Source: Spraguea lophii
Lineage: Eukaryota > Microsporidia > Spragueidae
NCBI GenBank assembly: GCA_001887945.1
Contig: LDOQ01000282.1
Span: 1-54,858, forward strand
Length of the DNA: 54,858 nucleotides
Direction of reading: 5' to 3'
Shown here: in pieces, positions 1 through 54,858 of the stretch
Layout: each line of letters starts with the position of its first letter
How positions within the stretch are numbered: the stretch's first letter is position 1
Made by a program: the position numbers and the translations under genes
The notes under the pieces: model-generated
Databases searched by the model: none
Told to the model about the DNA's origin: nothing
The model's input: only the letters and a program-made list of their open reading frames with translations

Positions 1-127
1 CCTAACCTAACCTAACCTAACCTAACCTAACCTAACCTAACCTAACCTAACCTAACCTAACCTAACCTAACCTAACCTAACCTAACCTAACCTAACCTAA
101 CCTAACCTAACCTAACCTAACCTAACC
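1..127. repeat. Telomere repeat (CCTAA)n, left chromosome end
   Basis: About 25 uninterrupted 5-bp units CCTAA run from the first base to 125, followed by CC. The C-rich strand reads inward, as expected for a left chromosome end; the G-rich strand is TTAGG. The repeat joins directly to the inside of a SINE copy with no intervening subtelomeric satellite. Confidence 0.97.
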
Positions 128-330
128 AAGAAGAAGATTAGAATATTTTCAAACTTGAGATGAGAGTAATAACATGCATCATACGAAAATCCAATATTTT
201 AAAAATAAGATAAGATGTAAATAATATATATTTATGACACACAGGTTAATACAAGTTTAAATGTATTTCAAGAACCTAAAGTCATAAACCACTCTAACCT
301 AACATCTTTATAAACAATATTTTATTCAAA
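128..330 (+). mobile_element. SINE copy truncated by the telomere (3' part only)
   Basis: This stretch aligns along its whole length with the 3' part of the full SINE at 46778..47268. Shared landmarks are GCATCATACG (GCACCATACG in the full copy), AAGATAAGATG (GGTAAGATGAG), TTAATACAAGTTTAA (TTAGTACAAGTTTAA) and CAAGAACCTAAAGTCA (CGAGGAACCGAAGGTCA), in the same order and spacing. It is an old, AT-drifted copy. Its 5' part is missing and replaced by telomere repeat at 127/128. Confidence 0.8.
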
Positions 331-335
331 ATAAA

Positions 336-596
336 TTATAAATATTTAAAAATACCATTAATTTTCATATTACAAATTCTACATTTATATTCTGTATAAA
401 TTTTTATAGAACAACCATAACAATAATAATGATAACATTCACTTACTAATAATTGTGTATTAGAATTACAAACACTACAATTATTATCTCTATTCTCTCT
501 TACATGTAAATATTTACAACTATCACCATATCCACAATATCCAGTATCATTGAATGGTTTACAATATATTTTATTTTCATTTATATTATTTTTCAT
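336..596 (-). CDS. CWC24: Cwc24/RNF113-like splicing factor, CCCH plus RING zinc fingers
   Basis: An 86-residue protein made almost only of two zinc-binding units. Residues 12-31 are a CCCH finger (C12, C21, C27, H31; C-x8-C-x5-C-x3-H) with the segment TGYCGYGDSCKYLH, which closely matches the Cwc24/RNF113 signature. Residues 40-75 form a C3HC4 RING (C40, C43, C54, H56, C59, C62, C72, C75). Cwc24 proteins sit at the 5' splice site of the activated spliceosome before Prp2 remodelling; the RING can give E3 ubiquitin-ligase activity. The protein is far shorter than yeast or human homologues because the N-terminal region is gone. CCC lies immediately before the ATG; an upstream ATG at 603 overlaps this signal but opens only a five-codon frame. 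It is the first gene from the telomere. Another CCCH-RING protein is possible but unlikely. Confidence 0.8.
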   Translation of the reverse strand: MKNNINENKIYCKPFNDTGYCGYGDSCKYLHVRENRDNNCSVCNSNTQLLVSECYHYYCYGCSIKIYTEYKCRICNMKINGIFKYL

Positions 597-785
597 AGGG
601 CATATAAGATATTTAATAAAAAATAATTAATAGAATAGATAGACGAAAATATTTTTTCTTCTTCAATAAATAAAAAACATAAAATTAATTTCTTTTTTTC
701 AAATGGAACAAACAGGAATGTAAAATATATTACAATTAAATGAGATGCTATAATATTTTTAAATTTATAAAAATATTAATATAAA

Positions 786-1660
786 TTATGTTTGTCTCCT
801 ATCTATATCCATACCTACCAGGTTATATAAATTTATAGTTTTACCTATATATTTTTTATTAGAATCTACAATTATTTCATTATAACATTTTAATATTTCA
901 ATTATTTTATATTTTATATATTTTATACTGTTTACTATGTTACATTCTTCTTTATAATCTTTAAATTCTTCTTAACGACAAATTATATATTCTACTTTAT
1001 TTTTACAGTAAAATTTATCTTCATCAATGGTATTCTTATAAGATATTATATCATTTATATTATATACATCTAAATCTATTTCAAATAATTTAGAAATTAC
1101 AGTAAATGGTATATCATATTTAACAATATATTTTGAATATATTTTAAACCCTTCTTAATCACTTATATTTTTATTTAAGTGATAAAAATATGAACAATTA
1201 CCATCTAATTGATAATGTTTTAAAAATACGTTTAGTTCAAGATAAAATTTATGATTATTTTATGTATTTTTTATATAACCTAAGTTGGGTTTAAAATATG
1301 AAATATAATGACTATTTAATAATAAAGAATAATTATTTATATTGTATGAATATATTATAATATCAGATGATAAATGATAAAAGATACTAACATATCCTAT
1401 TTCTATCAAATTATCTAATGAATTAAAAAATATTATATCATAAGAAGATAATAAGGATAGTTATTATTGCTTATATATTCTATTAATATATCTATTGTAG
1501 ATATAATTATACTTCTTTTATTTTTATTGTTTAGAATATGTTCTTCTATATCTTCTATTATCTCACCTTCTTCTGTGTTATTATAATATTTTCAGCTTCA
1601 TAATATACATTGAATATGATTATACTATTATAGTTTTATAAATATACGTATTTCTATGTT
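786..1660 (-). pseudogene. Decayed protein-coding gene, product unknown
   Basis: On the minus strand one frame runs from about 1430 down to a TAA at 786-788 and reads like protein (about 215 codons) except for three in-frame TAA codons at 972-974, 1155-1157 and 1260-1262. Between about 1440 and 1590 the coding signal moves to another frame, so a frameshift lies near 1435 and a second is likely near 1590. Without the stops the open length is far beyond chance in such AT-rich DNA. I do not recognise the product; it has no obvious membrane segment or zinc motif. The 5' end is uncertain. Confidence 0.6.
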
Positions 1661-1699
1661 TATTAACATAAGCACTAATGTTGTAATTATACGACACAG

Positions 1700-1765
1700 T
1701 GAAATATTTTAAGCTGCTAGACTTTGATTTGATTTACCACACCACGACCACTATGCCAAGAGGTT
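1700..1765 (-). mobile_element. Probable SINE head remnant
   Basis: Read on the minus strand, this resembles the first 60 bases of the full SINE: TTGGCATAGTGGTCGTGG matches CTGGCCCAGTGGTCGTGG of the intact A-box region. The B-box is worn away and no downstream body is visible, so this is a tentative call. Confidence 0.4.
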
Positions 1766-2310
1766 ATATATATAGTAAAATAATAGAAAATTTATTTATA
1801 TTTACTGGTACTGTAATAATATTATTTATCTTTATTTACTTTGTACTTTATTATCATAATTACTTTTTATTAAATCATAACAATTGGTATGGAACAAGGG
1901 ATAAAAAATTTAATAAAAAATTTATTCGCATAATATTAAATATAACTTTAAATAATAAACTAACCATATTAATTTTTAGATTTCATAATATTTTATCTAA
2001 TTTCTATACGCTTATATTTATTTTAATTTATAATATATATTATAACATATATAATATAATTATTTCTTTTAAAATAGTAATTATTGTAATAATATCGTTG
2101 TCTTTTATTAATACTATATAACAAAAAAATTTAAAGGATTAGAAAGATATATATTATAAAAAAGTTATTCATGATGTAGTAATATACATTTATCAATTAA
2201 TGGTTTAAAAAATTTTATTTTTAATACTTATTCCAATCTTACCTGTATCTATTATATTTTCCTTCCCTCAATGTAAACCTTTTTTTTTAAAACCATCTTG
2301 TTCCATTCTA

Positions 2311-2538
2311 TCATTGTTGATCTACTTCATTGTTATTATTTTCTTCTTCATAGAGATAGCCCATTGACTTTAAAAGTATGTGAGCACCTTCATCATTTAT
2401 TTGAAAATAATCTTCATCATCGAAATATTCAAATACATTACTTGTTTTAAATTCTTCTCCAAATTTATTGGTTAAATATTCTCTTAATTGATTGTATAAT
2501 ACTAAACCAGATTTTCTATATTTTAGATATTTGTTAAT
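2311..2538 (-). other. In-frame continuation of the LRR gene beyond its TAA
   Basis: Directly after the TAA at 2539-2541 the same frame stays open for 75 codons and ends in TGA at 2311-2313. The codons give an ordinary acidic, soluble sequence containing SNVFEYFDDEDYFQIND and ending in an Asn/Glu-rich tail. A 75-codon open stretch in the same frame is unlikely by chance in this AT-rich DNA. It is most likely the original C terminus of the LRR protein. Confidence 0.65.
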
Positions 2539-4971
2539 TTAATCTGTTATTGATTGAAAAGTAAATTTCATAAAAAATTGTTCAACTATATATTTTTTAT
2601 CGTGAAGTTCTGGTATTATAGATATATTACCATATAAATTAGTCATTTTCTCGAATCCAAGTTCTTCTGATAATATATTTCTCCAGTTTAAGAACACTTC
2701 GGCTTCTTCCTTTTCACCTTTACCAGTGGTAATACCTTTAAGGATTTCAAATTTAAGATTTGCAAGTATTTCTGTTATTTTCTGATCTGTAGAACTACAA
2801 TCATTTCCTTGTTTCAAAAATAGGTACGTTGTTATAAATGCTTCTTCTTGGCCGTCTAAACATGAAACATTATCTATAGTCGTGTTATGATTGAAGTTTA
2901 AATGGGCTAAAAGTCTTACAAATACCTCTTCCACCTCTTCTTGTTTTTCTGTGAGCATTCCGGTCATTGTTATAACAATAGATTCGAAATGATCGATAAT
3001 CGAATTTCTTTTTTGATAATCAATAAATGAATCATGAATTAGTTCTGGATTATCTTCATAATAATAATATACCTCTATTCTTCTTATTAAGATAGCCAGT
3101 TTTTCTTCTTTCTTATATGTTATATAATTAAAAATATTTTGTAACATCTCTTCTATTTCCTGTCTTGTTTTTGTATGTTTTGCTGGTTTATCCGTTTTAC
3201 ATAGTTTTATTTTTTCGAAATTTAATCTTTCATCGATAGGAATATTAAGTTTCTCGTAAAATTTTTTAACATCTAAATCAAAGTTTGCGTCTTCTGGAAT
3301 TCTGAATATTCTTATTCTATCATATCTGATATTTCTTATAATGTCATGATTTACTTGGTCAATAGATATTAATTCGGGATTCTGTAAATCTACATCAATT
3401 CCTGAATGCAAAGGATTCCTACATAAATTAATTTGTAAATTTCTATTAATCATATTATTGATATTAGATGGAAGTAATTCTATATAATTAAATAGCAGAT
3501 TCAATTTTTTAAGCGTATATATGTTAAATATAGTTTTGTCCATAGTGGTTATTCGGTTAAAAGATAAATCCAACCATTTTAATGAAGTCATACCCATAAA
3601 AACATTTTCCAGAATAATTATTCGATTAAATTGTGCTTTAAAAGTTTCTAAATTAATAAGTTTTGAAATACCATGAGGTATACTTGTTAAGAAACACTTA
3701 GATAAATCTAAATATTTGATTTTAGAATTGGTTGGTACGTACTCAAATATATCAATTCCATCGTCGATTCGTTCTTTGCATGTGACAATTAATTTATATA
3801 TATCATTAAAATAAAAAATGTTTGCTAATACATTTATGTTTCTAAGAGTTAGAGTAAGACTTATTAAACCATCCCCTTTATAGATATATCTTTCAATTTC
3901 TGTAAAAACATTGTCTGTAAATATACATTCTTTAAATCTTCTTAGTGATTTTAAAATATTTCCATCGAGTTTTGAAATTTTATTATTAGATAAATCAAAT
4001 GTTTCCAAACTTTGTAACGCATTAGCAGCGATTGATAATTCAGTTATTCTGTTATGTTCAAGATATAAATTTAACATATTATTAAACATACCATTCTCGA
4101 TAATCAATTTCTCGATACGATTATAAGAAATATTTAATATCTTTAAATTAGTAAAAGAATGAAGTCCATGAGGTATCTCTTCGAATAAATTTCCGGAAAT
4201 ATTAAGTTCTTCTAAATTTATAAAATTGCAGAAAAATTTTAAGAACACACTCAAATTATTATTATGAATAATTAATTTTTTTAAGGATTTATAAGACGCA
4301 AAATCTGTATAATTATTATTCTCATGTTCTGTAGAAGAATGGTTATCTGAATAAACTGAGCAAGAAACAAAATCATTCTTTTTAAATAATGAATGATCGT
4401 GTGACAAATCTAATTTTTTTAGATTTTTTAATCTAAATAAATTGGGACTGATATTTACTAAATCAGGACAATATGCAATACTCAATGCTTCTAGACTGTT
4501 CAGTTTAATTATTCCAGAAGGTATCATATCAAATTTATTAAAATCAAAATGAAGAACTTTCAATTTTAATAATGAAAATATAACTTGAGGAAATTTTTCT
4601 AATTCATTATAACTTAAATCTAGCTCTTCTAATTCTTCAAATTTTTCAAATTGATTGGGTAACTTGGATAATGATAATAAAGTAAGTATTAAACGTTTAA
4701 TATCATTGTTTTCACAAAATATTGTGGGAAATATATTATTGCCTGTTTCTGGATCGATGTTATTTAAACTTACTATTTTAATTTCTTTATTGTATTCGTT
4801 TTCAGTTACTTCAAAAGAACATAAAAAATTTGGGTTATTTATAATTTCATCATATAAACCAATTTTATTTGAATTAGGTATTAACTCCTTGATACTATCA
4901 TAATCATTGTGTGTTATTTCATATCTAACACAATTCGTCAATATTGGAAAAAAGATTAATAAAAATTTCAT
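2539..4971 (-). CDS. Secreted leucine-rich-repeat protein
   Basis: An 810-residue protein that begins with a short hydrophobic signal peptide (residues 1-15). LRR units such as LEELDLSYNELEKFP, LKILNISYNRIEKL and LKWLDLSFNRITTM fall in three blocks, roughly residues 105-195, 245-350 and 410-530. The last 250 residues are a non-LRR, helix-rich, charged domain. LRRs bind protein partners; together with the signal peptide this suggests an exported or surface protein that meets host molecules, which is inference. CCC lies about 10 bases before the ATG. The annotated TAA is followed by 75 more in-frame codons, so the C terminus may be recently cut off or made by readthrough. No specific family name can be given. 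Confidence 0.85.
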   Translation of the reverse strand: MKFLLIFFPILTNCVRYEITHNDYDSIKELIPNSNKIGLYDEIINNPNFLCSFEVTENEYNKEIKIVSLNNIDPETGNNIFPTIFCENNDIKRLILTLLSLSKLPNQFEKFEELEELDLSYNELEKFPQVIFSLLKLKVLHFDFNKFDMIPSGIIKLNSLEALSIAYCPDLVNISPNLFRLKNLKKLDLSHDHSLFKKNDFVSCSVYSDNHSSTEHENNNYTDFASYKSLKKLIIHNNNLSVFLKFFCNFINLEELNISGNLFEEIPHGLHSFTNLKILNISYNRIEKLIIENGMFNNMLNLYLEHNRITELSIAANALQSLETFDLSNNKISKLDGNILKSLRRFKECIFTDNVFTEIERYIYKGDGLISLTLTLRNINVLANIFYFNDIYKLIVTCKERIDDGIDIFEYVPTNSKIKYLDLSKCFLTSIPHGISKLINLETFKAQFNRIIILENVFMGMTSLKWLDLSFNRITTMDKTIFNIYTLKKLNLLFNYIELLPSNINNMINRNLQINLCRNPLHSGIDVDLQNPELISIDQVNHDIIRNIRYDRIRIFRIPEDANFDLDVKKFYEKLNIPIDERLNFEKIKLCKTDKPAKHTKTRQEIEEMLQNIFNYITYKKEEKLAILIRRIEVYYYYEDNPELIHDSFIDYQKRNSIIDHFESIVITMTGMLTEKQEEVEEVFVRLLAHLNFNHNTTIDNVSCLDGQEEAFITTYLFLKQGNDCSSTDQKITEILANLKFEILKGITTGKGEKEEAEVFLNWRNILSEELGFEKMTNLYGNISIIPELHDKKYIVEQFFMKFTFQSITD

Positions 4972-4978
4972 AAAAAAA

Positions 4979-6574
4979 TGGGTATCCTTTTCTTATATAG
5001 TTATTTTATCAATTCTTTTTATATTTAAATAAATATTTTAAATGATAAGAATAATTTCAAAAAAATCATAAATATAATATGAGAAATTGAAATATATTCT
5101 AATTTATATAAAAATAATTTGAAAAAAATAATTTGAAGTGTCTGTAAAACGTCTCAAATAAAAAATATATAATATTTATAAGATAATTTTAAAATAGATA
5201 ATAAAAGGAGTAAATAAAATCAATAGATTTTTCAAATAATTTTATAAAGTTTAAGATGTTACATATAATATTAATTATAATATAAGTAATAAAACGTGTC
5301 AGAAAATGAAAAATTAAAAAATATTCTTTATTTATTTTTTAAAAAAATCTTCTTTTATTTTTTCTCGAATATTTTATCAAGATATTTATCAAATAAATAG
5401 AAATATATTTATATACAATCTTGGAAAAAATAATACATATTCAAAGATATAATAATTTCATAAATTACTATAATTTTTATTGTAAAATTTCTTTTATTTT
5501 TTTCGCTAATACCATTTTTAGAATAATAAATCAATAAATATTATAATAGAAAAAATCATATACATTACTTATTGAAAACATTTCTTTTGTTTATATATAA
5601 TACGGTTAACATGATATATATATAAATTTCTTATATAGGTTAATATATATTGATGAAATGAACAATATAAAAAAATATATTTGGTATAAAATATTATTTG
5701 ATGAGAATATAAATAAATTGATTTTTATCCGGAATTTTTTTTTTATTTTTTACCCTTGGTAAGAATGAGAAAAAAAGCATTTGATTATATATTTTTTTAA
5801 TTAAATATTTCTATGAATTTTTTCAAATTAGATATTTTTATTTTGTTTTGGAATGGTATTTTAAATATAACTAATTTATTTTTTTATATAATTTATAGAA
5901 AAATTCAATTTCATTAAAAGATGTTTATTAAAAAGTTTTCTGTGTCAATATGATTATGGTTATATTACATTTAAATTCATATCATTTTAATTTTATATTT
6001 TAAAATATTCGTGTTTTATTTTTTTATATACTAAACATTAATTAATTAGATTTTCATATTTCTTTTAAAACTTAAAAAACTTTGAAATATAAATCAAGTA
6101 TTACCTGTAAAATTCCCTGTTAAAAAAATGAATAACCATTTTTATAATCTATGATATATGTGTTTATTCTTCAAAGTGATATTATCGAATAGCAATATAT
6201 TGATCACGTAAACCCAAAATTCCAAATTTGATTGATAATTGTATACTAACTTATTATAAAAGTTAGAATATCTTAAAAATTCTTCAGAAAAAATAAAAAA
6301 TATTAATTAAAATAAAGAAAAAACCATAATAACTATCATTGTGTATTATGTATAAATTTATAAAACTCGGGAAAATGAAATAAAATAAGAATGTTATATT
6401 TATACCATGAAGTTAATTAGAAATTGTATATACCTTTCTTAAAGAATCTTTATTTCTGATTATAATAATGTACAACCATCAAACGATTTTAGTTATAATC
6501 AAAATGTTGTTAAAAAGTTGTTCTATTTCTTATTCTTAAACAAATATAAATATAATGTAAAACACAACAAAGTA
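4979..6574. other. Intergenic, no recognisable content
   Basis: Very AT-rich DNA with many A and T runs. I see no long open frame, RNA gene or repeat copy here. Confidence 0.6.
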
Positions 6575-7028
6575 ACATTTTTTAATGGAACTTTTATTTA
6601 TAGAAGTTTCTTAACTGACTCATCTTATAATGATTTATAACCTTAGTTCCTAAAGTGTATTTAAATTATACTGGCTAGATTCTCTATATATATACTAATC
6701 TTATCTTATCTTATGTTCCAGATAATTAAAATTTTGTATATGCTGCAATCATCATTCTATCACTTTTAATAATATTCTGATCTTCGTCTTGTCGTAATAT
6801 TAGTAGAATCATTAATTGATGTAGAAATTATAAATACACCAGTTGTCACTATTTTAACCAGTTAGTGTAGTTGTTGAATAAAACGTATTTGCTCCACTAT
6901 CAACCCCTTACCTAATAAATTACCTTTCTCTTCTACTTTTTATTTTTTAAAAAAGTTTTTTAAAATGAGGAATCTGAACCCACTAAGCTTAGGATTTGAT
7001 TACCATGACCATTGGACCAAACGGCTAT
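6575..7028 (-). mobile_element. Old full-length SINE copy
   Basis: Minus-strand copy, strongly drifted. The 3' end (6575-6610) carries GGAACTTTTATTTATAGAAG, the complement of the SINE tail AATAAAAGTTTC. The middle keeps TCAACCCCTTACC and ACCTTTCTCTTCT near 6899-6940. The head (6970-7025) keeps CTTAGGATTTGATTACC and GACCATTGGACCAAACGG, which correspond to the B-box to A-box region. Identity to the intact copy at 46778 is visible only in blocks. No target-site duplication can be recognised any more. Confidence 0.75.
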
Positions 7029-7194
7029 GATGAAGATAAGAAAAAGATAAAGAACGTTATATTTAAAAAATTGTTATAAATAAAATTCCTTTAATTAAAA
7101 TTGATAATAAAATAAAAATAAATTTACTGAAAATATAGTATAACTAACATTCCATAAAATATATAAATTCGGTATTAAAATATTTCAAATCTAA

Positions 7195-7305
7195 CTAGCT
7201 AATATAGATTTAAATATACTTAAGAACCCGAAGATCGTGGACTGCAACAGATTGCAACTGCCCGTTAATTTCTACAAATAAAAGTTTTATCTTTTAAAAA
7301 AGACT
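7195..7305 (+). mobile_element. 5'-truncated SINE copy, 3' tail only
   Basis: The segment CTTAAGAACCCGAAGATCGTGGACTG followed by CAACAGATTGCAACTG, CAAATAAAAGTTTTATC and an A-rich run matches the last 100 bases of the intact SINE. Loss of the 5' part is the usual result of incomplete reverse transcription. It lies opposite in direction to the neighbouring copy. Confidence 0.7.
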
Positions 7306-7930
7306 CTTTAAATAATTTTAAAAGATTATATTATAAAAATATAATTATTATCATCCATATAAATTCGTATAATATTTAAAACTAAATTCTGATTGAGTAA
7401 AACCAAAATAAATATATTAAAAGAACTTAGATAGTAATTACCAATCTATAACTATATACCACTGATTAGTACATTATCAATAAAAATATAAATCTTACGT
7501 TTATTATTTAATAAAATAAAATAAATTTTTTAATTCCTTTTTTGTTTTATTCATTTATTTCTAAATCGAATATAATTATTTTCTAAACTGAATACAATTA
7601 TTTTTAAAATTTCTATATAATATGTAAATGTGATATATATTAACATCTGATAGTTGGTTACACAAAATATACAATTCTTCTTATTCTTTTATAAGTACAA
7701 ATATTTTAAGTATTATTAAACATGATTATATTTTATAAAAACAAATACAATAAAATATATCTATAAACTTCATTTAAATTTCTTTTAAATATTATTTACT
7801 AATGTTTATTACTAATATTTACATTTATTATATTTTGTACCAATGAAAATATATAATTATAATAAAATATTTTTTATTGCTTCATTTTAACACACTTTTA
7901 ATTTCTTTGGTTTTTTTTAAAAAAATATGT
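7306..7930. other. Intergenic, upstream of importin alpha
   Basis: AT-rich DNA without recognisable genes or repeats. TTACCCTAATA just before the ATG at 7941 is the CCC start signal. Confidence 0.5.
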
Positions 7931-7940
7931 TACCCTAATA

Positions 7941-9470
7941 ATGCACAGTAGATCTTATATGTATGAAAATAAAAGTAGTGAATCTAGGCGTAAAGAAAGG
8001 GAAGAACAACAAGTAGAACTCAGAAGTCAAAGAAGAGAAAATTTGTTGAATAAAAAAAGAACAGTCGTATCATCTTCTAATGAGAGGATTTCTGATAATT
8101 TACGTATAATGAAACAGAAATTAATGGCACAGGATATGGAAACATTGTGTAAAGGGGTTTATGAGTTTAGACAACTTTTAAGTACAGAAACACATCCTCC
8201 TATACAAACAGTATTGGATTCGGGTGTTTTACCAAGATTGGTGGAATTACTTAGCAGATCTTGTTCTGCGTATAAAAATGGAAAGGAAGATTTAATATAT
8301 ACGGTAAGATTAGAAGCTGCATGGGCTGTAACAAATATAGCTTCTGGGTCTTCTGAACAAACAAATGCAGTGGTTACATGTGGTGCTATTCCTTTGTTGG
8401 TTGATATGCTTGGTGAATCAAAAGAAGATTTGGTTGATCAAAGTGTTTGGGCATTGGGTAATATTGCAGGAGATTCTGAACCTTTTAGGGATATGATTAT
8501 AAATTCTGGTGCTACCTCTCTTTTATTGACCCTTATTGAAAATATATTAAATAATAAAGCATATATAAAAATACTTAGGAATTGCACATGGTTGTTATCA
8601 AATCTAAATAGGGGTAGAACACCTGAACCACCATTAGAACATATTCAAATGTCAATAAATATGTTTAATAAACTATTAAACACTGATGATTCAGATATAT
8701 TATCAGATACTCTCTGGGCTTTAGGATATATAATTGATATGAGCACAGATAAAACGGATATGGTATTACAAATCGGAATACTCGAAAGATGTAAAATTTT
8801 TATAAATGCTTTTTTAAAAAGAACATCAGAATATACCATAGCTAAATATTGCATCCCTGCAATAGTTAGACTCCTAGGAAATATTGTTACAGGAAATGAT
8901 GACCAAACAGATAAAATCATAAAAGAAGGATTTTTACCATTACTCAAAAAAGTTTTTTATTCATACACAGACGATAGAAAAGCATCAAAAGTCAAAAAAG
9001 AAATTTGCTGGATAATGTCCAACATAGCAGCAGGAACAGATTCCCAAGTCCAAGAAATATTTGATAATGGAATAATTTCCATGTTATCCGACGCAATGAG
9101 ATATGAATTATTTGTTAAAATAGAAGCATCATACGCTATAACCAACGCGTTATCCAATATAGAAAATAACATGGATCACCTACAATTTATATTTGATGAT
9201 GAACTTTTAGAAGGAATTAAAGAAAGTCTTGAAGCACTTGACAATACACCACATATCCAAGCCCTAATACTTAATACACTAGACCACGGCCTAGAAGGTT
9301 CCAAAAAATGGGCAAAAGTAAAAGGATGTCCCAATCCTCTTATAATAAAAATAAATGAAAATGGTATTTATGATGTAATTGTTAAATTACAAGATTCTTC
9401 AGATATGAAAGTTAATACGATAGCTGAAAAAATTGTTGATGAATATGATAATGAGATAAATGAATTATAA
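7941..9470 (+). CDS. SRP1: Importin subunit alpha
   Basis: A 509-residue armadillo-repeat protein. Residues 13-40 are an importin-beta-binding domain rich in Arg/Lys (ESRRKEREEQQVELRSQRR). From about residue 65 onward ARM repeats follow, with hallmark segments LEAAWAVTNIASGSSEQT and DQSVWALGNIAGDSEPFRD that form the nuclear-localisation-signal groove through Trp/Asn pairs. The protein carries cargo with classical nuclear localisation signals into the nucleus together with importin beta. Length is near that of yeast Srp1 (about 540), with a shortened N terminus. CCC lies eight bases before the ATG. Confidence 0.95.
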   Translation: MHSRSYMYENKSSESRRKEREEQQVELRSQRRENLLNKKRTVVSSSNERISDNLRIMKQKLMAQDMETLCKGVYEFRQLLSTETHPPIQTVLDSGVLPRLVELLSRSCSAYKNGKEDLIYTVRLEAAWAVTNIASGSSEQTNAVVTCGAIPLLVDMLGESKEDLVDQSVWALGNIAGDSEPFRDMIINSGATSLLLTLIENILNNKAYIKILRNCTWLLSNLNRGRTPEPPLEHIQMSINMFNKLLNTDDSDILSDTLWALGYIIDMSTDKTDMVLQIGILERCKIFINAFLKRTSEYTIAKYCIPAIVRLLGNIVTGNDDQTDKIIKEGFLPLLKKVFYSYTDDRKASKVKKEICWIMSNIAAGTDSQVQEIFDNGIISMLSDAMRYELFVKIEASYAITNALSNIENNMDHLQFIFDDELLEGIKESLEALDNTPHIQALILNTLDHGLEGSKKWAKVKGCPNPLIIKINENGIYDVIVKLQDSSDMKVNTIAEKIVDEYDNEINEL

Positions 9471-9850
9471 AGAAATTATTTAATAAATATTTATTTTAAA
9501 ATGATTAATTATCTCAATGACAATGCGTGTGATAAAAAAATATTATTATTTTATAATGTTCGTGGTATAATAATTATAAAAATACCAGATAACGTTATTA
9601 TAATAAACAATATTATTAATAACACTACATAATAATACATACGATAACAACAGATACTGTTATAACACTACGTAATACATACAATTAATAACAGATACTG
9701 TTATAGCATTAATAATAAATCTATTACAAATATTTCATTAACATTTATTAATTCATTTACCAATCCTTCTTACACTATCATTTTTATTCCTATTACCAAT
9801 TAATACCATCATTTCTACTATTACCAATGAATAACATAATTTTATTCATT
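9471..9850. repeat. Intergenic with two imperfect repeats around AACAGATACTGTT
   Basis: A unit of roughly 45 bases occurs twice between about 9630 and 9710. Each begins with ATACATAC and contains AACAGATACTGTTATA, which is itself a near-palindrome. This is the shared 3' space of two converging genes, so the hairpins could act in transcript ending. No gene is seen. Confidence 0.5.
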
Positions 9851-10705
9851 TTATTTATTAATCCGTTTTATTATCATACCATCCTGTATTGCTGTCCCCA
9901 ACATATTATTTTCCTCATCAAATAAACTACATATTGAAAGCACTCTCTGATCACATATTCTTTTAATTTCAACTTTCACCCTTACAGTATTTTTAGGTGT
10001 ACGTAAAAAATGTATTTTATGATCTAAAGAAAGTACCATAAAATTCTTTAATACATCTGCTATACTGGCTATTTTATTTTTTTTCGCTAAAATATTCAAT
10101 GCCGGCTCCATCATAAAAAAATCTGAAATAAGTGCCAAAAGTGGTATTTTGTATTTTTTATCTAAATTTTCTTGAAATGTAAATTTATATTCTCTTACAT
10201 TTTCTTTTTGCATGCCAAATTCTATTTTTATATTGCATAATATTCTTTGCAGATTATTTATATACGCTTGCATTCCCTTACCAATTTCATTTTCAGGTTT
10301 ACTTTTTATTTTAAACATTTCTTTTATATCATAAAGCTCATTATCTTGCAATAATATATTTTTACACGTATATTCATAATCTATATTTGGTTCATCAGAA
10401 AGTAATACTTCAACAGTAGATAATAATTTATCATCCTGATATACTTCTACACCCTTGGTTATTATTTTCTTACCCCTCTTTAATTCTTTTACCAAATATT
10501 TTATATTTTTATCAACCACCGTAGGCTTATGAAAATTTATATGATAAGAAATAGGAAATAATTTCCCACCCTCCGATTCTACAGCAGCCAATAAAGACTG
10601 ACCTATTATCTGACCACCAAAAACAGGAGAACCAGGATATGCAGGCCATAAATCCATACCCTCATAAATATTATCAGTCTTACAATTCAATCGTAATAAA
10701 TCCAT
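9851..10705 (-). CDS. Acyl-CoA thioesterase II (TesB/ACOT8 family)
   Basis: A 284-residue double-hotdog enzyme that hydrolyses acyl-CoA to free fatty acid and CoA. The N-terminal hotdog shows PVFGGQIIGQSLLAA, equivalent to the conserved RVFGGQ..GQ segment. The C-terminal hotdog has SLDHKIHFLR (catalytic Asp in SLDH) and the final IQDG with the expected Gln. Fungal homologues are usually peroxisomal, but this protein ends in INK and lacks an SKL-type signal, in keeping with the absence of peroxisomes in microsporidia; it is probably cytosolic. CCCC directly precedes the ATG. Confidence 0.9.
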   Translation of the reverse strand: MDLLRLNCKTDNIYEGMDLWPAYPGSPVFGGQIIGQSLLAAVESEGGKLFPISYHINFHKPTVVDKNIKYLVKELKRGKKIITKGVEVYQDDKLLSTVEVLLSDEPNIDYEYTCKNILLQDNELYDIKEMFKIKSKPENEIGKGMQAYINNLQRILCNIKIEFGMQKENVREYKFTFQENLDKKYKIPLLALISDFFMMEPALNILAKKNKIASIADVLKNFMVLSLDHKIHFLRTPKNTVRVKVEIKRICDQRVLSICSLFDEENNMLGTAIQDGMIIKRINK

Positions 10706-11782
10706 GGGGCATATAAATTTTTTTTAGGAAATAAAATTTTTACATAAAAATGATTTAAATGAAAAATTGCTATAAAAAGTTTTTATAATAAAAATTATAA
10801 CTAAAAAGATAATATGAAAGATTATAATCAAAAGATATTGTTTGTTGGTATAAAAATATTATAAATAAAAGATGTTGTTTGTTGGTATACTAATATTATT
10901 ATAATTTATTATTATATTATAAATTATAATTTCATAATAATATAAATTTAATAAACTGTCAAATAAAAACAATTTAATAAATTATATTAATAAATGTTAA
11001 TTTATAATATAATAATAAATATAAGATATACAAATATAATTCAGAGAAAATTATTATAATTATAATAATATATTTTGATAGAATAAAAAAATAAAGAAAA
11101 GATAATTATCAATCAAATATTATTTAATATGTAAGATATTTATCTACTTCCAGTGGTCAATGTGTTTTCAATGATAAGATAACACAGATAAATCTCTATT
11201 CATTTAATATAGTAATATATTCTAAATGATAAATATCATTATTATCATTCTTATTATTATATTTATATTTATTATTTAGAACATTGATATTAAACATAAT
11301 TTTTATTTAAATTCATTTATTAAATAATTAAGAAGATTATTATATTTTTAATAGAATTAGAATATCAACTTAAATAAAAAATAAGTGGTATAATTTATTA
11401 TTTTATATTATTTATTGTAAATAAGATTGTGTATTATCATATTAATATTATCTTATAATCTATTCTTTAAATACTTTACCATCTGAAATAAAAAAATAAT
11501 ATAATAATAAAAATAATAATAAATTCTATTATTATTTTTATTATTATATTATTTTAAAAGTAATTTTACTCTCATTGGTTGTTGTATATTATATGGATGT
11601 GCTAATTTTCTATGTGATTATATAAACATATTATTATTAACTCATATCATAATTAACTTTATCAATATCTACCATACTCATATAACAATATAACCATATA
11701 ATCATAATCATAATCACATCACACCCAATATAATAACACTAACACTAATATAATCATACTTATATAATATAATTTTATCCCT
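10706..11782. other. Intergenic with a short direct repeat and a perfect 29-bp inverted repeat
   Basis: A 23-bp sequence (AAAAGATATTGTTTGTTGGTA plus TA) at 10830..10852 recurs with one change at 10867..10889. A perfect inverted repeat lies at 11493..11555. This is the divergent space between the thioesterase and the coiled-coil gene. TTATCCCT directly before the ATG at 11783 is a CCC start signal. No gene is seen. Confidence 0.6.
11493..11555. repeat. Perfect 29-bp inverted repeat with 5-nt spacer
   Basis: Left arm 11493..11521 and right arm 11527..11555 are exact reverse complements, separated by AATTC. The arms are irregular A/T sequence with a central run of five A or T, not a simple dinucleotide. 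The stem could extrude as a cruciform or fold in RNA. Confidence 0.85.
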
Positions 11783-12991
11783 ATGTCTAAATTCAACATA
11801 GATTATAAATATAAAGGAGAAATACTTATTCTTAAAGAAAAGAATAAAAAATTAGAAGAAGAGAATTTTAAATTACGTAAGAATATTTCTGAGAAATATA
11901 AAATAATTTTACAAAAAGAAAAAGAATTAAAAGAACAAATAAAAATTTATGAAATAGAAGATAAATTTAAAAGTATAGAATCTAATAAATATACTAGTGA
12001 TAGAGATAATAGAGATAATGTGATATTAGATGATAATAATATGATGCTAAGTGGTGATAGAAATAATAATAATAATAATCATATGATATTAAGCTGTGAT
12101 AGAGATAATAACAATACAATAGATAATAAAGAAGATAACAATAATATGATACTAAATAATAAGAAAATAAAATATACCAATGAAACTAATAAAGATAATC
12201 AGTATAAAGATAATTATTATAAAGATGATAATATAATACAATCTAATATTACTGTAAATAATAATATCAATAAGAGTATAGATAATATATCAACCAACAA
12301 TCATACACCTATATCAAATATATCATCAAATAAAATATCATTTAATATTTCTAATCTATCTTTATTTCATAATATAAATTATAATGAATTTATAATATAT
12401 TTTACTAAAGAAGAAATAATAGAAAATATAAAGAATATAAAAAATAATATATTAGAATATATTATATTGTTTATAGATAGAGATGATCTATACAAAGAAT
12501 TATTAAGAATATCATTACATAGTAAAATAAATATAATAGAATATATACAAATACTTAATAAAGTATATATCAATAGATATAATAGATATGATGATAAGTG
12601 TGATGGGATAGATGGTAGATATGATAGGTATAATAAGTATGATAAATATTATACGTATAGTAATACCTATAATAATACTATTCCTTATAACAATACTCCT
12701 TATAACAATAATATCTCTCATACTACTATCTCTCATACTACTATCTCTCATACTACATATAATAATAATACATATAATACATTATTAGAGATTAAAGATA
12801 TTATTACTTCTATAAAGATTATAGATTTTATAAAAGATAATTATACAAATGAAGATATTATTATTTTTATTATAAATTATATTTCTATATTAAAAAATAT
12901 ATTAGATAATAATATTATTTCTTATATTATAAATATTAATAATGGTTATTCTAAGATATTATTAAGAAAGATAGATGATATATGTATGTGA
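11783..12991 (+). CDS. Hypothetical protein, N-terminal coiled coil, Asn/Asp-rich middle
   Basis: A 402-residue protein that I do not recognise. Residues 15-65 are a charged coiled coil (KEKNKKLEEENFKLRKN). Residues 65-180 are an Asn/Asp low-complexity stretch. A helical block follows at about 195-260, then Tyr/Asn/Thr-rich sequence that includes three tandem 15-bp DNA units around 12712..12756, read as SHTTI. The C-terminal 75 residues are again helical and Ile-rich. No signal peptide is seen. TTATCCCTATG gives a clear CCC start. The 3' flank (12985..13080) contains GTATGTA and TACATAC arms that could form a hairpin. Confidence 0.65.
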   Translation: MSKFNIDYKYKGEILILKEKNKKLEEENFKLRKNISEKYKIILQKEKELKEQIKIYEIEDKFKSIESNKYTSDRDNRDNVILDDNNMMLSGDRNNNNNNHMILSCDRDNNNTIDNKEDNNNMILNNKKIKYTNETNKDNQYKDNYYKDDNIIQSNITVNNNINKSIDNISTNNHTPISNISSNKISFNISNLSLFHNINYNEFIIYFTKEEIIENIKNIKNNILEYIILFIDRDDLYKELLRISLHSKINIIEYIQILNKVYINRYNRYDDKCDGIDGRYDRYNKYDKYYTYSNTYNNTIPYNNTPYNNNISHTTISHTTISHTTYNNNTYNTLLEIKDIITSIKIIDFIKDNYTNEDIIIFIINYISILKNILDNNIISYIININNGYSKILLRKIDDICM

Positions 12992-14703
12992 GTATGTAAG
13001 TATGTAAGTTTAGTAATGTAATAGTATGTATACGTGTAGTATAAGTAGTATGTAATATACTACATACATTAAACATACTATCACTATTACTACTCATATA
13101 CATATATATTATAATAAATAATATATTTTTATATTTATTATTTTTTTTACCCTTAAGAAAAATAACAGCATAGGATTGTTTATACTTTCTATTGATTCCA
13201 TTTTTCTTACATTCATAAAAATGTTAAGAGCACATTAACTTTATAGTTCTTTTGTGTGTCAGACATTTTTTACATTTTTATATTAAAATTTTATTTATTC
13301 TTTTATTTGATTTATTATGTTTGTATTATAGTTTATGTTTGTATTGTATGTTAATATTGTATTGTATATTAGTGTTTGTATTGTATGTTAGTGTTTATTT
13401 GTAGTATAGCTTATAATATGTTAATACAATTCTTTTATAGTTTATTTGATTTATAATATCCATTTAAATTCTTCTTTGAAATATTATATTCATTTAAATT
13501 ACTATGTTCTTTGTAAAGAATATCGTTTAATAGATGTAAAATAATTATGATAAATATTAGCTTATTAAATATATAGAATATAAAATGTTATATACTAAGG
13601 ATTAAGAAGAAGAGTATAAAGAATATAGAAATTAAGAAGACTGGAGAAATAATAAGATAATTATTTATAGATAAAAAATAATTTTGTTATTAATATCAAT
13701 ATAATTTTATTATTAGTCTTTATTTATAAATTATTGATATTTATTTGTAAATAATTGTCTTGTCACATAATTTTTATATTTAAAAAAAATAATTTCCAAT
13801 TATATCAAATTGAGGAGAATATATTAAATAGAATTAAAGATAATATTATTGTTTTCTACTGTTTCTTGGAGTAACTTTAAGTGATGTATATTAATATTAT
13901 CATAAATAAATATTGGTTCTATTATTTATATTTGTTTATGACTATTATAATCGAAATATTTCTCATTCATATGTTTATTAACATTATAATAACAAGAAGT
14001 TTACTTCGTTTAAAAATATGAAATTTATATTATAAATTTTTATTTATCTTTCAAAAATATTCTTTTAAAATTAATTATGATTAAATTGTTGATTGATACC
14101 ATAATAAATTATTTTAATGTAAAATAGAAATTATCCAGTGTTTTATTAGTGTGTCATAATGATATGTGTTTATTATATTTTTATATGCATAATATTTTAC
14201 ACGTATAATATATTTATAAGTGTAATTTATGAATATATTTTTATCTCGTTAATTATTATTTTTTTTTCTTTTTCTTAAAGATATTTTCTTATTATCAAAC
14301 ATCTTTTTATTTTATCTTTAAAATATTATATATTACTACTATTATTATTAAAATACAACTATTTTATAATGTTATATGATATAGAGAGAATATTCTTCTT
14401 GATTTTTTATCATTATTATCTTTTTTCGTTTTATACTACTAATTTTTTATTCTCCTTCCCATTTATAAATTTTTCTATAACAATATAATTTATTCTCTTT
14501 TACATTTATGTTTATTTGCACTATGAAATTCAATTACTTATAATAATTATATGATAAAAAATAAATTAAAAAAACGTATTATCAATTTTTTCTTTGATTT
14601 ACATTATAAAAACATATAAAAACATATAAAAAGATTATAAAAAAATATAATATCAAAACCATCATAAACCATTATAATATTATAATAATATAAAATATTT
14701 TAT
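12992..14703. other. Long intergenic stretch with minor repeats
   Basis: Contains imperfect tandem copies of GTTTGTATTGTATGTTA between about 13318 and 13410. The rest is AT-rich with no recognisable gene, RNA or SINE copy. Such a long gap may hide a fast-evolving or very short gene that I cannot see. Confidence 0.5.
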
Positions 14704-14946
14704 TTATTTTTTCTTTTTTTCCAACTCTGCTATTACCGCCCAATGATTCTGTTCTCTATATTTTGTATTCATTATTTTATCTGGTGTTAACTGTTTTTCT
14801 AAAAAATTTTTATTTTTAGAATATGTTTTACTACTATCAGTTTTATTTATATTTTCAACAGGCTTATCGTTAAACTGTTTTATTAGGTCAGTAACTTTTT
14901 TTTGAGGATTTTCTAAGTTTTGTATCTTTTGGGAAACATTCACCAT
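14704..14946 (-). CDS. Small basic hypothetical protein
   Basis: An 80-residue Lys-rich protein starting MVNVSQKIQNLENPQKKV and ending in four lysines. The longer open frame upstream has no ATG start. CTCTACCCC immediately before the ATG at 14946 fixes the start and supports a real gene. The protein is hydrophilic, with a probable helix at residues 5-30 and a conserved-looking end (YREQNHWAVIAELEKKKK). No family recognised. Confidence 0.6.
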   Translation of the reverse strand: MVNVSQKIQNLENPQKKVTDLIKQFNDKPVENINKTDSSKTYSKNKNFLEKQLTPDKIMNTKYREQNHWAVIAELEKKKK

Positions 14947-15780
14947 GGGGTAGAGAATGAGTAGAATGAAAAAAAAGAAAAACATCAATGTTTTATTCGT
15001 GATATCAAACAATTATTGATTATAAAAGTTAAAATAGAAAATGTTATTGGTTATATAATATGGTTTAAATATTATTTGTTGTAAAAGTAGAGTTGATATT
15101 ATTGGTTATAAAAGATAAATAAAATATTATTGGATATAAAAGATAACTGAAAAAACAAATAACAAATATAACTTAAAATAGAAAATAAAAATATAATTAA
15201 TAATTATTTGATTATAATAATATTTTAATTATATTTATAAGATTATAAATTATAATAATCAAAATAATAATTGTTGTAGATTACAATCATATTTTAAAAG
15301 CTATTTTTATCTATTCTCTTAAATTTATAAAATAAATATATTATTAAGATATAATTTATAAGAAAAAGATTATATTTTATAATCATAATCTATTACTATA
15401 ATATTATACATATAATTAATTATTACATTTATAATAATTTTATATACATTTTTATCTTATAACTAAATACTTTAATAAATTTTATTATAAAATATCATTG
15501 ATAATATTAAATTAGTATATTAAACTAATATATCAGTATATAAGGTTAGGTTATACCATATACATTATAATAGTAAATATATCAATATAATAATATAATA
15601 TTATTATTATATTATCACTATCATTACCACATCTATATCACATCTACAATACACCTACAACATATCTACATTATATTACTATCCTATCACATCTATATCA
15701 TCATTATATCATATATACACTTCTGATACTGTTTTATAATGTTTTTTAAAAAACATTATTACCCACCCCCACACTCTTAA
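14947..15780. promoter_or_regulatory. Divergent intergenic region with CCC signals on both sides
   Basis: GGGG at 14947-14950 (CCCC on the minus strand) serves the leftward 80-residue gene. TTACCCACCCCCACACTC at about 15760-15777 serves the VAP gene on the right. Between them is AT-rich DNA; 15620-15740 is pyrimidine-rich with repeated CACATCTATATC-like motifs. No gene seen. Confidence 0.5.
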
Positions 15781-16236
15781 ATGATATCATCCCAAATATC
15801 TATTTCCGACAAAATAATTATAGACCCTACTACAAAAAAAGGTAATATAATTATCCATAATCGAGGACTTACTGGTTGCGCATACAAAATAAAGACTACG
15901 AATCCTAAAGGATATACTGTAAAACCAAGTATAGATATTATTCCCCCACTTGAAAATGCTACCGTAATAATATTATTAAACGATAAAATAAATAATGATG
16001 ATAAATTCATGATAGAAGTATACGAGGTAGATTGGAGAGATAAAAATTTGGATTTAAAAACATCGTTGGGTAAAGAAAGAGCACCTATAATATTATCTAA
16101 GAAATTAATGGTCGTAATAAAACAACAGCCAGCGCATAATGTGCATAGTGATATACATAGTTTGATAGATGGTGTTATGTTGGTAAGCATATTTATTAAG
16201 ATGATGGGTATTTTTAAGGCATTGGTATTTGAATAA
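15781..16236 (+). CDS. VAP/Scs2-like MSP-domain protein
   Basis: A 151-residue protein with an MSP domain (residues about 5-115) and a C-terminal hydrophobic anchor (about 125-148). The segment YKIKTTNPKGYTVKPS closely matches the FKVKTTAPKRYCVRP signature of VAMP-associated proteins, whose Lys/Thr residues bind FFAT motifs. VAPs sit in the ER membrane and tether lipid-transfer and other proteins. No coiled coil separates the MSP domain from the anchor, so it is a minimal form. The minus-strand open frame over the same bases is a shadow. Confidence 0.85.
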   Translation: MISSQISISDKIIIDPTTKKGNIIIHNRGLTGCAYKIKTTNPKGYTVKPSIDIIPPLENATVIILLNDKINNDDKFMIEVYEVDWRDKNLDLKTSLGKERAPIILSKKLMVVIKQQPAHNVHSDIHSLIDGVMLVSIFIKMMGIFKALVFE

Positions 16237-17177
16237 AAAATATTGTAAAAAAATAATTTATATTCTTTATATAATAATTATATTCTTTATTATTTATTTA
16301 TTTAATAATTATATGTATTAGTAATAGTAGTAATATGGTATTATTATTACCATATATAATAGTATAGGTATTATCTAAATAATAAGAAAATTAAAATATA
16401 ATACAATAATACAATGTATTTATTATTCTTGAATGATAATAAATGATTTTTTATTACCTTTTTAATTATATTAAAGGATTTTTTATTATTATTATTTTAT
16501 ATGGTTTTTAATTAAAAATAAAAAAGTTTTTAAAAAGAATAGAAACAGTAACATAACATAAAAATATTTCTAAATTATATTTGTACGTGTTTTCTTGGAT
16601 CTCTTTTAAAAATATTTATATATTTCTTTTGTTATTGATTCTGATATTATTTTACAATAATAAATTTCAGACAATGTTATTACTGTAATTGAATAGTATC
16701 TTGGTATCCATTTCAGATGGAACAATTATATTTGCTAGAATATATTTTTTTGTTTCTACCATAATATATTCTAATTTGAAGATTAAACTCACTCTTATTA
16801 ATAAAATAAATATTTTATCATTGGTTTATGATATAATTGATGTTGGTTAGATTCGTTTTCGTGTTATACCACATTCTAAAATTTTTTTAATAATTTTTCT
16901 TATTAATATTTTTTTCTATAATATTTTCTTTATTAATAATTTTATTCCCTTTCATTTTTACCTACCTTAATATTTTATATTTGATAATACAAATAATAAT
17001 ATTATATTTTATTATTATTAATAAAGAAATCATTTTGAATTAAGGATAAAAAAATATTATCATTATCTAATATAACATTTATAATTAAATAATATAACAT
17101 CTATAACATTCTTATATATCATTGTTATATTTAAATAAATTAAAATATTTTATTATAATTTCTTAATTACCCTTCCA
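16237..17177. other. Intergenic, possible short unrecognised coding on minus strand
   Basis: AT-rich. On the minus strand around 16760 to 16600 two short open stretches in different frames read like protein, one starting MVETKKYILAN. They are too short and disjointed to call a gene. TTACCCTTCCAATG at the right end is the start signal of the next gene. Confidence 0.35.
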
Positions 17178-18203
17178 ATGGAAAACCTTGACAAATACAT
17201 TGCAGATAACAACCATTTAGAAATACTCAACATTGACAATAAATCTATCAATCTACATAAATGCATTGCACTAATACATTTAAAAAAATATAATGAAGCA
17301 CTTACATATTGTTCTGATACTTTTGAAAAAGCTTATATTTATTATAAATTAAAAAAATATAAAAAAGCAATGAAAATATTAAAAAAAATACAAATAGAAG
17401 GAAAGAAGAAAGATATATTAATGGCACAGATTCTTTTTAAGTTGAAATATTATAATGCAGCATTAAATATTTTATATAAATATATAGATGATGAAATATA
17501 TATAAATATAATAGCAGCGGAAAGTTTGATAGAAGGAAGTAAAATATTTCAAATATCCAATAGATCTATCATCTCTAAAAGTAGTTATAACAACGAAGTA
17601 AATGGTGATGGTGATAAAAAGAGTGATAATAATGATAAGAGTGAAGATAAAATGAATGATACTATCAACAATAACGATAACATTACTACCAACCTAACTA
17701 CTACTAATAACAACAGTACTACAACCAAACTAACTACTACAACCAATATCAACTATACACTAAAAGATAAAGAATTAGAGAAAGAGAAAGAATACAATGA
17801 AACATTTAAATATTTTAACGATGAAGATAAATTTATTGCTGAATTGGAAAGTAAGAATGATAATGAATTAATAATGAATCAATTAAAAAATATAAAAGGA
17901 TTTTATAATAATTTATATTATGATATAATGAGTAATAGAGATAAAGAGATAGTAGAAGCTAATAAGGAGAAAAAGAATATAGAATGTTTATATGTTTCTT
18001 TAACTGAGATGGAAAAGAAGGAGATAAATAAAATACCTAAGCAATATAAAATATTAAGAGCGTATAAATTATTCAAAGAGAAGAAATATAATAGTGCGAT
18101 ACAAATATTAGATGGTGAGGAATGTACAATAGCAAGGGCTATAAAGTGTTTATGTGGAGAAACCAAAGATTATAAAAATATTTTAAAAGAAATAAAAAAA
18201 TAA
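17178..18203 (+). CDS. SRP72-like TPR protein
   Basis: A 341-residue protein with TPR-like helical pairs in residues 1-115 (LHKCIALIHLKKYNEALTYC, then FEKAYIYYKLKKYKKAMKIL) and again near 295-320 (YKLFKEKKYNSAIQILDG). The FEKAY-YKL-AMKIL pattern is that of signal recognition particle subunit SRP72, which binds SRP68 and SRP RNA. The middle (about 140-200) is Asn/Thr/Asp low complexity. The conserved SRP72 C-terminal RNA-binding tail is not seen, so another TPR protein remains possible. CCC lies six bases before the ATG. Confidence 0.6.
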   Translation: MENLDKYIADNNHLEILNIDNKSINLHKCIALIHLKKYNEALTYCSDTFEKAYIYYKLKKYKKAMKILKKIQIEGKKKDILMAQILFKLKYYNAALNILYKYIDDEIYINIIAAESLIEGSKIFQISNRSIISKSSYNNEVNGDGDKKSDNNDKSEDKMNDTINNNDNITTNLTTTNNNSTTTKLTTTTNINYTLKDKELEKEKEYNETFKYFNDEDKFIAELESKNDNELIMNQLKNIKGFYNNLYYDIMSNRDKEIVEANKEKKNIECLYVSLTEMEKKEINKIPKQYKILRAYKLFKEKKYNSAIQILDGEECTIARAIKCLCGETKDYKNILKEIKK

Positions 18204-18413
18204 ATATTCTTTAACTTCTATAATTTTATTTATAAAATAGTAGTAATAATAGATATGATTGTAATAACGGTAATAGATATGATAATAGTAGATATGATAG
18301 TAATATTGTTATATGATAATGATAATGTATAATAATATTGTTATTATTCTCTATCTTCGCTATTATCTTCATTATATTTCTTATTGCCATTATATTGTAT
18401 CAGAGCTATTGTG

Positions 18414-18599
18414 TTAGAGCATCCAATCCATTCTTTTTGTTCTATCTTCTTTTTTGCTATCATTTTCTCTTAATTCATTTATATATTTATTTTTATTTAT
18501 TTCTTTTTCATATTTCTCTTCTTCTGCTTTTTTTACTTGTTCTTGTGTTTTAAATCTCGATGGATGCCATTTCTTTTTACAATTAGAATTTTTGGGCAT
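18414..18599 (-). CDS. CWC25: Cwc25-like splicing factor (minimal CIR_N domain)
   Basis: A 61-residue protein with the CIR_N/Cwc25 pattern KKKWHPSRFKTQEQVKKAEEE at residues 8-28 (WHP in place of the usual SWHP/SWNP), a charged helix, and RMDWML at the very end, matching the RLxWMY motif that closes the Cwc25 N-terminal domain. Cwc25 joins the spliceosome after Prp2 acts and promotes the first step of splicing. Yeast Cwc25 is about three times longer, so only its core is kept. CACCCC directly precedes the ATG. The overlapping plus-strand open frame is a shadow. Confidence 0.75.
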   Translation of the reverse strand: MPKNSNCKKKWHPSRFKTQEQVKKAEEEKYEKEINKNKYINELRENDSKKEDRTKRMDWML

Positions 18600-18828
18600 G
18601 GGGTGAATTATTTATTATTATTAATATAATATATATTGGTTTAATGTGTAGTTATAGTTTTATTGTTGTGTTATTGTTGTGTTATTATATTTTATAATAT
18701 ATTTTTAATTATTTACATTCTATCACTTATATACAACAATTATCTTTCTGATATTATATCACTTCTACGCTTATCACTGCTACACTTATTATTTATTACC
18801 ACTTCTACGCACATTATATGTGTATAAT

Positions 18829-19875
18829 CTAATTTATGACTATGAAAGATATGAATATGAGTATAAATCCTATGATGTTAAAATATCCTTTAAATCCATG
18901 TGTTACTATTTCTATTAATGTTATTGTCGGTTGTAATAATATGCCTGTAATTTGCACGAACTGTGGTGTTTGTGATGTTATGAGTATGTAATATAATATA
19001 TTTTGTGTGAATGATAATATGGTTGCTAATATGATATGTATGATGAGTTTGGGGTTGAATGTTGGATGTGGATCTGATATGAAGATGAATGGCCAATAAA
19101 ACAATAGTGTGATCAGGCCGGTAAGGCCTATGTAATGTTTTATGAATTTTAGATTTTTGTAAAATTTTGCGTTTATTCGTTTTTTGAAAAAATTTTTAAA
19201 AATCGAAGTTTTTTTCGATTTTTGTTTTTCTATAAAATTTATTTGCAGTGATGTTGGTTTCATGCGCTTTCTTTTTGTATTGTGTATTTTTCTTTTTTCT
19301 TTGAATGGCTTTCTTTGTAATATGGGCTTTGGTTTTCTATATTCTGTACATTTTTTTATTACTACATTGTATATTCCTATGGAAAATGAACCTAAAATAC
19401 ATCCTATGATTAAAATAGATTTTTTAAAATCGTTGTAATAATTTAAAAATATTAAGAATACGCCTAACATACTTGATATGAAGGAAAATATACTTTTATT
19501 GGTATATTTTGTATTATAACACGATATTATATCTGTAAAAACAACACTTAATCCAGATATTGCTACCAATGCTACATCCGAGATATTATTTAATGCATAA
19601 TATTTTGGAAGATGCGATGTATTGAAAATAATTGTTAATAGAAATGTTATCATAAAAAATTTGCCGAAAGTATATTCAGTTTCACGTTTTAATATTTTTC
19701 TGTAATTTTTTAAATCTTTAACAATTGTTATAACTAAAATAGAATGTCCTACGTATGTTGTAAGTGCGGGAGATAATGATGTACCGCCTAAAGAATACAT
19801 ATATTTGGCATTGTAGTATGCACATAGTTCTGCAGCTATACGACCTAAAACAATAAGCGCTTCGTATAGTTTCAT
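18829..19875 (-). CDS. DMT/SLC35-like membrane transporter
   Basis: A 348-residue protein with about nine or ten hydrophobic segments, interrupted by a basic loop (roughly residues 180-240, KRKRMKPTSLQ). The first segment (LYEALIVLGRIAAELCAYY), the paired repeats of helices and the final ILLQPTITLIEIVTHG...IGFILIFISFIVI pattern fit the drug/metabolite transporter superfamily, which includes nucleotide-sugar carriers of the Golgi. The substrate cannot be read. The first ATG is at 19875; the frame extends upstream only from a TTG. No CCC signal. Confidence 0.55.
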   Translation of the reverse strand: MKLYEALIVLGRIAAELCAYYNAKYMYSLGGTSLSPALTTYVGHSILVITIVKDLKNYRKILKRETEYTFGKFFMITFLLTIIFNTSHLPKYYALNNISDVALVAISGLSVVFTDIISCYNTKYTNKSIFSFISSMLGVFLIFLNYYNDFKKSILIIGCILGSFSIGIYNVVIKKCTEYRKPKPILQRKPFKEKRKIHNTKRKRMKPTSLQINFIEKQKSKKTSIFKNFFKKRINAKFYKNLKFIKHYIGLTGLITLLFYWPFIFISDPHPTFNPKLIIHIILATILSFTQNILYYILITSQTPQFVQITGILLQPTITLIEIVTHGFKGYFNIIGFILIFISFIVIN

Positions 19876-19948
19876 ATAATAGAAAAATATTCTTTCTAAT
19901 ATTTTATATATCACCAATTAGATTAAAAGATTGGTAAAACTAAATTTT

Positions 19949-20084
19949 AGTGGTTGATGATATGATTGGATTTTAAATAACTGATAAGATTGAATTTAAA
20001 TGGTTTGCTAATGAGATTGAATTCTAAATGGTTGATGATAAGATTAGATGTTAAATGGTTTGTTAATGGAATGAATAAGAAATT
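19949..20084. repeat. Imperfect tandem repeat, about 27-bp unit, 4-5 copies
   Basis: Units of the form ATGGTTTGCTAATGAGATTG followed by AATTCTAA repeat with variation from AGTGGTTGATGATATGATTGG through AATGGTTTGTTAATGG. They lie just upstream of the SLC35-like gene. The plus-strand open frame covering them starts from TTG and is not a credible gene. Confidence 0.7.
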
Positions 20085-20269
20085 TAAAACATTGTTTATA
20101 ATCCAATCAAATAATAAAATATTTAATGAACAAAATATAAAATATTTTAAAAATAATTGTAAATTATCAAATATAAAAAAAACAGGAATTTAGAAACATT
20201 AATGATATTTTTTATGATAAAACTGATAAAAATACATTCACATATTCACACATGTTAATAAAATAAATT

Positions 20270-20545
20270 TTATTTCAATAAAAATATTGTTACTCCTGTA
20301 AAAATTAATGCTACTACACCATAACTTACATATTTTACATATTTTCCTTTTATCTTATTTGCCACACGTGTAGCATTTTTATCAAATACAAAACTCTTAA
20401 TTTTAACCTCTGTAGCTTTTTTATTTAATGTTTTAAATGTATTTTTTCTTTCGGATATATCTTTTAATATCTCTTTGTTAGCTTTTTTAAGATATTCTAA
20501 ATCTTTATGTAATTTATCTATCATACTATCTTCTGATTTCTTCAT
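20270..20545 (-). CDS. R-SNARE (synaptobrevin/VAMP-like), tail-anchored
   Basis: A 91-residue protein with one SNARE helix (about residues 15-70) and a C-terminal transmembrane anchor (73-90). ISERKNTFKTLNKKATEV aligns with the VAMP LERDQKLSELDDRADAL segment, placing Arg33 at the ionic zero layer, and the heptads continue through FDKNATRVANKIKGKYVKY. R-SNAREs on vesicles pair with three Q-SNARE helices to drive membrane fusion. There is no longin domain. No CCC signal is seen. A Bet1-type Q-SNARE is the main alternative, less likely because of the Arg. Confidence 0.75.
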   Translation of the reverse strand: MKKSEDSMIDKLHKDLEYLKKANKEILKDISERKNTFKTLNKKATEVKIKSFVFDKNATRVANKIKGKYVKYVSYGVVALIFTGVTIFLLK

Positions 20546-21073
20546 AAAGAGAATGATGTTTTATCATTATTTAAAAATATAGAAAAATTAAGGAGAAGTA
20601 AAGGAGAAGTGATATAACCATTAGTATTTAAATATAATAAAATGATATTATTATTATTTTATTGTTATACTTTTTTTATTATTATAAAATATATATTAAA
20701 ATTGCTTTGTTATTATATTTTTTTTATTTTCAACAAAAAAATGAGAAAAATTTTCACTCGTACATTAAAATATATTTTATAATTTAATATATGAATGAAA
20801 GGTTTTCAAAGATTTTATTAAATTATAATTCAAAATGTAAATAAAAAGATTCTAAAATATTATAAACCGGTATATATTTTATTTGTTGTGAAATAATTCA
20901 ATTATCAAGAAATATGAAATATTTTTTAAATGAATGTTTGTATTGTTTTTATTCAATTATCAAAAAATATATGAAATATTTTATAAATTTTATTTAGTTA
21001 TTCGTATAGCTTCTTCTTTATAAAATATTTCTAAGAAAAATATTTTATAAATAAATTTCATATTTTTTACACC
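20546..21073. other. Intergenic, divergent promoters
   Basis: AT-rich space between the R-SNARE and GDI/REP genes. One imperfect direct repeat (TTCAATTATCAAGAAATATG, then TTCAATTATCAAAAAATATATG) lies around 20897-20980. No gene seen. Confidence 0.5.
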
Positions 21074-21970
21074 ATGATATTTGATATATTATTTGAAGGT
21101 ACTACAATCAATGAATGTTTAGAAGCTAGAACATATTTACCACGTGAAGTTATAATTATAGATAAATGCGGAACATATGGATCTACTCACAATATTAAAA
21201 AACTTAAAAACTGTCACCATATCAAGAATCTTAAAATAAAAAAATTGGAAGTAGATAATTTTTTAGTAGAAACAGTTACACCACTTCTAAGACCGGATGC
21301 TAAAATATTATCGGAAATAAAAATACCGATATCATATATTTATTTAGATGAAATAATTGTAATAAATGATATAAAATATAAAATACCTTATAGTAAATAT
21401 GATATTGCTACATCCAATTATTTGTCGTTGGAAGAAAAATTTTCTTTGAACAAAGCCATTACACAAAATTCACATCAGTGTAATGAAATAATAGATATAG
21501 TAGGATTGGAAAATATACAGAAATATTTTAATACAAAACCATATGTATATCCTAGATATGGTATGAAAGAAATATCAGAACAGTTATCACGATTAAATGC
21601 ATTTACTAATATATCTTATTGTTTATCGGATATACAAATAGAAGAGGATGATAATAAAAAATATTTTACATATAATAATGAAAAAGTATATTTTAAAAAA
21701 TATGTAGAAAGAAAAGAAAAAGAAAAATATTATTTTAAAGTATTGGTTTCTAAAAAACAATTACTACCTAGAAATTCTATTGTAAAATATTTACGAAAAG
21801 ATGTTACTGCATTATCGGTGGATGAAGTATCTAAGGCAGTACCCGTAGGATATAAAATATTTACATTTTGGTCAAATAAAAAGTTTATGATACAAGATAT
21901 AGAAAATATATCACAAAATGATATTTATTCAGAAATAGAATATGAAGGATATAATGAGATTTATAAATAA
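21074..21970 (+). CDS. Rab GDI/REP family protein
   Basis: A 298-residue protein of the Rab GDP-dissociation inhibitor/Rab escort family. The start MIFDILFEGTTINECLEA is a worn version of the FAD-like YDVIVLGTGLTECILSG motif, followed by IIIDKCGTYG (DRNDYYGG). Residues 157-180, YVYPRYGMKEISEQLSRL, match the conserved LYPLYGLGELPQGFARL segment of domain I. These proteins bind prenylated Rab GTPases and move them between membranes, or present them to geranylgeranyl transferase. It is about two thirds of the normal length. It is preceded by CACC, not a full CCC. Confidence 0.85.
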   Translation: MIFDILFEGTTINECLEARTYLPREVIIIDKCGTYGSTHNIKKLKNCHHIKNLKIKKLEVDNFLVETVTPLLRPDAKILSEIKIPISYIYLDEIIVINDIKYKIPYSKYDIATSNYLSLEEKFSLNKAITQNSHQCNEIIDIVGLENIQKYFNTKPYVYPRYGMKEISEQLSRLNAFTNISYCLSDIQIEEDDNKKYFTYNNEKVYFKKYVERKEKEKYYFKVLVSKKQLLPRNSIVKYLRKDVTALSVDEVSKAVPVGYKIFTFWSNKKFMIQDIENISQNDIYSEIEYEGYNEIYK

Positions 21971-22039
21971 ATGGTATTACCAATAAAATATTAAAATGAA
22001 ATATTTTTTTTTATTTTATTTTCAAATAATATTTTAAGT

Positions 22040-22160
22040 ATTATCAGAGTGCTTTAGCCAGGTGTAGTTCTCCATAGTTTGGGATTGGTGGTTCTTTGTA
22101 ATATTGGTAACTTATATTAACTAATTTTGTTATATACATACATTAATCTTTTTTTGGTTT
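22040..22160 (-). mobile_element. 5'-truncated SINE remnant, 3' part
   Basis: Read on the plus strand, TTATCAGAGTGCTTTAGCCAGG, TCTCCATAGTTTGGGA, GGTTCTTTGTAATA, TATTAACTAATTTTG and TACATTAATCTT follow the order and spacing of the reverse complement of the intact SINE's last 120 bases. It is old and lacks the head. Confidence 0.6.
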
Positions 22161-22560
22161 AGAATTTTGGAAATAACGATGAATATAAAATTTTATTCTA
22201 TCATATAAGTATTTCATATTGATCTATTCAACGATTTAAAAAGATATTAATTTAATTAAAGCTTATAAAAAATTATAATTATATTTTTTAATCTTATTTA
22301 GAATATCAGATATAAAAATTTTATATTCATCATTGTTTAATTATTATTATAATATGAATGTTAATTTTATAATTAATAGTTTAAATCTTTTAAATATCAA
22401 AAGATAGCATGTAATTAGGAAAATAAAAATATATTTATTATATTTTAATAATTTAAATTTTTTTTTCAAGTAAATATATTTTTGTGAAAATAGGAATATT
22501 ATAATATTCCAATTATGTATTATTTAACAAATATATAAATACAGTAAAGAGGCTATATCT
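22161..22560. other. Intergenic, nothing recognised
   Basis: AT-rich DNA upstream of the hypothetical gene at 22566. No CCC signal precedes that gene. Confidence 0.4.
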
Positions 22561-22565
22561 TATTG

Positions 22566-23954
22566 ATGTTATCTTTTATACTACTCATATATTTATTTAT
22601 TATTAAGATTTACTATTATAGTATAGAAGGTATAAATCATTATAAAAGTATGAAATACACATATTATCAAAGATTAGTTAATAAGATGAAATCAATGTAT
22701 CAAATTTATGTTGGTTTATTAAATACATTAATAAAAGAAGATGTAGATATTATGTTTAATAGATTGTTGAAAATAATAATTAATTATTTGATTTTGAGTA
22801 ATATTATGTTAAAATTATGTGTTGTTAATTGTGCTGATTTAGAATTGCATGCTGTATCTAGTATTTATAATAACAATATAATTTTTATTAGTAAAATGTC
22901 CGTAAAAGATACCGGTGAAATAAATTTGATTTTAGATGGTGTTCCGATTATTATGAATATATTAGATCCTTTGGATTTAGATATGTCTGAAGATGAAAAG
23001 GATACGGTTTTATCAGAATATAAAATTCCGAGCTTTAAAAAATTCCGTTTACCATTTTACCCATTCAATCCGGATAAAATTTCGGCAGAAATTAATAATA
23101 ATACTCCACCATTGGAGATAATTAATTGTATAAGTTATAATTTCAAGCACTATAGAAAACGTATTAAACACAACCTTTCTTCAATGTTTTATGGAATTCA
23201 AAGTGAAGCGGGTTTAAATATTGCTCCAGATAATCCCAAAAATATTAGACTTGCAGATTTCTATAAACTTTTTTTTCATTGTCGTGATAAAAAAAAGAAA
23301 CTTTCTGTTTATTGGATATTGAAAAAATATAGTGTGCAATTTATATTCTTTTTAAAAAAAATAAATGAAATAGAAATTATAATAAACACGTTAAAATTAG
23401 AAAAAGAAGTTACTCTTAATTATTTGCAAAATAAAATATCCGTAAAACATCGAAGCCATTATGAATCTGTGATAATAGAATCCTTTTTTTATAAACTATG
23501 TGAAATGTATATTTCTATAACACATGAAATATATGAAACAGAATTTGGAAATATTTTAGATAGAGCAAGTTTTGATGTTTTAGAAGCTTATAAAACAACC
23601 TTATTGATACGGATACAATCGCTTTTACTCAAAAGCGAATTTAAGGAAAATAATTTATATTGTTCTGAAGGATATTTAGAATTAACAAAACATTTGAACG
23701 TCAGAACTTTAAAGGATTTTTTCATTATGAGCCAATGTCCGGTATCGTATCTGAAAAGTGTTATAACGTTATTTAATAGAGAGCATTGGATGTCAGATGA
23801 TATTGTAAGATTGTTAATTGAAAAGTGCGAGCATATTAAAACACTTTTACGATTAGAAAATCGGGATGAAACATTATTGTATGATATGAATTATTTAAAT
23901 CGAATTTTTAGTACAAAAATTTCATTAGAAACACTTTATGATTGTTGGATGTAA
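22566..23954 (+). CDS. Hypothetical secreted or membrane-anchored protein
   Basis: A 462-residue protein with an N-terminal hydrophobic stretch (LSFILLIYLFIIKIYYY) that would serve as signal peptide or anchor, and a second hydrophobic stretch near residues 65-85. The rest is helix-rich, with scattered Cys and conserved-looking blocks such as IPSFKKFRLPFYPFNPDKISAE and the C-terminal RIFSTKISLETLYDCWM. I recognise no family. Its general build (signal, long helical body, no CCC signal) resembles the secreted family at 45-54 kb, but I see no direct alignment. The first ATG is at 22566; a start at a later Met is possible. Confidence 0.75.
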   Translation: MLSFILLIYLFIIKIYYYSIEGINHYKSMKYTYYQRLVNKMKSMYQIYVGLLNTLIKEDVDIMFNRLLKIIINYLILSNIMLKLCVVNCADLELHAVSSIYNNNIIFISKMSVKDTGEINLILDGVPIIMNILDPLDLDMSEDEKDTVLSEYKIPSFKKFRLPFYPFNPDKISAEINNNTPPLEIINCISYNFKHYRKRIKHNLSSMFYGIQSEAGLNIAPDNPKNIRLADFYKLFFHCRDKKKKLSVYWILKKYSVQFIFFLKKINEIEIIINTLKLEKEVTLNYLQNKISVKHRSHYESVIIESFFYKLCEMYISITHEIYETEFGNILDRASFDVLEAYKTTLLIRIQSLLLKSEFKENNLYCSEGYLELTKHLNVRTLKDFFIMSQCPVSYLKSVITLFNREHWMSDDIVRLLIEKCEHIKTLLRLENRDETLLYDMNYLNRIFSTKISLETLYDCWM

Positions 23955-24641
23955 TGACATCCAATACAAATTAGTTGCAAAAGTTAAATACTTATGTAAC
24001 AGAAATGACATGTAAAACATGATGACAAAGCATGTATAAATATTGTCAGTTAAATAAATTTTATGTCTTTATTTAACTGTTTCTAAAAAGGGTCGCCCAG
24101 CTACCCGAAATCCCAAGAATGATGATTAAATTTAAGGTTATTACAAACATTAACGCAAAGTAAATAATTATAAAATGATCATTATATCAGTAATCTTCTT
24201 AAAGTTATTTTAAATAAAAATATTTTATTTATTGTACAAAATACAATTGCTATAATCAATTTTAATTATTCCATAATATTTTCCTTTTTAAAATAAAATT
24301 TTTATTTATAAAAATATAATGACTAATTACAATTTATGAAGATCTGCAACCATTGGTTTTTGGATTTATTTTGTTTGTATCTACTGAATATATTACAATA
24401 AATACATTACCCCGTCTTATTTATTCTTCAAAATGTAAAGATCTTATGATACTACATATTATACTTTTATTAGATTCATAATACAATCTTAGACGAGTCA
24501 ATATTCGATACAAGATTATTTAACAAAATTATTCTAAATATTTTTTTAATAAGACTCTGACGAAAAAAATATCAAATTTCTTGTTATTATAGAAAATTAG
24601 TTAATAGAAAAAAATAATTTAAAAAATTAAATCTAAATTAT
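23955..24641. other. Intergenic with a small GC-rich island
   Basis: Around 24090-24116 the sequence GGGTCGCCCAGCTACCCG stands out from the AT background. It resembles no SINE segment convincingly beyond GCCCAG. The rest is AT-rich with no gene seen. Confidence 0.4.
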
Positions 24642-25388
24642 TTATTTTCTTCTTCTTCCAGAATATTTGGAATCTTTTGGAACTTCTTTTCCTCTCCTTC
24701 TATAAATTTCTTTCTTCAACATAATATACTCTCTCTTAGTCTGAACTTTCTTAACTTTAGTTTTATTTGTTTTCTTTATTGTTTCCAATACAATATAATA
24801 TTTTTTATGATTACCTTTTCCATCTTCAACTATTCCTCCAGAAAATCCTTCTGATGCAGATATTTTTTTTGCTAATTCCAACTGTTTTTGATCTTTAGGA
24901 TAAAATTGTATTACTGCCTTTCCTCCACGTTTTAACAATCTGAATATTGTTTGAAAAAATATTTTTATTCTTCTGATAGGATCCTCAGTTTTTTTATTAC
25001 TGAAAAAAAGCCATTGAAAAGCACTTACACTTATTACATAAGAAAATGTACCAGGCTTAAAATTTAATCCTTCACCCATATCCAATAATATTGTATCTAT
25101 ACATTTATTATTACATTCATTTCTATCTTTATTTATTTCTAACATCTCTTTACTAATATCCACTCCTATCCAAGATAAATTTTTTTTAGATAAAACATCT
25201 CCTGATATTCCACTACCACATCCTATATCTAAAATCAATCCTTTATTATCATTACATTCTAATAATTCTATACACTTTTCCGTTAATCTTCTTTGTTCAT
25301 AATTTATTCTACTATTATTATCATAATTTTGAGAACGTACTTCATTGTAATAAAGTTCGGGTGGTCCTTCGTGTTCTGGTATTGCCAT
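24642..25388 (-). CDS. BUD23: Bud23, 18S rRNA (guanine-N7) methyltransferase
   Basis: A 248-residue protein that matches Bud23/WBSCR22 end to end. The N terminus PEHEGPPELYYNEVRSQNY with NNSR corresponds to the family opening PEHxxPPExFYNxxEAxKY/NSR. Residues 51-64, LILDIGCGSGISGD, are the SAM-binding motif I. The C terminus YIMLKKEIYRRRGKEVPKDSK followed by YSGRRRK is the conserved rRNA-binding tail. Bud23 with Trm112 methylates one guanine of 18S rRNA during small-subunit maturation. CCC lies immediately before the ATG. Confidence 0.95.
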   Translation of the reverse strand: MAIPEHEGPPELYYNEVRSQNYDNNSRINYEQRRLTEKCIELLECNDNKGLILDIGCGSGISGDVLSKKNLSWIGVDISKEMLEINKDRNECNNKCIDTILLDMGEGLNFKPGTFSYVISVSAFQWLFFSNKKTEDPIRRIKIFFQTIFRLLKRGGKAVIQFYPKDQKQLELAKKISASEGFSGGIVEDGKGNHKKYYIVLETIKKTNKTKVKKVQTKREYIMLKKEIYRRRGKEVPKDSKYSGRRRK

Positions 25389-25605
25389 GGGATAAAAATT
25401 TTTATGAAATAATAAATTTATAAAATATTTTATTTTATATTTTCTGTTGTTGGAAGATGATAATAATTTTGGATAATAGATTTTTCTCGAATATAATAAA
25501 ATTAACAGAACTTATATCTAAAAAATTAACTATAATTTTATTTTTATTATTTTTTATTAAAAAAGATTAAGAATAAAAAAAATATTTTTGACCATAATTA
25601 AGATT

Positions 25606-26226
25606 TTATTCTTCTTTTACTTTTTCCTTTGGTGATCCCCATACTTTCATTGCAGATTCATAATTATCTTTAAATTGACCATTGCACTTTGCAATAACAT
25701 TCTCAAATTTACTTTTAATATCTGAGCTTACATCACATAAACACAAACAAGTGGTTGGTTTCTTCTTTATGATTTTTCCTAAATCTTCTTTGGTTTTAAC
25801 AAGAGCATATGGAATACCCATCTTAACACAGAGTGTAGGTAAATATAGTACTACTTCAATAGGATCTACATCACATGCAATAAGAACGAATTTAGCTTTT
25901 TTTTCTTCTATAAGTTTTGTTACGTGTTTTATACCCTGTTTAACAATAATAGGTTTAGGTCCTTTTCTCTCATTTTGTAATCTTTGTTTTCTCTCTTTTC
26001 TTGTTTCTGGTCTAAATTTTGATAAAATATCACTTACTTCCTTTAAATCCTCCTCGCTTAAATAATTAGTGAATTGATTAAGTGCAGGTGGAAGTTTAAT
26101 AGCATTAACCAATGCTTCTTTACGTGTAGCAATAACTTCTTTACGTGTATCCATCTGGGCCTTGTTAGTAAGCTTACGTGGATTCATGCTAAGTAATTGT
26201 TTCTTAGTGAGCTGTATATCAGACAT
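25606..26226 (-). CDS. RPL8: Ribosomal protein eL8 (L7Ae family)
   Basis: A 206-residue large-subunit protein. The L7Ae domain lies at about residues 95-190, with VKQGIKHVTKLIEEKKAKFV, LIACDVDPIEVVLYLP and LCVKMGIPYALVKTKEDLG as typical segments. The N terminus is basic. It is shorter than yeast Rpl8 (256), mainly at the N terminus, as expected in microsporidia. TACCCTAAAT precedes the ATG. Start-proximal introns are common in microsporidian ribosomal protein genes; none is seen here. Confidence 0.93.
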   Translation of the reverse strand: MSDIQLTKKQLLSMNPRKLTNKAQMDTRKEVIATRKEALVNAIKLPPALNQFTNYLSEEDLKEVSDILSKFRPETRKERKQRLQNERKGPKPIIVKQGIKHVTKLIEEKKAKFVLIACDVDPIEVVLYLPTLCVKMGIPYALVKTKEDLGKIIKKKPTTCLCLCDVSSDIKSKFENVIAKCNGQFKDNYESAMKVWGSPKEKVKEE

Positions 26227-26624
26227 ATTTAGGGTAGAAAAAATATTTTTTAAAAAAATTATAAAAAAATATTAATAAGAGTTTTTATGTTTTTTACTGA
26301 AATAAAAAGTTATGATGGTGATATAAATGTATTCAATTTAAATTCAAATTAAATAAATGAAAATAAATTAAATAAATATTATTAGATAATAATATTGTTA
26401 TTTTAAAATTATTTATAGAGGATAAAACTTTTAAGACTAATATGAAACACGTATACATTATTACATTTAATGAGAAATGATATTACAATCTTTTTATTTA
26501 AAGAATAATATTTAATAATTAAAATAAAATAAAATAAAATAATATATATGGAGAACATAGAAGATAATAATTAATAAAATAAATATTAAAATAAATATTA
26601 TAATTTTTTTAAATTTTAATATTC
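26227..26624. other. Intergenic, nothing recognised
   Basis: AT-rich DNA between two same-strand genes, including the eL8 promoter with GGGTAG (CTACCC on the minus strand) next to the start. Confidence 0.4.
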
Positions 26625-27827
26625 TTATATTGTTTCATAATTGTATTTATTCAATATACTTTTTAAATTTTCATTTCTAAAATATTTATGGCTTAACACA
26701 TCGTTATACGTTTGCTTATTACCACCCAATCTTTTATCTTGATCCGGTTCCAATAAATTTATTATTAAATCTTTTAAATCCTCATTAATATTTTTATTTG
26801 TGAATTCTCTAAATTCTCTGTTTTCTATAGTCTTTTTTAATTTTCTGATTTGTTCTGCTGGTTTATCTTCGGAGGTAATTGTATATGGAAATTTATTTTC
26901 TACCAAAAAATAGATTAATACTCCAACTGCCCACCAATCTGTTTGATAATACATACGCGTTTGGAAATATAAATATTCTGGTGGAATGTATCTTATTGTG
27001 CCTCCTAAACTATACATTTTTTGATATCCAGAATCATCTTTGGTGGAAATGCCGAAATCTATGATTTTGAGGTTATTGTTGGAATCTATACATATATTTT
27101 CCGGTTTTATATCTTTGTGTATTATTTTATGTTTGTGATATATTGCTATTGCAAGACATAATGAATTTATATATTTTCTTATCTTTTTTTCGTTGTATAA
27201 ATTTCCTGCGAAGGAAATATTTTGAAGATCTCCTTTTTCTAATAATTCATATATTACAACTATCCTGGTTTTATAAGCATATGCGTGATATGATTTTACT
27301 GTGTGTGGTAAATCGTTTAACTGGAAGAATTTAGAAAAATATAATTCTTCATTATAGAATCCTTCGTTTGCAAAAAATTCTGTTTTATTTAATTTTGTTT
27401 CTTTCATTGCATATATAGAATCACAACATGTTGTTTTTATTTTACAAACATATCCAAATGAACCATAACCTATTAATACCTTTTCTTTGATATTTTCATC
27501 AAAATAATCTAATCTACTTGGAAAGCAACACGTATTATTGTGGCCGTATCCAAATGATATATCTATATCCTTTTTATTTAGAGTATATTCGAAACAATTA
27601 TTTTTCAAAAGAATAATATCTTTTGAAGAACGATCGTATTGTAATAATTGCTTTAATGTCTTATATTCGTATGTTTTTAACATAATATTTTGGGAATTTT
27701 TGCCTAAATGCTTTTTATTACCATATATTTTTTTATTATCTGTAGATGTTAAAACAATAATAAATACAACTGTGGCAACAATAGCCATTGTTATGAAATA
27801 AATTACCAATAACCTTTTTACGTTCAT
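26625..27827 (-). CDS. Membrane-anchored Ser/Thr protein kinase (AGC-like)
   Basis: A 400-residue protein with an N-terminal transmembrane segment (residues 6-27), a spacer of about 90 residues, and a complete kinase domain (about 115-385). Gly loop IGYGSFGYV is at 119-127, the ATP Lys at 142 (AMKE), catalytic HKDIKPEN at 237-244, DFG at 257-259, PPEY at 282-285 and TDWWAVG at 296-302. LLEPDQDKRLGG and HKYF near the end are AGC-kinase-like. All catalytic residues are present. The single N-terminal hydrophobic segment could be an uncleaved anchor or a signal peptide, putting the kinase either on a membrane facing the cytosol or in the lumen/outside. No CCC signal precedes the ATG. Confidence 0.88.
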   Translation of the reverse strand: MNVKRLLVIYFITMAIVATVVFIIVLTSTDNKKIYGNKKHLGKNSQNIMLKTYEYKTLKQLLQYDRSSKDIILLKNNCFEYTLNKKDIDISFGYGHNNTCCFPSRLDYFDENIKEKVLIGYGSFGYVCKIKTTCCDSIYAMKETKLNKTEFFANEGFYNEELYFSKFFQLNDLPHTVKSYHAYAYKTRIVVIYELLEKGDLQNISFAGNLYNEKKIRKYINSLCLAIAIYHKHKIIHKDIKPENICIDSNNNLKIIDFGISTKDDSGYQKMYSLGGTIRYIPPEYLYFQTRMYYQTDWWAVGVLIYFLVENKFPYTITSEDKPAEQIRKLKKTIENREFREFTNKNINEDLKDLIINLLEPDQDKRLGGNKQTYNDVLSHKYFRNENLKSILNKYNYETI

Positions 27828-28289
27828 GTTGTAATTTTTGTATTTTTTTTATTTATAAAAGAAAAATGACAGCTATCGAAAATTATGACATTGGAAAAGG
27901 AAGAAAAATGTGGAAAATGTTTTTTAAAATATATAAATGTATTTTTTATTACGTTATTTATATTTAAATTGGTATCAATTAAAAAGAATAAGTAATTTAA
28001 TGTAATATCAAATTATTTTTTTATAAACGTAAACAGAAATAATTGAAAATGAACAATAATTGTATGTGAATATTATAATAATAAAAAATTATCTACATTA
28101 TATGTATAAATAATGATATTTCAAATACTTTATTAATAAATTTTAATATAAGGTCTTTTATATGATAATTTTATTTGATTATCGTTTTCTAATATTTTTT
28201 GAAGATATTATTTGTTGTTAATTTCATATTCCTTTTTTTCATTTAAAAGAAAGCTGTCAATCTATTGCTGTTTAAATTATAGTTTAGTA
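27828..28289. other. Intergenic, nothing recognised
   Basis: AT-rich; contains the upstream region of the kinase gene. Confidence 0.4.
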
Positions 28290-28415
28290 AAACCATTATA
28301 ACTAACATTCTAAACTTTGGATTGGTGATACCATAACGATCTTAAAAAAAAATTAAAATATTTAAACTTTAAATTGATGACATTATAATGACTTCAAATA
28401 AAATAAATTTTATTT
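28290..28415 (-). mobile_element. Possible SINE head remnants
   Basis: CATTCTAAACTTTGGATTGG with TGATACCATAACGATCT (28304-28344) resembles the reverse complement of the SINE A-box to B-box interval. AAACTTTAAATTGATGACAT with TATAATGACT (about 28368-28397) looks like a second, more decayed head. These are weak matches. Confidence 0.35.
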
Positions 28416-28569
28416 TTAATATATTTTAGAACATATAAGAATTTTAACACAACTTTCTTTCTATCCTATATATTATAGGTATATTTAAATCTAAATTTAG
28501 ATAACAACACATTTAAATTATTTATATCAAATCGTTTAAAGACATATTTTCTTTTTAGTTTTTTAACTA

Positions 28570-29014
28570 CCCTAAAATATCTTCAATTAAATTAATATAA
28601 ATTCTTGGTCTTATACTAAAAAGAATTTCAAAAAAAAATAATAGAAAAAGATAGAAGAGGGAAGTTGTTAAATGGATTAGAGTTTGATAATGTAACATTA
28701 ATTATATCTCGTATAATGTCACTATTAGTATAGTAAAGCAGTGGTTGGCCAGTGTAATTACAATCCATTTATTGTTTCTGATTCAGCAAATATTATACCA
28801 CAAAAATCAGGAATCCCTAAAAAGTTGGGGGGAAGCGGAAATGTGTACCTTACGCAAATTCCTATCATCCTGAAGCACAAGACAAATGTAATGCATATCA
28901 ATAACAAATCTAATTGGTACGATTTTAAATATGCTTAAGAAACAAAAGTTATAAATCATACTATTCCACAACCCACCAGAAACTTCTATATATAAAAGTT
29001 TCATTTAAAAAAAT
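28570..29014 (+). mobile_element. Old near full-length SINE copy
   Basis: Plus-strand copy aligned in blocks with 46778..47268. Landmarks in order are AATTTCAAAAAAAAATAATAG (28624), GTAAAGCAGTGGTTGGCCAG, AATTACAATCCATTTATTG, TGATTCAGCAAATATTATACC, GGAATCCCTAAAAAGTTGGG, CCTTACGCAAATTCCTATCA, TAATGCATATC and the tail ATATAAAAGTTTCATT at 28990. The head is drifted. The short open frames on both strands here are chance readings of the element. Confidence 0.8.
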
Positions 29015-29890
29015 CAACACATACTTAATAAAAGCAAATTAAAGATATTTAAAATATTATATAAAAATAGGAAAGTTTGAAGAATAAGTTTTAGAAATAA
29101 CATTACAATAATTTTTTTTAATAAAATCTCATATTTCGCTTTTGTGAATATTATGTATATTTGAATCTTACTAATTATGTATATTGAAAAATATAAAAAT
29201 TTTTTTATTTAAAAAACTTGTTTTATTTAATTTATTCATTTAAATTGTGGATATTCGTATAACGACTAATCAGATAAATATTTTATGTTATAAATAATAA
29301 ATGGTCAATAAATATTCTTTTTATTTCCTATATATCCGTGAGACACCACATTATAGTTAATATATTTCTTATTAGAGAGTATATCTGTGTATTTCATAAT
29401 ATCAAAATACATTTATATTTTATTCTGCAATGATATAATAAGTAAAATTCTTTAAAAAATGAGAAAACGACCAAATGTTGTTTCTTATATGTTTTAAATT
29501 GCCATATAAATTATTTAAATCGATGATAACACAAAAAATACGAGATTTAATAACAAAAATAAGAATATAGTTAACAATATGTATAAAATAAATAACTATT
29601 TACATAAGTATAACTATTTGGTCTTAATTTATTTTATTAACAGAAATTATTATATTTATTTTATTATATGTAAAAGATAAAACATATTTTCATAATATTA
29701 CATATTTGGTAAATAATGAAATTGCATATTTTACTATAATATATTTTACTGTTATATAAATTATATATTATATCTTTACGATAATTACATCATATATCCT
29801 TATTTATAAAATTTCAATTTAACGTTTAAAATATATATATTCCATTTTTGACGTTTTTGACATTATATATCATATTTAACTTTGAAAGCC
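29015..29890. other. Intergenic, nothing recognised
   Basis: AT-rich DNA upstream of a secreted-protein gene. No CCC signal; GCC directly precedes the ATG at 29891. Confidence 0.4.
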
Positions 29891-30655
29891 ATGTTATATC
29901 TTTTTGTGCAAATATTACTTTGCATTGGAATAAATATTTTAGCTACAAGTGATAAAGAAGAAGTAATGCAATTGTCAGATGAAGAATTTTTTTCGATGAA
30001 AGAAGATCCAGAAGAAATCAGCTCAGAACTTGGAAGTGATTGGGTTATAATTAACAAAGACGATTATAGTGAATTTGTAGAGAATGATGAAAATGATGAT
30101 ATGTTTCTTGAACAAGAAATACTTGATAGTTATTGTTTCGTAAATGAAGAAGATGTTGGTGATTGTTCAGAAATCTATGATTTAACACATTGTATGCCTA
30201 AAAATCATTTAAGTCGAAGATGTGATAATGGATCTTTTTATCAAAGACTACAAAAAAATTCAACGTTAAAAACCTTAGTGAACAATACGTTACAACATTT
30301 TTCATCAAAATTGGAATGCGAATCAAGCATTGTAAAGGATGGTACTTATATAATATTGAAATCTCTTCTCAAAGTAGCTTATTTTGGATTTTACTCAGAG
30401 GCTTATAATATCATAACCACTTCTTGTTTGGAAAATGATGGGATTCTTTTAAAACACACATCAAATCTATTAACAAAATTACTGATTAATCTTACGTCAG
30501 AAGTATATTTTACTTGTTTTCCTCAAAGTAATTTTTTCCCGCAATTTGATAAGCGTGAGATAGAAAACTATATGGTTAATTCAATTAATAAAATACTTAC
30601 AGCATTTATAATACCAAAAAGTGATATGCCATGTGATGCTATTGCATGCGCTTAA
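29891..30655 (+). CDS. Hypothetical secreted acidic protein
   Basis: A 254-residue protein with a clear signal peptide (MLYLFVQILLCIGINILA). The mature N terminus is strongly acidic (residues 20-90, many Glu/Asp, including EFFSMKEDPEEISSELGSDW). A half of about 150 residues with eight cysteines follows (CMPKNH..C, CESS, SCLEND, CFPQ, ending MPCDAIACA), suggesting disulfides in an exported protein. The first ATG of the frame is 29891; upstream codons begin with TTG. No family recognised. It is a candidate exported or spore-surface protein, by inference from the signal and cysteines only. Confidence 0.75.
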   Translation: MLYLFVQILLCIGINILATSDKEEVMQLSDEEFFSMKEDPEEISSELGSDWVIINKDDYSEFVENDENDDMFLEQEILDSYCFVNEEDVGDCSEIYDLTHCMPKNHLSRRCDNGSFYQRLQKNSTLKTLVNNTLQHFSSKLECESSIVKDGTYIILKSLLKVAYFGFYSEAYNIITTSCLENDGILLKHTSNLLTKLLINLTSEVYFTCFPQSNFFPQFDKREIENYMVNSINKILTAFIIPKSDMPCDAIACA

Positions 30656-30980
30656 AATTTTATTAAAATATTCTAATGAAATTTTTATTTTTTTGCAAAT
30701 ATCATCGTTTAAACGTAGATTTTCTTAACATGTAAAAATATTTTTTTTTATTTTTGTATTTTATAAAAAATGTATAAGATAAAATTCTTATTAATTATAA
30801 TATCAATGGATTTAAAGTATTATAAATCTTAATACATTGAAAAAAAATACTTATAAATCAATTATATGTATTAGAAATTTTAATATATTAAACCATATAG
30901 GAATTATTATACGAATATTTATGAATTAAAAAAATATTTAATAAATTTTTTAAAAATATTTTTCAGAGAAATACTTTTTA
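30656..30980. other. Intergenic, convergent 3' ends
   Basis: AT-rich space between converging genes; nothing recognised. Confidence 0.4.
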
Positions 30981-31688
30981 TTAAATCATCTTCTTGATTA
31001 ACTCACCTATTTTATCTTGATGGTTACCTACTGCACCTCCTTCTATAATATCCTTTGCCTTTCTTCCCTTGTATCCTCCTTTTGGTGGTGTAAGCTTAAA
31101 TGGGTTTAAGAAGTTATTTAATTCTTTGAATCTTTCGTCATTAAAGTAAAGTTCGTAGATAAATTCTTCAATACATCTAATATTCTTAAATGCATCTTCT
31201 AATGTCTCATTGGTAATATTCAATTTTTCAGAAAAAATATGACAAGAACCTCTTTTGTAGATTAATTCTCTTAAAGTTTTAAGTTTAAGTTCCCCATAAG
31301 CAACAAAATTTCTTATCTTTTGCAACATTTGTCTGGATGATTCATTATTTTTTACTAAGACGCAATTATTGATATGTTTGAGTCTGAAAAGTTCTAATGT
31401 TTTTTTTATTTTATTGGATGCTCTTAATGGGCTTTTAATGAGAACAACTGCATAGAAGTGTGGATCCTTGGGTGCATAAATCTTATTTTCTTTTTGCATT
31501 CTTTCTTCTGAAAGTTGTTGTTCTAAAGCAATTTTCTTATAAGTTTCTAATAATTCGACGGTTCTCTTTTCTGCATATTTCTTATTTTCTTCTACTCTTT
31601 TAAGATGTTGTTCTTGTTGCTTCTTTTGAAGTTCTTCCATTCTAAGATTGTATTGTTCTTTCTTTGCAATAAGGTCTACGTTAGACAT
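30981..31688 (-). CDS. RPL7: Ribosomal protein uL30 (L7)
   Basis: A 235-residue large-subunit protein. Residues 1-75 are a charged helical N terminus (QKKQQEQHLKRVEENKKYAEK). The uL30 domain follows, with HFYAVVLIKSPLRASNKIKK, LFRLKHINNCVLVKNN, FVAYGELKLKTLRELIYKRG and the conserved C-terminal LNPFKLTPPKGGYKGRK. Length matches yeast Rpl7 (244). TTATCCCTTATG gives a standard CCC start. Confidence 0.95.
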   Translation of the reverse strand: MSNVDLIAKKEQYNLRMEELQKKQQEQHLKRVEENKKYAEKRTVELLETYKKIALEQQLSEERMQKENKIYAPKDPHFYAVVLIKSPLRASNKIKKTLELFRLKHINNCVLVKNNESSRQMLQKIRNFVAYGELKLKTLRELIYKRGSCHIFSEKLNITNETLEDAFKNIRCIEEFIYELYFNDERFKELNNFLNPFKLTPPKGGYKGRKAKDIIEGGAVGNHQDKIGELIKKMI

Positions 31689-31864
31689 AAGGGATAAAAA
31701 AAATTGAAAAAATATTTTTTGAAAAAATAATAAATTTTTAAAAAAATGTTTAAACTAAATATCATTTGGTTTATTATTCTTTTTTTTTTAAATAGGACTT
31801 TAATTATATTGAAAATCTCAGATTCATTATAGCTATTATAACTGGGAACGTTTTCTTTAAATTT

Positions 31865-33373
31865 TTATTTTTCATTTTTATATTTCGATGTAAAAAGAGG
31901 TATTGAACTTATTAAGCATATGAAAGCATAAAATAAAAAACTATATATTTCTTTGTTGGTTGGTGGAAATAGATTCAAAGATGTAATAATTATGACTAGA
32001 GAATTACCTATTGACACCATTAATAACCACGCAGAAAGTATTATTGATTTATAATCTTTCGGTGAATTTGTATATGCAAATTCCAATCCTGTTATTACTA
32101 GAAATATTTCCCCAGCGACAATAAGAATATATTGAGGTATTTGGTATAATATGCTTATTTGATGATTTCTATTAACAGTTTCTACAATAGCAGCAATGAT
32201 AAAACTTAGAGATGCGCATATCATTCCAATTCCCATTTTTTGTACTGGAGCCAAGGAAATTCTAGGATAAATCAATTTGTTGAAGATTGGTATGAAGAGA
32301 AGTGTTAGAATGGCATTAAATGATTGCATTTGTGCGGGAAGTATTCTTGTATTAAAAATTTTCAAATTCATTTTGTCTGCTTGTTCTATCCATGAGCTGC
32401 TTTGTTGATCATAAACCATCCAAAAACAAGATGTGGGAAGAAAGACTTTAAATAACGATTTTATAGTTTGTAATTCATTTTTATCTTCTATTTGTGTATT
32501 TTCACTTTCTTTTTCAATTTTTGTGGGGTGTGTAATATCTACCGGTTTAAAAAACATTTCGCATTGTTTTTGTTCTTTATTTGTAGCAGAATTAGGTTCT
32601 GAAATAAAACTATGTTGGATAGCTGCATCGTTTGCATATTTGTATATTATATCATCAAATATTTGTTCTTCGAATTCTTTTTTTAAATTCTCAATTCCAT
32701 CATTTTTTCCCTTATTTTCCGTTTTTCCTGTAAATACAAGAAAAATACGTTCTAAAAGTGCAGAATTTGGCGCTAATTTAATAAATTGATCTGATCCCAA
32801 TGTAAATAAAATAATTGATATCATAAGTAGTAATGTTGGTAATCCAAAAGAAAGCGGGTAACATGTATCATTATCAAGACATCCTAAATTTGATAATATT
32901 GGTGTTATAAAAACAGATAACATAGCACCGGCGTTAATAAAGAAATAAAATACACTAAAAAACGTAGAAAGTTCTTTTTTTGAATTATTTCTAAATTGAT
33001 CGCCACCAAATGTACTTATTGCGGGTTTTATTCCACCCGTTCCAATAGAAATTAATGCTAATCCCAAAAAGAATAGATACAGATTAGATTCCAACAAGCT
33101 AACAAAAAACAACATAAAACATCCTACAATATAAAATAAACTTAGAATTAATATTGTTTTGAACCTTCCCCATATTGAATCGGATAATATTCCACCGACA
33201 ATAGCAAAAAGATAGCATGATACATAGAAAAGATGAACTATGATTGTTGAATGTTGTACAGACATACTAAGCTTTTCTCTAAGAAAAGGAAATAAGAGTG
33301 AACGTAGACCATAAAAACAAAATCTTTCACAAAATTCATTTGATACAATTAAAATGAGAGGTAAATATTTCAT
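31865..33373 (-). CDS. POT/PTR2 family proton-coupled oligopeptide transporter
   Basis: A 502-residue transporter with about twelve hydrophobic helices in two halves and a charged central loop (about residues 225-305). The POT signature EFCERFCFYG is at residues 13-22, and GGIKPAISTFGGDQF followed by FFSVFYFFINAGAML is the second PTR2 signature. Family members import di- and tripeptides with protons. In a parasite with little amino-acid synthesis this would be a nutrient importer at the parasite surface, by inference. The loop between helices 9 and 10 is short compared with animal SLC15 proteins. No CCC signal before the ATG. Confidence 0.92.
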   Translation of the reverse strand: MKYLPLILIVSNEFCERFCFYGLRSLLFPFLREKLSMSVQHSTIIVHLFYVSCYLFAIVGGILSDSIWGRFKTILILSLFYIVGCFMLFFVSLLESNLYLFFLGLALISIGTGGIKPAISTFGGDQFRNNSKKELSTFFSVFYFFINAGAMLSVFITPILSNLGCLDNDTCYPLSFGLPTLLLMISIILFTLGSDQFIKLAPNSALLERIFLVFTGKTENKGKNDGIENLKKEFEEQIFDDIIYKYANDAAIQHSFISEPNSATNKEQKQCEMFFKPVDITHPTKIEKESENTQIEDKNELQTIKSLFKVFLPTSCFWMVYDQQSSSWIEQADKMNLKIFNTRILPAQMQSFNAILTLLFIPIFNKLIYPRISLAPVQKMGIGMICASLSFIIAAIVETVNRNHQISILYQIPQYILIVAGEIFLVITGLEFAYTNSPKDYKSIILSAWLLMVSIGNSLVIIITSLNLFPPTNKEIYSFLFYAFICLISSIPLFTSKYKNEK

Positions 33374-33836
33374 ACAAAAAAAATATATTTTCTTTTAAAA
33401 TATAAAACTGAAACTGAAATCATAACATGTTTGAAAACAATGATTCTAAATATAAAAATACTCAAGAAGAATAATATAAAAAATATAATAGTGAGTTTTT
33501 ACAAATATTTACTATCTTAATATTCACTTTATCCTTATTAACCTAACTTTGTGATCAAAAAAGAATCCAGTATTATTCAATAATATAATAATGATTTTCT
33601 TAAATAAATATAATAATGATTTTCTTAAATAAATATAATACATTTCATTGTAAAACAAACATATTTCATTATAAAATAAATTTCATTACAAAATTAATCA
33701 AAATATTGAAAAAAAAGTAGAAAATTTTGAAATCAATAAAAAAATCATATTAAGAAAAGAAATGATAAAAAGGTAAAATTTTTCTGTAAAAAACAATTAA
33801 AGATTACACATTGATTTATAATGCAGCAATAACATT
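33374..33836. repeat. Intergenic with short tandem duplications
   Basis: A 25-bp unit containing AATAATGATTTTCTTAAATA is present twice in tandem around 33585..33634. Related TTTCATTATAAAA-like units follow to about 33680. No gene seen. Confidence 0.6.
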
Positions 33837-35401
<1,565 letters not shown>

Positions 35402-36694
35402 TTATTCTTTTATAATCCAATTACTACCTTTAGAATAACAATATTTTTTTATAATTTTATTAAACTCACTATTATCCATCACCTGATCGTATTCTTTCAT
35501 TCTCAATTCCACCTCCTTCTTTCTTATAATTTTTTTCTTACACAATAATTCAACTATCACATCTCTTATTTTATAATCATCTTTACGAAGTGTATAACAA
35601 TCATTACTTAATCTTACTATAACATTATCTTTTATATAATTATGTATTATATCTTTATCTGCTTGATTATCAGTATTATTTTTACAATTGTTAATATATT
35701 GATACAATTCATCTATTCTACAATATATTTTATTTTTTATAAAATTTAATATTCTACTATTATTATTTTCTTCAAAAAAGATATTCTCTTCATAAAATCC
35801 TTTTAATATATTATTTTCTATCAGTTCATCATAAAGATATATATTATCCTGTAATATTTCTATAAAATATTTTTTGGAGAAAATAATATTTTTATTATCT
35901 GTATTATTTACATGAGTGTTTGAAGTATCATCATTTAAATATATATTATTATTTATATTATTCTCATCAATATATTTTATAATTTCTTTAATAAATTTAT
36001 TTCTTTTTTCTCTTATATTTTCATTATAATATTCTGATTTTAAAATATATCTACCATGACAATAAAATGTTAATGTATTTAGAATATTTTTTATTAACGC
36101 TTCTTCTTTATAAATATACATCAGTGTATTATAATTAACTATTTTTCTACGAATGATAGTATCTTTTATTCTTTTAAATAAATTAATATTTTTATGATTA
36201 TATATTTTCATGTTATTATTATCTACGTCTTTATTTTCTGTATTCTTGTTTATAGGCTCTGTATAATCTGTATTATTTTCATATTCTATTGCATATTCCA
36301 ATTCTATCTCTTCATCTTTATCTTTTTGTTTTTTATCTTTTATTATTTCTTTATTTCTTTCTAAATGATAATAACCTTGTACTGGATATAATATAATATT
36401 ACCATTTACTATATTTCCTAAATATAGAATATCTTTATTATTAATAGATGTATTGTTGTCAGAATTGTTCATATTTATGTTTTCATTGGTATAATCATTT
36501 TCATTCTTGTAGATTCTGTTAGATCCATGATATTTTATTTTGTTTTTTATATCTATATTGGAATCTATATTACATTCTATGTTATATGATTTATTGAGAT
36601 TATGTGTTATTTTCTTTATTGTTGTTTTATTTGATGGATGGAAGTGTAATAGGTCTACAGTATTTTTACTGAAATATATATTATATTTTTTCAT
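35402..36694 (-). CDS. RNA polymerase III subunit RPC5/Rpc37-like (POLR3E)
   Basis: A 430-residue Asn-rich protein. The N terminus IYFSKNTVDLLHFHPS and the later YLGNIVNGNIILYPVQGYYH fit the RPC5 dimerisation domain that pairs with RPC4. HGRYILKSEYY (about residue 215) matches the GKWVVKSDILYP segment of animal RPC5. The last 60 residues (VIVELLCKKKIIRKKEVELR ... IIKKYCYSKGSNWIIKE) match the C-terminal winged helix of animal RPC5, which yeast Rpc37 lacks. Poly-Asn/Asp insertions separate the blocks. RPC5 acts in Pol III initiation and termination. TTATCCCA directly precedes the ATG. Confidence 0.72.
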   Translation of the reverse strand: MKKYNIYFSKNTVDLLHFHPSNKTTIKKITHNLNKSYNIECNIDSNIDIKNKIKYHGSNRIYKNENDYTNENINMNNSDNNTSINNKDILYLGNIVNGNIILYPVQGYYHLERNKEIIKDKKQKDKDEEIELEYAIEYENNTDYTEPINKNTENKDVDNNNMKIYNHKNINLFKRIKDTIIRRKIVNYNTLMYIYKEEALIKNILNTLTFYCHGRYILKSEYYNENIREKRNKFIKEIIKYIDENNINNNIYLNDDTSNTHVNNTDNKNIIFSKKYFIEILQDNIYLYDELIENNILKGFYEENIFFEENNNSRILNFIKNKIYCRIDELYQYINNCKNNTDNQADKDIIHNYIKDNVIVRLSNDCYTLRKDDYKIRDVIVELLCKKKIIRKKEVELRMKEYDQVMDNSEFNKIIKKYCYSKGSNWIIKE

Positions 36695-37583
36695 TGGGAT
36701 AAAAATATTTTATAAAATTATATATATATTTTGTTTTTCAGTAAGAGAATAAGAAAATATTTCATTTTTTTGTTATTGATATATTGTATTTCTTAAATTA
36801 TTTTAGGATTTAAATGTTATTGATTTGTGATAGCTGTTAAGAATAAATAATAGATAAATTTTTTCTTGTTAACGGAAGGAAAACTTTTTGACAATTTATT
36901 ATAAGATAATTGGAAGAGAAATGATTATTTAAAAATATTAGTTTAAAGCTTTAAATAATTTTATTTTCTTTTAATATTTCACCAAATGATAAAAATAATA
37001 TTTAAATGAATATTATTAAAAATTAATACGCCCATTCATTCTAAAAATATTATTTGATTTTGCTGAAATAAAATAATATTTAATTTAAATGTATCTTTTG
37101 TTCATAATAATTTTAAAAAGATTTCCATCTTTTATTAAATCTCTTTTTTGATAAATAATAGGTATAATAATATTACTATTTACAATATAAATTTTTTAAT
37201 ACTTTACATCATTTTAATGTATTTATTTAAATGTCTTAATATTTTAAATTGTTTTAATATACTTAAACATTTGATTTACATAAAATATATTTTATTATTA
37301 TTTTTTTGTGTTCTATTTCTTAAAATATTGTATATTCTAATTTCTATATTTAGAAAAAAATTAATATAAATAATTGATTTATATTAAAAAAAATATTAAT
37401 AATAAAATATAAAATACTTTCTTATAACGAAATATTTTCTTATAATGAAATATTCGTATAATATAATATTTTTTTATGTTTATTTATAAAATTTTAATAT
37501 AATAACTATTTTTATTTAGAACGTCTTTTTCTGTATTTAATATATCACAGAAAAACTATAAATAATGTTTAAAATTATTAAAT
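36695..37583. other. Intergenic, divergent
   Basis: AT-rich space between RPC5 and the first GH19-like gene. A hydrophobic open frame at 37148..37369 starts from TTG and looks like chance. No gene called. Confidence 0.45.
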
Positions 37584-38423
37584 ATGCTGTTCTTTTTAAG
37601 TTTAACACAGGCAATGAAATATGCATTTGTTACTAATACTGTAAAGATTGTAAATTCAGTTAATGATATTATTGTGTTTGATTCCGATATGGTAGATGAT
37701 GCACTTTTAGGTGAAGAATCTTCTAAATTCCGAAAAATCGCCGTCGAAACATTAAGAAAAAAACTCGTAGGAAAAAAACTTCAACACTTGGTAGAATCCG
37801 ATTTTAAAGATGTATTGGATGTCAGAGCAGATAAGAATGTGTTCATAAATAAGATGTATAATTATATAATATCAAAATTTATATATGATAAAGAAGAAGA
37901 AAAGAATATGAAAAACAATAAAAAGGCAATTGTAAAGTTTTTAACAATTACATACGATCATTTTGTAGACAAAAAGAATAAGAGATATGAAGAATTGGGT
38001 TTATTCTTAGGTAACGCTTTTCATAATACCAGTTATCTTAAAGTAATGCTTAATAAATCTAATCAACAAGTTGAAGAATCCAAAGGAGTTAATCAATGCA
38101 GAGGATTATTACAAATAACAGGAGATGCTTATAAAACAGCCAATAATTATGGTGGATCAACCGATTTTTTGAAAAATCCAGAAAAAATGGCATATTTAGA
38201 AGAAGATAGTATTAAAGCTACATTGTTTTTCTATAATGTAATTACAAAAGAAATTAGAGATAGAAATAAAAATCTAACTTTTGAAAAACTCTTAAAGGCA
38301 CTTAACCCAATAGAAGTTCAAGGAGAAAATTCTAAACAAGAACAATTCAAGAAATTAATTGCAAAGAGAAAGGCTATCTGTGTAGAGGTGTGTACTGTAT
38401 TAGAGTATTATAATGATCAATAA
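37584..38423 (+). CDS. Secreted GH19 chitinase-like protein, copy 1 (catalytic Glu replaced)
   Basis: A 279-residue protein with a signal-like start (MLFFLSLTQA). Residues 135-225 resemble the glycoside hydrolase 19 core: FLGNAFHNTSYLK (145-153 region) stands where chitinases have FLAQxxHETxxx, CRGLLQITGDAY (172-183) matches the YRGRGxxQLTG motif, and FLKNPEKMA ... SIKATLFFY matches the NPDLVA ... KTALWFW segment. GH19 enzymes cut chitin, a spore-wall polymer. The proton-donor Glu of HET is Asn148 here, so ordinary catalysis is doubtful; chitin binding is a reasonable guess. Its tandem paralogue starts 450 bases downstream. GH19 membership is inferred by eye from these motifs. Confidence 0.65.
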   Translation: MLFFLSLTQAMKYAFVTNTVKIVNSVNDIIVFDSDMVDDALLGEESSKFRKIAVETLRKKLVGKKLQHLVESDFKDVLDVRADKNVFINKMYNYIISKFIYDKEEEKNMKNNKKAIVKFLTITYDHFVDKKNKRYEELGLFLGNAFHNTSYLKVMLNKSNQQVEESKGVNQCRGLLQITGDAYKTANNYGGSTDFLKNPEKMAYLEEDSIKATLFFYNVITKEIRDRNKNLTFEKLLKALNPIEVQGENSKQEQFKKLIAKRKAICVEVCTVLEYYNDQ

Positions 38424-38872
38424 ATGATGGTGAATAACAAGTTTTTTAAATATTTCACTTTATATTAATCTTTTTTTGAAACTTTCAAACATTTAAATGA
38501 TTTTAATTATATTTCTTAAAATTTTGACTTTCCGATTTCATTTAAGAAATTTAGCATTTTTTAAAGTTACACGTTTTTTTTCGTAAGTTATTGATTTTCT
38601 ATTTTAATTTTATTACAAAGCATTTGTTTGTAGATTTGATATCTCAATAATTAATCTTTTAATTTATTTTAATTACCTTAAAAAGGAAATTAAAAAGATA
38701 TTCATAAATTTAAAATGTTAGTTGTATTTTCGATTAACCATTATTTTTTATTTTTTGTAAAAAATCTACAAAATTTTAATATAAAGTAATGAAAAGGTTT
38801 TGACTTAAATATTGTCAATTTTATTTTAATATATCACATTTCCCTATAAATATCGCTTGGAAATATATTTCC
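38424..38872. other. Intergenic between tandem paralogues
   Basis: AT-rich. TTTCCCTATAAATATCGC lies about 20-35 bases before the second ATG and may be a displaced start or promoter signal; TCC directly precedes the ATG. Confidence 0.4.
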
Positions 38873-39712
38873 ATGTTACTTTTCTTGCCTTTATTTCAAT
38901 CACGACTTGTCTTTAATACACCTGTTAAAACCACACCAGCTGAAACTGTATTATGTGATTTTGCAAAGATAGACAAACTACTTTCTCAAGATCTTGTAAT
39001 AAATGCATTCTTAGGAGAGAATTCAAAAAAATGCAGAGAAAGTAGAATATCTAAAGATAAAGCAATCGGAATAACTACTGTAGAATTAAGAGTATGTAAT
39101 GACTTATGTCCTCTTTCACCACTTATTGATGAATGTAAATTTGTTTCTGTTTTTACTTCTTATATATATCATAAGTTAGATTACTTTATAAGAGAGAATA
39201 GAATATATAGAAGAGTTATCAGAAGATATTTGAGAATGGTGTATAATCACTTTATCAGAAAAGAAAACAATCCACATGAATTAGCTATTTTTATGGCAAA
39301 TTCATTCCACAATACCAGTTTCTTGAAAATCTTTTTAACAGAAGCAGAAATCAACGGACAAACAAAAGTAGAATTAGGTGTGAATTATTGTAGAGGTGTA
39401 TTACAAATAAAAAGTTGGGAATACTACACAATTACGGATTGCAATATTGAAAACATAAAATTTAGCAAGGAGCCACATAAAATGGCCATATTATCCAAAG
39501 GTGCATTATCCGGTACATTTTCTTTCTGGGAATATATGATTTGTGAAATAAAAAAAGATTGCAAAAAAGTCACTTATAATAATGTGCTTAAATTCTTAAA
39601 TCCTGAAGAAGTGCAAGCACAATATAAAGATAAACCTGAATATAAAGAAAAATTAGCACATAGAAGATATGTCTACAATGAAATATTGACCATCTTAGGA
39701 TTTTATCGTTAA
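38873..39712 (+). CDS. Secreted GH19 chitinase-like protein, copy 2 (catalytic Glu replaced)
   Basis: Also 279 residues and clearly paralogous to copy 1. It has signal MLLFLPLFQS, then FMANSFHNTSFLK (140-152), GVNYCRGVLQIKS (169-181) and EPHKMAILSKGALSGTFSFWE. The HNT change is shared with copy 1, so it predates the duplication. Here QITG has become QIKS as well, a further departure from an active chitinase. Cysteines absent from copy 1 are present (C28, C54, C75, C79, C88, C190), pointing to different disulfides. Tandem, same strand, equal length: a local duplication that has since diverged strongly. Confidence 0.65.
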   Translation: MLLFLPLFQSRLVFNTPVKTTPAETVLCDFAKIDKLLSQDLVINAFLGENSKKCRESRISKDKAIGITTVELRVCNDLCPLSPLIDECKFVSVFTSYIYHKLDYFIRENRIYRRVIRRYLRMVYNHFIRKENNPHELAIFMANSFHNTSFLKIFLTEAEINGQTKVELGVNYCRGVLQIKSWEYYTITDCNIENIKFSKEPHKMAILSKGALSGTFSFWEYMICEIKKDCKKVTYNNVLKFLNPEEVQAQYKDKPEYKEKLAHRRYVYNEILTILGFYR

Positions 39713-39973
39713 AAATAAATGTTAGTTTGGTGTATATCTTTTACGTTTAAAAATTTTTTAAATAGTAAAGTTATTTTTTATAAAAATTCTAATATAAAAA
39801 TACGATAATCAAGCCAAATACCAAAGATCTAAAAACAAAACGAGGAATAATAATTAAAACCCTGAAGAACTCAATTATAAATAAATCGTCAAAAAGAATA
39901 TTCAATATAGTTTAATTGAATTATATAAAAAAACTTCTAAGTATATTCCATCGAAATATTTGTATTAATAATT

Positions 39974-40576
39974 TTATTTATCAAAGAAAGAAGGATAAAT
40001 GTTATTATCCATTCCATCCATTTCATTTAACCACTCATAATAATCATCTGAATATTCATTAACATCTTTTCCTATATATTTTCTTATAGATTCTTCTTCC
40101 TGATGTTCATTATTTACATCTTTTACATTTTCTTTAAAATAAATATTATAATTATTATTTACAGGAACTTGAAATTGATTCATATTCAATTTTTTACCAT
40201 ATTTTGATAAACATTCATTTTCTTCAATATTTTTACCATTTTTTCTTTTCTCATCAATATCCCCAGGATATTTATTACCATCTCTTTTATAAACTTCAAT
40301 AGCCTCTAATTCCTCTAATGATACATATTTCCAATAATTTGTTTTTGTCCCAGCAGTTTTACTTATTTTCACAAATTGTGGTGATTTACTTAACAACTGC
40401 CTTATATTCCCCTTCCACGTCATTGAATTACTAGGTTTAAAAATCTCAGGATACATTTTTGTAATATATTGAAATATCTCGTGTGATGTTGCTATCTGAT
40501 TAGGTTGTTCAGATATAGCCTTCTTTATTATAGATTGATATGTGAAATTCTTTACCACTCTAACATTTTTTGGCAT
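39974..40576 (-). CDS. Forkhead-type winged-helix transcription factor
   Basis: A 200-residue protein with a forkhead-like DNA-binding domain at residues 8-90: FTYQSIIKKAISEQPNQIAT (helix 1 to 2, compare YSYxxLIxxAI), SHEIFQYITKMYPEIFK, MTWKGNIRQLLSKSPQFVKI (recognition helix, compare WQNSIRHNLSLNxCFVKV) and KTNYWKYV (GKGNYWTL). The canonical His of SIRHNLS is Gln here, so target choice may differ. The C-terminal half is acidic and disordered. The frame extends upstream to another ATG at 40630, but CCCC lies 10-13 bases before the Met at 40576, which fits the domain start. Confidence 0.82.
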   Translation of the reverse strand: MPKNVRVVKNFTYQSIIKKAISEQPNQIATSHEIFQYITKMYPEIFKPSNSMTWKGNIRQLLSKSPQFVKISKTAGTKTNYWKYVSLEELEAIEVYKRDGNKYPGDIDEKRKNGKNIEENECLSKYGKKLNMNQFQVPVNNNYNIYFKENVKDVNNEHQEEESIRKYIGKDVNEYSDDYYEWLNEMDGMDNNIYPSFFDK

Positions 40577-41300
40577 AAGGTTTATGGGGAAAATTTTTAT
40601 ATGAATTCCATATAAGGAAGTTGATATCATATTTTATTGTAAAAAATACAAATATTGATATAAGCGATATATAATAATATTTATGGATAAAACACAATAA
40701 AATAATAAATAAGCTAAAACAAAGTAATAATATATTATTTTGTATAAACAATAAACATCAATTTAAAATATTATAAATAAAAATAACAAATACTTATTCT
40801 ATTTATTTTTTATATTACAATAAAAACCATTATAATCATTTTTACCAGGAAGAATATCGTGATAAATAAAATATTATGGTTATTTATTATGATACATTAA
40901 ACCAAAGTAACTTTTATATTAAATGTATATAATATTAATTATCTTTTAAATGTAATAACATTTTTCTTTAAGTGATATTTTATACTCTTTATTATTTTCA
41001 TTCTTAGCTTAAGGATATTTCATTTCTTTTTTTTAAAATTATACACTTTTATTATTTTCTTAATCACAGAGATTGAACGTGTACATGTATTTTCTATATT
41101 ATGCATATAAAAATATTTGAAATAAATTTTAGATCAAACGTAAAACATAAAAGAAAATATTAAAATTTATTTTAAAAATGAATATACGATCAGAAATCAT
41201 ACGTTCATCATTTTTACAGACCGCCCGTATCTCTATCATCATTTCGTATTTAAAAAAATAAAAATTAGACGTTAATTACGATTTTAATTAATCCTTTCTC
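40577..41300. other. Intergenic, nothing recognised
   Basis: AT-rich DNA between two same-strand genes. CAGACCGCCCGTATCTC near 41219 is a small GC-rich patch downstream of histone H2A. Confidence 0.45.
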
Positions 41301-41684
41301 TTACAAATCTTGGGATTTTTTATTTTTTCCTTTTAAGCTCAATTGTTCGGAACTAAGGACATTTTTACATCCACCACCTTTGATCAACCATGTTGAACAG
41401 AAGCTTTTTAATTCCTCATCCTTACATAATGCCCAATTAATATGTTTTGGTAATATTTTTTTCTTGTTTTCTTCTTCTGCTTGTGTTTTTGCACCTTCCA
41501 AGATTTCACTACAAAGATAGAATAATCCACTGATAGATGCTAAGATAGCAGTATAAGAAATTCTACTTTTAGTTTTATATCTGAAATATCTGTGAATCTG
41601 TGTTGGTTTAAACAATGATTTAATATCAGTAACTGGTTCTGATGCTTTTGCTGGATCTCTTTTTCCTCCTTTTCCTTGTGCCAT
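41301..41684 (-). CDS. Histone H2A, divergent, with C-terminal SQDL
   Basis: A 127-residue H2A. LFKPTQIHRYFRYKTKSRISY corresponds to the canonical LQFPVGRIHRLLR region, SEILEGAKTQAEEENKKKIL to AEILELAGNAARDNKKTRI, and LPKHINWALCKDEELKSF to IPRHLQLAIRNDEELNKL. The nucleosome acidic patch is mostly kept (EILE and DEE) but Glu56 is replaced (Phe-Tyr). The end KKSQDL is an SQ(D/E)-hydrophobic motif, the site phosphorylated after DNA breaks in H2A.X and yeast H2A. CTACCC lies seven bases before the ATG at 41684; the longer upstream frame has no ATG before it. Confidence 0.92.
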   Translation of the reverse strand: MAQGKGGKRDPAKASEPVTDIKSLFKPTQIHRYFRYKTKSRISYTAILASISGLFYLCSEILEGAKTQAEEENKKKILPKHINWALCKDEELKSFCSTWLIKGGGCKNVLSSEQLSLKGKNKKSQDL

Positions 41685-42290
41685 ATTATAGGGTAGAAAA
41701 ATAAAAATATTTATAGATGAATGGAGGTAATATTTGGAGGTAAACTTTTTTTTGAATGTAAAAATACATTTTATGAAAATAGGAAATATTAAGAAACTAA
41801 ATGAAATAAACAAGAAATAATGTGAAAATAAAAAAATATTGTAATTTGTTTGTGAAAATAAAAAAAGGAGGGAAATTTTGATTTATTAAAAATATTTATC
41901 TATGATAAATAAAAATATTATTTATCATGATTATTAAGATATTGTAATGTAATTATAATAATTTAATCATATGAAATAACTATCAATTGAATAATATTAT
42001 AATATATATTATTATTTTAAAGTTAAAATTCTTTAATATTTTTTAAGTTCTTTTAGTAAATTATAATATAAAATATTTATAAGACAGATATTATATAAAA
42101 TAATATAGAAATATCATATAAATAATATTTTATATATTTATGAAATAGATGTTAGATAAAACAGAATATAATAATTTAATACTCATTAAAGATAGATAAA
42201 ATAATATAAAAATACCTTACAAATAATATTTTATCATTTGATTGTTTTATATCAGTAACATTTTAAAATCTTTTGTTTGTAACCTCATAG
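41685..42290. other. Intergenic, divergent promoters
   Basis: AT-rich space between histone H2A and the spliced small-subunit gene; imperfect AATATTTTAT-type repeats only. Confidence 0.4.
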
Positions 42291-42493
42291 ATGTTTCTTG
42301 ATGTTTTATACAAGATAAAAGAATATGTAGAATATATATATTTTAGATATAAATTAGAATTAGGATTGTCTATGATGGAACCATGGGAAGTAATATTAAC
42401 AAGTAAGTTATAATTTAATTAGATTTTATTATAGGATTGATAGTATATTCAGTTATACAACAAGGTTATAGGGTATTTAAAACTATATTATAA
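42291..42493 (+). CDS. Serine palmitoyltransferase small subunit (SPTSS-like), two exons
   Basis: Exon 1 is 42291..42402, the intron 42403..42434 and exon 2 42435..42493. The joined product has 56 residues. YFRYKLELGLSMMEPWEVIL matches the SPTSSA/B core (FYYQYLLVTALYMLEPWE), including the invariant EPWE at 30-33. Exon 2 supplies the second hydrophobic part, RLIVYSVIQQGYRVFKTIL. Small subunits activate serine palmitoyltransferase, the first enzyme of sphingolipid synthesis, in the ER membrane. Without splicing the frame stops four codons after the donor, so it was invisible as a single open frame. No CCC signal; AACCTCATAG precedes the ATG. Confidence 0.82.
42403..42434 (+). other. Spliceosomal intron, 32 nt
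   Basis: It begins GTAAGT and ends TTATAG, with TTAATTAGA as a possible branch region. Removal restores codon ACA-AGA and the frame into exon 2; 32 nt is not a multiple of three and contains an in-frame TAA, so retention kills the product. Strong donor, short length and position inside a short gene match other microsporidian introns. Confidence 0.8.
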
Positions 42494-42772
42494 AATAAAT
42501 AATAAATGTTATACTATAATATAATTTTAAATATATTATATTTAATTTTTCTTTTTTCATCAGGGAAGGAAGTATTCACCGTTTATTATTGGTTTTTATA
42601 AGGAAAGTTTTATAAATATAATATTATTTTATTAAATTATATAAAAAAATGATATTGGTTATTCTTATGTTTCATTAAAATAAATGTAATCCTTTTAATG
42701 TCATATTTAATTTTAATTAACAGAATTGTATAAAAAATAATTTTATAATCATCCAATAAATTTATAATATTG

Positions 42773-43232
42773 TTTTTTTTTATAGAAGTTTTCTGACCGA
42801 GTACAGTCTATCATGTTCTATGACTTTTGGTCCTTAAACACATTAAACTTGTATTAACTGATTTCGCTACAAATTGCATTAATTTCATCTTACTTTATGC
42901 TCAGAGCGTTAGGATTTTGTGTATGGTGCATGTTACCGTCATTCTCATGTTTTTTAGAGGTTCCCAACCCTTTTTTAGCATAATATTGACAGAGTTACAA
43001 ATCAATACAGGAATTGCAACACACCAGCTAAACACTACTTTAATTTAGTAATGGGACCGTTATACAAGACACGCCAATGCCACATTATCGAATCCTCACC
43101 CACTCAACAACCTTTCTCTTCTCTTCTGTCTTTTATCAGTATTTTTTTTGAAAAGTCTTTTGGGTAAGGGATTAGAACCATCAGTCTTGAGATTTGGTTG
43201 TCACCCCACGACCACTGAACCAACTGGGCTTT
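42773..43232 (-). mobile_element. Full-length SINE copy, intermediate age
   Basis: Minus-strand copy that is the second best preserved in the window. Shared blocks with the reverse complement of 46778..47268 include CATTAAACTTGTATTAACTG, GCTCAGAGCGTTAGGATTTTG, TACAAATCAATACAGGAATT, ACACTACTTTAATTTAGTA, TCACCCACTCAACAACCTTTC and CACCCCACGACCACTGAACC. The B-box (near 43186) is damaged (GGATTAGAACC). Flanking duplications are no longer evident. The plus-strand open frame inside it is a chance reading. Confidence 0.88.
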
Positions 43233-43526
43233 TTATTAGCAACATTATCTTTCATTGTTTTATATTTAAATTTTAATATTTTTAAAATGAAATATATATT
43301 TAATTATCATGCACATTTTATTTTTGAAGAATTTAATAAAAAAATATTATTCATTAGAAAATTATAACTGTTCACTATATTTTAAAAATAATTTATACTG
43401 TATTTATTCACTATCAGTTAACTTTTAACTGATTTTATTTAACAATTTATATAAGTTATTTCAAACTGTTAAATTATATAATTTAAAATATATTTTTAAG
43501 AAATTTTTTGTCATTATCCCTATAAT
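43233..43526. other. Short intergenic stretch before HscB
   Basis: AT-rich; TTATCCCTATAAT immediately before the ATG at 43527 is the CCC start signal. Confidence 0.4.
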
Positions 43527-43961
43527 ATGCTTAAAAAGCTCTCATGTTTTAGTTTATTTAATATGCCATCTCAATTTCGAGTAGATTCTAATAAATTAAA
43601 ATCCAATTATTATACATTATCTAAAAAATATCATCCAGATAAAAATAAAACAGAAAAAAATTTCCATAAAATAACGACTGCATATAATATATTAAAAGAT
43701 GATTTACAGCGTGCAGAATATTTGGTAAACATAAAAGATAATAAAGAAAGAATAAAACATGATATGGGATTTTTAAGTTCCATAATGGAATTAGAAGAAA
43801 GATGTTATAGCACAGATAAATCTGATGAAGAAAATAAAATTATTTTAAATAAAATATTGGATGATAAAATAAATGAATGTAAAGATGATATAAATTTAAT
43901 GAATGTATCGAGGTGGAAATATTTTAAAAGAATAAAAGATGATTTCAATGGTAAGCAATAG
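43527..43961 (+). CDS. JAC1: HscB/Jac1, J-domain co-chaperone of Fe-S cluster assembly
   Basis: A 144-residue protein. The opening CFSLFNMPSQFRVDSNKLKS mirrors the HscB/Jac1 start (YFxLFxLPxxFxIDxxxL). The J-domain HPD is at residues 36-38 (KKYHPDKN), and ITTAYNILKDDLQRAEYLV matches the family segment INxAYxTLKxPLxRAxYLL. The C-terminal half is the helical domain that holds the scaffold protein IscU. With mitochondrial Hsp70 it releases clusters from IscU; in microsporidia this occurs in the mitosome. A targeting presequence is at best very short (MLKKLS). CCC lies before the ATG. Confidence 0.88.
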   Translation: MLKKLSCFSLFNMPSQFRVDSNKLKSNYYTLSKKYHPDKNKTEKNFHKITTAYNILKDDLQRAEYLVNIKDNKERIKHDMGFLSSIMELEERCYSTDKSDEENKIILNKILDDKINECKDDINLMNVSRWKYFKRIKDDFNGKQ

Positions 43962-44035
43962 TTTTTTAGATAAAAATAGATATTGTATTTTGTATTATTA
44001 TTTTATATATGATATAAAAATACATGACCCTTGAA

Positions 44036-44257
44036 ATGTTTTTTATTTGCAAAGACAGAAGTGGTGGTATAGCAAAAGTATCTATTTCTGAAGATAAATT
44101 GGTTAAGGATTTAAAAATTATGATAGGAAAAATGTTGGGTAGAGATTATAAAAATATAACATTAAAAAGAGGTATGGAAGAGTTGAGGGATAATATAGAG
44201 TTGGATATGTATGAATTTGGAGAAGAAAATTATTTAGAAATATTTTATAAATATTAA
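44036..44257 (+). CDS. HUB1: Hub1/UBL5, ubiquitin-like splicing modifier
   Basis: A 73-residue protein, exactly the usual length of UBL5/Hub1. MFFICKDRSGGIAKVSISED aligns with the family start [20 protein letters not shown], then LVKDLKIMIGKMLGRDYKNI ([20 protein letters not shown]), LKRGMEELRDNIELDMYEF (LKKWYTIFKDHVSLGDYEI) and the terminal Tyr-rich YKY in place of YYQ. There is no C-terminal GlyGly, as in Hub1. Hub1 binds spliceosome proteins such as Snu66 and Prp5. An ATG four codons upstream (44024) is open, but ACCC falls between the two, so the second ATG is the start. It lies 75 bases after HscB on the same strand. Confidence 0.85.
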   Translation: MFFICKDRSGGIAKVSISEDKLVKDLKIMIGKMLGRDYKNITLKRGMEELRDNIELDMYEFGEENYLEIFYKY

Positions 44258-44996
44258 GAATTTATTTAAAAAATAAATAATTATAATTTCATTAAATAAT
44301 CATTTTGTCTTTATGTTTTTTTTAAATATGCATTTTTAATAGAAACTGGTGATTATTTCGAAAATAATTTTGTTTTTATAAATTTTATTAAATATCCATA
44401 ATATTAAAAAATATTTATTAATGTAATTTTCGTATTATTATTGTTATATTTTATTTGTATAAATATAATTTCTTTTAAAACTTCTTTTATTTTATAAATT
44501 TATATTTTATTCTAGTAGAATAATAGTATATAAAAATTATCGATAAATATAAACAGAATTATAAATTATTCCAATTATAAATAAAAAACTTTCTAATAAT
44601 GTATATGTGAAAGTCCTTTTTTCTCTGCTAGGAAACAAAAAAAAAAGAAAATTTTTTTTTATACAGAAGCAGTTTTTTACTTGTTCTCTTATTCATGTTA
44701 TAATTCATGTTAACCAACCATAAATCATAATGTAAACGCCTAACTTTTTAATTCTGAAATATTAATAATCTTTATAGGTTTCTCATTTTCCTCAAGTATT
44801 CTGGGATTATGATATTTTGAAATTGTATTAATAAAATTTATAATTAAAGGCCAATTGAAACAATAAAAACACGTATTTATGAAATGAATAGAATTTGTGT
44901 TGAGTAATTAATATACTTATAACCAAAGATATTAATTATAAAATAAGTAATATAATAAAAATAACACTTATTTTTAAAATATATGGCAAATAAACG
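44258..44996. other. Intergenic, nothing recognised
   Basis: AT-rich convergent space. This is also where the housekeeping core gives way to the accessory end of the window. Confidence 0.4.
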
Positions 44997-46658
44997 TTAA
45001 CTAATGTTTAATGGATAATACCCGAATAAATTTTTAGATAGAAAAATTTTCAACGATATTGCTATTGTATGTAAAGATTCTAATTGTTCATTGTTTAACA
45101 CATGATTAAGTGTTGCTATAAAGTCTTCTATTTTTTTAAAATAGATATCCATTTCAGATATAACAATATAAATTTTTTCTATTTCATTTTTGATATCATT
45201 ATTTATTTCATGTAATTTATATTCCTTTAAAAATTCAATTTTACGATAAATAATTTCAATATAAATTAAAATATTTCTGGTAATGTTATATTTAGGAATA
45301 TACATAAAATATTGGATAATATCGAATAATATATCTATTGAAGTTTCAATATCTAATAATGGTAATAAAATATTTTTACTGACTTTTCCTTCTGTAATTG
45401 GCTGGTATAAAAAATTCATTGTTAATATTTCCAATATTTCTCTTATACTTTCATTTATTTTCAGTATTATATTGTTTATTTCATAATTTTTTGTGTTTAT
45501 TTTTTCAAAAAAAAATAACAATTTGTTAATATAGTGTGCCATTGTTTTAAATATGGTGAAATCAAAGAATTCATGTTCATTAGGTTCTATTAATAGATTC
45601 AAATAAAATATAACCGAATTATGTAATTTATTTTTATCGCAAAATAAGAGTTTAAATTTTGAATATTTAATTTCAACCTCAGAGTTGATTCTTGTCAGAT
45701 TATCTACAACCTGTTTAATATCTATGTTAATTATATTACTTGATTTTGTTATCATTCCAATGTATTCTATTAACATTATTATTCTAGAATTAATATCCTT
45801 TATAACATAATTAAGGTCTAAGTTATATTGATAAATTTGTGGTTGAACTTTGTAAAAAAACATTATGTTTGTAACTATATCGATTTTCTTTAGCAAAATA
45901 AATAATTCATTTATTTTTGTGATTTCGTCTTCGATGGTATAAGCATTTTGTAAATAAGCATTTTGATAATCAAAGAAACTTTTTTTGAAATTTTTAAATA
46001 TGTCTTGATGTTGTTGTCCTTTTTTTGAACCATAAAATATAATTATTACTTGTTGTAAGTGTTTTGATACAATATTTATAAGTTTCATTATATTATTAAA
46101 TATTTTTGACTTCTTAACAATATAGTTATTAGGATTATCGTTTGAGCAAACAATTTCAAGTGGAAATCCATATTTAATTTGATAATTTTTTAAAACATAT
46201 TCTTTGAATATGTTTAATATATTGTAACTTCCTACTTGATAAATATCAGTATCATCGACCTTTTTGTATTTTATTATTTCCCATTCACAAGACCAAAGAT
46301 CGAATGGCATTTGTTGAATATTTGTTTCTTTTTGTTTTTCTTCCGGTTTATCAAAATCATCATTATTTGCTCGATTATTTTCCGTAGAGTTTTTAGAATG
46401 ATCTTTATCTTCAAGAATCGAATCAACCATTTCTTCTAAATCACATATTGTTGATCCCAGGTTTTTAATATATGTTCTGTGTAAAGCATATCTGCTTATT
46501 TGCAAATTTTTACTTATAACAAATGTCTTTTTTCTTATATAACGAAATTGGCGAGACTGGGTAGATTCATCAAATTGTGAAACTTCATGATTGCCTACTG
46601 TCAAACTTGGTGTAGAAGATTTAATTTGTATTATAACCAACATTAAAGTGACTATCAT
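44997..46658 (-). CDS. Secreted family protein A, function unknown
   Basis: A 553-residue protein with an N-terminal hydrophobic signal (MIVTLMLVIIQIKSS). It is almost wholly alpha-helical, Ile/Asn/Lys-rich, with an acidic linker at about 85-115. The C-terminal 120 residues align with the pseudogene at 49088 and the gene at 52071: ILLPLLDIETSIDILFDII matches their P-L-L-D-V-K-F-T block, and the final ISLKIFLSKNL matches KSLKFYIQKNL. I recognise no known family; it looks lineage-specific. No CCC signal, but GCC directly precedes the ATG. A young SINE is inserted about 110 bases upstream. Confidence 0.8.
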   Translation of the reverse strand: MIVTLMLVIIQIKSSTPSLTVGNHEVSQFDESTQSRQFRYIRKKTFVISKNLQISRYALHRTYIKNLGSTICDLEEMVDSILEDKDHSKNSTENNRANNDDFDKPEEKQKETNIQQMPFDLWSCEWEIIKYKKVDDTDIYQVGSYNILNIFKEYVLKNYQIKYGFPLEIVCSNDNPNNYIVKKSKIFNNIMKLINIVSKHLQQVIIIFYGSKKGQQHQDIFKNFKKSFFDYQNAYLQNAYTIEDEITKINELFILLKKIDIVTNIMFFYKVQPQIYQYNLDLNYVIKDINSRIIMLIEYIGMITKSSNIINIDIKQVVDNLTRINSEVEIKYSKFKLLFCDKNKLHNSVIFYLNLLIEPNEHEFFDFTIFKTMAHYINKLLFFFEKINTKNYEINNIILKINESIREILEILTMNFLYQPITEGKVSKNILLPLLDIETSIDILFDIIQYFMYIPKYNITRNILIYIEIIYRKIEFLKEYKLHEINNDIKNEIEKIYIVISEMDIYFKKIEDFIATLNHVLNNEQLESLHTIAISLKIFLSKNLFGYYPLNIS

Positions 46659-46760
46659 GGCTATAATTAGAACAAATTTTTTATATAATTAATAATACAT
46701 TTTTAAGGATAATATAAAGTTTATAACTTTTTTTAATATTATATTGAAGATAATTTTAAT

Positions 46761-46777
46761 AATCCAATAAAAGAAGT
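46761..46777. repeat. Target-site duplication, left copy
   Basis: AATCCAATAAAAGAAGT, 17 bp, identical to 47269..47285 on the other side of the SINE. The first AA may belong to the poly(A) ambiguity, leaving at least 15 bp. Confidence 0.9.
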
Positions 46778-47268
46778 CCCGCCTGGCCCAGTGGTCGTGG
46801 GGTGGTAACCAAACCCCAAGCCTGGCGGGTTCGAATCCCTCATCCAGAAAAAAATTTTCAAAACAAAAAAAAATAATAATAAACGGAGAAGAGAAGAAAA
46901 AGGTTGTTGAGTGGGTGAGGTTTCGATAGCGCAGCATAGCTGTGCCTTGTATGACGGCCCCGCTACTAGATTAAAGTAGTGTTCAGCTGATGTAGTTGCA
47001 ATCCCTGTATTGATTTGTGACTCGGCCAATACTATGCAACGAAAGAGGCTGGGAATTCCTTAAGAGCTGGAAGTGGGGGCGGCGACGCGCACCATACGCA
47101 AAATCCTAACACTCTGGAGCATAAGGTAAGATGAGATTAATGCATATCTGTAGTGAAACCAGTTAGTACAAGTTTAATGTCGCTCGAGGAACCGAAGGTC
47201 ACAGACCATGGTAGGCCGCAACCGGCCAGGAAGCTTTGATAAATAAAAGTTTCATTCGTAAAAAAAAA
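46778..47268 (+). mobile_element. Intact tRNA-derived SINE, 491 bp, young insertion
   Basis: The element begins CCCGCCTGG, carries a Pol III A-box TGGCCCAGTGG at 46784..46794 and a perfect B-box GGTTCGAATCC at 46828..46838, then a body unrelated to tRNA, a tail ATAAATAAAAGTTTCATT and a run of at least ten A. Identical 17-bp duplications flank it, which shows target-primed reverse transcription. Base composition is near 45% GC against about 20% in the surroundings, so it is recent or constrained. It encodes no credible protein; open frames across it are chance. No LINE partner is present in the window. Confidence 0.93.
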
Positions 47269-47285
47269 AATCCAATAAAAGAAGT
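47269..47285. repeat. Target-site duplication, right copy
   Basis: Identical to 46761..46777; it follows the poly(A) end of the SINE. Confidence 0.9.
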
Positions 47286-47493
47286 GTAGTATTTGACTAA
47301 AAAAAGATATATATATTTTTCCTTAAAAGATTTTTAATTTTAGAAATAATATATTTAGCATACGCGGAGCATTATTTACGTTTCCAAATATCATTCAAAT
47401 AATAATAAACTTTGATGAGTATATAATATATTATATATAAAAGGTTTTTATTAAAAGATTTAATCTCGATAAATAAAGCTTGAATTTTTTTTG

Positions 47494-47709
47494 TTATTTG
47501 CCAGAATAGAGAAAATTTTCCCTCCGTATCGAGTTGTTGTTCGTTATTAAAAGCAAATATTGTGTATCATGGGGTAAAGATTCTGAACGACTTAATATTC
47601 CTAATCCAGTCTTTAATGTTATCACCCATTTAAAACGATTACAATTATATATAATTTTTTCAGGGTTTTGAATAGCATTAAAAGAGTTGTAATACAATGT
47701 ATATTTAAT
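47494..47709 (-). pseudogene. Probable fragment of the secreted family
   Basis: An open stretch of about 70 codons without an ATG. IKYTLYYNSFNAIQNPEKI resembles VKFTLKYLHSIV ... YFQNPEDI of the gene at 52071 and VKFTTNIFYQIV ... KKPENI of the pseudogene at 49088. The remainder (WVITLKTGLGILSRSESLPH) shows no match. Read as a remnant of another family copy; the evidence is thin. Confidence 0.35.
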
Positions 47710-48309
47710 AAATATTATTTATCTATTTAAGGTAATAATTTTATGATATTTATCATGTTTTATTTTTTGTAACCAAAAAAATATTAGTTTTGTTTTTAAA
47801 AAAGATTTTAATTTTAATCGGGTTTGGTTATATATTTATTGCGATATGAAGTTGTCAATTGATTAGGGCATAAGCGAAATTGTTAATGATTTGGTTTCAT
47901 GCGGTATTAAATTCAACTTGTCTTGAAATATATAATATAATTAATTATCCTTTACACGCTCTACATTTCGTTGCTTTTTTCGATTACTTCAAAAAATGAA
48001 AAAACTAAAGAATTCACTGTATCTTCCCAAATTTTTATTAAATAATATAATATAAATTAATAAAAAAATTGCTTTTTACTAGTAAGTGATAATTTTATTT
48101 ATTAATTTTGAATAGTTAAATTTGTTCTACAATAGGATACATCAATTTAACAGATTCAACCAATTTTAAATATACTTATTTTAGTGAGGGAAAAATAATC
48201 AATAATATAATACTTGTTATAATAAGAATAAGATCTTTATTTTATTTTTATGAATAATAAAAAAATCAAGGTTTTCAAACTTTAATGAACCTTAAAGTTT
48301 GTTTAATTA
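47710..48309. other. Intergenic, nothing recognised
   Basis: AT-rich accessory DNA without a gene. Confidence 0.4.
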
Positions 48310-48725
48310 AGTAATCGTGTGATGATAATTAATTACCAACTCTAGCAAATTTGAACCATTTACCCAGAAAAAAATAAAAATATAATTGTTATAGAAGAAA
48401 AAATTATGGTGGTGAGTGAATGATAATTCAATAATGTAACTTGACTATACTTTCTGCATAATCCCAATTTCAAATTAGAGTAACGTTTAGTTGATACAAT
48501 TGTAATCTTTTTATTGATTAAATAACTCGATTGATACCATCCCAAAGGTTGGGGTTGGAATTACATTAATTTGATAAAGCAACGATTGCATCATACGCAA
48601 AATACAAATTTTCTGACAAATAAGATGAACTAATATATATGTCTAACAAAACAGTCAATACAAGTTGTTTTTCATTTTAAAAAATTAATAATCCCAAGCT
48701 ATCATGAGCCAGGATTATATAGAGA
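48310..48725 (+). mobile_element. Old full-length SINE copy
   Basis: Plus-strand copy, drifted. Blocks in order are GTAATCGTGTGATGATAATTA (A-box region), ATTTGAACCATTTACCCAG (B-box region), TGGTGGTGAGTG, GTTTAGTTGATACAATTGTAA, CATCATACGCAAAATAC, AATAAGATGAACTAATATATA, CAGTCAATACAAGTT and GCCAGGATTATATAG. No duplication visible. The short minus-strand open frame inside is not a gene. Confidence 0.75.
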
Positions 48726-49087
48726 ACATTTATAATAAGTAAACTGTTATTTTTTAAAAAATGAATCTCAAAAATTATATTTCAAAAAATCTCACGTTTA
48801 ATTCCAATATTCATTTATTACCCATAAAATTTCAAATTTTTAAATATCAGCAAAGCAAATATGATATATAAACATATATTAAAGGTCCTTTTCATTAATA
48901 TCAAATATTTATTATTTAAAAAAAATATTTAAAATATCTTGTGGCAAAATAAAATATTTACTAATTTCTGTTTATTTACAAGAATTTAGATGCACAATAA
49001 TCAATATCGAAATATTATTCACTTTTAATATAAAATTAAAAATCATTATTCGTAAGTTACTTTATTTTCTTGAAAAAGTTCATGGTC
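48726..49087. other. Intergenic, nothing recognised
   Basis: AT-rich DNA after the 3' end of the family pseudogene. Confidence 0.4.
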
Positions 49088-50801
49088 TTATAAAAACATT
49101 GTATCTCTGTTAATTGTTTTTGAAAACTTAAAATTATTTTCAATATAAAGTTTCAGAGGAATTGTAATATCCCTAGCATACCTAATTCTCTTAGAATCTG
49201 AAATAACAAGTATAATCTCATATACACTATCAATCCTTTTTAAAAAATACATTAGTCCATCTACCATTGTAAACATATCTTTTAATACATGGGTAATATT
49301 CTTATTTGTATTGTTTCTTATATAAAATTTAAGATTATTTATGAACATCATATAATGTTTTACGGATTCATGCAAGTCTAAAATATTTTCAGGTTTCTTA
49401 AAATTAAAATTATTTTTTACGATTTGGTAAAAAATATTTGTCGTAAATTTTACATTTAAAAACGGTAATTCGATCTTTCTATCTGTTCCAATGTATTTTT
49501 CATAGAAGTAAAAATAATTAACATTTAACAGATGAATTATTCTATCCAATTTAAATAATATCTGTTCTAAACTTTTATTTTCTTCTCCGACTTTATCTTT
49601 ATGTACAAATTTTCGTTTTCTTTCATTAAAAAAATCACCGATCGTTTTAATTTATATATTTTGTCATAAAAATATGTAAATTTACACATATTAAGGAATT
49701 CTCTAGATTCTCTATTTATTTTGAAAATAAAACATTCACTAGATTCCATATTAATAAAATTTTCATGATACATTTTTTTTAAAAATGTAAATGGGCATAT
49801 AACATCATACGTGATTCATTGCCTAAACATCTTATTAAGGTTTTTATATAAGCTACTGTTTCATTATTGTTATATTTAGATTTAAATATCAACTCCAGAA
49901 AATTTTCAACATCTTTTATATTATATAGTTCAATGTGTTTAAAATTGTTTTTATCGTTTGAGATAATTTGTTAAGTTTTTGAAAAGCAATATATTCATGG
50001 TGAATATTCACAATATAGCTTAGCAATAAATTTTTATGTTTTAAAAACTTGTTTTTTATTATATTAACAAAGAATGATAATGACTTTGTGAGTTGTTTCT
50101 AAATAAGATATTTTGAAATAAATTAAAATACGTATTTAATATTCTCGCAAAATTTTCGATTAATGGTAAATCACTATATCTCTCCATATGAATATAGAAT
50201 TTTTGATTCAAATTATATTTTTCATAATAATGAATATAAATATTCTTTTTAAAATATAATAATCTATAGAAATCTTTCATAAGTTCAGTTCTTATCAAAT
50301 TTTTTTGTATTCTTTTATGTTCACAGCAATGTTTATCACATTCTGTAATATTAGAATACGTGTTAAAATCATGTTTTATGACGATACCAAATGAATTGCC
50401 AGTATATGAACAAGCAGAGATAGGATTAAAAAATTACTTTATTTGTTTATCCAGTATCATTATACTGTCTTTTTAAAATCATCATTTGAGATGAAATTTT
50501 TCACCAAATTATTAAAAGCAAACATTCATAATAATTTTATATCACGAACAAAATTGTTTTTCTCAAATTTGGATGCTTTATTAAATCCGAATGTTTTCCT
50601 TTATTTAAATTATATCGAAAGGATATGTTTTGGACATCAGGTTTTTGTAAATTTTTACCAATGTTTCTTGAGTATTTAACGAATTATTTTCAAATCTACG
50701 ATTAAAACCTTTTGTTTAAAACTATTTAAAGCTGTCAAAGAACGTTTATCCATATTATTTTCTCCTTCTGCGGAGTAACTTGTATCGAAAAAACATCTCA
50801 T
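49088..50801 (-). pseudogene. Secreted family member B, broken by several frameshifts
   Basis: Segments in changing frames align along the gene at 52071: MRCFFDTSYSAEGENNMDK region near 50801, LIRTELMKDFYRLLYFKKNI near 50298 (compare IIKTELMLDYFDKLKIKKSI), a middle part near 49820-49900 containing TVAYIKTLIRC, and a C-terminal piece 49088..49549 with IELPFLNVKFTTNIFYQIV and IPLKLYIENNFKF. Frame changes occur near 49580, at the run of eight A near 49780, and at least twice more upstream. The signal-peptide end is not recognisable. Same strand and order as its intact neighbours, so an old tandem duplicate. Confidence 0.8.
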
Positions 50802-51443
50802 TCTTAAGATATGCATATATTGTTGAACCAATCGTCTTTAATAATATTTTAGAATATTAAATTTGACTTTACCTACTAAGATAAAGTCAAATGAATCATT
50901 ATTTTCAACTAATATTTTAATAATTGGTTTCTTGAAATATTTAGTATTTTGCTATGATTAAAATAATTTGAATAATAAACATTTTAATAACATTTTATTT
51001 AAGTTATTTAACGATATTGCGAATTATTTTTGAAATATCTGATATTATGAATTATTTTTTATGACCCCAATAAATAGATTTTAACAATGAATTAAAACAA
51101 ATAAACAATTATAAAAATATTAAACTTATAACATCATAAAAATTATCCAATACGATGAACAAGTTATAGACCCAATTAAGATTATATATAATTTTTATTA
51201 ATTATAAATACTCTTAAATTCCAAAATAAATAAAGGAATAGTAAAATCATTTTTATATTTTTACGAAATTAATTAAACTCTTTTTTATCTTAATTTCTGA
51301 CCAAATAAAAAGTGTTATTGAGTCTATTCCAATCTTTCAAAGAAAACATTATGACAGTGTTATCAATAATGTGGCATGTCGTGTGGTATATTTAAAACAA
51401 TTTTTATATATATTTCTTCTAATTCTACTAGTTAAAAAAATTA
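50802..51443. other. Intergenic, nothing recognised
   Basis: AT-rich. It may contain the lost N terminus of pseudogene B, but no signal peptide can be read. Confidence 0.35.
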
Positions 51444-51734
51444 TTAAATTAGTTCGTTTAATTTTTTGAACTTTTTTGTATAATTCGTTGCTATACCTAA
51501 TTTATTTACATTAAACCCTGTTTTCCTTAAATAATCTTTATTAATTATGATGATATACATTGTAACTGTGTTCTGCGCATTTATAAGATATTTTGATAGA
51601 TAAAAAGTAAAGTAAAAATAATATGTATTGGATATATTTCCGTATGTGTTCAAATTACTATTTGATAATTTATTTAATTTATACAGCAATCCATTGAATA
51701 AGAGCAGAACAAATATGAAAATGTCATAACTCAA
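51444..51734 (-). other. Open frame without ATG, possible gene remnant
   Basis: A 96-codon open stretch that begins at TTG; the first ATG is far inside. Its start is hydrophobic (IFIFVLLLFNGLL) like a signal peptide, then Asn/Tyr-rich. It lies between two members of the secreted family and might be another decayed copy, but I see no convincing alignment. Confidence 0.25.
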
Positions 51735-52070
51735 TTAAACATATTATTTAAAGTTTTTTTTCATTAAAAGAAGAGTATGATATTTAAGTCTATAGGTGAT
51801 ACTAAAAAACCTTTTATTTGTAAATTAAAGAGAATGTATTTAATAATAATATATGGTTGTTATCGCTACCTGCTCTAGATAGCATAAGAAATATATAGAG
51901 TAATAAAAAAGATTTTTTATATTTTAATGTTATCATCGTTGTTCATATAACAATAATTTAAAATTAATCTATAAAATAAAAATTTAAATATCATAATTCA
52001 GAAAAAAAAATTTAATTCATTTGAATAATTTCATAACATTTTTAAATTGCAACTTTTACTTAATCATTTG

Positions 52071-53810
52071 TTAAAACCTAAGATTTTTTTGTATGTAAAA
52101 TTTCAAAGATTTCATAATTTGTATCGAAGCATTAGACCCTTCCATATTTATAACGTCATCTATAATTATATATATCTTATTAATCTTATTTTTAAAATAA
52201 TTTAATTGGCTTATCATTCTAAATAAATCCTTTATGATATTATTGCCAGCATCTATTTTGTTATAAATATAGTATTTATAACGTTTCATTTGATTGCGTA
52301 TCAGTATATAATTGTAAAGATAATTATCTAAGTTAAGAATATCTTCCGGATTTTGAAAATAAAGCTTGTTTATTACAATAGAATGTAAATATTTTAATGT
52401 AAATTTTACATCCAAAAGAGGTACTAAAATACATATATTAAAATTTTTTTCAGTCGAAAAAAAATTAAAATAGTGATAAAGCAATAGATTATTAATATCA
52501 TTAAGTAAATGAAGATCATTTTCAATATCTTTTCTTCTTGTATTTGTATCACGGGTTGAATGCTTCTTTATATTTTCATATCCATTTAAGCATTCCTTTA
52601 TTTGTAACATGGTATTTAAAAACTTAGTAAGTATAGAAAAATTAAACAATTGTTTCAAATAAGTATCTGTATATAAAACGGATGGATCAGCAACCAAGGA
52701 TACAATATAATTCTTATATTTTTTTTTGAAACACAAATAATTATTTATCAATTCAATGAATACAGCAGAAAAATTAAAAAGATTATTGCTTAGATGACGT
52801 CTTTTATGAGAATCGAAATGTCCATATTTCACTGCCGTGCGATTTATAAAACAATCAATTCTTAAAGAAATTCGGTAAAATAAAGCATTAAAATCCAAGG
52901 TATAGGAATGTAAGTTATAACCAATATCATGTATTTCGGACGTACCAAGAATGGCTTTAAGTTGCATTAGCATAGTATTAAAATATTGGCATGCTTCGTA
53001 TTCTTCATTCATATCAGTGATTCCTGATAAAACCTTTTCCTTGTAATGTTGAAAGTAATGCCTTAATACTCTAATAAATGGCATTGAACTCTTAGGAATA
53101 TTTCTTTTATAGATTGTTATTTGGAGTAAATTAAAATATTCATTTAAGGTTTGTGCAAATTTTAAAACAAGAACATGTTTTCCATTGTAAGTCATGAAAT
53201 TATCTGGTAATGAATATTTTATTTGATAATAAAAAAAAATGCTTTTTTTAATTTTCAATTTGTCAAAGTAGTCAAGCATTAATTCTGTTTTTATAATTTC
53301 CTTTTTGAATTTTATCATTCTGGAGTCGACCACATCACAATTTGTATTGAAAGACAAGTCCTCTATATTTTTTATTGGTACGGCATTCTCACTATTATTA
53401 AGTGAATGATTTAATACAGGAGTAAAATATTTCTTTATTTCTCCAATTATAAGTTGCAAACATGATTTCGATTCTTCACTCATCAAAGGAAATCCTTCCA
53501 TAAGATTATCAAGTAATTGCTCATCAAAATTTTTTTCGATAAATTGAATTTCATATTTTAAGTCACGAATTCTCGTAGGTTTTGACTTTTGCATCGAATT
53601 AATGATATAATTAATCGAATCAAATCTCATACAACACTGTTTTGATACGTTTGCTCTTGATTCTTGAATAATAGCCTCTTTATTTTCAAAATCATTACTG
53701 TTTTCTTGATGATTCTGAGTTGATGATAATGACGGACCTGTATTATTTCGATATATACTTTGGGCGCAATAACTCATAGATAAAAAACATATAAGTTTTA
53801 AAACAAACAT
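52071..53810 (-). CDS. Secreted family protein C, function unknown
   Basis: A 579-residue protein with signal peptide MFVLKLICFLSMSYCAQS, then a polar Ser/Asn-rich linker and a long helical body with several Cys (QCCMRF near 63, TNCDVV near 160, EACQYF, LRIDCF, YLCFKK, IKECLN). The C-terminal 140 residues align with family members A and B (ILVPLLDVKFTLKYLHSIV, FQNPEDILNLDNYL, KSLKFYIQKNLRF). The longer frame upstream of the Met at 53810 begins with TTG. ACC directly precedes the ATG. Unknown function; an exported lineage-specific protein is the best inference. Confidence 0.82.
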   Translation of the reverse strand: MFVLKLICFLSMSYCAQSIYRNNTGPSLSSTQNHQENSNDFENKEAIIQESRANVSKQCCMRFDSINYIINSMQKSKPTRIRDLKYEIQFIEKNFDEQLLDNLMEGFPLMSEESKSCLQLIIGEIKKYFTPVLNHSLNNSENAVPIKNIEDLSFNTNCDVVDSRMIKFKKEIIKTELMLDYFDKLKIKKSIFFYYQIKYSLPDNFMTYNGKHVLVLKFAQTLNEYFNLLQITIYKRNIPKSSMPFIRVLRHYFQHYKEKVLSGITDMNEEYEACQYFNTMLMQLKAILGTSEIHDIGYNLHSYTLDFNALFYRISLRIDCFINRTAVKYGHFDSHKRRHLSNNLFNFSAVFIELINNYLCFKKKYKNYIVSLVADPSVLYTDTYLKQLFNFSILTKFLNTMLQIKECLNGYENIKKHSTRDTNTRRKDIENDLHLLNDINNLLLYHYFNFFSTEKNFNICILVPLLDVKFTLKYLHSIVINKLYFQNPEDILNLDNYLYNYILIRNQMKRYKYYIYNKIDAGNNIIKDLFRMISQLNYFKNKINKIYIIIDDVINMEGSNASIQIMKSLKFYIQKNLRF

Positions 53811-54400
53811 GGTTTCATAAACAGTCAACTATTAATACCATTATATAATCTTATTTTAGAACATTATATTATTATCCTGAAATATAAAATTCAACTATCA
53901 ATAAGCTAAATTATCGTATATATTTCCAAAACTTTAAAAGATCTTTTACAACAGAAGTATTTTATATAGAAATTTGTCGACATATCTTTTAAATTTCACA
54001 ATACAAATTTAAATAAAACAAATACCGAAATTATTTATTAATTAAGCAATTGTTATTTTTTTTATAGAAATAATTTTAATGTTACCTAGTCGTTATTAAA
54101 ATATAAAATTTTATTTATTTTCTTTTTAATATTTTAAAAAATTATCAAATTAATCAAATAAAAACATTTTATATATTTACTTCTTTTATTTAATATTTCT
54201 TTTTAGTTTTAAAGATTTTATATTTTGCAAAATATTACAAAAAGAATAAAATATAAATTTACCTAGATTAGAGTTATGATAATTAAATTAAGAAATATTA
54301 AAATAATTTATTTGTATATTCTGTGTTGAATTATATCTGAACATAAATTCGTATTATAAAATATAATTCTTTTTTAAATAATTTGTTGAATAAAATTAAG
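53811..54400. other. Intergenic, nothing recognised
   Basis: AT-rich DNA upstream of family gene C. Confidence 0.4.
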
Positions 54401-54858
54401 GCCCCCTCAAAAATAAATGTACACAAAAAAGTAAAAGGGGATTTATTTGTATTAAATTATTGTATAACATATTATTTTTTTCATTGTTTGGCAATCTTGA
54501 TATAGTCATATTTTAAAAAATCATTGTTTTTTTGAATGGCCCGTAAAATTAAGGTTCGATGATCAAAATCAAATATTAAATAAAAATAAGAATATAAATC
54601 GATCTATTATGAAAATAAGAATGTTTATAAAATGTAAACTTCTCTTTTTAAGAAGTATTTCTTTACAAAATTCATCATGACAAATTTAATAAAAATAAAA
54701 ACAGAAGAAAAATATAATGATTTCGTTATATATTTAAGAAAAGGAATATGTCCAATTAATCCAATTAAAACTAAGAAAAAGAAATTTAAAATAAAAGCAG
54801 ATAAAAATGTTATTATTGAATTATAAAATTTTTATAAAAACAGATAATCATCCTTTGA
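54401..54858 (+). mobile_element. Possible left end of a DNA transposon or integrase element
   Basis: TTAAGGCCCCCTCAAAAATA at about 54398 onward, continuing AATGTACAC, is an abrupt GC-containing block followed by an AAAAGGGGATTTATTTG segment; it resembles a terminal repeat of a cut-and-paste element. A small open frame starts at 54677 and the window ends at 54858, so neither the other terminus nor a full transposase can be seen. The call rests on look alone. Confidence 0.25.
54677..54826 (+). CDS. Small ORF, possibly the N-terminal piece of an integrase-like protein
   Basis: A 49-residue Lys-rich open frame. YNDFVIYLRKGICPINPIKT followed by FKIKADKNVII resembles the short region ahead of the zinc-binding domain in retrovirus-type integrases (YLxxGxxP ... 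RRxAxxYxxxDGxL). It stops in TAA before any zinc or catalytic residues, and the window ends 32 bases later, so it is either a decayed start of a longer gene or a chance frame. Confidence 0.3.
   Translation: MTNLIKIKTEEKYNDFVIYLRKGICPINPIKTKKKKFKIKADKNVIIEL

Follow-up and report, generated by a model that had tools for sequence, protein, structure and literature searches.

SINEs derived from tRNAs are known in animals, plants and fungi, and stringent LINE/SINE pairs with a 3' stem-loop, for example those of the UnaL2 type, are likewise established. UnaL2-type stringent pairs are covered in two articles (PMC4176376, PMC5135761). For Microsporidia, excerpts of published articles indicate that non-LTR retrotransposons are known (PMC4202319) and that Dong-R4 LINEs occur in Microsporidia sp. 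MB (PMC13174016). SINEs and LINE/SINE pairs are well-known kinds of element; in the open-access literature searched we found no SINE/LINE pair reported for Microsporidia, and an unnamed repeat-library entry may exist. The word SINE is absent from the main text of six articles on microsporidia, PMC4202319, PMC12558613, PMC12449221, PMC11592040, PMC13174016 and PMC7313128.

The element described here lies in the window, by which we mean the whole stretch of 54,858 nucleotides that was analysed; it is contig C30 of a 5.27-Mb assembly in 73 contigs. The window starts with CCTAA telomere-type repeats, and its GC content per kb ranges from 0.13 to 0.31. Because microsporidia supply the best named matches of an importin-alpha gene at 7941-9470 (Astathelohania contejeani, 47%; Hamiltosporidium tvaerminnensis, 46%; Vavraia; Vairimorpha), we regard the genome as microsporidian; a microsporidian SSU rRNA was not found in the assembly. 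The window element is very likely a recently inserted copy of a multi-copy microsporidian SINE, which would have spread by LINE-driven retroposition. It resembles tRNA-derived SINEs in its A and B boxes, its length of less than 700 bp, its non-coding nature, its target-site duplications, its A-tail and its LINE-related 3' part. It differs from them in that no parent tRNA can be named and in that the host has a small, AT-rich microsporidian genome. As in UnaL2-type pairs, the SINE has sequence of its 3' region in common with a LINE from the same genome, and a hairpin is located near the SINE 3' end. However, the strong homology here is to an internal block of the LINE 3' UTR, and the terminal similarity is short. 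Compared with the LINEs described from microsporidia, the present LINE is best matched by an unnamed database protein, P0141 (75%), with an RVT_1 match and a weak Exo_endo_phos match.

The window copy, of about 490 bp (the SINE measures about 485 bp plus A-tail), consists of A and B boxes followed by an A-rich linker, a body, a LINE-like block, a hairpin and an A-tail. It is bounded on the forward strand by perfect 17-bp direct repeats, AATCCAATAAAAGAAGT, at 46761-46777 and 47269-47285, which we annotated as the 5' and 3' target-site duplications; the final two bases (GT) of the former may belong to the element and the initial two (AA) of the latter to the A-tail. A constant (A)GT precedes CCCGCC in nearly all copies, so the SINE probably starts at 46776 and the window copy has a duplication of 15-17 bp (15 if the conserved 5' GT is part of the element). 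The whole copy including the A-tail spans 46776-47268 (+); most copies carry an invariant (A)GTCCCGCC at the 5' end and CATTCGTA(A)n at the 3' end. An earlier reading of the window, made from the sequence alone, had noted the two boxes and had given coordinates for the element and its repeats that prove right; the perfect 17-bp repeat is confirmed, and one refinement concerns the start of the element and the extent of the duplication. The GC content of 46778-47260 is 0.464, compared with 0.216 in about 4 kb of flanks, in line with the twofold difference reported in that reading.

The tRNA-like head (46776-46847, +), a putative Pol III promoter region, contains an A box, TGGCCCAGTGG, at 46784-46794 and a B box, GGTTCGAATCC, at 46828-46838 (both +), assigned by comparison with the box consensus sequences. 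Each pattern has a single match on the forward strand of the whole window, and the A and B box pattern is present in 40 of the 41 young copies. Among 23 distinct tRNAs from the examined loci, tRNA-Arg(TCG) was closest to the head (z 8.6), in a comparison in which tRNAs share the boxes anyway. The label "tRNA-derived", which had been proposed from the sequence alone, is tentative and relies on the two promoter boxes and a weak similarity to tRNAs. Neither ARAGORN nor Rfam called a tRNA in the head, which folds no better than shuffled sequences (z -0.4).

Downstream of the head is an A-rich linker (46848-46883, +) that holds the sole TTTT run of the element, at 46855-46858. Among the copies listed, 36 of the 41 young ones carry this run in almost the same position and three have none; it is a possible weak Pol III stop. 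The central body (46884-47182, +) is of unassigned origin, with no match to the LINE 5' part on C72, no convincing match to LINE proteins among those listed, and only chance-level matches to Rfam. It is followed by the block common to the SINE and the LINE 3' UTR (47183-47231, +) and by an 8-bp 3' hairpin, GAAGCTTT/AAAGTTTC (47230-47253, +; -8.0 kcal/mol, z -5.1), and none of 200 shuffled sequences folded as well as this hairpin. When four tails of older copies were also folded, a 7-bp stem was retained in three (z -3.9 to -4.4) but not in the fourth (z -0.2). The poly(A) end proposed earlier is seen as an A-rich lead from CGTA to the duplication, with a median of 8.5 nt in the 36 copies that have a duplication of at least 10 nt. 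Stops are present in all six frames of the SINE, and the longest open stretch is about 95 codons on the antisense strand; the proteins with which these frames were compared were LINE-type proteins.

A DNA search of the assembly with the element recovered 40 copies that are 97-100% identical to it, counting the one in the window, as well as two diverged copies; 40 of 453 first-look candidates were scored in this search, so the copy counts are lower bounds. A 26-nt motif from the body, with up to three mismatches allowed, matched the genome at 152 places, and the reversed-pattern control matched at none. Comparison of the letters placed six of seven LINE sites of the shared block within the limit of this motif, leaving about 146 SINE sites, which we estimate would make up about 1.4% of the genome if every site were full length. 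The exact 26-mer had no match in a set of viral contigs and none in bacterial and archaeal genome contigs. On five contigs (C15, C25, C54, C56 and C60; among 100 of the 152 places listed), the motif is at exactly positions 56-81. That five contigs start at about the same SINE base indicates that the assembly breaks in SINE copies, which again makes the counts lower bounds. The exact 18-nt SINE tail was also found at 14 sites without SINE letters just upstream; such sites could represent old SINEs, members of other SINE families or the tails of LINEs.

For the analysis of target-site duplications, we sampled 42 distinct young copies (at least 95% identity, with enough flank) from 40 loci (L001-L040) and set aside one 5'-truncated copy, leaving 41. 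An exact duplication of its own of at least 10 bp (10-17 nt) flanks 36 of these 41 copies, with a median of 14 for all 41. Because only 26 of 1640 pairs of flanks taken from different copies reached a duplication of at least 10 bp, the repeats are not due to chance. The remaining five comprise L026, where a 14-nt duplication is located a few bases further upstream, outside the rule used, L013, where duplications are swapped, and three copies with 6, 8 and 9 nt. At L013 (C1:142814-144265), a pair of young SINEs that face opposite ways, 593 bp apart, have exchanged their target-site duplications; this looks like the outcome expected from inversion of the intervening stretch by recombination, or from misassembly through the SINEs. 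The composition of the target site was T at 61% for -1 and A at 50% for +1 (n = 36), in a test in which the duplication was extended leftward while it matched and the lead on the 3' side is A-rich, so that A at -1 is excluded by construction; we claim no nick motif. The insertion sites are AT-rich, as is the genome anyway.

The window copy is 100% identical to L002 over 483 bp and is at a different site. When its joined flanks were compared with the assembly, they matched their own site only, and we found no larger duplication and no empty site on another contig. Neither of the two outcomes that the sequence-only reading had named as refuting it was observed: many other copies with independent flanks exist in the genome, and no larger segmental duplication around the 17-bp repeats was seen. 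Segmental duplication as the main means of spread is ruled out by the unrelated flanks of the copies and by their own duplications.

The same reading had called for a LINE-type reverse transcriptase elsewhere in the genome, and one is present, in pieces. The nine RVT_1 matches in the genome comprise three elements of LTR type (assigned for two by their aspartyl protease matches and for the third by inference), a telomerase (two matches), a LINE fragment on C72, a LINE relic on C48, and unclassified matches on C56 and C5. The telomerase reverse transcriptase (L084; C2:64500-70500) has an RNA-binding domain and is rich in Asn/Asp repeats. The C72 fragment is located at a contig edge and is 75% identical to P0141 (1216 aa) over 99% of the fragment; a comparison of the fragment with Pfam at 1e-3 gave no match. 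P0141 itself matches RVT_1 (E 6e-40) and reaches 20.1 bits for Exo_endo_phos, below the curated cut-off of 24.5. A search of the genome with P0141 gave 21 matches, which cover both the endonuclease and the RT regions. The 5' half of the LINE is on C72, where the 5' part aligns to P0141 in three pieces, one with a stop, and C-terminal parts are at contig edges of C63 (both ends), C11 and C61. Further matches, partly broken, are on C11, C21, C27, C34, C48 and C1. No complete LINE was seen in the assembly, where no contig joins the 5' part to a 3' part; the LINE probably has several copies that were collapsed or broken during assembly. The C48 relic is strongly decayed, and it was rejected as a source of the LINE 3' end because it is interrupted by a different dispersed repeat.

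Within 300 bases after the C63 LINE ORF, a 49-bp block is identical to the SINE majority sequence at 44 of 49 positions (E 3e-13), and its alignment score is 73, whereas the best of 1000 shuffles reaches 34. In its LINE form, the block was found at seven places in the genome (control, 0); at five of them (C63 twice, C61, C11 and C21) it follows the end of a LINE protein match by 78-94 bp. This spacing indicates that the block is part of the LINE 3' UTR rather than a SINE that had entered a single LINE copy. The block sites on C6 and C8 have no P0141 match and may be 5'-truncated LINE copies. The two LINE 3' ends that were read are alike across the 127 nt following the block, and the SINE is without most of these 127 nt. 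The same two hairpins are predicted for the SINE and LINE blocks in three of four sequences, and the fourth loses the outer pairs of the first hairpin; the z-score of the block fold is -3.2 for the SINE and a modest -1.1 to -1.8 for the LINE forms.

The SINE tail and the LINE tails share ATAAATAAA(A)nTTTC, with 13 or 14 of 15 nt alike depending on the LINE copy. Scores as high are reached by 89 or 4 of 2000 shuffles and by 143 or 24 of 4448 48-mers of the window for the respective LINE copies, and the similarity is suggestive only through its position. No counterpart of the terminal SINE hairpin forms when the LINE tails are folded, and the 42-nt LINE tail pattern, with up to three mismatches, matched only its own site in the genome. 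On one detail this differs from the sequence-only reading, which looked to a LINE 3' end sharing the SINE tail: the tail similarity is weak when taken alone, and the strong homology is in the 49-bp block just upstream in the SINE. We rejected an origin of the central body in the 5' part or ORF of the LINE, as the body had no match to the LINE 5' part and, among the matches listed, none that was convincing to LINE proteins or the ORF. The LINE, with a reverse transcriptase and a putative endonuclease, is the probable partner of the SINE.

These observations are consistent with a scheme in which RNA polymerase III would transcribe the SINE, as its boxes suggest, and the LINE reverse transcriptase would recognise the SINE RNA through its LINE-derived 3' sequence, to which the shared block points; the part recognised could be the block with its two hairpins, the hairpin at the SINE terminus or the tail. 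The LINE endonuclease would then nick AT-rich target DNA, and target-primed reverse transcription would insert the SINE and leave the duplications, in keeping with the variable 10-17 bp duplications, the A-tails and the 5'-truncated copy. More tentatively, and with the balance somewhat against it, we propose a resident and long-active SINE/LINE pair in which recognition goes through a movable two-hairpin module inside the 3' UTR and not through the extreme 3' end, the SINE having kept this module but lost most of the 127 nt found downstream of it in the LINE.

It may be that another reverse transcriptase mobilised the SINE, and that the block passed from the SINE to the LINE or is a coincidental older insertion. 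The block is not terminal, being separated from the LINE 3' end by about 127 nt, the tails are only weakly alike, the LTR-type elements and the telomerase are further sources of reverse transcriptase, and the RVT_1 matches on C56 and C5 are unclassified, all of which would fit such an origin. However, the spacing of five of the seven block sites relative to the LINE protein match is that expected of a LINE 3' UTR, the sequence after the block is alike in two LINE copies, and the variable 10-17 bp duplications and A-tails point to LINE-type insertion. Variable duplications with A-tails fit LINE-type insertion and not LTR integration. We consider mobilisation by another reverse transcriptase unlikely.

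The copies that we attribute to LINE-driven retroposition differ widely in age. Of 61 non-redundant copies compared with the window copy, 45 are 95-100% identical, one is 90% identical and 15 are 66-83% identical; this set includes the window copy and is limited to copies of at least 150 bp, leaves out exact duplicates (L002, for example), and is enriched for young copies because loci were picked by similarity. The 41 young copies diverge from their majority sequence by a mean of 1.1%. The window itself contains four older copies or fragments found by similarity: a copy at 42774-43217 (-; 78% identical), a copy at 28629-29005 (+; 67%) that keeps the tail and hairpin, a 3' fragment at 6584-6746 (-; 70%) in which the tail hairpin is disrupted, and a fragment at 35096-35153 (-; 83% over 58 bp).

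In old copies, G/C has changed to A/T at 36.5% of G/C positions (n = 2288) and A/T to G/C at 7.4% of A/T positions (n = 2870), and their GC content is 0.24-0.40. The rate of C-to-T is 0.26-0.33 across all four contexts, and that of C-to-A in CG, at 0.11, is roughly double the 0.05-0.06 of the other contexts. RIP-like or CpG-driven decay was rejected because C-to-T is alike in the four contexts, and a general AT bias fits better. Since older copies have decayed toward AT, we read the high GC content of young copies as a mark of youth, with the composition of the source retained, and not as a sign of foreign origin.

A GC content twice that of the surroundings could also be explained if the SINE had recently been acquired from an animal host by horizontal transfer, or if it were host contamination, and microsporidia are reported, in a passage of PMC4202319, to exchange transposable elements with metazoans. 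The same genome, however, holds the decayed old copies described above, four of them in the window, together with the strongly decayed C48 relic of the LINE, and the window copy shares its contig with the microsporidian importin-alpha gene. Recent horizontal gain is disfavoured by the old decayed copies, and we judge transfer or contamination from the host to be very improbable. If the copies were instead functional genes for a structured RNA that had multiplied through segmental duplication and not through retroposition, this would account for the conserved promoter boxes and hairpins, but hardly for unrelated flanks, duplications of their own in most copies, A-tails and a 5'-truncated copy, and the probability of this reading is negligible.

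Microsporidia are a model for eukaryotic genome reduction, and about 146 recognisable sites of this SINE in 5.27 Mb, with a young layer over an old one, suggest that LINE-dependent retroposition can persist in a reduced genome. The strong AT mutation bias dates the SINE copies internally, and their insertions offer presence/absence markers for isolates. Because this assembly also contains the LINE that is probably the partner of the SINE, the question of recognition can be tested.

Another dispersed repeat was seen at about 2215-2430 of locus L083, with 10 further places at 73-77% identity and matches on C1, C5, C63, C45, C67, C72, C21, C18 and C71; a young SINE is inserted in the L083 repeat. 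In the window, two ORFs of more than 130 aa on opposite strands, at 15777-16190 (-) and 15781-16236 (+), overlap almost fully. The window also encodes two tandem proteins of 279 aa, at 37584-38423 and 38873-39712 (both +), which are 30% identical to each other and presumably resemble family 19 chitinases.
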